From positions 1 to 35,621 of the IMG/VR virus record IMGVR_UViG_3300006923_002237: DNA of 35,621 bases; one strand, 5' to 3'. The translations under genes were made by a program, and so were the position numbers. The notes under the pieces were generated by a model. The model saw nothing but the letters and a program-made list of their open reading frames with translations, did not search any database and was not told the origin of the DNA. The DNA is from a virus. Below, piece after piece: positions 1 to 35,621 of the stretch (position 1 is the first letter of the stretch; each line of letters begins with the position of its first letter).

Positions 1-2
1 AT

Positions 3-3000
3 AATTATCATTCTAATTTTGATATATCAATTGATAAACCTGGATATGAAATAAATATAGATTTTGCTAACTTAGTTCAATTTAACTCTGTTGACTTGTC
101 AGGTTTAACAATTGGTGGAGTAGTAGGATCTACTGGAGATATACTAACTAGATCTTCTGGAGGTGGACTTGAGTGGAATTCTATTTCTACAGTTTTGGGT
201 TCAAGCGGCATTAGTTACAGTGCTGGAAACAACATAGATATAAACGGGTCAAATGTAATAAGAACAAAAAGGACTGTTGACTTTGAGTACTTAGATACTG
301 AGTATTTAAATGTAAATCAACTTTTGCTTGCTGGAGCAAGTGGTAGCAATGGGCAAATATTATATGTGGGTACAGGAGATGTTTTATCTTGGTCAACTGT
401 AACCATAGGAAGTTTAATATTTAATGCTGGTAAAAATATGACCATTGATACAACTAGTGGAACTACAGTTGGTACATTAGAAACTGTTGATTTTACAGCT
501 GTAAATTTATCAGAGTTAAGCTTAGATGGCGTTTATGGTACGACAGATCAATATATAACTGTAAATACTGCTGGAAATATGGTTTGGAAAGACTTTCCAG
601 TATTTTCAAGCAGCCTAGAAGAGTTAACTGATGTTGATATTGTAACAGCAAATGGAACAATTGATGCTAAAAACCAACAAGTAATAAAATATGATTATAC
701 AAACAACTTATGGAAGCCTGAGTATATTCAGGACTCTTATTATATAGATTCTACAAATCATTCAAACTCAAGCATGATACTATCTCCAACTAAAAATTAT
801 ACAAGTTATTTAATAGACAGTTTTTCTTTAGTTACAAATTATAATGGAAGTTTTGTTGAAATACTTTTAGATAAAAGTACTGATTGGATAAGTGGTACTG
901 AAATTTCTATCAAAAACGTTTCAAGAGGAGAATCTACAGATTTAAAAATTGCTTGGAACTCTTCTGATCCAAGTGACTTTGTAGAATATTCTAGTGGAGC
1001 AAATAGCCAAGGAATACTTTTGTATCCTGATTCTAGCGTAATAATGATTATAAGAAAAGGTTTTTCTAGTTATGAAGCGTATATAAAAGCAAGTCATGGC
1101 TCTATTGATTTTTATCAAAACACAAGTACAATATCTTTAGGTTCTGGCTCTGCCAACAATTCTGCTGCAACTGGATCTTTGTTATCTTCTGATTATGTAA
1201 ATCTTCCAGAAGAAAGCCCTTCTAATGTTGACTTGACAGCTCCAGTTATTTCTTTAATAAACAGTCATCCTTACTACATAGAGCTAGGATATGAAACATC
1301 TATGGACAAGCCAGATCCAGGTGTAACTGTTGTTGATGATGTAGACAACCCAATAGGATATATTTCAAATTGGAGTAGCGAAGTTAATTATAACCAAGTA
1401 GGTTCATATACAGTTACATATTCTGCAACAGATGCGTCTGGTAAGTCATCAAGCGAAACCAGAACTGTCATTGTTCAAGATACCACCCCTCCTGAATTAA
1501 CTTTAAATGCAGTAGATGCTGTTATAAATGCAACTTATCCTAATGGAAACTTTTTAGATAAAGTTGCTTCAACTTTTGATTATTCTCACCCTGTAACTAT
1601 TGTTATTGATACATCAGACATACAGGTTTATCCAGGTCAATATGATATAACATACATAGCTACTGATGCTCATGGAAACACTACATCTGTAGATACTACT
1701 GTTACAGTTTTTGATTATGATGCAGATAGTGATGGAATTTTAAATTCTAGAGATCACTTCCCTTATGATGCCGCTCAAAAATCAGATATTGATGGAGACG
1801 GAGTTGGAGATGCATCTATAGTTATATTACATCAAGATTTTCAAAACACTGTAAACTATTTAGAAATTGATGATACAGAGCTAATTAACACAGGTCCTGG
1901 TATTCAAGGGGATTATGATTTCGAATACTTAAATATTAACGGAAAAGATAAATTTGCTTTAGTTGTAAATAGTTCTGATTTTAGATTGAACTATGAAAGC
2001 AAAGGACATATGGAGGACGCTAGGCCTCATATGGGAAGCTCAAGCTTGCATTTTAGTTTAAACTTACCTCAAGATTTTGATATACCTTCTGATAGTTCGG
2101 GGACAATATTTTATTTTCACCAAATACAAAACGACAGTGCTTGGGAGGGGCACTATCAATTAAAATTAAAGAAAGTTTTAAATACAAATACAAATGAAAC
2201 TTCCTTTAGAATTTCTTTATACTCAAAAGCACCTGGTGGAACTAACAATTTTATTGATCACAACTCTTCTGTTAGTCCTATTTTAAATAGAGATTTGACT
2301 GACTATGAAATATTAAATTACGATCCCACTGTAAGTGATGAGTACCTTGGAGGACAAGTTTCTTATGCTGCAGACCCTCAAGATACACTTAAGAATCATT
2401 TAGCTAACTTTGATATACCGAATGATGGAGAGTTTCATGCAATATCACTTGCACATGGAAGTTTCTTTGGTAACGCTAACTGTCATCAAGTTTTAGTATA
2501 TATGAATGGAAGCTTAAAGTGTATATTTGAGAAAACTGGCAATTTTGGTTATCAAAATCGGGTGAATTATGTTTATATCTATGGGTTAACAGGCATGAAG
2601 TGCTCTGACCTTATTTGGGCCAAAACAACAGATGAGGGTGTAATTATAGATACTCAAGAAAAAATGCTAAATACTACACTTTCAGGTGGTGTTTTAATAA
2701 ACTCAGATGATGATGGAGATGGACTTGCTAATTTATTAGAAATTTCTTCTGGGCAATCTGATCCCTCTCTATTGAATACCGATGCGGTTACATATCCTAA
2801 TGATCAACTTGACGATTTATTAAATAATTACGTCACCCACTTCTTTAATGGCCTTAATAAAGGTACCAATATAGCTGGAGCAGGTTATGCAGACTATACC
2901 AGCACTTATGATGGTGGTAATCAGAACTATACAGAAGATGCAAACAAAGACCCTTTTAGATATTTTTATCATGGAGGTTTAAGAAGAGCTGGAAATAGAT

Positions 3001-4364
3001 ATACAGGAGAGAGTTTGAATGGTAATAGTGCTGTATCATTTTGGGTTTATAATGATGGATCTATGTCAGGTGGAACAAAAATTTTAAAATCAGTACAAGG
3101 ATATGAAGTGCCTGTAAGTGTTAGCGGTTCTGGTATATTTGCAGCTATGGGAACTTCAGGTACTCAAAATATCAATTCCTTTTTATCTTCAAACCATTTA
3201 AACTCTTGGGTGCACATACTTGCAGCTTCTGATGATACAAATAATCAAACTAAGATATATGTTAATTCGGTTTTGTTTGACACAATAAACAGCACTATGG
3301 CTGGTGGTTTTAGCGGTATTATGTGGAATAGCACTAATAGCTTTAGAGCTGCTGGTTATACACATGTTGGTATTTGGCAAGGTGCTGTGTTTTTACAAGA
3401 AACAGTTCAAAGATTGTATAACAGAGGCTTTGACGCTCAGTATGATTTAATAAACGCATGGCCAGCTGATATAGTTTCTGCTCCAGATGTGAATATCTCT
3501 GAATATTTTTATTATCATGAAATACTCTCTAATTTTGATGACTATATAAGTCAAGTGCAAGTTGATTCAGCAGAAAATTACACCATTACAATTTCAAACA
3601 TTGGTGACATAACCTTTGGAACAATTGGTGATTACTCAATAACATACAAAGTAGAGACAGATAGTGGTTTAGCTTCTTACAAAACTCAAGCTTTAAAGAT
3701 TTTGGCTGACGCATCTGATGCTGCAACATATAATAATTTAGGTATAATAGAACAAACTCCTGATGGAGGAGACGTGTCAAGAAACTATGTTTTAGCCACA
3801 GAGTACAATAGAAATGACGTATTGCCAAGCGGCTCTAACTCTATAACGATATCAAACATAAGTGATTCTAGTGATTATGAAGATGGATTTACTGCAACTA
3901 TATGGATAAGACCTCAGCGCCATACTCAATATGGAAGGATTTTCTTTCAGTTTGGTAATTTTTACTTCAAACATGATGGACAAGGTGCTTTTAGACTTGG
4001 GAATCCTGGAGGTAGTAGTTTTTCAAGAGACAGTAATGCAGTACATATAGGTACAGATAACAACAGATGGACTCACATTACTGTTACTTGGCATAAAGAT
4101 GATGGAGTGAAGCTTTATAGTGGGTCCATTTCTGATACTAATTTGAGTGCAGGTAATTATCAAAATGTATCTTTTGGCTTGGTTGACGAAAGAGTAGTTA
4201 ATACAAATGCAGGTGTTTTCTCTACAGACTTATCTGTAGGTTTTAATGATGCGGAACAAAGAGCTATGTTTGGAGCTCAAATAGCAAAAAGAATTATGAC
4301 ATCTAGTGAAATATATTCTTATATTAGGAAATCTTTAGAGGATCAAGATACTTTATTAGGTTAG
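3..4364 (+). CDS. Large tail-fibre/adhesin-like protein, 5'-truncated by window edge
   Basis: The reading frame is open from the first bases, so the true start is upstream; the TTG at 96 is only an internal codon. About 1450 residues are visible. The first ~200 residues hold degenerate repeats of the type GSNGQILYVGTGDVLSW, as in phage tail fibres. Then come an Ig-like domain of the DUF5011/HYR kind (about 1230-1485, with SYTVTYSATDASG), a thrombospondin-type-3-like calcium motif (about 1712-1812, DADSDG and DIDGDGVGD), a second one (about 2700-2765, DDDGDGLANLLE), a second Ig-like segment (about 3480-3710) and LamG/concanavalin-like regions (about 2900-3420 and 3870-4340, with FTATIWIRP and WTHITVTW). 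Such modules bind glycans or surfaces, so host adsorption is the likely role. The domain reading is good; the virion location is inferred. Confidence 0.8.
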   Translation, partial: NYHSNFDISIDKPGYEINIDFANLVQFNSVDLSGLTIGGVVGSTGDILTRSSGGGLEWNSISTVLGSSGISYSAGNNIDINGSNVIRTKRTVDFEYLDTEYLNVNQLLLAGASGSNGQILYVGTGDVLSWSTVTIGSLIFNAGKNMTIDTTSGTTVGTLETVDFTAVNLSELSLDGVYGTTDQYITVNTAGNMVWKDFPVFSSSLEELTDVDIVTANGTIDAKNQQVIKYDYTNNLWKPEYIQDSYYIDSTNHSNSSMILSPTKNYTSYLIDSFSLVTNYNGSFVEILLDKSTDWISGTEISIKNVSRGESTDLKIAWNSSDPSDFVEYSSGANSQGILLYPDSSVIMIIRKGFSSYEAYIKASHGSIDFYQNTSTISLGSGSANNSAATGSLLSSDYVNLPEESPSNVDLTAPVISLINSHPYYIELGYETSMDKPDPGVTVVDDVDNPIGYISNWSSEVNYNQVGSYTVTYSATDASGKSSSETRTVIVQDTTPPELTLNAVDAVINATYPNGNFLDKVASTFDYSHPVTIVIDTSDIQVYPGQYDITYIATDAHGNTTSVDTTVTVFDYDADSDGILNSRDHFPYDAAQKSDIDGDGVGDASIVILHQDFQNTVNYLEIDDTELINTGPGIQGDYDFEYLNINGKDKFALVVNSSDFRLNYESKGHMEDARPHMGSSSLHFSLNLPQDFDIPSDSSGTIFYFHQIQNDSAWEGHYQLKLKKVLNTNTNETSFRISLYSKAPGGTNNFIDHNSSVSPILNRDLTDYEILNYDPTVSDEYLGGQVSYAADPQDTLKNHLANFDIPNDGEFHAISLAHGSFFGNANCHQVLVYMNGSLKCIFEKTGNFGYQNRVNYVYIYGLTGMKCSDLIWAKTTDEGVIIDTQEKMLNTTLSGGVLINSDDDGDGLANLLEISSGQSDPSLLNTDAVTYPNDQLDDLLNNYVTHFFNGLNKGTNIAGAGYADYTSTYDGGNQNYTEDANKDPFRYFYHGGLRRAGNRYTGESLNGNSAVSFWVYNDGSMSGGTKILKSVQGYEVPVSVSGSGIFAAMGTSGTQNINSFLSSNHLNSWVHILAASDDTNNQTKIYVNSVLFDTINSTMAGGFSGIMWNSTNSFRAAGYTHVGIWQGAVFLQETVQRLYNRGFDAQYDLINAWPADIVSAPDVNISEYFYYHEILSNFDDYISQVQVDSAENYTITISNIGDITFGTIGDYSITYKVETDSGLASYKTQALKILADASDAATYNNLGIIEQTPDGGDVSRNYVLATEYNRNDVLPSGSNSITISNISDSSDYEDGFTATIWIRPQRHTQYGRIFFQFGNFYFKHDGQGAFRLGNPGGSSFSRDSNAVHIGTDNNRWTHITVTWHKDDGVKLYSGSISDTNLSAGNYQNVSFGLVDERVVNTNAGVFSTDLSVGFNDAEQRAMFGAQIAKRIMTSSEIYSYIRKSLEDQDTLLG

Positions 4365-4399
4365 TAAAAAATAAAAAATAAACAATGTGATTATATATG

Positions 4400-4405
4400 T
4401 ATAAT
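4400..4405 (+). promoter_or_regulatory. Candidate -10 box (TATAAT) before the 4431 operon
   Basis: A perfect TATAAT lies 26 bases before the ATG at 4431, with TG directly in front of it, in the 66-base gap after the fibre gene. No -35 box is visible at the usual distance. The surrounding alternating AT makes chance matches easy, so this is a weak call. Confidence 0.35.
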
Positions 4406-4430
4406 ATATACTTATATATAAGGAAGCTAC

Positions 4431-4772
4431 ATGAGTAATATTAATATCCCAACAAATAATTATTTAAAAAACAAAAAAAGAAACCCTAGAAAAAAAGCAG
4501 AAGGTGCATTTCAAGAATTTAAAAAACTTATGGATGACAAAACACATCCAGATAACCAAACAGAAGGTTATAAAAACAATGTTGTATCTACACTTAATAG
4601 TCTTTTGGTTTCTGCAAATGAATTAGATGAAGATAATCCAGGAGAAGGTATTTTTTCTTTAATAATATTATCTTTAAGGTCATCTTTGAAACTTAGAGAT
4701 AGGTGTAATAAATTAGAAGTAGAGAATCGAGAGTTAAAAAGAGGGCTTAAAAAAATGAATAGACAACCATGA
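4431..4772 (+). CDS. Hypothetical protein, basic N-terminus, C-terminal coiled coil
   Basis: This 113-residue protein is not recognised. The N-terminus is strongly basic (KNKKRNPRKKAEG), and the C-terminus (from about residue 85) is a charged heptad-like stretch, LRDRCNKLEVENRELKRGL, likely to form a coiled coil. The ATG is preceded by AAGGAAG at about 4420. The stop overlaps the next start (ATGA at 4769), so it is translationally coupled to the following gene. It is the first gene of the run leading into the FtsK-like translocase. A nucleic-acid or assembly role is possible but unsupported. Confidence 0.6.
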   Translation: MSNINIPTNNYLKNKKRNPRKKAEGAFQEFKKLMDDKTHPDNQTEGYKNNVVSTLNSLLVSANELDEDNPGEGIFSLIILSLRSSLKLRDRCNKLEVENRELKRGLKKMNRQP

Positions 4773-4978
4773 ATTTAAAATCCTACATTCTTACTCTGAT
4801 AAATGAGCTGAACAATAAGATTCGTTTTATCGAAGAAATAGGATCTTCAAATAAATTAGACATTACAAAGGATACTGCGTATATTATCCTTGTCACCAAG
4901 AGGGAAACTTTGAGGGATGTATTGGAATATTTGGAGTTGAACAATGGGAGTAAGATATCAAGATTTTCTAGAAAATGA
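4769..4978 (+). CDS. Small hypothetical protein (69 aa)
   Basis: A short protein with no recognised domain. It is predicted mostly helical, with an N-terminal amphipathic stretch (YILTLINELNNKIRFIEEI) and a basic C-terminus (SKISRFSRK). Its start overlaps the previous stop by four bases, and its 3' end overlaps the translocase gene by 35 bases in another frame. Both overlaps fit a tightly packed operon and support it as a real gene rather than a chance frame. Confidence 0.5.
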   Translation: MNLKSYILTLINELNNKIRFIEEIGSSNKLDITKDTAYIILVTKRETLRDVLEYLELNNGSKISRFSRK

Positions 4979-5996
4979 AAAAGACACGTTTGAACTTTTA
5001 CTTAGTTCATACGGAGTTAAGTTCAGAAAAGTAGAAAAACAAACTATAGGTTTTTACGATATATATGATGTAACTTTATCTGTCGGCATGAGAATTTCTA
5101 AAATAGATTCAGTTTTAGCAGAAATAGGTTTGCACTTGCAGGCGTTAGAGAGGCCTAGAGGATACCCCTTGACACGTAAAGGGGTCTATAGGATAGAGGT
5201 ACAGAGGGAGGATATAAAGCCAAAACCTTTGACCGAGTTACTAAAAAACGACACTCATAACGAAGTCATACCTACTTGTTTGGGTACAAAAAATAGTGGA
5301 GAGGATTTTATTATTGATTTAAACTCTGTTCCACATTTGTTAATAGGTGGAACTACAGGTTCGGGTAAGTCTGTTTTGTTGCATAATATAATTTTATCTC
5401 AAATGAAAAACAATGCAGACATATATTTGGTTGATCCTAAGTTTGTAGAATTCTCTATGTATAAATATACAAATTCTGTTCTGAGAATAGATAATTCTAT
5501 AGAGCAATTTAAGATTACATTAAGTGTTATTTTTGATGAGATGAATAGAAGGTATGAGTTTATGAATAAGTTTAGAGTTAGAAATATAAAAGAATATAAT
5601 GACTCTGTTTTTACATATTCTAAGTTTAAACCAATAGTTATAGTTATAGATGAGTGGGCGGATTTTCATCTTCAAGATAAAACCTTGCAAAATGACTTGT
5701 GTCTGATTGCTCAAAAAGGCAGGGCATCTGGAATAAGCATAGTTTTAGCAACTCAAAGACCAAGTGTTAATGTTATTTCTGGTTTAATTAAGGCTAACTT
5801 TCCAGGAAGAGTTTGTTTGCGAGTTGCATCTTCAGTTGACTCTAAAGTTATTTTGGACAAAACAGGAGGAGAAGAACTTAGCAGTTCTGGATCAGGATTG
5901 TATCTTGACGGATCATTTAAAATGCCAGTTAAATTTAGAACACCCTATGTTAAAAACATAGCTAATATCCTAGGAGGATTAGATGGAACTTACTGA
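4944..5996 (+). CDS. FtsK/SpoIIIE-family DNA translocase, short phage form
   Basis: An ATP-driven double-stranded DNA pump of the FtsK-HerA class, 350 residues. Residues 25-100 resemble the FtsK beta domain (TLSVGMRISKIDSVLAEIGL). Walker A is GTTGSGKS at 136-143; Walker B is IVIVIDEWAD with D236/E237. The downstream family motif LATQRPSVNVISGLIKANFP and the DSKVILDKTGGEELSSSGSG segment are clear. It lacks membrane segments and the C-terminal gamma (DNA sequence-reading) domain of cellular FtsK, ending soon after the motor. GGAG at 4933 supports the ATG. It overlaps the primase zinc-finger gene by 14 bases. It may act in DNA packaging, segregation or moving DNA during replication; the sequence does not decide which. 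Confidence 0.88.
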   Translation: MGVRYQDFLENEKDTFELLLSSYGVKFRKVEKQTIGFYDIYDVTLSVGMRISKIDSVLAEIGLHLQALERPRGYPLTRKGVYRIEVQREDIKPKPLTELLKNDTHNEVIPTCLGTKNSGEDFIIDLNSVPHLLIGGTTGSGKSVLLHNIILSQMKNNADIYLVDPKFVEFSMYKYTNSVLRIDNSIEQFKITLSVIFDEMNRRYEFMNKFRVRNIKEYNDSVFTYSKFKPIVIVIDEWADFHLQDKTLQNDLCLIAQKGRASGISIVLATQRPSVNVISGLIKANFPGRVCLRVASSVDSKVILDKTGGEELSSSGSGLYLDGSFKMPVKFRTPYVKNIANILGGLDGTY

Positions 5997-6504
5997 TTTG
6001 ATAAATTCTCAAATACAAATTAAAGATATAGCAGAAGAGTTTGATATAGAACTTAATAGGTGTATGGCTGGAAACTTTAGTCACAAAATAAAATGCCCTA
6101 ATCCTGATCACAAAGGAGGAGCAGAAAGAACTCCGTCTTGTTATATAGACGATAAAGGTAACAGTTTTCATTGCTTTGGTTGCGGAGCAGGTAATAAAGC
6201 AATACACTTTTTTATGCTTTGTACCAACTTGAATTTTAAAGAGGCGATAATAGAGCTTAAAGGCAGAATTGATATTGATGGCAGTTATACTCCAACAAAA
6301 AGGAGATCAAATAATTTTGGAATTTTATTACAAATTTCAGACATTATTAGAAAATATATATATAATAACCCAAAGGACTTAGATAAAGTCTCTAGGTTGT
6401 GTGAGAAGGTAGATTCTGAGATAGAAAAAATCGGATACGAAGATATAAGAGGAGCTGGAGTGCTTTTAAACAAAGTTACAAAAGCTCTAAAGAAAAACAA
6501 ATAA
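5983..6504 (+). CDS. DnaG-type primase zinc-binding (CHC2) protein, stand-alone
   Basis: The N-terminal zinc domain of bacterial primases, encoded alone. The CHC2 signature is present: C38-P, H43, TPSCYID, then FHCFGCGAGN with C64 and C67, giving ligands C38/H43/C64/C67. In DnaG this domain recognises the template and regulates primer length. The remaining 100 residues are helical and lysine-rich with no TOPRIM catalytic core. The catalytic half is found about 19 kb downstream at 25463-26203. The start overlaps the FtsK-like gene by 14 bases, with AGGAGG (about 5970) as ribosome site. Zinc-finger identity is firm; partnership with the distant TOPRIM protein is inferred. Confidence 0.85.
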   Translation: MELTDLINSQIQIKDIAEEFDIELNRCMAGNFSHKIKCPNPDHKGGAERTPSCYIDDKGNSFHCFGCGAGNKAIHFFMLCTNLNFKEAIIELKGRIDIDGSYTPTKRRSNNFGILLQISDIIRKYIYNNPKDLDKVSRLCEKVDSEIEKIGYEDIRGAGVLLNKVTKALKKNK

Positions 6505-6513
6505 GGAGTTTTT

Positions 6514-7674
6514 ATGAAGGTAGCGATACTTGGAGATGCGCACTTTGGAGCAATTATGGGTTTGGGAAAACCTACCGAAGACGGGTCTAATACAAGAATT
6601 AAAGATTATGAAAAGTCTATGGACTTTTGTATTGATTATTGTATAAGGAATAAGATAGATGCATTTGTTCAAACTGGAGACCTCTTTGAAAAAAGAAACC
6701 CCTCTCCTATTGAAATAGAAGCAGCAGATAAAGCAATTAGAAGGCTGTCAACATCTAACATTCCTACTTTTATAATTATGGGGAATCATGATTACAAAAG
6801 GTTTGGAGGAACTTATACTAGCGCTTTACTATCAATGCCAGCAAAGCATTATACGAATGTAAGGATATTAATTGATCCAGATGTAATATCAGTTACGAAT
6901 AATAATTACGAAAGAGTCAATCTGCTGCTAATGCCATTTAGAGACAAGAGGATGTATCCAGGAGATACTACTGCAGAAAAGTCTTTAAACTTTGAAAATC
7001 ACATTTCAGATTTATTTAAAACTTGCAATGAGAAGTTTCCAACGGTCTTTGTGGGTCACAACTTTTTTTACGAAGGAAGTTATGCTGAGTTTGGTGGGTC
7101 AGAAATGCTTGTGAATCCTAATACGTTTAAAGATTTTTCCGCATCTTTTATGGGTCACTATCATTCTCAAAAAGATATAGATCCTTCTATAAATTGTTAT
7201 TACACTGGGTCTATGGAAAGAACAAATTTTGGAGAGGCAAAGCAGGATAAATATTTGTTTATTTATGATACAGTTACTTGTTCGGTTGAGAAGATAAAGA
7301 TACCTTGCAAAGAACTTACAGAGATAATTCTTGACTTTTCGAACTCTGAGATATCTGAAGTTGTTAGCAGTTTAAAAGAACGCATTGATGAAGTTGATGT
7401 TCAAGATAAGATTGTTAGAATGAGAGTTGCTATTCAGCAGGACATGAACTCTCTTATTAAAAAGAAAGAGTTAGAAAAGAAACTTTATAAAAAAGGAGCA
7501 CATTTTGTAGCAAAAGTTCAAATAGAAAATAAATTTAGAAAAGTATCTAGAGATACCTCTGCACTAAAGGAAGAGACAGATTTTAAAATGTTTGTTAAGT
7601 TTTTATCAAGTCAAAAGCTACCTAAAGATTTGTGTGCTAAGGTTGAAGAGCAAGCAAAAATGATTATGGAGTAA
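6514..7674 (+). CDS. SbcD/Mre11-like nuclease subunit (T4 gp47 type)
   Basis: A metallophosphoesterase that forms the nuclease half of an SbcCD/Mre11-Rad50 complex. The metal-binding motifs are in order: GDAHFG (D8, H10), TGDLFE (D56), GNHD (90-93), VGHNFF (H182) and MGHYHSQ (H215, H217). Length (386) is typical for phage gp47 and SbcD. The last ~100 residues would carry the Rad50-binding helices. It is followed after four bases by the SbcC-like gene, as expected for partners made together. In T4, gp46/gp47 resects DNA ends to start recombination-dependent replication and helps degrade host DNA; the same role is likely here. GGAG at about 6505 precedes the ATG. Confidence 0.92.
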   Translation: MKVAILGDAHFGAIMGLGKPTEDGSNTRIKDYEKSMDFCIDYCIRNKIDAFVQTGDLFEKRNPSPIEIEAADKAIRRLSTSNIPTFIIMGNHDYKRFGGTYTSALLSMPAKHYTNVRILIDPDVISVTNNNYERVNLLLMPFRDKRMYPGDTTAEKSLNFENHISDLFKTCNEKFPTVFVGHNFFYEGSYAEFGGSEMLVNPNTFKDFSASFMGHYHSQKDIDPSINCYYTGSMERTNFGEAKQDKYLFIYDTVTCSVEKIKIPCKELTEIILDFSNSEISEVVSSLKERIDEVDVQDKIVRMRVAIQQDMNSLIKKKELEKKLYKKGAHFVAKVQIENKFRKVSRDTSALKEETDFKMFVKFLSSQKLPKDLCAKVEEQAKMIME

Positions 7675-7678
7675 TAAT

Positions 7679-9781
7679 ATGAAACCACTAAAGATAAATA
7701 TGAAAAACTTTTTCTCTCACAAAGAGAGCACTATAGATTTTTCTTTTAATGTAGCTTTGCTAGTAGGAAATACAGAGGGTAATTATGACAAAAGTAATGG
7801 ATCAGGTAAGTCTGCTATATTAGAAGGTATTTGTTGGGCTTTGTTTAATAAGTGTAGAGCAGCAAAGATGGACGAGTTAGTTAAGTGGGGGGAAGATCAG
7901 GCAGTAGTTGAGCTTTTGTTTGAAGAGTCTGGAGACACCTATAAGGTAGAAAGAATCAGAAACAGAGTTAGTGGATCCTCATCAGTAAATTTTTATAAGT
8001 TAGATGAGATCGGCTCTTGGTGCGACCTCTCTGGCTCTACAAATACTTTAACTAACAAAGAAATAGAAAAAGTTTTAAAGTGTGATTACAAAACATTTAT
8101 AAACTCAGTTTATTTCAGACAAAATGATATTTCTGAATTTGCAGAAGCAGAACCTTTTAGGAAAAAAGAAATATTAAAAAATATGATTGACATAAACCGT
8201 TGGGATGAATATGAAAGGGAAGCTAAAGATAAGTGCAAATCTTTAAAAGTCGCATTGGAAGTGTTAAAGGGAAAGCTTTATGATACTGAGACGCTAGAGA
8301 TAAAAAGGGGTCAGCTTCAATATAAGATTGGAAGCGAGAGTGGCAGGTTTGATAAGTTAAAAGGCGTACAAGAATCTTTAGAAACAAGATATTCTCATTC
8401 TTATGAGAGATATGTTAATATGAAAAACTCTTTAGACACCAATCAGTTTGATAGAATAAACTTAGAAATACAAAACTCCACATCTTCAATAAAAAAACTA
8501 ACCACAAAGTCGGAAGGATTAAAATTAGACATATCTAAGATCAAAAAAGATATATCTTCTTTTAATAAGAAGAAGAAAGGTTTTCTTGATAGCAGGCTCA
8601 ATTTAAAATACGAAGAAAACGTTTCTGCAAAGATAGCCAAGATGGGTGAGGACCTAATTGAGCTTAAGTCAGATGGAAAATTAAAAAAGATGAGATTTTC
8701 AGATCTTAAAGACACAGTTATTTCTGACGAAAACTGCTCATCTTGTGGTCAGGAGATAGATAGCGAGCTTCATAAAAACCTTGATGCTTGCAGAGAAGAA
8801 GAACTTTGTTCTTTGAAAAATGATATGAGCGAGCTAAAAGAAAAGATAGAATCTAAAGAGATAGATTTAAAGGTACTACATTCTAAAAAAGAAACTAACG
8901 AGCTTATAACAAGCTTAAATGGAAAGATTGAAGGCTGCGAGTCAAAAGTTGAATTCTTTAATTCCCAGATGGAGTTAAAAGACACTGAGCTCTCTGAGGT
9001 TACAGATGAGGTTAAGAGTTTAAAAGTAAAACTTCAGGCTTTAGATCAAAGTCTTTTGTCCCTAAAAGATGATGACTTTCAAACGTTAAAGGAAAATGTT
9101 AGAAAGTTAAAAGAAGACAGAAGCAATGTGAATCAGGAGATTTTTGATTTAAGTAAAGTCATGGCTGTCACAGAAAGTGAGCACAAAGAAGTCTTGTCTA
9201 AAATTGAAGATAATTTGAAAATCAAAGTTGAGATAAAAGAGTTAAATGAAAAGATTGTAGTTCTGGAGCATTTATACAAATATCTTGGTAAGTCTGGAAT
9301 TCAAGTTATTTTAATAAATAGTTTAATAGAAGATTTAGAAACTCATACAAACAGAGTTTTGAGTGAGATTTGCAATGAACCTATTGCGATTAGTCTGGAT
9401 ACTCAAAAGCTAAGATCTGATAAGGTAAGTCAGGTAGAAACTTTAGATCTAAATACAATAAAAGATGGATATAAATATGACTTCAAATCTTTAAGTGGCG
9501 GAGAGAAATTCAGAATCGCATTATCTACAAGAACTGGATTGTCTGAAATATCTTCTCAGTATTCGGGAGCAAACTTAGAGTTCATTATGATGGATGAAAT
9601 AAATTCACCTTTGGACAAGCATGGCACAGATAACCTTGTGGAAATTATTAAAAAGCTATCAGATAAATATATGATATTAATGATAACTCATGATGATAGA
9701 TTAAAAGAAAAGTTTGATATGGTTATAAATGTAAGTAAGGTTAACGGAGAAAGTTCTGTTAATTTTTTAGATTATAATTGA
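7679..9781 (+). CDS. SbcC/Rad50-like ATPase subunit (T4 gp46 type)
   Basis: The SMC-like ATPase partner of the 6514 nuclease, 700 residues. Walker A SNGSGKS is at 39-45. Long coiled coils flank a zinc hook CSSC (C353, C356) near the middle. The ABC signature LSGGEK is at 605-610, Walker B FIMMDE at 635-640 and the H-loop ITHDD at 669-673. The arrangement (head, coil, hook, coil, head) is complete, though shorter than E. coli SbcC (over 1000 residues), as usual in phages. It tethers and processes DNA ends. The gene lies four bases after sbcD-like, so equal expression is likely. Confidence 0.92.
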   Translation: MKPLKINMKNFFSHKESTIDFSFNVALLVGNTEGNYDKSNGSGKSAILEGICWALFNKCRAAKMDELVKWGEDQAVVELLFEESGDTYKVERIRNRVSGSSSVNFYKLDEIGSWCDLSGSTNTLTNKEIEKVLKCDYKTFINSVYFRQNDISEFAEAEPFRKKEILKNMIDINRWDEYEREAKDKCKSLKVALEVLKGKLYDTETLEIKRGQLQYKIGSESGRFDKLKGVQESLETRYSHSYERYVNMKNSLDTNQFDRINLEIQNSTSSIKKLTTKSEGLKLDISKIKKDISSFNKKKKGFLDSRLNLKYEENVSAKIAKMGEDLIELKSDGKLKKMRFSDLKDTVISDENCSSCGQEIDSELHKNLDACREEELCSLKNDMSELKEKIESKEIDLKVLHSKKETNELITSLNGKIEGCESKVEFFNSQMELKDTELSEVTDEVKSLKVKLQALDQSLLSLKDDDFQTLKENVRKLKEDRSNVNQEIFDLSKVMAVTESEHKEVLSKIEDNLKIKVEIKELNEKIVVLEHLYKYLGKSGIQVILINSLIEDLETHTNRVLSEICNEPIAISLDTQKLRSDKVSQVETLDLNTIKDGYKYDFKSLSGGEKFRIALSTRTGLSEISSQYSGANLEFIMMDEINSPLDKHGTDNLVEIIKKLSDKYMILMITHDDRLKEKFDMVINVSKVNGESSVNFLDYN

Positions 9782-9788
9782 GGTAGAA

Positions 9789-10679
9789 ATGGCATTAATA
9801 TTAGAGATAGAAGAATCTAAGACTGAGTTGATATCAGGGATTCCACAGTACTTAACTATATCAACAAATAAGCCGTCAAATGTTTTTTATACACTTGACG
9901 GCTCTACGCCAAATTCAAGTTCTTTGATAGCAGCAAGCAGAGTCGATCTTCCAACCGAAGACAACTCTTTTGTTTTTAAGTGTAGAGCTTATGATGGGTC
10001 AGAATATTCCAGTGAGTTTTCAAAGGAATACAAAGTTACATCTGCATCTTCAAATATAAAGAACACAAGAAAAGGGCACGAAGAAGGAGTTGTTGTTTTA
10101 GAGTATGATCAAGCCGTAAAAGATAGTTTTGGATTTGACGCAGAACAAGAAATAGCACAAGAAATGTCTAAGGTTAGAAACTCTTATGACTTTGTTACAT
10201 CTACTACAAATGATGAAGGAGAGCCTGTACCTTCAACTAAAACATTTATTAACTTTGTAAAAGAGCAAATCATACCTGCCAGACAAGGGCCTGACAGTCC
10301 AAACAATGATAATGTGTATTTTGACCCAAGAGCTCAAGTCATAATGATTGATGGCTTAACACAGGGTAAAATAAACGACCAATCAGTAAGGCTTATAAAT
10401 AGACCTTTTGGTACTTTTAATTATGTTTCAGAGTTCTATACTGAAAACGAGTCTAAATATAAGAATATAATTTCAGGCAATTTAACAAAATATGCTTATG
10501 ATAGTACAACGGGGGAAATAACTTTTTACTATTATGAAAGTCTTGAGTGCCGTTGGATTATTTCCAAGCAAAAAGTTGAACCAAAAAGTTTTAACTTCGG
10601 AAAGACACCAAAAAATAGGAGAGGAGGAAAGTTCGTTTTTCAATGGATTAAAGACCCCGTAATGTCTAAACTGAGGTGA
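9789..10679 (+). CDS. Chitobiase-like-domain protein, possible structural protein
   Basis: Residues 1-85 resemble the chitobiase/beta-hexosaminidase C-terminal (CHB_HEX_C) Ig-like fold, with the tell-tale VFYTLDGSTPNSSS. The rest (about 86-296) has no recognised domain; it contains SYDFVTSTTNDEGEPVPSTK and a C-terminal basic RRGGKFVF segment. Such Ig-like folds decorate phage virions and adhesins, so a virion role is plausible, but the gene sits between SbcC-like and the Fe-S nuclease, among DNA-metabolism genes. GAGGT at 9780 precedes the ATG by a normal distance. The domain call is fair; the function is unknown. Confidence 0.65.
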   Translation: MALILEIEESKTELISGIPQYLTISTNKPSNVFYTLDGSTPNSSSLIAASRVDLPTEDNSFVFKCRAYDGSEYSSEFSKEYKVTSASSNIKNTRKGHEEGVVVLEYDQAVKDSFGFDAEQEIAQEMSKVRNSYDFVTSTTNDEGEPVPSTKTFINFVKEQIIPARQGPDSPNNDNVYFDPRAQVIMIDGLTQGKINDQSVRLINRPFGTFNYVSEFYTENESKYKNIISGNLTKYAYDSTTGEITFYYYESLECRWIISKQKVEPKSFNFGKTPKNRRGGKFVFQWIKDPVMSKLR

Positions 10680-10683
10680 AAAT

Positions 10684-11442
10684 ATGATGAAGTTATCAGT
10701 ATCGTCAATTGATACATTTAAAAGTTGTGCAAAAAAATATTATTATAGATATATTGAAAAAGTTAAAATAGAGAGGAAAACTTGGAACTTTACTGAGTTT
10801 GGATCTTGTGCTCACAGGATTCTTGAACTTTTCCATGAAAAGGCTGACCAGTCAACTCCTGAGTCTGAATATCCATCAATAATGAAGACTTGTTTTGTTG
10901 AAGCAGTAAAGGAGTTTAACTTTGCAGTTTTAAGTGAAGATGTGTGGTCTCCAGATGGAAATAAGAAGGGGATTCTTTACTTAAGAGAAATGATGCAAGA
11001 GTACCTAGAACTAATAAGAAAAACAGGCATGCCCAATGTAGTGTCTAATGAGTTAGCATTTCAATTAAAGCTTGAAGAAGGAGCTTTAATAAGAGGTTAT
11101 ATTGATAGAATAGACAAAATAGAAGAAGGTGTCTACAAGGTTATAGATTATAAGACATCTAAGAATCCCAAATATTTAAAAGATTTTCAGCTTCTTGTTT
11201 ATGCAAACGCAATAAGAGAAGTGTATCCTGACACAAAAAAGGTTATAGGTTCTTTTATGTTGCTAAAACATGACTTCAAAGAAGTTGAATATGAGTTTAC
11301 AAACTTTGATTTAGATGAATGTATGGACGAAGTAATGAAGAACTTAGATTTAATAAGAGTTGAAAAGAACTGGGTAAAGAAACCTACGAGACTTTGTGAT
11401 TGGTGTGACTACAAAAGCATCTGTATAGAGAAGTGGGCTTAA
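10684..11442 (+). CDS. PD-(D/E)XK nuclease with probable Fe-S cluster (Cas4/AddB/RecB-like)
   Basis: A single-domain RecB-family exonuclease-like protein of 252 residues. The opening LSVSSIDTFKSCAKKYYYRY is typical of this family. The catalytic set appears intact: H44 (GSCAHRILE), D141 (GYIDRID), D155 and K157 (VIDYKTSK), followed by the QLLVYANAI helix. Cysteines C15, C238, C241 and C247 follow the C-(n)-C-x2-C-x5-C pattern that holds a 4Fe-4S cluster in Cas4 and AddB. It probably resects DNA ends beside the SbcCD pair. No CRISPR array or other cas gene is nearby, so it should not be read as part of a CRISPR system. The ATG at 10687 is an equally possible start. Confidence 0.85.
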   Translation: MMKLSVSSIDTFKSCAKKYYYRYIEKVKIERKTWNFTEFGSCAHRILELFHEKADQSTPESEYPSIMKTCFVEAVKEFNFAVLSEDVWSPDGNKKGILYLREMMQEYLELIRKTGMPNVVSNELAFQLKLEEGALIRGYIDRIDKIEEGVYKVIDYKTSKNPKYLKDFQLLVYANAIREVYPDTKKVIGSFMLLKHDFKEVEYEFTNFDLDECMDEVMKNLDLIRVEKNWVKKPTRLCDWCDYKSICIEKWA

Positions 11443-12051
11443 ATGTCTATCATAGCGGTTGAAATGTATGAGGAGCTTATACGTGCTGATTTCGAAACAG
11501 GGCTTGGGGTAGATAAGATTCTAAATAAAATAGAGCCTTTAGTTAATTCTTATTCATATAAGTTTAAGATTGACAACCTAACTCCTGAAGATATAAAGCA
11601 AGAGGTTTATGTCATAATACTAGAGGGTTTAAAGAATTATGATCATAGCAAAAACGTAAAGCTCTCTACATTTTTACACACACATATATTTAACAAGATG
11701 GTTTCTAAGTTTAATACTTCAGTTAAAAAATCTAATAATGCGAATTTTTTAAATGGTAATGGAGATTTTTTCAAGGTCATGCACATAAATGATTTAGGTG
11801 AAAATCCTGATGACTTTTTATCTCTTGATGTAGCATTTAGAAATAGCGAAGAGAATGAGGATTTCTCTTTTTTGGTTGAGGATTTAAAGCAAACTTTAAT
11901 AGATGAAGAATGGAATGTATTTAAATTAATATTTTTAGAAGGTACGACAATCAGAGAAACTGCACAAAGGCTAAATATTGAAGTTTGGACAGTTTCATCT
12001 ATAATAAAAAGAATAAAGAAAAATGAACGAATCAAGCAGTATTACAGATAA
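11443..12051 (+). CDS. Phage RNA polymerase sigma factor (sigma-70 regions 2 and 4)
   Basis: A 202-residue sigma-like protein. Region 2 is about residues 28-80: LVNSYSYKFKI, then LTPEDIKQEVYVIILEGL, which matches the core-binding/-10-reading helices, and VKLSTFLHTHIFNKM. Region 4 is about 150-198, with an HTH in TIRETAQRLNIEVWTVSSII. Region 1 is absent and the linker is short, as in ECF or phage sigma factors such as T4 gp55 or SPO1 gp28. It would redirect host RNA polymerase to phage promoters, probably middle or late. It begins directly after the preceding stop (TAAATG) and overlaps the next gene by 29 bases. Confidence 0.82.
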   Translation: MSIIAVEMYEELIRADFETGLGVDKILNKIEPLVNSYSYKFKIDNLTPEDIKQEVYVIILEGLKNYDHSKNVKLSTFLHTHIFNKMVSKFNTSVKKSNNANFLNGNGDFFKVMHINDLGENPDDFLSLDVAFRNSEENEDFSFLVEDLKQTLIDEEWNVFKLIFLEGTTIRETAQRLNIEVWTVSSIIKRIKKNERIKQYYR

Positions 12052-12955
12052 AATAAAAAAGTATATAGCTACAGAGAAGGCGTTATCAGGATCAAACATA
12101 AAGAAGTTAGAAATAATTAACAAGCGATATTCTGTCAGACTTATTAAAAAAGAATTATTATTTATACACTTTGATTTTTCAAAAGTAAAGTTTGATGATC
12201 TAGATGATTGCAGATTCGGAATTAAATTATTCAAACTTTCAAAAAGTGAGTTTTTAAAAAAATACACCAATGAGACAGTCGACCTTCAAAAGATTTTTTT
12301 AAAAATTAAAAAATATGCTGATAATCTGGATATAATAGAGGGGGAGCTTGATGGGTACTATTTTCCTTCATTGTCAGGAAAAGAAATAACCAAAGATGAT
12401 GGATCAATAAAAAAGATATTTTTAAAAAGAATAATGTTTTTACGGTTTCTTCTCTATTCTTCTGCCCTCTCTTGTTTAGAGGGACATGACACAGTAGGCT
12501 TGATAGTAGATAATGTTTTTAAGTATGTTGTTTTCACAGAAGAACCTTTGAAATTCTTTGATAAATTGGAAAATCAATTGCTAGAAATACAATTGAGAAA
12601 ATATAAAAACGTATCTTTGAAAGCAAAAGATATAATCAAGAAAACAAAAGATACTTACATTTTAATATTTGACATTGATAGAGTTGGAAATGAAAAAGTC
12701 AACTCCTTATATGTTGATTTGAGAAACAAAAGAGGTGAAAAAGTATGGGTTAAAAAGAAAAGCATGTTTAACTATCCAGTAGAAAATAAATACTATAAAT
12801 CGTTAAAAATAAAAGGAGGAGATATAGATGATATTAGCGAATTAGACAAAGAAGAATCCTTAATAATATGTAATTTCTCAAGAAGAGAAATGGAATTTAA
12901 TCAAGAGAACATAGTTTGGTTAAAATTCACACTAGACAAAATAATAAATGGTTAA
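12023..12955 (+). CDS. Hypothetical protein (310 aa), overlaps sigma factor gene
   Basis: Not recognised. The protein is lysine-rich with alternating charged and hydrophobic segments. Residues 100-170 include a hydrophobic helix (FLKRIMFLRFLLYSSAL), too charged around it to be a confident membrane span. The C-terminal half looks beta-rich (YILIFDIDRVG, SLYVDLRNKRGEKVWVKKK, ESLIICNFSRREMEF). The 29-base overlap with the sigma gene suggests coupled translation and perhaps a role in transcription, for example as a sigma partner, but nothing in the sequence proves this. Confidence 0.6.
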   Translation: MNESSSITDKIKKYIATEKALSGSNIKKLEIINKRYSVRLIKKELLFIHFDFSKVKFDDLDDCRFGIKLFKLSKSEFLKKYTNETVDLQKIFLKIKKYADNLDIIEGELDGYYFPSLSGKEITKDDGSIKKIFLKRIMFLRFLLYSSALSCLEGHDTVGLIVDNVFKYVVFTEEPLKFFDKLENQLLEIQLRKYKNVSLKAKDIIKKTKDTYILIFDIDRVGNEKVNSLYVDLRNKRGEKVWVKKKSMFNYPVENKYYKSLKIKGGDIDDISELDKEESLIICNFSRREMEFNQENIVWLKFTLDKIING

Positions 12956-12985
12956 TAAATACCAATACAAAAAAGTGGAGAAAAA

Positions 12986-13279
12986 ATGAGTAATGACGAA
13001 TTTTCAGTAAAAATTAATACAAGATCAGAAGAAGAAATGAATGCATGGACACAAGAGTACGTGCGTACATATATGAGTTACGAACAAGAAATTGATCAAA
13101 GACGAGATGAGATTAAAGAATATAGATCTTCTTTTAAAGAATGGGAGAAGGATTTCCTTGAAGACAAGCCTATTCCAAAAAAAGAATTAACACAAGCTGT
13201 TCAAATCTTAAAAAAGAATTTAGATCATAAAATGATATCACAGATGGTAGGATCTATGGAGAAAGTTGTAGAAGGTTAA
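12986..13279 (+). CDS. Small charged helical protein (97 aa)
   Basis: A highly charged, helical protein. The centre (YEQEIDQRRDEIKEYRSSF) is a likely coiled coil, followed by KKELTQAVQILKKNL. The size and helix-turn-helix layout recall small phage or bacterial DNA-binding coiled-coil proteins such as T4 DsbA or GapR, but there is no decisive motif and this is only a hint. GTGGAG is the ribosome site. It is the last gene before a good terminator, so it closes the 4431-13279 transcription unit. Confidence 0.55.
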   Translation: MSNDEFSVKINTRSEEEMNAWTQEYVRTYMSYEQEIDQRRDEIKEYRSSFKEWEKDFLEDKPIPKKELTQAVQILKKNLDHKMISQMVGSMEKVVEG

Positions 13280-13295
13280 TTTATACAAACTAAGA

Positions 13296-13330
13296 GGCAA
13301 AGGGAATCTCCTTTGCCCTTATTATTTTTT
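13296..13330 (+). terminator. Rho-independent terminator
   Basis: A perfect 8-bp stem, GGCAAAGG (13296-13303) with CCTTTGCC (13310-13317), closes a six-base loop and is followed by CTTATTATTTTTT. It ends the unit containing the sigma factor and nuclease genes. The ribosome site of the next gene (GGAGG, 13331) begins just after the T-run. Confidence 0.85.
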
Positions 13331-13339
13331 GGAGGTTTA

Positions 13340-13789
13340 ATGTATAAGATTTTATTTATATGTACTGGTAATTTTTACAGATCTAAGTTCTGTGAAGCTT
13401 TTATGGAAAACGAAGGCAAGGTTTTGAAAATACCAATCAGGACTATGTCTAGAGGGTTTGAGATAAGCCTAGCTAACAAGGTAGCTTCGATATATGGAGA
13501 GACATCTCCTTATACAATTCAAAGGCTTGATCAGTTAGGTATTGATTGCGGAAAGGTAAAGAAAAGAAGAACACCTGTAAGTCAGTATGATATTAATTCA
13601 AATGATATAATAGTAATTATTGATAAAGCAGAACACTCTCCATATATGGAGAACTTTGATTTTCCTGAGAACAAAACAGTTTTTTGGGAAGTAAAGGATA
13701 TAGCTGATTGGACTGCAAAAGAAACGCTTGATGAGTTAGAAAAAAGCTGTCACAAGCTTTCCTTTAAGCTTTGGGGCGAATACTTTTAA
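13340..13789 (+). CDS. Low-molecular-weight protein tyrosine phosphatase-like protein
   Basis: The N-terminal P-loop reads FICTGNFYRS, giving C8 and R14 in the CX5RS arrangement of LMW phosphatases, after a short beta strand (MYKILFI). Residues 100-115 (VFWEVKDIADW) match the position of the general-acid aspartate loop, although the usual DPY is not kept. Length (149) fits the family. A frame extension to 13313 exists, but it lies inside the upstream terminator; GGAGG at 13331 fixes the ATG at 13340. Possible substrates are phosphotyrosine or phosphoarginine proteins, or it may have an arsenate-reductase-like role; the phage function is unknown. Confidence 0.72.
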   Translation: MYKILFICTGNFYRSKFCEAFMENEGKVLKIPIRTMSRGFEISLANKVASIYGETSPYTIQRLDQLGIDCGKVKKRRTPVSQYDINSNDIIVIIDKAEHSPYMENFDFPENKTVFWEVKDIADWTAKETLDELEKSCHKLSFKLWGEYF

Positions 13790-13795
13790 ATTGTT

Positions 13796-13830
13796 GGTGA
13801 CTGTAGTTATTATGGTCGCTTTTTATTTTT
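13796..13830 (+). terminator. Possible weak terminator in a 127-base gap
   Basis: GGTGACT (13796-13802) can pair with GGTCGCT (13814-13820) with three G-U pairs, followed by TTTTTATTTTT. The gap 13790-13916 otherwise shows only a GATAAT (13854-13859) that could serve as a -10 box for the J-domain gene, without a -35. The stem is weak, so confidence is limited. Confidence 0.4.
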
Positions 13831-13916
13831 AAGCTATGTTTGTACAGTTATCTGATAATAATTAAAGAAGTTATAAGAGGTTTTTGTTTTAGTAAATATT
13901 AAAAAGGAAAGTCCCA

Positions 13917-14492
13917 ATGTCAAAGCTATTAACAAATACTAGTCAAAAAGCAGAAAAAGTATTTTTTCAAGTAAAATCTTTAAAGATTGAATATGGCTTA
14001 ATAAAAAAACAAAATGATGAAAACCTTACATCTTTTAGAAAAGCTGTGACAGAGTATGCCAAAGCAAACGGATTACCTTTAGACAATTTGTTTGCTACAG
14101 ATTTCGAGGAACCTGAAGTTTCAGAGTCTGCATTAAAGGTTGAGTTTTCATCTAATTTAAAAAAGCTTTATAAAAAAATAGCTTTCAAGACACACCCTGA
14201 TAAATTAAAAGGGTATCCCGAAGAATACAAAAAAATGATGAGCAAATATCATGAAATGTTATCTGAAGGAATACACTCTAACTGTCCTTCTATTATAATA
14301 GATATAGCTCAAAAGTTAGATTTAGAAGATATAAACTTGGGAGTTGAAGAGTACCTCACACTAGAGGGAGAGAAAGAAGAATTAGAAGAAAAAATAAATG
14401 GCATAAAAAACACCTATGCTTGGATTTGGCAAAAGGCGAATAAAAGCGAAATGATAATAAAAATGTTTTTAGGGGTTCAAGATGAAAAGTAA
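13917..14492 (+). CDS. J-domain (DnaJ-like) co-chaperone protein
   Basis: The core is a J-domain-like segment at about residues 78-117: helix II LKKLYKKIAFKTHPDK with the diagnostic H93-P94-D95, then YKKMMSKYHEML as helix III. The flanks are phage-specific: a helical N-terminus of 75 residues and a C-terminal coiled coil (GEKEELEEKINGIKNTYAWI). There is no Gly/Phe region, zinc centre or substrate domain as in DnaJ. The HPD motif activates Hsp70, so this protein probably recruits host DnaK to a particular phage task. AAAAGGAAAG precedes the start. It overlaps the GIY-YIG gene by 11 bases. Confidence 0.75.
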   Translation: MSKLLTNTSQKAEKVFFQVKSLKIEYGLIKKQNDENLTSFRKAVTEYAKANGLPLDNLFATDFEEPEVSESALKVEFSSNLKKLYKKIAFKTHPDKLKGYPEEYKKMMSKYHEMLSEGIHSNCPSIIIDIAQKLDLEDINLGVEEYLTLEGEKEELEEKINGIKNTYAWIWQKANKSEMIIKMFLGVQDEK

Positions 14493-15012
14493 AAGTTGTG
14501 GACGTTGCAATAGCATAAAAGACATATCTGACTTTAACAAAGACAGATCAAAAAAGGACGGTCTTTATTCCTTTTGTAGAGAATGTCAGAAAATAGTTAA
14601 GAAGAATAGTTATAACAAAATAGGAAGAGAAACTTGCAAAAGAAGATATAAGAGAAGCGTAAAGAGTCAAAAGAATGCAATATATGAGATATCAAATACT
14701 AAGAACAAAAAGACATATATAGGAAAGACTAATGCCTATAAACTTAGAACAAAGAGTCATATTAAGAAATTAAACAAAAACTCTCATTCAAACAAGGACT
14801 TGCAAGAAGACTGGAATATACTTGGAGAAGAAAATTTTAATTTTCGTATTTTAAAAGAATGTGATACTGACAAAGACCTAGAGATATACGAAGCATTAGA
14901 AGCAATAAGAAGGTTGGATAACAATAAAGAGTTATATAATCATAAATTTACATTTACCACTGAAGATTTAGTAAGACTTATAAACATAATAAAAGGAGAA
15001 GAGAAATGTTAA
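14482..15012 (+). CDS. GIY-YIG endonuclease with N-terminal zinc finger
   Basis: The N-terminus is a four-cysteine finger (C6, C9, C32, C35: CGRC and CREC) of the kind found in phage HNH and homing nucleases. The GIY-YIG domain follows: AIYEISN (66-72), YIGKT (79-83), R89 as the catalytic arginine, the H-N-LQ-DW pattern (102-111) and GEENFNF (115-121) with the metal-binding glutamate candidate. This looks like a free-standing homing or repair endonuclease. It overlaps the J-domain gene upstream by 11 bases and the aldolase gene downstream by 7, which means it is translated with them and is not a loose insertion. Confidence 0.82.
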   Translation: MKSKSCGRCNSIKDISDFNKDRSKKDGLYSFCRECQKIVKKNSYNKIGRETCKRRYKRSVKSQKNAIYEISNTKNKKTYIGKTNAYKLRTKSHIKKLNKNSHSNKDLQEDWNILGEENFNFRILKECDTDKDLEIYEALEAIRRLDNNKELYNHKFTFTTEDLVRLINIIKGEEKC

Positions 15013-15608
15013 CTGCAATTGGTGACATCATGAGAGAGGCTCATAAAAGAGGTTGGATTACAACAAGAGATGGAAATATATCATTAAGAAGAAAAGGTAA
15101 AGATTTTATGTATATTACTCCTTCAGGCTGGAGGAAAACAATTATTCATCCTGAACATATAATGAAAGTAAAGTTCACACCTTCTGGGTTTTGTTTGTCT
15201 GAAACTAAAGGTAATCCTTCTGGTGAGTTGTCTATGCATGGTTATTTGCAAAGATATCATGACACAACCAGAGCCGTAGTTCATCTTCATCCGACAAATA
15301 TTGTTGCTGCGATATATGCAGGTTTAGACTTGCAAGAGATAGCAAGTGAATTTCCAGAAGTAAGCAGGTATACTAAAGTTGGACCTTCAGCTCCAATCTT
15401 ACCTGCTACAAGTTGGGACTTGGCTAATAAAACATTTGAGGCTATGACAGAAGAAGATTCAAATGTTGTAAAATATGACATTGTAGGTCAGGCTAACCAT
15501 GGAGTTTGTGCGGTTGGTCCAAATCCTTGGGGTGCATTTGAGCACATAGAAAGATTAGAACATATTTGTCAAATTGTTTTAAAAGGAAGAATGTATAAAG
15601 GTCTCTAA
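15006..15608 (+). CDS. Class II aldolase/adducin-family protein
   Basis: A zinc-dependent sugar-phosphate aldolase or epimerase fold. Residues match L-fuculose-1-phosphate aldolase (FucA) spacing closely: GNIS (23-26), TPSG (38-41), E74 in SGELSMHG, H93 and H95 in VVHLHP, and H165 in ANHGV. FucA uses E73, H92, H94 and H155, so the active site is probably functional. Related enzymes include ribulose-phosphate 4-epimerases and methylthioribulose-phosphate dehydratase; the substrate cannot be told from sequence. A carbon-metabolism gene in a phage suggests an auxiliary metabolic role or use of a sugar in DNA or capsid decoration. A terminator begins at its last codons. Confidence 0.85.
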   Translation: MLTAIGDIMREAHKRGWITTRDGNISLRRKGKDFMYITPSGWRKTIIHPEHIMKVKFTPSGFCLSETKGNPSGELSMHGYLQRYHDTTRAVVHLHPTNIVAAIYAGLDLQEIASEFPEVSRYTKVGPSAPILPATSWDLANKTFEAMTEEDSNVVKYDIVGQANHGVCAVGPNPWGAFEHIERLEHICQIVLKGRMYKGL

Positions 15609-15625
15609 AAAGAACCTTTTTATTT
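15597..15625 (+). terminator. Rho-independent terminator overlapping the aldolase stop
   Basis: AAAGGT (15597-15602) pairs with ACCTTT (15614-15619), extended by TCT/AGA inside after one bulged base, with an AAAA loop and a TTTTTATTT tail. The stem includes the last two sense codons and the stop of the aldolase gene. Confidence 0.7.
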
Positions 15626-15660
15626 AAAATAATAAATTTAAAAAACTTTATAAAATTATG

Positions 15661-15692
15661 TATAACATGTCGGTATGGCTACATGCCGATAT
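15661..15692 (+). promoter_or_regulatory. Candidate promoter with a start-proximal hairpin before the polymerase gene
   Basis: TATAAC (15661-15666), preceded directly by TG, resembles a -10 box. Just after it, bases 15667-15677 pair with 15682-15692 (11 bp with two G-U pairs, loop GCTA), which would put a stable hairpin at or near the 5' end of the mRNA. There is no long T-run, so it is less like a terminator. It could protect the transcript or bind a regulator. AGGAAAGGAGG at about 15711 is the ribosome site of the polymerase gene. Confidence 0.4.
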
Positions 15693-15726
15693 TTAATATT
15701 CTATTACACGTAGGAAAGGAGGAAAC

Positions 15727-18700
15727 ATGGCTAAATCGCCTTTCGTGTCACTGCATAATCATACTGAGTTAGGATCACCCTTAGATGGTATGAATGATGT
15801 ATATAAATTATTTGAACAAGCAAAAACTCTTTCTCATAGAGCTATTGCCATCACAGATCATGGAACACTTACTGCTCACTTTGATGCTTGGAAAGCGTCA
15901 AAACAAACAGGAGTTAAACTTATACCTGGAATTGAAGCTTATTTTGCTCCAGACCTTTCTGTGAGAAAATCTTATCACTTGGTTCTTTTACCAAAAAATC
16001 ATAATGGTTATAAGAATATCTTAAGATTAAATTATGAATCTTACAAAAATCAAGTTTCTGGGTATATGGGGAAAAAGACTCCTAGGATAAGCTGGGAACA
16101 TTTAGAAAAGTTTGGCGAAGATATAATTTGCCTTACGGCCTGTTCTAACGGACCTATTGCAAAAGCTCTTATTGCAGACGGAGATGAAGATGAGGCTTTG
16201 TCTAGACTTGACAGGCTAATTGAAATATTTGGAGATAGGCTGTATTTAGAGTTGCAACCACATAACTTAAAGACAGAAGATGGAAAGGTTGACCAAGTAA
16301 GGCTAAACAATGCTCTGATTAAATATGCAAATGATAAAGGCATAAAATATGTTGCCACATCTGATGCTCATTACTTAGATGCAGATCATGCGAAATATCA
16401 TGATATGATGTTAGCAATAAAAGACAAGAAAGCTGTAGATGATCCTAACAGATTTAGATACGGTGTTCAAGACATGTACTTAAAATCTCATGAAGAAATA
16501 ACTGAGTTTTTTGGAGAAGAAGTAGCTAGTATTGCAATGAAGAATTCTGTAGATATATCAGAAATGTGTGAAGAGCCTTCTTATCTTGAGCCAAAAGGCC
16601 CTAGACTTCCTAGGTTTCCGCTTGAAAAAGAGGCAGACTATGGCGAATTTAAGTCTTGGCACAATAGAGTTGGGTCAGAGGTAGACGAAAACAAAGGATA
16701 TCTTCGGTTCAAATGTATGAAGTCTTTTAAATTAAAGTTTTCATATTTGTCTAAAGAAAAGAAAAGAGAATATTGGAATAGAGTAAAGTATGAGTTATCA
16801 ATATTAGAAGAAAGGAATTTCTCTTCTTATATGTTAATTGTGGCTGACTATATAAACTGGGCAAAGGAAAGCGACATTCCAGTTGGGCCAGGAAGGGGCT
16901 CTGCAGGTGGGTCTTTAGTTTCTTATTTGACAGGGATAACATCTGTAAACCCAATGGATTACGGATTGTTATTTGAAAGATTTCACAATAAAGAAAAGAA
17001 GTCCTTTCCAGATATAGATACAGATTTTGCTGACCCTTCAAAAGTAAAAGAGTATTTAAAAAACAAATATGGAGAAGATAGAGTTGCATCTATTTCAAAC
17101 TGGTCAACATTGTCGCCCAAAGTAATTATAAAAGATGTCGCCAGATCGTTAAGAATAGGTGGAGATAAATCTTCTGCATTTAAGATTGCAAATCATATAA
17201 CTTCAATAATGCCTGATGCAAAAAACATCGAAGACGCAATGAAAAAATCAAAAGAGTTTAAATCTTACATGGAAAGATATCCTAGGTTGTATCAATTTGC
17301 ATCGAAACTTCAAGGTCTAACTAGAAACTGGTCAGTTCATGCTGCAGGAGTTGTAATTTCTGATGAGCCATTATATAACTTTGTTCCTCTTAGAATTGAT
17401 GATTCGGGGCAAACAGTTACTCAGTGGGAAAAGAATAGGTGTGAAGAGAATGGGTTAATAAAAATGGATATCTTGGGATTAAAAACTTTAACAGTCATTG
17501 ACAATGTTTTTAAAAATATAAAGATGACAAAAGGGAAGGTTATAAGTATAGATGATATCCCTATAGATGATGAGGATACTTATAAGATGATCTCATCTGG
17601 TAATAATGCAGGTGTTTTTCAATTAGAGTCAACACTTTCTCCATTGTGTCAAAAGATAAAGCCGTTTAATGTAAGTATGATATCTGACATTAATGCTATG
17701 GGAAGACCCAGTTGTTCTCAAAAAGACAGAAAGGATTATATAAAAAGAAGATTTGGCAAAGAAGAGTCTAAGTTTAGACATGAATCTTTAGAGAATGCTC
17801 TTGGTGATACTTTTGGAGTGTCACTTTATGAAGAGGGAATGATGGCTATAGCAAAGGATTGTGCAGGCTGGGATTTGAATCAAGCTGATGCTTTAAGAAA
17901 GATAACAAAGCTAAAAGGAAAAGATCCAGAACTTGTAATGAAAACAGAGGCTAATTTTCTTGAAGATTGTGTTAGAAAAACAGATATGTCTTTAAGAAAA
18001 GCAAAAGATATCTGGGATAATGAAATAATCCCATTTGGAATGTATGGCTTTAATAAGTCTCATTCTATTTTGTATTCTCATATTTCGGTTTATACAGCTT
18101 GGCTAAAAAGACATTACCCTACAGAGTTTATGTGTGCTTTATTAAACTCTGAGGATCCCAACTCTGATAAGTCTCAAGAGTATATAAATGAATGTTTAAA
18201 GATGAAGATAGAAGTTTTACCTCCAGATATAAATTATAGCAAAGAAAAATATTCAATAAAAGAAGAAGGCGTTATAGTTTCGGGGTTCTCTTGCTTAAAA
18301 GGGTTAGGTTCTAAAGCTTTGCAAGAAATAACATTAAATCAGCCATTTGTTTGTGTTCAGGAATTTCTTTTTAAATGCAATGGTAGAACAGTGGGCAAGA
18401 CTGCGGTACAAGCTTTATCTAAAGCAGGAGCTTTGGATTCTTTTGGAAGAACCAGAAAAGATTTATTTGAAAACTATGCAAAGTATAGAACTAAAATAAA
18501 AGCTGCAGCAAAAAAGAAAAAAGAAATATGTGAGATTGAATTACCTGAATATAATGATGAATGGGATCTTAAAGAGATTTTGATAAATGAAAGTCAAGTT
18601 TTAGGTAGGACTATTTCAGGGCAACTGCATGATGCTTTCAAGGACTTTTTCTCAGATAGTTCAATAGTAACTAGATTAAATCAAGTTGAGCATATGGAAA

Positions 18701-18975
18701 AGAGCAAAGCAGTTAGAGTTGAAGCAGTTATAAAAACCCTTATAAAGGAGTTTACAATTAAAAACGGAAAAAATATCGGAAGAAAGTTTGGAAAGTATTT
18801 AGTTGAAGACAAATGGGGTAATACATGTGGCTTGACAGTTTGGACAAATGATTATGAAAAATATAAAAATCTTTTAATTGATGGTATACCATTCAAGGCT
18901 GTATGCTCTGTAAACGAATATATGGATACAAAAGATTTATCTTTAAAGACAATAGAAAGAATTTATGGGAGGTAA
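15727..18975 (+). CDS. dnaE: DNA polymerase III alpha subunit (DnaE-type) with PHP domain
   Basis: A C-family replicative polymerase, 1082 residues. The PHP domain keeps its metal residues: H10, H12, D44, H45, E70, H84, D213 and H215 (TSDAHYL), so proofreading or pyrophosphatase activity is possible. The palm follows: GPGRGSAGGSLVSYLTG (from about 387), the acidic pair in SFPDIDTDF (D429, D431) and KMDILGLKTLT (D581). Later come the thumb/fingers, an HhH region (LSKAGALDSFG) and an OB-fold (about 985-1060). No clear clamp-binding QxDMF-like motif is visible where E. coli DnaE has one. There is no separate epsilon-like exonuclease in the window. It should be the phage replicase. Confidence 0.95.
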   Translation: MAKSPFVSLHNHTELGSPLDGMNDVYKLFEQAKTLSHRAIAITDHGTLTAHFDAWKASKQTGVKLIPGIEAYFAPDLSVRKSYHLVLLPKNHNGYKNILRLNYESYKNQVSGYMGKKTPRISWEHLEKFGEDIICLTACSNGPIAKALIADGDEDEALSRLDRLIEIFGDRLYLELQPHNLKTEDGKVDQVRLNNALIKYANDKGIKYVATSDAHYLDADHAKYHDMMLAIKDKKAVDDPNRFRYGVQDMYLKSHEEITEFFGEEVASIAMKNSVDISEMCEEPSYLEPKGPRLPRFPLEKEADYGEFKSWHNRVGSEVDENKGYLRFKCMKSFKLKFSYLSKEKKREYWNRVKYELSILEERNFSSYMLIVADYINWAKESDIPVGPGRGSAGGSLVSYLTGITSVNPMDYGLLFERFHNKEKKSFPDIDTDFADPSKVKEYLKNKYGEDRVASISNWSTLSPKVIIKDVARSLRIGGDKSSAFKIANHITSIMPDAKNIEDAMKKSKEFKSYMERYPRLYQFASKLQGLTRNWSVHAAGVVISDEPLYNFVPLRIDDSGQTVTQWEKNRCEENGLIKMDILGLKTLTVIDNVFKNIKMTKGKVISIDDIPIDDEDTYKMISSGNNAGVFQLESTLSPLCQKIKPFNVSMISDINAMGRPSCSQKDRKDYIKRRFGKEESKFRHESLENALGDTFGVSLYEEGMMAIAKDCAGWDLNQADALRKITKLKGKDPELVMKTEANFLEDCVRKTDMSLRKAKDIWDNEIIPFGMYGFNKSHSILYSHISVYTAWLKRHYPTEFMCALLNSEDPNSDKSQEYINECLKMKIEVLPPDINYSKEKYSIKEEGVIVSGFSCLKGLGSKALQEITLNQPFVCVQEFLFKCNGRTVGKTAVQALSKAGALDSFGRTRKDLFENYAKYRTKIKAAAKKKKEICEIELPEYNDEWDLKEILINESQVLGRTISGQLHDAFKDFFSDSSIVTRLNQVEHMEKSKAVRVEAVIKTLIKEFTIKNGKNIGRKFGKYLVEDKWGNTCGLTVWTNDYEKYKNLLIDGIPFKAVCSVNEYMDTKDLSLKTIERIYGR

Positions 18976-18978
18976 AAA

Positions 18979-19422
18979 ATGATAACATGTAATTCTTGTA
19001 ATTTTTTAGTAAATGGAAATTTGAAATTTTCAATAAACGCAAATCAGTGTCCTAGTTGTGGTTCTGCTTTATTATCAAATGAAACTTTGAAAAAAGTTAA
19101 TTATTTGACTACAGAGTTGTTTCACAATGGCTTTGATTACTCCAGATCGGAGCTTAAACTTCTATCTATTTTTTTTGTAAATAAGATTGGAAAACTAGAA
19201 GGATTTGAGGGGGCTGAAGTGGAAGTTCAAGAACAAGAAGTCAAAACGATTGATGGTGATTTAAGTCAAATCAGAGATGAGGTTGCAGCTGAATTCAAAG
19301 ATGAAATACCTCTTGTTGAAGATGAAGACGAAGACAAGGTTCAAAGGCTACAGAGAATAGCAAAAGAAAATAGACTTTTAAACAAAAGAGGAGCTGCAGT
19401 AAGAAGAGTTTCTGATGATTAG
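18979..19422 (+). CDS. Zinc-ribbon protein (147 aa)
   Basis: Two CxxC pairs at the N-terminus (C4/C7 in CNSC, C24/C27 in CPSC) form a likely zinc ribbon. The region up to about residue 75 is compact and hydrophobic; the rest is acidic and probably flexible (DEDEDKVQRLQRIAKE), ending in a basic patch. It starts three bases after the polymerase stop with GGAGG in front, and its end overlaps the next gene by 8 bases. This suggests a replication accessory role, but the family is not one I can name. Confidence 0.65.
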   Translation: MITCNSCNFLVNGNLKFSINANQCPSCGSALLSNETLKKVNYLTTELFHNGFDYSRSELKLLSIFFVNKIGKLEGFEGAEVEVQEQEVKTIDGDLSQIRDEVAAEFKDEIPLVEDEDEDKVQRLQRIAKENRLLNKRGAAVRRVSDD

Positions 19423-19702
19423 AGCAATAGGTAATAAAAGAGTTAGTTTGAGTCATGAGGAGTTTGCGGCTTATAATGAGATAATAAAGACTGTAGACAA
19501 AACTGAGTTTAATGGAATTTTTACTTCTGATAAAAATGGCTTTATAACCGCAGTACTACCACCTTCTAATGAGAAGATATCCATGGTGGTTGTTTATTTT
19601 TTATTTAATATAATGCTAAACCAAAGAGTTAGAAATATGGATGTTTTAATTAAAAGACTTGATAAATTAGAAAAAGAAATAACTTCTTTAAAGGAGAGCT
19701 AG
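19415..19702 (+). CDS. Small conserved-looking phage protein (95 aa)
   Basis: No named domain. The layout (RAIGNKRVSLSHEEFAAYNE, a short loop, NGFITAVLPPSNEKISM, then a hydrophobic helix MVVVYFLFNIMLNQRVR) recalls an uncharacterised phage family that I have seen near replication genes; this is memory, not a search result. The C-terminus is a coiled coil (LIKRLDKLEKEI). Start and stop both overlap neighbours (8 bases upstream; one base with the GTG of the methyltransferase). Confidence 0.55.
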   Translation: MIRAIGNKRVSLSHEEFAAYNEIIKTVDKTEFNGIFTSDKNGFITAVLPPSNEKISMVVVYFLFNIMLNQRVRNMDVLIKRLDKLEKEITSLKES

Positions 19703-20391
19703 TGAAAATATTTAATGATGACTGCCTTGATGTTTTGTTGGAAATGGAAGAAGAAAGTATTGACTTAGTTCTTTGTGACCCTCCATACAAAACTACTAAG
19801 AGGGGAACCTCAGGAACTATGAAAGGCTTCTTCTTAAAAAAAGAAGGCAAGAATGGTAATGGTGGCTTTAAAGAAAATAATTTAGATATAAATGATTATC
19901 TGCCACTTTTGTTCAAAGTCATGAAGCCAAAAGCTCATGGGTATCTAATGTGTAATGATAAAAACCTTGTTGACTTTCATACAGCTATTAAAAAACACGG
20001 ATTTAAAATATTTAAAACTTTGATATGGGCAAAAAATAATGTTGTAGCAAACCAGTATTATATGAGCTCTCATGAGTATATTATATTTTTTAGAAAGGGC
20101 AAGGCTAAGATGATAAATAACAGAGGCACAAGAAGTGTATTAAGTTATAATAACCCCAAGCCTAAAATTCACCCTTCTGAAAAGCCTGTTGATATGTTAG
20201 AAGCACTTATAAGAAACTCCTCAGAAAAAGAAGGTGTTGTGTTGGATTTTGCTATGGGTTCTGGTTCGACTTGTATAGCTGCTATAAACTCTGGCAGAAA
20301 GTTTATAGGAATTGAAAAAGACAAAGAGTATTTTGATATTGCAGAAAAAAGAATAAAGTTACATTCAAGTAAAACACAAAAGGAGATTTAA
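19702..20391 (+). CDS. DNA methyltransferase, beta-class N6-adenine/N4-cytosine type
   Basis: An AdoMet-dependent DNA amino-methyltransferase of 229 residues. The catalytic motif IV is DPPY (26-29), near the N-terminus; the AdoMet-binding motif FAMGSGST (183-190) is near the C-terminus, followed by GRKFIGIEKDKEYF. That order is the beta class. HPSEKPVDMLEALI is the usual lead-in to the AdoMet site. The start is GTG at 19702, sharing its G with the previous stop TAG, with GGAGAG just upstream. No restriction enzyme is adjacent, so this is an orphan enzyme, probably protecting phage DNA or marking replication. Base specificity cannot be read. Confidence 0.87.
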   Translation: MKIFNDDCLDVLLEMEEESIDLVLCDPPYKTTKRGTSGTMKGFFLKKEGKNGNGGFKENNLDINDYLPLLFKVMKPKAHGYLMCNDKNLVDFHTAIKKHGFKIFKTLIWAKNNVVANQYYMSSHEYIIFFRKGKAKMINNRGTRSVLSYNNPKPKIHPSEKPVDMLEALIRNSSEKEGVVLDFAMGSGSTCIAAINSGRKFIGIEKDKEYFDIAEKRIKLHSSKTQKEI

Positions 20392-20392
20392 A

Positions 20393-20935
20393 ATGAAAAC
20401 GTTAAGAGACCTTATTAATATAGATAATTTTAATATTCAAGATTTAAGAATCGATGATATAATGAAAGTAGAAGAAAAGCTTCCTAAAAGTGGAGTCTTC
20501 GACTTAAACATCGCTGAAGGCGGGTTGATTCTCACTTTAGAAGGGCAGAACTTATGTCAAGATAAGATAGCTAAGATTGATAGATATCTAGGTTATTTGG
20601 AAACTGAAAAAAATAAAGCTTGGTCTATAGCTGCTTTAGAAGAGGCGAAAAAGAAGGGCTACAAAACAGCGAAGGACAAAGAATGGTACGCACAGAGTAA
20701 TGATGCCTATATCGAGATTCTCAACCAAATAACGGTAGCAAAAGTATCAAAGAAATGGCTGGAAAACAAAGCTTCGTATTTCTCAGGGTGGCATTATTCT
20801 TTTAAAACTTTCATTCGTAGAGATTATTCTATAGAAAATATAAGCGGAGTAAATTTTTCTGCTTATAATATAGAGGTCGGAGGGCAAGAAACTCCTCAAG
20901 ATCTCACTAACGATAACGAAATTGAATGGGGTTGA
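20393..20935 (+). CDS. Possible UvsY-like recombination mediator
   Basis: A 180-residue, mainly helical protein. From residue 58 the pattern IAKIDRYLGYLETEKNKAW, then KVSKKWLENKASYFSGWHYSFKTFIRRDY, resembles the layout of T4 UvsY, in which a basic helix is followed by an SLQYWGILLDFCSGALDAIKSRGF-like segment. The match is by shape and a few residues, not a firm homology. Context helps: the next gene is the ssDNA-binding protein, and RecA is at 23977. If right, it would load RecA on SSB-coated DNA. AAGGAG lies before the ATG. Confidence 0.5.
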   Translation: MKTLRDLINIDNFNIQDLRIDDIMKVEEKLPKSGVFDLNIAEGGLILTLEGQNLCQDKIAKIDRYLGYLETEKNKAWSIAALEEAKKKGYKTAKDKEWYAQSNDAYIEILNQITVAKVSKKWLENKASYFSGWHYSFKTFIRRDYSIENISGVNFSAYNIEVGGQETPQDLTNDNEIEWG

Positions 20936-20982
20936 AAAAGCCTAAAGACAACTCAAAGAAAATATAAATTCTCACAAAATAT

Positions 20983-20997
20983 GGAGTTTTAAACTCC
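20983..20997. promoter_or_regulatory. 15-base inverted repeat in the ssDNA-binding protein leader
   Basis: GGAGTTTTAAACTCC is a perfect inverted repeat 33 bases before the SSB start, in a 94-base leader that also holds TATAAAT (20963-20969) as a possible -10 box. It is not followed by a T-run, so it is not a standard terminator. It could be an operator or an RNA hairpin for autoregulation, as T4 gp32 controls its own leader; this is inference. Confidence 0.4.
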
Positions 20998-21029
20998 CAC
21001 TCATAAAAATATAAACACAGGAGATAAAC

Positions 21030-21656
21030 ATGAGTAAAATAGTATTTGGCGAAATAGATTGGAATGCAGCAGACGTAGGTTCACAAGGAGAGAAAAAGAA
21101 TCTTTACATGCGTTTACAGCAAGGTGAAAACGTAGTACGTGTAATGGGTAATCCAATCCAATATTATGTTCACTGGGTTCAAGCACCAGATGGGTCTAAA
21201 AAGAAAGTTAATTCACCAGTAGAAAGCCCAACTTTGGTTGCACGACTTGAAGACGCAGGTTTTAGACGACAATCAAAATGGCTTATTAAAGTTCTAGATC
21301 GAGAAGATAATGATTTCAAAGTAATGGAAGTTGGAAGTCAAATCTTTAATGGCATCAAAGCTCTTTATAATAATGACAAATGGGGAAAGGTTACAAATTA
21401 TGACATTAGTGTTGTTCGAGGGCCAAAAGGATCTCAGCCCTTATATAACGTCACACCTAACCCAAAAGAGAAACTAGATAGTTCTTTTAAAGATAAGTAT
21501 GCTCAATTTAATACAGATGTCAATATTGAAAAGCTTATTGCGCCTGCAAGTGCAGAGAAGGTGTGTGAAATTATGGGGTGGGAAGCATCTGACTACTCAT
21601 CTCAAACTACGGCAGATAGTGCTGGAGAAGAAGATTTTGATTTCGATTTTAGCTAG
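21030..21656 (+). CDS. Phage single-stranded DNA-binding protein
   Basis: A 208-residue protein with features of phage SSBs: an N-terminal segment YMRLQQGENVVRVMG, QYYVHWVQAPDG, and KWLIKVLDREDNDFKVMEVG, followed by a WGKVTNYDISVVRG strand, consistent with an OB-like fold. The C-terminus is an acidic tail ending EEDFDFDFS, like the partner-binding tip of SSB (DDDIPF in E. coli). It sits after the possible UvsY-like gene and alone before a strong terminator, with its own leader; high expression is expected of an SSB. AGGAG precedes the ATG. Functional identity is likely; the exact family name is not certain. Confidence 0.75.
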   Translation: MSKIVFGEIDWNAADVGSQGEKKNLYMRLQQGENVVRVMGNPIQYYVHWVQAPDGSKKKVNSPVESPTLVARLEDAGFRRQSKWLIKVLDREDNDFKVMEVGSQIFNGIKALYNNDKWGKVTNYDISVVRGPKGSQPLYNVTPNPKEKLDSSFKDKYAQFNTDVNIEKLIAPASAEKVCEIMGWEASDYSSQTTADSAGEEDFDFDFS

Positions 21657-21696
21657 AACCTAAATAAAAACCTTAGTTATAAACTTTAAATAACCA

Positions 21697-21726
21697 AAAG
21701 GAGACCAAACGGTCTCCTTTTTTTTT
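21697..21726 (+). terminator. Strong rho-independent terminator
   Basis: A perfect 10-bp stem, AAAGGAGACC (21697-21706) with GGTCTCCTTT (21711-21720), loop AAAC, continues into a run of nine Ts (21718-21726). It closes the polymerase-to-SSB unit. Confidence 0.95.
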
Positions 21727-21757
21727 AACTAAAAAAGTTTATTATTTAAAAACTGAT

Positions 21758-21763
21758 TATAAT
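21758..21763 (+). promoter_or_regulatory. Candidate -10 box (TATAAT) for the recombination/chaperonin unit
   Basis: TATAAT lies 27 bases before the ATG at 21790 and just after the strong terminator, where a new promoter is expected. There is no clear -35 at 16-18 bases; ATTATTTAAAA occurs 6 bases upstream and again before the candidate promoter at 26678. Confidence 0.5.
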
Positions 21764-21789
21764 TAGTATTAATAGAAAGGTAACTTTAT

Positions 21790-22332
21790 ATGAAAACAGT
21801 TTTAAGTTTAGATATATCATCATCCACGATAGGGTGGGCAATAGTTAAGTACAACAGAAAAGAGTACCAGCTTTTAGAATATGGACATATAAAGCCACCA
21901 AGAAAGAAACAAGAAAAGATAATAAAGTTATCAAAAACTTATGATATGATAAAAGATTTAATTGTTGAAAAAGATCCTGATGAAGTTGCAGTAGAACAAT
22001 ACGCATCTAAATTTAGCAGAGGAAAAAGTACTGCGAATACAATCATTGTTTTATCTACTTACAATGAAACTGTAAAGCTATGTTGTTACAGGGAGCTTGA
22101 TATAATCACTTATGCTTATGCACCTGTCTCGGTGAGATCCAAGATGAGTAAGTATTTTTCTGAAAAAATATCAAATAAAGATGAGGCTTTTGATTTCGTT
22201 GTAAAAAAAGTTAAAGGTTTTAAAACAACATTAAATCGTGTGAATAATATAAAGAAAGAATGTTATGACGAAGCCGATGCTATATGTGTTGGTATATGTC
22301 ATTTTATCGCAAAATTAGAATCGGAGGAATAA
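21790..22332 (+). CDS. RuvC-like Holliday junction resolvase
   Basis: An RNase H-fold resolvase of 180 residues. The four acidic residues fit RuvC: D8 (LSLDISSSTIGWAIV), E69 (VAVEQYASKF) and D160/D163 (YDEADAICVG), equivalent to D7, E66, D138 and D141 of E. coli RuvC. It would cut branched recombination intermediates before packaging, the job of gp49 in T4, which has an unrelated fold. Its stop codon shares a base with the GroEL start (TAATG at 22330), so the two are coupled. AGAAAGG at about 21774 is a modest ribosome site. Confidence 0.85.
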   Translation: MKTVLSLDISSSTIGWAIVKYNRKEYQLLEYGHIKPPRKKQEKIIKLSKTYDMIKDLIVEKDPDEVAVEQYASKFSRGKSTANTIIVLSTYNETVKLCCYRELDIITYAYAPVSVRSKMSKYFSEKISNKDEAFDFVVKKVKGFKTTLNRVNNIKKECYDEADAICVGICHFIAKLESEE

Positions 22333-23966
22333 TGAGTAAAATTGTTTTATTTGACAAAGATGCACAAGATAAGATTATATCTGGGGTTAGTAAGTTATCC
22401 AGAATAGTAGGAGTAACTATGGGACCCAGAGGTAAGAATGTTATTATCGGAAAGCCAGTAGGTGCTCCAGTTATAACAAAAGACGGGGTGTCTGTAGCTA
22501 GACAAGTTATATTAGATGACCCTATAGAAGAGCTTGCTTCGCAGCTTGTAAAAGAAGTTGCAGGAAGAACCGCAGTTGTAGCTGGAGACGGAACAACAAC
22601 GGCTACTGTTTTGACAGATGAAATAATGTCTTTGTCAAGAGAAGTTTTAAAAGATACAAATCCAATTGACTTTAGAGATGGACTAAATTGGGCAAAGAAT
22701 CAAATAATTGAAATATTAGACAAAAATACAAAATATAAGTTGTCTGATGAAGATATAATTAACATAGCAACAATATCTACAAACTCAGACAAAGAACTTG
22801 GTCAAGCTATAGGTGAAGCATTTATATGGGCAGGCAAATTAGGAACAGTTGGAGCAGAGGCTTATCCTAATGTTAAAACTCAAGTAAGAAAAGTAGATGG
22901 CGTTTCTTTGAAGAAAGGCTTTTGTTCTCCTAATTTTCTTTCTAAAGGAGATACAGAATTACTTTTAGAAAATGCTTACATTTTACTCGTTGATAGAAAG
23001 TTAACTCATGTTAATGATTGTTCTCATTTTTTAAATGAAGTTGCAAAAACAAATAGACCGCTTTTAGTTTTGTCAAAGGGAGTGGAGAAGGTGGCTTTGG
23101 ATACCTGTATTGAAAATAACAAAAAAGGCTTTTTAAATGTTTGTTGTGTTGATTTACCAAAAAAATTACAAAACGGAAATTCCATGGAAGATCTGTCGAT
23201 TTTGACAGGGGCAACTGTTTTTTCTGATATTTTAGGCACTCCTCTTTCTTCTGCTGTTTTAAAAGATTTAGGGTCTGCAGAAAGAATTGTAATAGACAGA
23301 TTGACAACTCAAATTTTTAATTCAGAAATACAAGAAGAAAGAAGAACGGAAAAGCTAAGGCTTTATAGAGAAGACTCTTTGCAGCCAATTAGTGATCAGG
23401 CAAGAAAAGAGATAAGGGATTATATGTCCTTCTTGTCATGCAAAGCTGCTATGATAACAGTTGGTTATGATACTGAGTTAGAATTAAGAGAAAAAGGAGA
23501 TAGAGTTGAAGATGCTATGCATGCAACTGATGCTGCAATAGAGGAGGGTATTCTTCCAGGTGGTGGCGTGTCTCTGTTGAGAGCAGCAAAAGAATTATCA
23601 GAATCTAATATTCCAGAGAAGTACCTTCCTGCAGCACAAGTACTCATAAGAGCGTGTGTGCGTCCGTTTAAGCAAATCATGAGCAATGCAGATCTAGATT
23701 ATAATTCTTATTTGCATCAAATTTATGAATGCAAAGAGTTTTATTATGGTTATAATATAATCAGTGGCGAAATAGAAAATTTGGTTGAGACGGGTGTAGT
23801 GGATCCGTCTAAAGTAACAAGGACCGCAGTTTCTAATGCAGTTAGCGTCTCACTTCTTTTGATAAATACAAATGCAGTTTTAGCAGAAAGAAAAGATGAC
23901 CCTTCCGCTTGGCAACCACAGCCAGGCTGGAGACCGCCAGATGGAACATTAAATCATAAATATTAG
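22332..23966 (+). CDS. groEL: GroEL-like chaperonin (Hsp60)
   Basis: A full-length chaperonin subunit of 544 residues. The ATP site is intact: TMGPRGKNV (29-37), KDGVSVA with D51, GDGTTTATVL (85-94, D86) and EEGILPGGGVSLLRA. D51 and D86 correspond to D52 and D87 of E. coli GroEL. The flexible GGM-repeat tail of cellular GroEL is replaced by a Trp/Pro-rich end (DDPSAWQPQPGWRPPDGT). A longer frame begins at 22284 inside the resolvase gene, but GGAGG at 22323 fixes the start at 22332. No GroES-like gene is in the window. Phage chaperonins are known in some jumbo phages (for example EL and OBP of Pseudomonas). Confidence 0.95.
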   Translation: MSKIVLFDKDAQDKIISGVSKLSRIVGVTMGPRGKNVIIGKPVGAPVITKDGVSVARQVILDDPIEELASQLVKEVAGRTAVVAGDGTTTATVLTDEIMSLSREVLKDTNPIDFRDGLNWAKNQIIEILDKNTKYKLSDEDIINIATISTNSDKELGQAIGEAFIWAGKLGTVGAEAYPNVKTQVRKVDGVSLKKGFCSPNFLSKGDTELLLENAYILLVDRKLTHVNDCSHFLNEVAKTNRPLLVLSKGVEKVALDTCIENNKKGFLNVCCVDLPKKLQNGNSMEDLSILTGATVFSDILGTPLSSAVLKDLGSAERIVIDRLTTQIFNSEIQEERRTEKLRLYREDSLQPISDQARKEIRDYMSFLSCKAAMITVGYDTELELREKGDRVEDAMHATDAAIEEGILPGGGVSLLRAAKELSESNIPEKYLPAAQVLIRACVRPFKQIMSNADLDYNSYLHQIYECKEFYYGYNIISGEIENLVETGVVDPSKVTRTAVSNAVSVSLLLINTNAVLAERKDDPSAWQPQPGWRPPDGTLNHKY

Positions 23967-23976
23967 GAGGTTATTA

Positions 23977-25134
23977 ATGTCAGATAAAGTATTAAGCGAA
24001 ACTCAAGCACTAAGTCAACTAGAAGCACTATTTGGTTTGAAAAGCATTTCTCATCCAGATGTAAACTCTAAGGTTGACGTTATTCCTACAGGCTCTATTG
24101 CTTTAGATTATGCAATTGGAGCAGGTGGAGTGCCGAGAGGTAGAATTACTCAGTTTGCAGGAAAAGAAAGCTCAGGAAAGACTTTTCTTGCTTTACAAAC
24201 AGCTGCAAACTGGCAAAAACAAGATCCTGAAAATTGTTTTGCTTTTATTGATTGTGAATATACATATGATACAGAATGGGCAGAGAAGTTTGGAATTGAC
24301 AATGATAGAGTGTTTTATATTAAAACAAATGAAGCAGAAAAAGTGTTTCAAGGCTTGGTAGGAAGAGTTAAGGTGAACTCTGCAACTAAGAAAGAAACAA
24401 AGATTCAGGGTGTATTTGATATGATAGCAAAGGGTCAAAGAATTAAAGTTCCCAGTCCTAGAGGGAAGGCGAATGTTTTAGATTTATCCAAATTGGGTTT
24501 AATAATAGTTGACTCTGTTGCAGCTATGCAACCTCCAATGGAAAGAACCTCAGCAGTAGGAAAACAAAACATGGCTTTGATGGCAAGGTTTCTTTCTGTA
24601 GAATTAAGAAAAATGACTCCTGGAGTTGCAGCGGCAAATGTGGCAATGATTTTCATTAACCAGTTAAGAGTTGATCCAGGAAAGATGTTTGGAAACCCAG
24701 AGGACTCTCCTGGCGGTAGAGCACTAAAACACGCCTGCTCTCTTATGGTGAACTTAGCACCTATGTCAGGTGTTGACAATACAGTGATTGACTCTGAAGG
24801 TGAAAAGGTTGGACATAAAGTTAGAGCTAAAATAGGAAAAAACAAAGTTGGAAGCCCTTATCGAAAAGCAGAATATACTATAGAGTATTTAAGTGGAATT
24901 ACAAAAAAAGGAGAAGAAATTCTCGAAGTAGGACAGAAATTAAACATAATAGAAAGACCCAGTGTAAGATCCTACATTATAAATGGTCAAAAGTTTTCTT
25001 CTAAAAAAGATGCCTTAGAGTATATTTCTACAGAAGAAACAAGTATAGTGGCATCTATTAGGTCCGCTATGATTGATGGGAATTCAGACTTCATACAAGA
25101 AATAGAAGAAAACCCATTATTGGAGAGTAAATAG
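23977..25134 (+). CDS. recA: RecA recombinase
   Basis: A true RecA rather than the UvsX type, 385 residues. Walker A is GKESSGKT (62-69), catalytic E94 is in FIDCEYTYD, Walker B is LGLIIVDSVAAM, and FINQLRVDPGKMFGNPE and SPGGRALKHACSL follow the RecA core. The Walker B strand is preceded by an extra segment of about 35 residues (around 120-160, with ATKKETKIQG and IKVPSPRGKANV) not present in E. coli RecA. The C-terminal domain is present. It drives strand exchange and, with the SbcCD-like pair and SSB, recombination-dependent replication. AGGAGG lies 8 bases before the ATG. Confidence 0.95.
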   Translation: MSDKVLSETQALSQLEALFGLKSISHPDVNSKVDVIPTGSIALDYAIGAGGVPRGRITQFAGKESSGKTFLALQTAANWQKQDPENCFAFIDCEYTYDTEWAEKFGIDNDRVFYIKTNEAEKVFQGLVGRVKVNSATKKETKIQGVFDMIAKGQRIKVPSPRGKANVLDLSKLGLIIVDSVAAMQPPMERTSAVGKQNMALMARFLSVELRKMTPGVAAANVAMIFINQLRVDPGKMFGNPEDSPGGRALKHACSLMVNLAPMSGVDNTVIDSEGEKVGHKVRAKIGKNKVGSPYRKAEYTIEYLSGITKKGEEILEVGQKLNIIERPSVRSYIINGQKFSSKKDALEYISTEETSIVASIRSAMIDGNSDFIQEIEENPLLESK

Positions 25135-25470
25135 ATGTTGATTTATTGTGATAATATTTGTAGAGACTTAATGGACGTATCTCTTGATTTAGATACGGAC
25201 GAAGCGATTTGCAAAACCTGTGGAGAAGTTGTAACTAACGTAACACACTTTACAAAGCTTTCTATGAAGTTAAATAAAGATATAATAAAAACAAATAAGA
25301 AAGGAGCCTTCGTATTTAAATGCAAGGCTCACGATCAAATGACCGAAGTTCACTATGTTAAGTCTAGATTAAAAGGAAAGAGCTGTCCAGAAGATGAGGA
25401 CTGCCTGATAGATGTAACCGAAAGTATGAAAAATGCAATAAAGCACTACGGAGATAAGTTTAATGATTGA
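25135..25470 (+). CDS. Multi-cysteine zinc-ribbon protein (111 aa)
   Basis: Cysteines and histidines are spaced for zinc: C5/C9, C26/C29 (ICKTCGEVV), C63/H66 and C84/C90. The CKTCGE knuckle is typical of zinc ribbons. The ATG follows the RecA stop directly (TAGATG), and the 3' end overlaps the TOPRIM primase gene by 8 bases. This position makes a DNA or primase-accessory role attractive, but no named family was recognised. Confidence 0.62.
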   Translation: MLIYCDNICRDLMDVSLDLDTDEAICKTCGEVVTNVTHFTKLSMKLNKDIIKTNKKGAFVFKCKAHDQMTEVHYVKSRLKGKSCPEDEDCLIDVTESMKNAIKHYGDKFND

Positions 25471-26203
25471 CACTGATTTAAAAAGGCTAGTTGAGATTTG
25501 TCATGCAAACTTGATAAATTGTAATGACTGTAAAGATTACCTTGTATCAAGAGGCATTGATAAAAAAATTATAAAAGAATACAAGCTAGGGTACTTCCCT
25601 CAGAATCTTGGTGTTCTAACAAAACACGTATCTAAAGAGGCGTTGATAAAAAATAGTATAATCAAATCAGACAATACTTCTGATTTTAAAGATTATCATT
25701 ATTTAATAATTCCATTTACGGATGAGTATGGCAATGTTGTAGGAATAAGCGGAAGGTCTCTTTTAAGCAGTGGAGACTTAAGTTACTTGGGCGTTCCTAA
25801 ATATAGAAACTCAAGCTTTAGCAAAAGCAATTATCTTTTTGGACTAAACAAAGCTATAAAGCATATAGTTGAAAAAAGAGAGGTGTGGGTTGTTGAAGGT
25901 TACTTTGATCAGATAGCTTTATATAAAAACGGAATAAAGAATTGTGTCGCATTATCGGGCACAAGCTTTACCAATGGTCATCTTATGAAGCTAAAAAGAT
26001 ATTGCAACAAAATAAATTTTTTATTTGATAATGATGACGCAGGAAGAATTAACGCAGAAAGAACAGTAAAGAAAAGTTATGGTATAGATACATCTATGCT
26101 TTTTTATGAGTTCTCAAAGTACAAAGATGTTGATGAGTTCTTAAGAAATGAAAGCGTTAGAGAGCTAGAAAGAAGCTTAAAAAGAATAAACTTTGGAGCA
26201 TAA
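25463..26203 (+). CDS. DnaG-type primase catalytic protein (TOPRIM), lacks zinc domain
   Basis: The RNA polymerase domain of primase encoded alone, 246 residues. The N-terminal part matches the DnaG core lead-in (YLIIPFTDEYGNVVGISGR, then KSNYLFGLNKA). TOPRIM residues are in place: E145 and D149 in VVEGYFDQIAL, LSGTSF, and D189/D191 in FDNDDAGR. There is no zinc finger at the N-terminus and no helicase-binding C-terminal domain. The CHC2 zinc domain is instead at 5983-6504. It overlaps the zinc-ribbon gene upstream, which could be an alternative partner. It should make RNA primers for the phage replicase. Confidence 0.88.
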   Translation: MIDTDLKRLVEICHANLINCNDCKDYLVSRGIDKKIIKEYKLGYFPQNLGVLTKHVSKEALIKNSIIKSDNTSDFKDYHYLIIPFTDEYGNVVGISGRSLLSSGDLSYLGVPKYRNSSFSKSNYLFGLNKAIKHIVEKREVWVVEGYFDQIALYKNGIKNCVALSGTSFTNGHLMKLKRYCNKINFLFDNDDAGRINAERTVKKSYGIDTSMLFYEFSKYKDVDEFLRNESVRELERSLKRINFGA

Positions 26204-26206
26204 GAA

Positions 26207-26653
26207 ATGGCAAATTCAAGAAAAAAGAAAAGCAAATCGTATCAATATAAAATAGTCGAAGTTCCTTTTGACCAGCTGCATTTAAATAACTTTGCAAATG
26301 ACAGAGGTATAGGTCATATATTAGAAGGTCAACAATTTGATGAAAAAATAGAGGAACTTAGAGGCAAACTGTTAAGTGTTATTTATGAAATAATTTTTGG
26401 AGAGAATCTAACGGACCATCAAAGAACAGTATTGCTGCTTAGGTTAGATGGCAAAACTCAAAATCAAATTGCAGAGCACTTAGGTATAACTCAAAGTGCA
26501 GTACACAAAGCCCTACATGGCAATATTGACTACAAGAATGATAAAAAAAGATATGGTGGAGTATACAAAAAGATAAAAAAGATATGTCTCAAAGATGAGA
26601 GAGTTTTATCTATACTGCAAGATATAGAGGATCATAAGAATAAAAATGATTAA
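26207..26653 (+). CDS. HTH regulator with sigma-70 region 4-like domain
   Basis: A 148-residue protein. Residues 68-105 read LTDHQRTVLLLRLDGKTQNQ, then IAEHLGITQSAVHKAL, a standard sigma region 4/LuxR-like HTH. The N-terminus is basic (SRKKKSKSYQYK) and carries no region 2. It therefore could be an anti-sigma, a split sigma component or a DNA-binding regulator. GGAG precedes the ATG. It is the last gene before the next candidate promoter, at the end of the replication and recombination block. Confidence 0.68.
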   Translation: MANSRKKKSKSYQYKIVEVPFDQLHLNNFANDRGIGHILEGQQFDEKIEELRGKLLSVIYEIIFGENLTDHQRTVLLLRLDGKTQNQIAEHLGITQSAVHKALHGNIDYKNDKKRYGGVYKKIKKICLKDERVLSILQDIEDHKNKND

Positions 26654-26674
26654 ATCTATTATTTAAAATGGTTT

Positions 26675-26683
26675 TGGTATAGT
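26675..26683 (+). promoter_or_regulatory. Candidate extended -10 promoter (TGGTATAGT)
   Basis: TGnTATAGT fits an extended -10 element about 40 bases before the ATG at 26724, at the boundary between the replication block and the unrecognised, probably structural block. Extended -10 promoters can work without a -35, and none is visible. Confidence 0.45.
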
Positions 26684-26723
26684 AGACTTCTATTAATTTA
26701 TTAATAAAGACTTGAGGTAAAAT

Positions 26724-27197
26724 ATGGACTACATAGATAAAGCTTTACTGGATTATCTAAAAAACAAAAATAATCCCGATAAGATTAAATACGATTCTAG
26801 CATGAAATTAACAAAAGTAGCATTTGATATCTATAAGATAAATAATGGCAAGAAGATAAAAGACCATTATGAAGGTCTATGGAAGTTAGATGGAGATTAT
26901 TTAATAAGAGCAAGCGATCCAAGATTCAACTCAAATGAAGGTGGAGATTGGAGTGCGACATCAAGTTATGACAACTCTCACGTTGTTCTTGCTTATAAGA
27001 GTATCCCTATTGCTAACTTTAGAGCAGATGAGTTTGGTTTTGAGTCTGAAGATATATCTTTATTTAAAGAAGCTTTGTTAGAACGAACAGGTTCGGATAA
27101 TGAGTTTACATCTGATGTTTTAAGAGTACAAGCCAAAGACAAATGCGAGGCTTTAGTCATAACGTTTCCTGAATTAAAAAAATACTTAGAGGGTTAA
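26724..27197 (+). CDS. Hypothetical protein (157 aa)
   Basis: Not recognised. The sequence looks alpha/beta with a central DNSHVVLAYKSIPIANFRA strand region and an acidic helix (SEDISLFKEALLERTG). There is no signal peptide or membrane segment. GAGGT is the ribosome site, and only one base separates its stop from the next gene, so it opens the 26724-35621 unit. A virion-associated role is suggested only by position. Confidence 0.55.
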   Translation: MDYIDKALLDYLKNKNNPDKIKYDSSMKLTKVAFDIYKINNGKKIKDHYEGLWKLDGDYLIRASDPRFNSNEGGDWSATSSYDNSHVVLAYKSIPIANFRADEFGFESEDISLFKEALLERTGSDNEFTSDVLRVQAKDKCEALVITFPELKKYLEG

Positions 27198-27198
27198 T

Positions 27199-28758
27199 AT
27201 GGACATAAACAACTTACTTAAAAAAGCAAAAGAAGCTTTAAGCGTTCTTGAAAACGGAAGAGAATATCCTACAAGATTAGTTTTAGACAAAGTTTCATTT
27301 GCTGCAGAAAAGCACAATAGTGACATTTTATTAAACACAATGAGAGATGTTTTGCAAAAGAAAGCATCATCTCAATCTTTTATTTCTCAAAAAGAAATAG
27401 CTGATCTTTATAACTCTTTATATCAATACTCAGGTTCTCACTCTGAGTTTAGAAATGAATTAGGTTATTTGCTTCCAAAAGGTTTTGGAGCGGCTAAGCC
27501 TTTAAATAAAGGTGCAGAGTATTCAAGAGTTGATATGGGTAAAAAAATACAACCCATTCAAGACATGAATGAAAACCTAAAAGGCATATCTTCTGTTTTG
27601 TCAGAAGGGCTTACTAGTTACCCTAAAGGGTCTTTTGCTTCAGTTTCTGATCCTATGGTTAAGAAGGCGGAGAAATTTACAAGAGTTCAACTTAATTCAA
27701 TTGGATGTAATCCAACTACAGTTAAAGTTGTTGCAAAGAATAATCATTTTTTATTATGTAATGCGACTTATCCAACTATAAACAAAAGAGAAGCAAGCAT
27801 TAAAATACCTGTGCAATTTGAAAATGGATATCCAGTTATTCCTTCTCACTTTATTGATGGAGAAGATCTCGTTGAACTTAACAAAACAAATGTTTATGCT
27901 CATATCAAGAACACAGACTTAGAAAAAACAGCTGCGGCAAGAAAAGGTCTTCAAGGCTTAAGATCTCAGGGTCATATAAGTATAGAGAGAACTGACTTGG
28001 CAAACAACATTTCTAAGTGGGCCAACTTTGAACAAGAATTATTAGAAACATCCACAAGATATGATGCAAAGATTGTTAGGCTTGCTAGCAAAGTCTTAGA
28101 CTTAGAACTTAAAAGCTTTGGACTAACAAACCCTCAAATAAAATTAGCTTCTTCTTTTGAAAGAGGTTTAAATTTTGATGTGGCAGTCAATACACCTTCT
28201 GGGAAAGTTCAAGTTTCTGTCCCAGTTGAAATTTCAAACAACCAACCTTTAACACCTCAATTATTTTCATTTAATAATGAAGAGATTGCTTTTAATAAAG
28301 TTGGATTCGGAGAGCTTTTTGAAATAAAGAAGACTGCTGGAAGTGTTTCAATAAACACAGATTATTCTGAAAAGTTTGATTACAATCAACTTATGAATAT
28401 TATGATTGTAAGCGCTGGGAATAAAGATTTCAAATCTGCTGAAGATGCTCTTTATTCTATTCAAAATAAATATTCTGGTCAGCAAGTTATTAATGCAATA
28501 TCTAAATATTCTCAGTTATTAAAAAATAACTCTGAAAGCTCAGAAAGAAACACTTATATAAAAGCAGCGGTTCAAAGAGGAGACTTGATTAAAACTCCAA
28601 CTTCGATAGACTTATATAGTCCTAAATTTAAACTACCTTTGAGCAAGCTTTCTTTTGATACTAAAGGTGACTTGATACCTAACTATAGACATCAACAAGA
28701 GAATCAAAAAGATTCTGAAAAATTGAGCATTTCTACTAGTCAAATCAAATTAACTTAG
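27199..28758 (+). CDS. Large hypothetical protein, probably virion-associated (519 aa)
   Basis: No recognised domain. The N-terminal third is helical; the middle (about 150-380) alternates beta strands with two similar halves: both contain a strand followed by a PVQFENGYPVIPSHF or PVEISNNQPLTPQLF turn, which hints at an internal duplication. The C-terminus is Ser/Gln/Lys-rich and likely flexible. It lies in a block with other unknowns. Size and lack of enzyme motifs favour a structural protein, by inference only. Confidence 0.55.
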   Translation: MDINNLLKKAKEALSVLENGREYPTRLVLDKVSFAAEKHNSDILLNTMRDVLQKKASSQSFISQKEIADLYNSLYQYSGSHSEFRNELGYLLPKGFGAAKPLNKGAEYSRVDMGKKIQPIQDMNENLKGISSVLSEGLTSYPKGSFASVSDPMVKKAEKFTRVQLNSIGCNPTTVKVVAKNNHFLLCNATYPTINKREASIKIPVQFENGYPVIPSHFIDGEDLVELNKTNVYAHIKNTDLEKTAAARKGLQGLRSQGHISIERTDLANNISKWANFEQELLETSTRYDAKIVRLASKVLDLELKSFGLTNPQIKLASSFERGLNFDVAVNTPSGKVQVSVPVEISNNQPLTPQLFSFNNEEIAFNKVGFGELFEIKKTAGSVSINTDYSEKFDYNQLMNIMIVSAGNKDFKSAEDALYSIQNKYSGQQVINAISKYSQLLKNNSESSERNTYIKAAVQRGDLIKTPTSIDLYSPKFKLPLSKLSFDTKGDLIPNYRHQQENQKDSEKLSISTSQIKLT

Positions 28759-28766
28759 GAGACACA

Positions 28767-29273
28767 ATGTCTTTTGATAATATATTAAAAAGAATTAACA
28801 ACTTAAGCTCTGATCTTAGAGAAGAAATTATAAAAAATGCTCAGGCGGAAAAAGACAACAGTCTTTTTCCTTATGGTACAGCTATAGAAGAAGGAACGAG
28901 AGAAAAGAGATTAAGGGAAGGTCTTGAATTGCATCAAAAATATAATTTAACTCCTCCAGAAAAGTCTAGTGATTTAAATAATTCAGATGCTTTAAAAGAG
29001 CAGATGTACAAGCAGCCAACTTTATCTACAAGATATGCTCCAGATATGCCAGGAGTTCAAGCTTTGCGTGTTTCTGAAAATGTATTTCAAAATCCATACT
29101 CAGGGAAGATTTATGATTACAATGAGGGATTTGAAGTTGATGGAGTTGTTTACAGCCCAGGAAGTCCATCCCTTCAGACTGACATTATGACTTTGGCTAA
29201 AGAATTCAAAGTAAAAGGTTTAGTTAAAGAGGCAAGACTATTAAAGTTATTTTTAGAAGAGCTTAAAAAATAA
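28767..29273 (+). CDS. Hypothetical protein with C-terminal GLxKEA helical motif (168 aa)
   Basis: The body has no named domain; a GKIYDYNEGFEVDGVVYSPG turn-rich stretch lies near 113-132. The last 26 residues (143-168) form an amphipathic helix pair, LAKEFKVKGLVKEARLLKLF plus a short tail, that resembles the N-terminal motif of the proteins at 33470 and 34984. AGGAG precedes the ATG. The motif suggests a shared binding partner. Confidence 0.58.
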   Translation: MSFDNILKRINNLSSDLREEIIKNAQAEKDNSLFPYGTAIEEGTREKRLREGLELHQKYNLTPPEKSSDLNNSDALKEQMYKQPTLSTRYAPDMPGVQALRVSENVFQNPYSGKIYDYNEGFEVDGVVYSPGSPSLQTDIMTLAKEFKVKGLVKEARLLKLFLEELKK

Positions 29274-29277
29274 CATA

Positions 29278-29283
29278 TATAAT
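29278..29283 (+). promoter_or_regulatory. Candidate -10 box (TATAAT) before 29314
   Basis: TATAAT lies in the 40-base gap after the 28767 gene. There is no -35. An imperfect CCTG/CAGG hairpin (29284-29305) follows and overlaps the AGGAAG ribosome site. Weak evidence in AT-rich sequence. Confidence 0.3.
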
Positions 29284-29313
29284 CCTGGTATTTTATAAAA
29301 ACAGGAAGTGCCA

Positions 29314-29997
29314 ATGTCTAAGAAAGTTTTAAATCATCCTGACAAAGATGAAATCGTAAAGAGGTTGGTTGAAGGTCAATCAGTTAAAAAAGTAGAGGAT
29401 TTTTTATCAAAAAAATATCCCAAGAAAAAGCGTCTGCATGTATCTTACATGACCTTACAAAAGTTTAGGAAGGAACATCTCAATATAAAAGGAGAGGTTT
29501 TAGAGGATATTAAAAACAAAAGAACTGAAATAATATCTCAAGAGAAGAAAGAAGACGCAAAAGAACAACTGCTTAAAACCAGTGCTTATAGAGATAAGAT
29601 ACAGGAAATAGCAGAGACAGAAATAGATGTAACTAGAAGGCTTTTAGAAATGGAAAAGCTTATAGCATCTAGGATGGAATATTACTTTAACTTGTTATCT
29701 GTTGGTGGGACAATAAAAGATGATAGAGTCTTTTTAGATTATATAAATACTATGAGATCTCTTCTTCAGGACTGGAAAAAGTACATCGAAGGTTTTAAAG
29801 ATGTTAGGGTAGAAAACAACATAAATGTTACTATAGTTAATCAACAAATAAGTATAATAAAAGAAGTAGTTTGTGAGGTTTTGGGAGAACTTGAGCCTCA
29901 GAACGTTCCTGTTTTTATTGAAAGGGTTGATAACAAACTAAATTCAATCAATTCCAATGCTTATTCTGACCTAGTGTCAAGAGGTGATTATGAATAA
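29314..29997 (+). CDS. HTH-containing protein, possible small terminase-like subunit
   Basis: The first ~60 residues look like a helix-turn-helix (DEIVKRLVEGQSVKKVEDFL, then LHVSYMTLQKFRKEHLN), followed by a long helical oligomerisation-like region (residues 70-180) and a basic-to-acidic C-terminus. This plan (DNA-binding HTH then helices) is that of terminase small subunits, but no terminase large subunit or portal is visible to support it. A GTG two codons upstream (29308) is possible; AGGAAG at 29303 fits the ATG at 29314 better. The 3' end overlaps the next gene by 8 bases. Confidence 0.5.
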   Translation: MSKKVLNHPDKDEIVKRLVEGQSVKKVEDFLSKKYPKKKRLHVSYMTLQKFRKEHLNIKGEVLEDIKNKRTEIISQEKKEDAKEQLLKTSAYRDKIQEIAETEIDVTRRLLEMEKLIASRMEYYFNLLSVGGTIKDDRVFLDYINTMRSLLQDWKKYIEGFKDVRVENNINVTIVNQQISIIKEVVCEVLGELEPQNVPVFIERVDNKLNSINSNAYSDLVSRGDYE

Positions 29998-30238
29998 AGA
30001 GAACACAGCACCCATAAAAATAACAGATATAGAAAATGAAATTGCATTTAAAGAATGGCTTGGCAAGCATATCTCTAAGTTTGATGGAAATTCTACACCT
30101 AAAGATAGTGAAATGATAGTTCTTTTAAGCTATATACTTAAAAAATCTTTTTCATCTAAAATGGCCAACAAGAAGGTTTTTATGAGAAAAACAAAAAGAT
30201 TGCAAGAAAGATTAAAAGAAAGAAGTAGTGATGAATAG
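29990..30238 (+). CDS. Small hypothetical protein (82 aa)
   Basis: A short basic-tailed protein (KVFMRKTKRLQERLKERSS at the C-terminus) with no known domain. A GTG at 29984 is in frame, but GAGG at 29981 has normal spacing to the ATG at 29990. It overlaps both neighbours by 8 bases, which supports it as a coupled gene in the same operon as the HTH protein. Confidence 0.5.
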   Translation: MNKENTAPIKITDIENEIAFKEWLGKHISKFDGNSTPKDSEMIVLLSYILKKSFSSKMANKKVFMRKTKRLQERLKERSSDE

Positions 30239-31565
30239 CTTTTTAAAAAAGATAAGTGAAGAATTAGGGCATGATATAGCAAAAAGATTACAAAGTCTTG
30301 GTGTAGATAGTGAGTCTAAGTTTGAACTGTTTAAAAGTGCTAATGACACAAAAGAGCTTACAAAAATAAGTTATCCTAGTTATGGAAATGACTTTATGTA
30401 CAAGGAGTATCAAATGGACAAATGGGAAATTGCATTTAAAAAATATATTATGTTTAGAAGATTAAAGTATTCTGACGCTAAGATTGAAAACTTTTTTAAG
30501 AAGAGCACTTTTGAAGACAAAGAAGAGTTAAATAAGTTTTTACAATGGTCTAAAGCGAAAGAGTCCTCTAAAGATATGTATAAGCTGGCAAGTTATGGAT
30601 TTGGAATAGTCCCCAACTCTCATACAGACCCAAGTATATACAGTCTACCAGGTTCCTCTTTTAGGCCTACCGACCCTCAGATAGAAAAGGCGAAAAGCAT
30701 AAAGGACGAAAAAGCAAAAAAAGAAAATAAAACTAGAAGAACAATTCAGAGATCTTTAAACTCTCTAATGAGAGCTCTTCAAAGTTCAGAAGAAATTGAT
30801 TATGATACTTACGAAAGAGCATCTGAATTGCTTTTTGCTCTTATGAATGTCTTTAAGAAAAGATATGCGTCTAATATGCAAAAAGATGCTATAATAAGAA
30901 CTTCTTCAGCGTTTAGAAAGATGGGGCTAAAGGATGAGTTTGAAGTTTTAAACAAATTAGCTCAGGAAATACCAGTAGAAGAGCCTGCTTTGAGCGAAGA
31001 AGAGCAGGTGGTACCACAGCCTCCACCCCAAGTTGAACCTGCAGGTCAAGTTGCCACCCCTCAACCTGGTGTCACTCAAGAGGAGCCACCAGTCGAAGAG
31101 AAAGAAGAGGCTTTTCCTGAGGTAGATCCTGTTGATATAAGGTCAATAAAGGCACCTGGGCCTTCTAAAAGTGATTATAACTCTTTTAATTTAGAAGGAG
31201 TAACCATTGAAGATGCTGCAAAAAAACTTGATGATGTTGCTGCAACATTAGCTGACAGAAGAGTTATTAGAATGTTGGCTGAGTTTGATATAATGCTTGA
31301 CTCCCTTGGTATAGCGAGCATGTTTCCTGAGCTTGCAGAAAGCCAGTCTAAATTAATTGATTCATTTTCATACGCACTCACACGTGTATCTAAGATGATG
31401 GGTCAGATTTCTCAAGCCAGAAACTTAATAGATGCTGCAGATAAAATTCCAGGTTCAGAAACTGTAAGGGATATGGTAAGTGAAGATGAGTCTGAAGCTG
31501 AACAAATAAACCCAGAAGAAGAGATTTCATCTCAGGTTCCCCCTCAGGTTCCTCCTTCCGAATAA
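30231..31565 (+). CDS. Hypothetical protein with internal GLxKEA-like motif and Pro/Glu linker (444 aa)
   Basis: No recognised family. The first ~210 residues are helical and lysine-rich. Residues 224-243 (TSSAFRKMGLKDEFEVLNKL) are a variant of the motif in the 28767, 33470 and 34984 proteins. A flexible acidic Pro/Gln-rich linker follows (about 250-300, VVPQPPPQVEPAGQVATPQP), then a conserved-looking helical domain (about 318-420) and a second Pro/Glu tail. Two domains joined by a linker fit a scaffold or virion adaptor. The start at 30231 overlaps the previous stop by 8 bases; a GTG one codon earlier is less likely. Confidence 0.55.
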   Translation: MNSFLKKISEELGHDIAKRLQSLGVDSESKFELFKSANDTKELTKISYPSYGNDFMYKEYQMDKWEIAFKKYIMFRRLKYSDAKIENFFKKSTFEDKEELNKFLQWSKAKESSKDMYKLASYGFGIVPNSHTDPSIYSLPGSSFRPTDPQIEKAKSIKDEKAKKENKTRRTIQRSLNSLMRALQSSEEIDYDTYERASELLFALMNVFKKRYASNMQKDAIIRTSSAFRKMGLKDEFEVLNKLAQEIPVEEPALSEEEQVVPQPPPQVEPAGQVATPQPGVTQEEPPVEEKEEAFPEVDPVDIRSIKAPGPSKSDYNSFNLEGVTIEDAAKKLDDVAATLADRRVIRMLAEFDIMLDSLGIASMFPELAESQSKLIDSFSYALTRVSKMMGQISQARNLIDAADKIPGSETVRDMVSEDESEAEQINPEEEISSQVPPQVPPSE

Positions 31566-31588
31566 CAATATAAGGAATTGTAATTTAA

Positions 31589-32521
31589 ATGAATATCATT
31601 TTAACAAAAAAAGAAAAGGAAATTATTCAATCTATTTCTGACTTTAATGAGCAGTTAGGGTTTCCTGAACTGTACATAGTTGGCGGATTTGTTAGGGATA
31701 GACTCTTGAATAAAAAGTCAAAAGACATAGATCTGACTGTAAACTCAAATTCGAAATCTTTTGTTCTAGGAGTTTTATATGCTGCGTCAAATAATTTAAA
31801 TTACAAAATGAGAACAGGTGAACACATAAGTGTTTTCGAAGGTGATTTACACGTGGACTTTTCTACAGGCAGAATATATCATGACTTTGTAGATACCCAA
31901 TCAAGCCTGCTAAAAAAAGAAACCTTATCAAGAGATTTTACAATAAATAGTCTTTTATACAATCCGTTTACAAAAAAGATTGTTGACATATCAGGTAACG
32001 GAATTAATGATGTAGAAAACAGAATAATTAGAACCTGTCTAGATCCTGAAATTACTTTTAAAAATGATCCTAAGAGAATATTCAGAGCTTTACTTTACGC
32101 CACAAAGCTTGGATTTAAATTTGACAAAAAGATTATAGACTTTTTGAAGTCAAACATAAGCTTTGTTCATAGAGCCTTTTTGGATCATCAAAAATATTTT
32201 GGAAGCATGATTTCTGAAAGTTTAAATTACGATGAAAATAAAACTATAGACTTTTTGAAAGCTACAGAATCTTTCCACTTAGTTCCCTTGCTTGGTAATT
32301 TTAAAAATATATTAATAAAAAGAAAGTTATTGAATGAATACTTTATTAAAAATGATCAGGAAAGTCAAACCAATGACGCACTTGATTTGGGTTCTCCAAT
32401 CAATGCAATTAATCAATTCGTACCAGGGCATCCCAGTTCAGTTCCAAACTCCTTTAGAGGGGATGGTTATAAAGATGATAACAACGTTGATATGTATAGA
32501 AGCTTACCGTATTTAACTTAG
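31589..32521 (+). CDS. tRNA nucleotidyltransferase/poly(A) polymerase-like protein
   Basis: The head and neck domains of the class II CCA-adding/poly(A) polymerase family: VGGFVRDRLL (31-40), the catalytic pair in KDIDLTV (D46, D48), LSRDFTINSLLYNP and DPKRIFRALLYATKLGF (ATP-template motif). At 310 residues it is shorter than cellular enzymes (about 400), and the body/tail region is replaced by an Asn/Pro-rich end (DLGSPINAINQFVPGHP and VDMYRSLPYLT). It could repair tRNA 3' ends damaged by host defence nucleases, or tail RNA. It sits in the probably structural block. AAGGA is 13 bases before the ATG, an unusually long spacing, which may lower expression. Confidence 0.85.
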   Translation: MNIILTKKEKEIIQSISDFNEQLGFPELYIVGGFVRDRLLNKKSKDIDLTVNSNSKSFVLGVLYAASNNLNYKMRTGEHISVFEGDLHVDFSTGRIYHDFVDTQSSLLKKETLSRDFTINSLLYNPFTKKIVDISGNGINDVENRIIRTCLDPEITFKNDPKRIFRALLYATKLGFKFDKKIIDFLKSNISFVHRAFLDHQKYFGSMISESLNYDENKTIDFLKATESFHLVPLLGNFKNILIKRKLLNEYFIKNDQESQTNDALDLGSPINAINQFVPGHPSSVPNSFRGDGYKDDNNVDMYRSLPYLT

Positions 32522-32533
32522 AGGTTTAAAAAA

Positions 32534-33460
32534 ATGAAAAAAAGAGCAATATTGAATGATATAGCAGATTTAGTAGGAGAAATTGACGAATCTGTTTTGG
32601 ATAGTACAATTTCTGAATTTGAAAAAGATTTTAGCAAGGAGCTGGATAGTTTTGAAGATGCGTATGTGGGAGATCTTGAGAAGACTTTTGACGGAATGGA
32701 AGAAAGCTCTTCTGAGTTTTTAAGTGATTTAAAAGAAGAACACGGTCCCTCTGCAAAGATTAGAACTTTAATCCCTGGAAGCGAAGCTTTTCTGGAAGAT
32801 GAAGATGAAGGCGAAATAAAAGAAAAGTCTTACGAAGAAGGAGACTTGTCTAAATTTCCAGAATATTTAGGTAGAATGTATCAAAACATACCTAGACACT
32901 CTGGAGATAGCATTGCGGGATGTGAGAGGGCAGTTTCTTACTTAGGAAAGCTTGATCAGGAAATTTCAAGAAATATTAGAGAGGATGCTGAGCATACTCT
33001 TGATATAGATGAAATGTCAAAATACCAGCAGCAAATATTAAAAGATGTTGTTATTTTAAAAGAACATATGAAAAAGCTAAAAAGACAAATGAGAGAAGGT
33101 GCTGCTGAAAAGAAAGCAGGTGTTGAAAAGTCGGAAGATATTGTAAAAGAAGCTTCTTTGCCTAAAGTTCAACTGGTAGTAACCCCTTTTATTAGAGCAA
33201 TCTGTGGAATATTAGTTAACTCTGTAGTTTCAGCTGGCAAGCCTTTTGAAAAGGTTTATGATTACCTTTGTAAAAAATACAAAATTAATGACAGAGAGGA
33301 GCTTGAAATATTTCAAACTTTATTAGATATGGGACTTCCAATATTTAAAGATAGAGGTTCTATTTCTGCAAAAAGTCTTTCTGCTGCCGAAGAAAAAGAG
33401 TTGAGTAAAATGGAAGAAGAACTTTCAGGTGTTGACTTTATTACAAATTATTTTGGATAG
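32534..33460 (+). CDS. Hypothetical acidic helical protein (308 aa)
   Basis: No recognised family. Residues 1-75 are strongly acidic and helical (FEKDFSKELDSFEDAYVGDL). The centre (about 118-190) is a long amphipathic helical region (KDVVILKEHMKKLKRQM). A compact C-terminal domain (about 205-265) contains VQLVVTPFIRAICGILVNSV and a KPFEKVYDYLCKKYKIN segment. GAGG is 9 bases before the ATG. Location and composition suggest a scaffold- or virion-related protein, with low certainty. Confidence 0.55.
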   Translation: MKKRAILNDIADLVGEIDESVLDSTISEFEKDFSKELDSFEDAYVGDLEKTFDGMEESSSEFLSDLKEEHGPSAKIRTLIPGSEAFLEDEDEGEIKEKSYEEGDLSKFPEYLGRMYQNIPRHSGDSIAGCERAVSYLGKLDQEISRNIREDAEHTLDIDEMSKYQQQILKDVVILKEHMKKLKRQMREGAAEKKAGVEKSEDIVKEASLPKVQLVVTPFIRAICGILVNSVVSAGKPFEKVYDYLCKKYKINDREELEIFQTLLDMGLPIFKDRGSISAKSLSAAEEKELSKMEEELSGVDFITNYFG

Positions 33461-33469
33461 GATAATAAA

Positions 33470-33838
33470 ATGAAAAAAGAATTAATCAAATTAGCAAATC
33501 ATTTAGACAGAATCGGCCTCAGAAAAGAAGCAGATTATATTGATAGTTTGCTTAAAAAAGAAGCTATGGCTTTTCCTGGAAAAGATATAATTATTGAAAA
33601 AGCAAAACAAATATTGGCTGCAGCTGGAACTCCTATAAGCGAAGCTGTGATTAAATACGGTGTTGAATGTGCAGAAGGTCTAACTACTTTCTTTCCTCCA
33701 CATATTCCTGATAGTGATGAAATTTCAGAATGTGTAGTTAAAAGATTAGAAGAAAACGCCATTGATATTGCTATTGATACGGTCAATTCAACTTGTGATG
33801 CTGTTTATAAGGCACTAAAAGACTTGGTGGGGGTGTAA
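33470..33838 (+). CDS. Small protein with N-terminal GLxKEA motif (122 aa)
   Basis: It opens with LANHLDRIGLRKEADYIDSL (residues 8-27), nearly identical in its first half to the N-terminus of the 34984 protein. The rest is helical, with a PISEAVIKYGVECAEGL stretch and three cysteines (C68, C87, C107). No signal peptide. AGGA precedes the ATG, and the stop is 2 bases from the next start. Function unknown; it may be little more than the motif plus a carrier domain. Confidence 0.6.
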   Translation: MKKELIKLANHLDRIGLRKEADYIDSLLKKEAMAFPGKDIIIEKAKQILAAAGTPISEAVIKYGVECAEGLTTFFPPHIPDSDEISECVVKRLEENAIDIAIDTVNSTCDAVYKALKDLVGV

Positions 33839-33840
33839 TA

Positions 33841-34419
33841 ATGACATTTAAAATATCCAGAGTTCCAACGAAAGAATCTTACAACGTAACATCTGGCTGG
33901 CTAAATCATTACATACGAAAAGAAACTTTATCTATTGAAGACTACAAGCCTGCTTATGTAGAAAAGTTTTCAACAATTCCAGAAAAAATGAGCGATCTTA
34001 AAAATAGAGTTGGATTTAAAAAGGTAGAAGAATTAAAGAAGTCTTCATCCGAAGCAAACTGTTCAGGTAATTCCTGCGAATGTGTTAGCTGTGGTTCAAA
34101 CAATCAAAACCCTGAAGTTTCGGAGCTTTTGGACAAACTCAGAAGAATTGTTAATTATGCAAAAAAAGTTTTAGATGACAGACCTGATATCAAACATATG
34201 CAACTTGTTCATGACTGCAGAAGACTTCCTCAGTTTCAAGAAATATCAGGAAGAATCGAAGGTGATAAATTTAAAAGTTTAATAAAAAAAGTGATGTCTG
34301 GAGTAAGTAAGCCAAAAGATATATCTGAAATAGAGCATGTTCCTTATGTAGAAAGGCATCAGTTTGGAGATTTGTCTTCTGAAGACAACATTCCTTCTTA
34401 TTATAAAAGGTCAACTTAG
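33841..34419 (+). CDS. Hypothetical protein with compact cysteine cluster (192 aa)
   Basis: Residues 74-84 hold four cysteines in an 11-residue span (NCSGNSCECVSCGS; C74, C79, C81, C84), which could bind zinc or a small metal centre. Before it lies a basic helical region, after it an amphipathic helix (SELLDKLRRIVNYAKKVL) and a His/Pro-rich C-terminus (IEHVPYVERHQFG). No family recognised. GGGGGTG is a suitable ribosome site. The gene is translationally close to both neighbours. Confidence 0.55.
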   Translation: MTFKISRVPTKESYNVTSGWLNHYIRKETLSIEDYKPAYVEKFSTIPEKMSDLKNRVGFKKVEELKKSSSEANCSGNSCECVSCGSNNQNPEVSELLDKLRRIVNYAKKVLDDRPDIKHMQLVHDCRRLPQFQEISGRIEGDKFKSLIKKVMSGVSKPKDISEIEHVPYVERHQFGDLSSEDNIPSYYKRST

Positions 34420-34427
34420 GAGGGTCT

Positions 34428-34982
34428 GTGTTTATATTTTTAGTTATGTTATGTTACTCACTTGCAGGTACACTTGTGTACGTGGATAAACCTATTATTA
34501 AAGTAAATAATCAAAATTATCATTGCGAAACTTTTGATATATTATCTTATATAGTTAGCAATGAGCACTACTCTAAAAAAGCATTTGATTATGCTTCTGC
34601 TTATAATATAAAGTTAATTAATGATAATTGTGATTATGAAAAATGGGGATTAGCTTGCTCTATAAAGAATGAGCATTATTACATTAGAACAAAAATAACT
34701 ACAACTAAAAACGAATCAATATTTACTATCACACTATACAACCCAGAAGGTTTTCCAGTAGAGTCTTCACATAGAGCTCAAAAAAGAACTTTTGAACATG
34801 TATTAAAAGAAGAAGCTAAATCTTCTGCATCAAGTTCGGCATCTACATTTATGGGCTCTCAGAGTTCAAACGAAAGATCCAGCTATAAGAAGTATGAAAT
34901 TTTAGACATTGAGGCTTTAATGTCTCACACTTTAATTAATGCAGCGGTAAAAGGACTTATGACATCGCATAGTGAGAGATAG
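34428..34982 (+). CDS. Secreted protein with signal peptide, GTG start (184 aa)
   Basis: The N-terminus MFIFLVMLCYSLAG is a short hydrophobic signal-like segment with a likely cleavage after SLA; it has no lysine or arginine in front, which is atypical. It is not a lipobox, since the residue before C9 is leucine. The mature part has cysteines C33, C55 and C63, possibly disulphide-bonded, and a Ser/Ala-rich stretch (about 136-150). The start is GTG at 34428, with AGGAGGG just before it. A periplasmic or surface role during lysis, exclusion or adsorption is possible; no known spanin or holin feature is seen. Confidence 0.6.
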   Translation: MFIFLVMLCYSLAGTLVYVDKPIIKVNNQNYHCETFDILSYIVSNEHYSKKAFDYASAYNIKLINDNCDYEKWGLACSIKNEHYYIRTKITTTKNESIFTITLYNPEGFPVESSHRAQKRTFEHVLKEEAKSSASSSASTFMGSQSSNERSSYKKYEILDIEALMSHTLINAAVKGLMTSHSER

Positions 34983-34983
34983 A

Positions 34984-35621
34984 ATGAATCAAAAACTTTT
35001 TAAATTAGCAAACCATTTAAATAAAGCAGGCCTGAAGAAGGAAGCTTTATTTGTTTATAATGTTGTAAAGAAAAGTTCTTACACTAATATAGATGAGATT
35101 CCGCAGTCTTTATTTAAAAGCTATATGGAGTCTAATAAAAATATTAAAGATCAAGCTGAAAAGACAAAAGAAGAAGATGCTGCGTTTCATGAGTTTTCAG
35201 AAGAGGATTTAGGAAGGGCTCATATGTCTGCTATGTCTAGAAAGTCAGCTTCTGCTCCTACAAAATATTTATTAAGTAATGACTTGATAAATGGCACAAT
35301 CTTAGATTATGGTTGTGGGAAAGGTAAAGATGCTGAAACGTTAGAAGAAAGCGGATTTGATGTCGAGAAATACGACCCAGTTCATCACCCAGTTGTCCCT
35401 ACTGGTAAGTTTGATACGATAATTTGTAATTATGTTTTAAATGTTGTAGATGAAGAAAGTAGAAATTTAGTATTAGATAATATAAAGAATCTTTTGAATG
35501 ATGGAGGTGTTGCATATATCTCTGTAAGAAATGATTTAAAAGAAGATGTTGTAAAGGTTAAGGGGTATAATCAATATAGAGTTTCTCTTCCTGAAGATGA
35601 TTTTGAGTTAATTAAAAAGAC
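34984..35621 (+). CDS. Class I SAM methyltransferase with N-terminal GLxKEA motif, 3'-truncated
   Basis: The ATG at 34984 follows the previous stop by one base and the frame stays open to the window end (about 212 residues). Residues 8-27 read LANHLNKAGLKKEALFVYNV, the shared helical motif. The methyltransferase core starts near residue 106: ILDYGCGKGKDAETL (motif I), VEKYDPVHHP, then FDTIICNYVLNVVDEESR and NDGGVAYISVRND. The YVLNVV and DPxxxP features recall methyltransferases annotated as phosphorothioation-associated (TIGR04096-like); this is a family resemblance from memory. The substrate is unknown. Confidence 0.78.
   Translation, partial: MNQKLFKLANHLNKAGLKKEALFVYNVVKKSSYTNIDEIPQSLFKSYMESNKNIKDQAEKTKEEDAAFHEFSEEDLGRAHMSAMSRKSASAPTKYLLSNDLINGTILDYGCGKGKDAETLEESGFDVEKYDPVHHPVVPTGKFDTIICNYVLNVVDEESRNLVLDNIKNLLNDGGVAYISVRNDLKEDVVKVKGYNQYRVSLPEDDFELIKK

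Follow-up and report, generated by a model that had tools for sequence, protein, structure and literature searches.

Phage-encoded GroELs are already known, with one chaperonin per phage in all named phage records that we matched. The chaperonins of phages EL, OBP and AR9 have been reported to be active without a co-chaperonin, and an initial annotation of the locus studied here had likewise stated that some jumbo-phage chaperonins need none. Lid independence is therefore possible for a phage ring, and since the EL chaperonin was also reported to have failed at rhodanese refolding, phage rings without a lid may do no more than keep proteins from aggregating. A survey of jumbo phages reported HSP60 and HSP10 in different sets of phages and proposed that they act in nucleus-like compartments. 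Phages Flavobacterium immuto and elemo and Cellulophaga Calle_1 also encode a GroEL of the Cpn60 family, and they carry Cpn10 adjoining or near groEL. Outside phages, actinobacteria are reported to have two chaperonins with different C-termini per genome, one of which keeps the Gly-Met tail (PMC11978752).

Here we describe a chaperonin from a lineage of uncultivated large phages that shares features with each of these systems. The protein, which we call type A, is defined by a Trp/Pro-rich C-terminal tail. Like the EL and AR9 proteins it belongs to large phages. No phage Cpn10 was detected in EL and AR9 (0 matches each) or in the long relatives of our protein, whose own genome is covered in part. 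EL (23% identical to our protein) and AR9 (20%) lack the Trp/Pro-rich tail and are not close kin. In contrast to immuto, elemo and Calle_1, the type-A records yielded no Cpn10. As in actinobacteria, the long relatives have two chaperonins with different C-termini per genome, but neither carries a Gly-Met tail and no GroES was found. The initial annotation had rightly recognised a phage chaperonin with a replaced tail and no GroES nearby, and neither of the findings that it had named as counter-evidence, a GroES gene elsewhere and a place inside a host GroEL clade, was obtained here. It had missed that the tail is lineage-wide and that there is a second chaperonin.

The window, by which we mean the whole stretch of 35,621 bp that was analysed, is a virus record that is possibly incomplete (Table 1). 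It is a genuine virus sequence, since a second IMG/VR contig (L001) agrees with it over 16,540 bases at 99.994% identity. A scan for contigs overlapping the window that would extend it leftwards found none, and the window gave no matches to Rfam families or tRNAs. The protein encoded by the gene under study matched the Pfam family Cpn60_TCP1 (PF00118; 197 bits, E 6e-58, residues 22-520) and the PHROG family annotated as chaperonin groEL (395 bits). The equivalents of six E. coli ATP-site residues (T30, K51, D52, D87, D398 and D495) are all kept, in agreement with the earlier description of the ATPase site as conserved, and we have hardly any doubt that the protein is a GroEL-type (Group I) chaperonin. 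Its best matches in named phage records are approximately 37% identical. The earliest start in the open reading frame listing is at 22284, but the ATG at 22332, with GGAGG at 22323-22327, matches the N-terminus of the family better.

Table 1. Features of the window around the type-A chaperonin gene, in order of position.
Feature	Position	Strand	Basis or remark
DnaE-like DNA polymerase	15727..18975	+	upstream end of conserved block
SSB-like gene	21030..21656	+	in conserved block
RuvC-like nuclease gene	21790..22332	+	PF02075, 28 bits
Shine-Dalgarno-like GGAGG (22323-22327); RuvC stop TAA (22330-22332) and GroEL ATG (22332-22334)	22323..22334	+	sequence reading
GroEL-type chaperonin, type A, 544 aa	22332..23966	+	ORF, Pfam, PHROG, ATP-site residues
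Trp/Pro-rich C-terminal tail, residues 522-544	23895..23963	+	begins beyond the position that matches E. coli residue 525
RecA/UvsX-like recombinase gene	23977..25134	+	PF00154, 196 bits
Small conserved ORF, 111 aa, with Cys pairs (zinc-ribbon-like by eye)	25135..25470	+	no family match
DnaG-type primase core (DNAG_N + Toprim)	25463..26203	+	

AF2 models of type A and of the second chaperonin, type B, have the fold of a GroEL subunit (pLDDT 88.5 and 88.9, respectively). The best PDB matches of type A in Foldseek were all GroEL/Hsp60-type chaperonins, and the top TM-score among the matches listed was 0.85, for a GroEL-ADP-gp31 ring and an Hsp60 single ring. Type A thus has the fold, the three domains and the ATP-site residues in common with the GroEL of E. 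coli, and it is approximately 30-40% identical to Group I chaperonins of solved structure. It differs from bacterial GroEL in its conserved Trp/Pro motif tail, in having non-hydrophobic residues at apical positions 203, 234 and 264 and a lysine in place of G375 (both in the window protein), in the lack of an adjoining GroES and in the second chaperonin of the long relatives.

The end of the window protein, DDPSAWQPQPGWRPPDGTLNHKY, comprises 23 residues rich in Trp and Pro without any GGM, and together with the Cpn60 family match this supports the initial description of a phage chaperonin with a replaced tail. An alignment scan of IMG/VR returned five relatives of 44-50% identity (L019, L020, L021, L022 and L045) that aligned to the final residue, and a second scan added three tail-bearing relatives (L202, L203 and L204). 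The C-termini of these eight are variants of S-x-W-Q-P-P-A-G-W-R-P-P-x4-L-N-H-K-Y, while the window has the spacing variant WQPQPGWRPP, which is not matched by the regular expression used on the relatives, and contig G022 a Tyr variant, YQPPADYRLP. When IMG/VR was searched with a degenerate DNA pattern of the tail middle, 61 stretches matched, 48 of which are type-A chaperonin C-termini (46 inside GroEL by blastp and two C-terminal scraps, L300 and L311), the remaining 13 being unrelated or stop-broken frames. On sequence grounds, the Trp/Pro tail is a strongly conserved signature of one virus lineage and not a one-off.

The tail stands at the place where the tails of GroEL enter the chamber. 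Across 34 full-length type-A proteins, the top-residue fraction averaged 0.789 in the tail compared to 0.673 in the body (0.768 and 0.649 in 19 non-redundant proteins), and 11 of 24 tail columns reached 0.94, as against 130 of 523 body columns. Within type A the tail does not rank first in conservation, as 118 of 500 equally long body windows are conserved to the same degree. However, the order of tail above body is the reverse of that in bacterial GroELs (tail 0.548, body 0.750; 79 sequences) and in other viral GroELs (0.306 and 0.636; 120 sequences). A GGM-like motif was present in 71 of the 79 bacterial and 43 of the 120 viral GroELs, in 1 of 15 named phage GroELs and in none of the 34 type-A proteins; since it is absent from 14 of the 15 named phage GroELs, its loss alone is not special. 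The conservation and the maintained length of 23-24 residues (23 in E. coli) indicate that the tail has been under strong selection in the type-A lineage, with its length kept and its composition changed, and very probably this selection is specific to a function. We also considered the tail as a targeting or cargo peptide shared with other proteins. For the contigs searched this was rejected, as the full motif occurred only in GroEL among ORFs of at least 50 aa in all six frames of nine type-A contigs (three in part); in L196, a frame of 93 codons gave one chance match to a looser motif.

PF00118, run against entire virus records, revealed two chaperonins in ten contigs (G002, G003, G010, G022, G034, G035, G036, G038, G039 and G047), namely type A and a tailless type B, which lies on the same strand as A and ends 30,430-59,352 bases before it. 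The two proteins are 36-37% identical, and the type-B tail measures 2-8 residues compared to 23-24 in type A. We tabulated the upstream length of 30 type-A contigs, shorter ones being left out, and found type B in all eight that extend 61 kb or more beyond A on the upstream side. Among ten contigs with 31-61 kb upstream, B was present in two and absent from eight, as is expected if B lies beyond the contig end, and contigs that encode the same type-A proteins as G037, G045 and G048 place B past the edge of these three. Upstream of its type-A gene the window extends for 22.3 kb, which falls short of the A-B distance of 30-59 kb, and we expect with good confidence that its own virus carries type B as well.

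As controls, all 46 other chaperonin-bearing virus records (21/21 and 25/25) had one chaperonin gene, the two PF00118 matches in control W11 being pieces of a single frame. Three queries against named phage records matched 238, 284 and 287 records with as many places as records each time, hence none of the named phage records matched has two chaperonins at that sensitivity; a literature search of limited reach found no report of phages with two. The lineage keeps two diverged GroELs, and in one of them a near-constant tail ends a protein that has otherwise drifted to 48% identity.

In phylogenetic trees, type A formed a single clade (100/100) on a long stem and type B another (100/100), both outside the host rows; the trees left out the chaperonins of EL, AR9 and JM-2012, which are too diverged, as well as L002/MT835992. 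The latter was rejected as a phage GroEL, being bacterial-looking with adjoining GroES and glutamate-synthase-like genes, and it exemplifies the GroELs in phage record collections that resemble host contamination. In the same way, the window gene might represent a recent pickup of host GroEL, or its contig might be chimeric or contaminating. Against this, type A has a clade of its own with a long stem, identity between the window protein and the bacterial sequences compared does not exceed about 40%, the gene order is identical in 24 distinct contigs, and a second assembly agrees at 99.994% over 16.5 kb. Host pickup and contamination are refuted by the tree, the synteny and the second assembly, leaving them practically no probability. 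With regard to the relation between the two types, A and B were not sisters in a quick tree, but an AU test on those rows found a better tree joining them (p 0.815). In a careful tree of 45 rows A and B were again apart, and their union was not rejected (AU test, p 0.351). The pair may have originated by duplication or by separate gain.

The Cpn10 family (PF00166) gave no match in the window at E up to 0.001, consistent with the initial annotation, which had noted the missing GroES; because the window is a 35.6-kb fragment, this is weak evidence. Extending the search to the relatives gave the same result: Cpn10 was found in none of 51 type-A records (the window and 6, 4 and 40 others), with the batch of 40 searched to E up to 1. 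Most of these records are fragments, while G034, G035 and G036 measure 316,664, 211,453 and 232,533 bp. Eleven type-A records had no match to the T4 gp31 family, and a GroES profile built from 88 sequences and E. coli GroES gave a best E of 0.41 when run with filters off on ORFs of the window, of G010, G002 and G003 and of portions of seven further records. In positive controls, Cpn10 scored above the cut-off in 10 of 15 named GroEL-carrying phages and was found in 12 of 20 non-type-A IMG/VR records. Three neighbours of type B (90, 104 and 89 aa) were considered as a diverged GroES and rejected at the sequence level, having no PHROG match up to E 0.1 and no match to the GroES profile either. 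A GroES may be too diverged for profiles; the genome of this virus is nonetheless likely to be without a recognisable one. The presence of two GroELs and no recognisable GroES lid suggests that an unusual folding system is supplied by these viruses themselves.

We compared eight apical-groove positions, the classic hydrophobic ones of the mutational literature. On average 7.95 of the eight were strongly hydrophobic in bacteria, 7.62 in other viral GroELs, 7.0 in type B and 6.53 in named phages, compared to 5.97 in type A (range 5-7), whose groove is weaker than that of every other group compared. The window protein retains five (FNFSLLIE), with Y203 replaced by N, L234 by S and V264 by E, and Y203 is missing in 34/34 type-A and 10/10 type-B proteins. 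In GroEL, Y203 and V264 are reported to contact substrate (PMC10723157). At the hinge position of G375, K or R was found in 33 of 34 type-A proteins (K in the window), as opposed to G in 79 of 79 bacterial ones; R197 is lost in type A and retained in 9 of 10 type-B proteins, and E386 is invariant in both. Moreover, types A and B differ from each other at ring-ring positions 105, 109, 434, 452, 463 and 464. In 19 non-redundant type-A proteins A109 is replaced in 18 and position 434 (E in GroEL) is hydrophobic in all, while in type B S463 has become H, Y or F in 10/10 and R452 hydrophobic in 6/10. Other phage chaperonins are likewise variable at the ring-ring positions. From these substitutions we infer that groove, hinge and ring-ring function may be altered. 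However, phage Calle_1 has a similarly reduced groove (YSFALLVE) yet carries Cpn10, and an eroded groove is therefore no proof of GroES independence.

Since host GroES is always present, it may serve type A, and both types could be ordinary Group I chaperonins that borrow it, with the two copies raising capacity and the tail as a minor lineage-specific replacement of GGM. The intact ATP site and fold of A and B agree with this, as do reports that GroEL tails are dispensable in vivo. On the other hand, the tail does not look neutral, being conserved above the body, the groove is weakest in precisely type A, and C-terminal variants of GroEL have been reported unable to replace GroEL. We consider this explanation unlikely.

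Taken as a whole, the best reading, to which we give even weight for and against, is that type A is a GroES-independent, client-dedicated chaperonin and one of a pair. In such a pair, type A would be an ATP-driven ring working without a GroES lid, a point on which we are equally divided when it is judged by itself. Its apical domains would have a lowered affinity for promiscuous clients. The seven tails of each ring, lying on the floor of the chamber, would form a fixed binding surface serving one or a few phage clients or one partner protein. We propose such binding of a dedicated client or partner by the tail tentatively, with a little less than even confidence. GroEL tails have been reported to touch substrate. 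They have further been reported to favour polyproline-II conformations, as have proline-rich chloroplast tails (PMC12571646), and by analogy this tendency of chaperonin tails would fit a tail rich in Trp and Pro. The modelled type-A tail is of low confidence past residue 530 (pLDDT 55, then 40), and its contacts are therefore not visible in the model. The more general phage chaperonin of the two would be type B, which is nearly tailless and whose groove is closer to that of GroEL than the groove of type A is. The pair offers a natural test of two questions, namely what the C-terminal tail of GroEL does and how a Group I-like ring can operate without a lid.

The two types might also act jointly, in mixed rings or as a stack of one A ring and one B ring. 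Tails would then be carried by some subunits or by one ring only, and the pair would need no lid. Chloroplast Cpn60 alpha/beta is a known hetero-chaperonin. Joint action would be in line with the strict co-occurrence of A and B in 8/8 long contigs, with their co-inheritance (distance matrices correlating at 0.93 over 10 genomes, with none of 20,000 permutations as high and no control gene), with a tail of this length in A only and with the type-specific ring-ring changes. However, vertical inheritance within one genome would by itself yield a high correlation, the genes stand 30-59 kb apart and do not share an operon, A and B are so little alike (identity as given above), and the ring-ring positions vary in other phage chaperonins too. 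Joint action thus appears unlikely, and it is equally doubtful that a lidless hetero-chaperonin folds phage replication proteins with the type-A tail replacing the groove in client capture.

The surroundings of the type-A gene agree with the initial annotation, which had described it as coupled to a RuvC-like gene and followed by RecA: the RuvC-like TAA and the chaperonin ATG share one base (22332), and RecA begins 10 bases downstream of the chaperonin gene. While these flanks are real, their conservation had been missed. In 25 loci from 24 distinct contigs, picked from the type-A loci for length, the RuvC-like gene was immediately upstream in all 25 and RecA immediately downstream in 24, the 25th locus stopping at GroEL. 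The order SSB, RuvC-like, GroEL-A, RecA, zinc-ribbon ORF and primase was kept as far as the loci reach, with the DnaE-like polymerase upstream in those extending that far. For a client-dedicated type A, this location between SSB/RuvC and RecA/primase suggests co-expression with replication and recombination genes, and such proteins would perhaps be its clients, although the position of a gene gives weak grounds for naming clients. The same conserved position between RuvC and RecA and the start-stop overlap in the window, together with a conserved, linear-motif-like tail and a weakened client groove, could also indicate that type A is mainly a scaffold or regulator ring, recruited through its tail to a replication/recombination complex, rather than a folding machine. 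Yet all residues of the ATP cycle are retained, as for an active chaperonin, and phage gene order frequently reflects timing only, making a scaffold role very unlikely.

Among the long relatives, G036 carries type B at 65 kb, type A at 126 kb, a portal gene at 141 kb, a head-protease-like gene at 147 kb and a tail-sheath gene at 180 kb, and the presence of tail-sheath and portal genes identifies at least this member as a contractile-tailed phage. Small conserved ORFs adjoin type B, and in G010 its neighbourhood comprises a phosphoesterase-like and an adenylosuccinate-synthetase-like gene, small unassigned ORFs and an ORF of tape-measure/endolysin-like type.

The DnaG-type primase of the window appears from its sequence to be one enzyme divided between two genes, which lie 19 kb apart and match different parts of the family phrog_6444 (see table). 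In relatives, the DnaE-like polymerase appears as two separate ORFs on six of the compared contigs (L021, L022, L204, L309, L317, and L328), as is the RecA of a seventh (L326), which suggests introns, inteins or split genes in these viruses.

Features of the window and of the related contig L094
Feature	Position	Remarks
Fibre-like ORF, 1422 aa	window 96-4364	Ig-like and laminin-G-like domains; at window start
Primase zinc-binding-region part	window 5983-6504	part of phrog_6444
Low-molecular-weight phosphotyrosine-phosphatase-like gene	window 13313-13789	PF01451; phage-encoded
Homing-endonuclease-like ORF	window 14482-15012	shortly upstream of the window's own DnaE-like polymerase
Primase core, DNAG_N and Toprim	window 25463-26203	another part of phrog_6444
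Conserved ORF, no assigned function	L094:8797-9108	flanks type B
Conserved ORF, no assigned function	L094:11684-11953	flanks type B
Conserved ORF, no assigned function	L094:11943-12875	flanks type B
Conserved ORF, no assigned function	L094:12880-13146	flanks type B
Adenylosuccinate-synthetase-like gene	L094:20109-21128	phrog_1211

The ORFs flanking the second, near-tailless GroEL (type B) of L094 are kept in several relatives, and one of them, of 90 aa, lies immediately 3' of this chaperonin. An adenylosuccinate-synthetase-like gene was found in 11 of the 13 lineage records, lying approximately 8.5 kb downstream of type B in G010, and phrog_1211 is labelled as a 2-aminoadenine pathway enzyme. 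The protein of record G034 carries the motif GDEGKGK with the Asp retained, and judged by its sequence it may be either PurA-like or PurZ-like. In records G036 and G038 the gene contains an internal stop. Both ends of the 232-kb G036 record in IMG/VR carry what we take to resemble Nextera adapter.

A separate group of viral GroELs (L059, L064, L066, L072, and L080) has a different proline-containing tail of the GPxP-x-G type, and Cpn10 (the GroES family) is present in the records of two of its members, L072 and L080. In MT835992.1 (L002), deposited as 'Bacteriophage sp.', groES-groEL adjoins glutamate-synthase-like genes, and this record looks like bacterial sequence.
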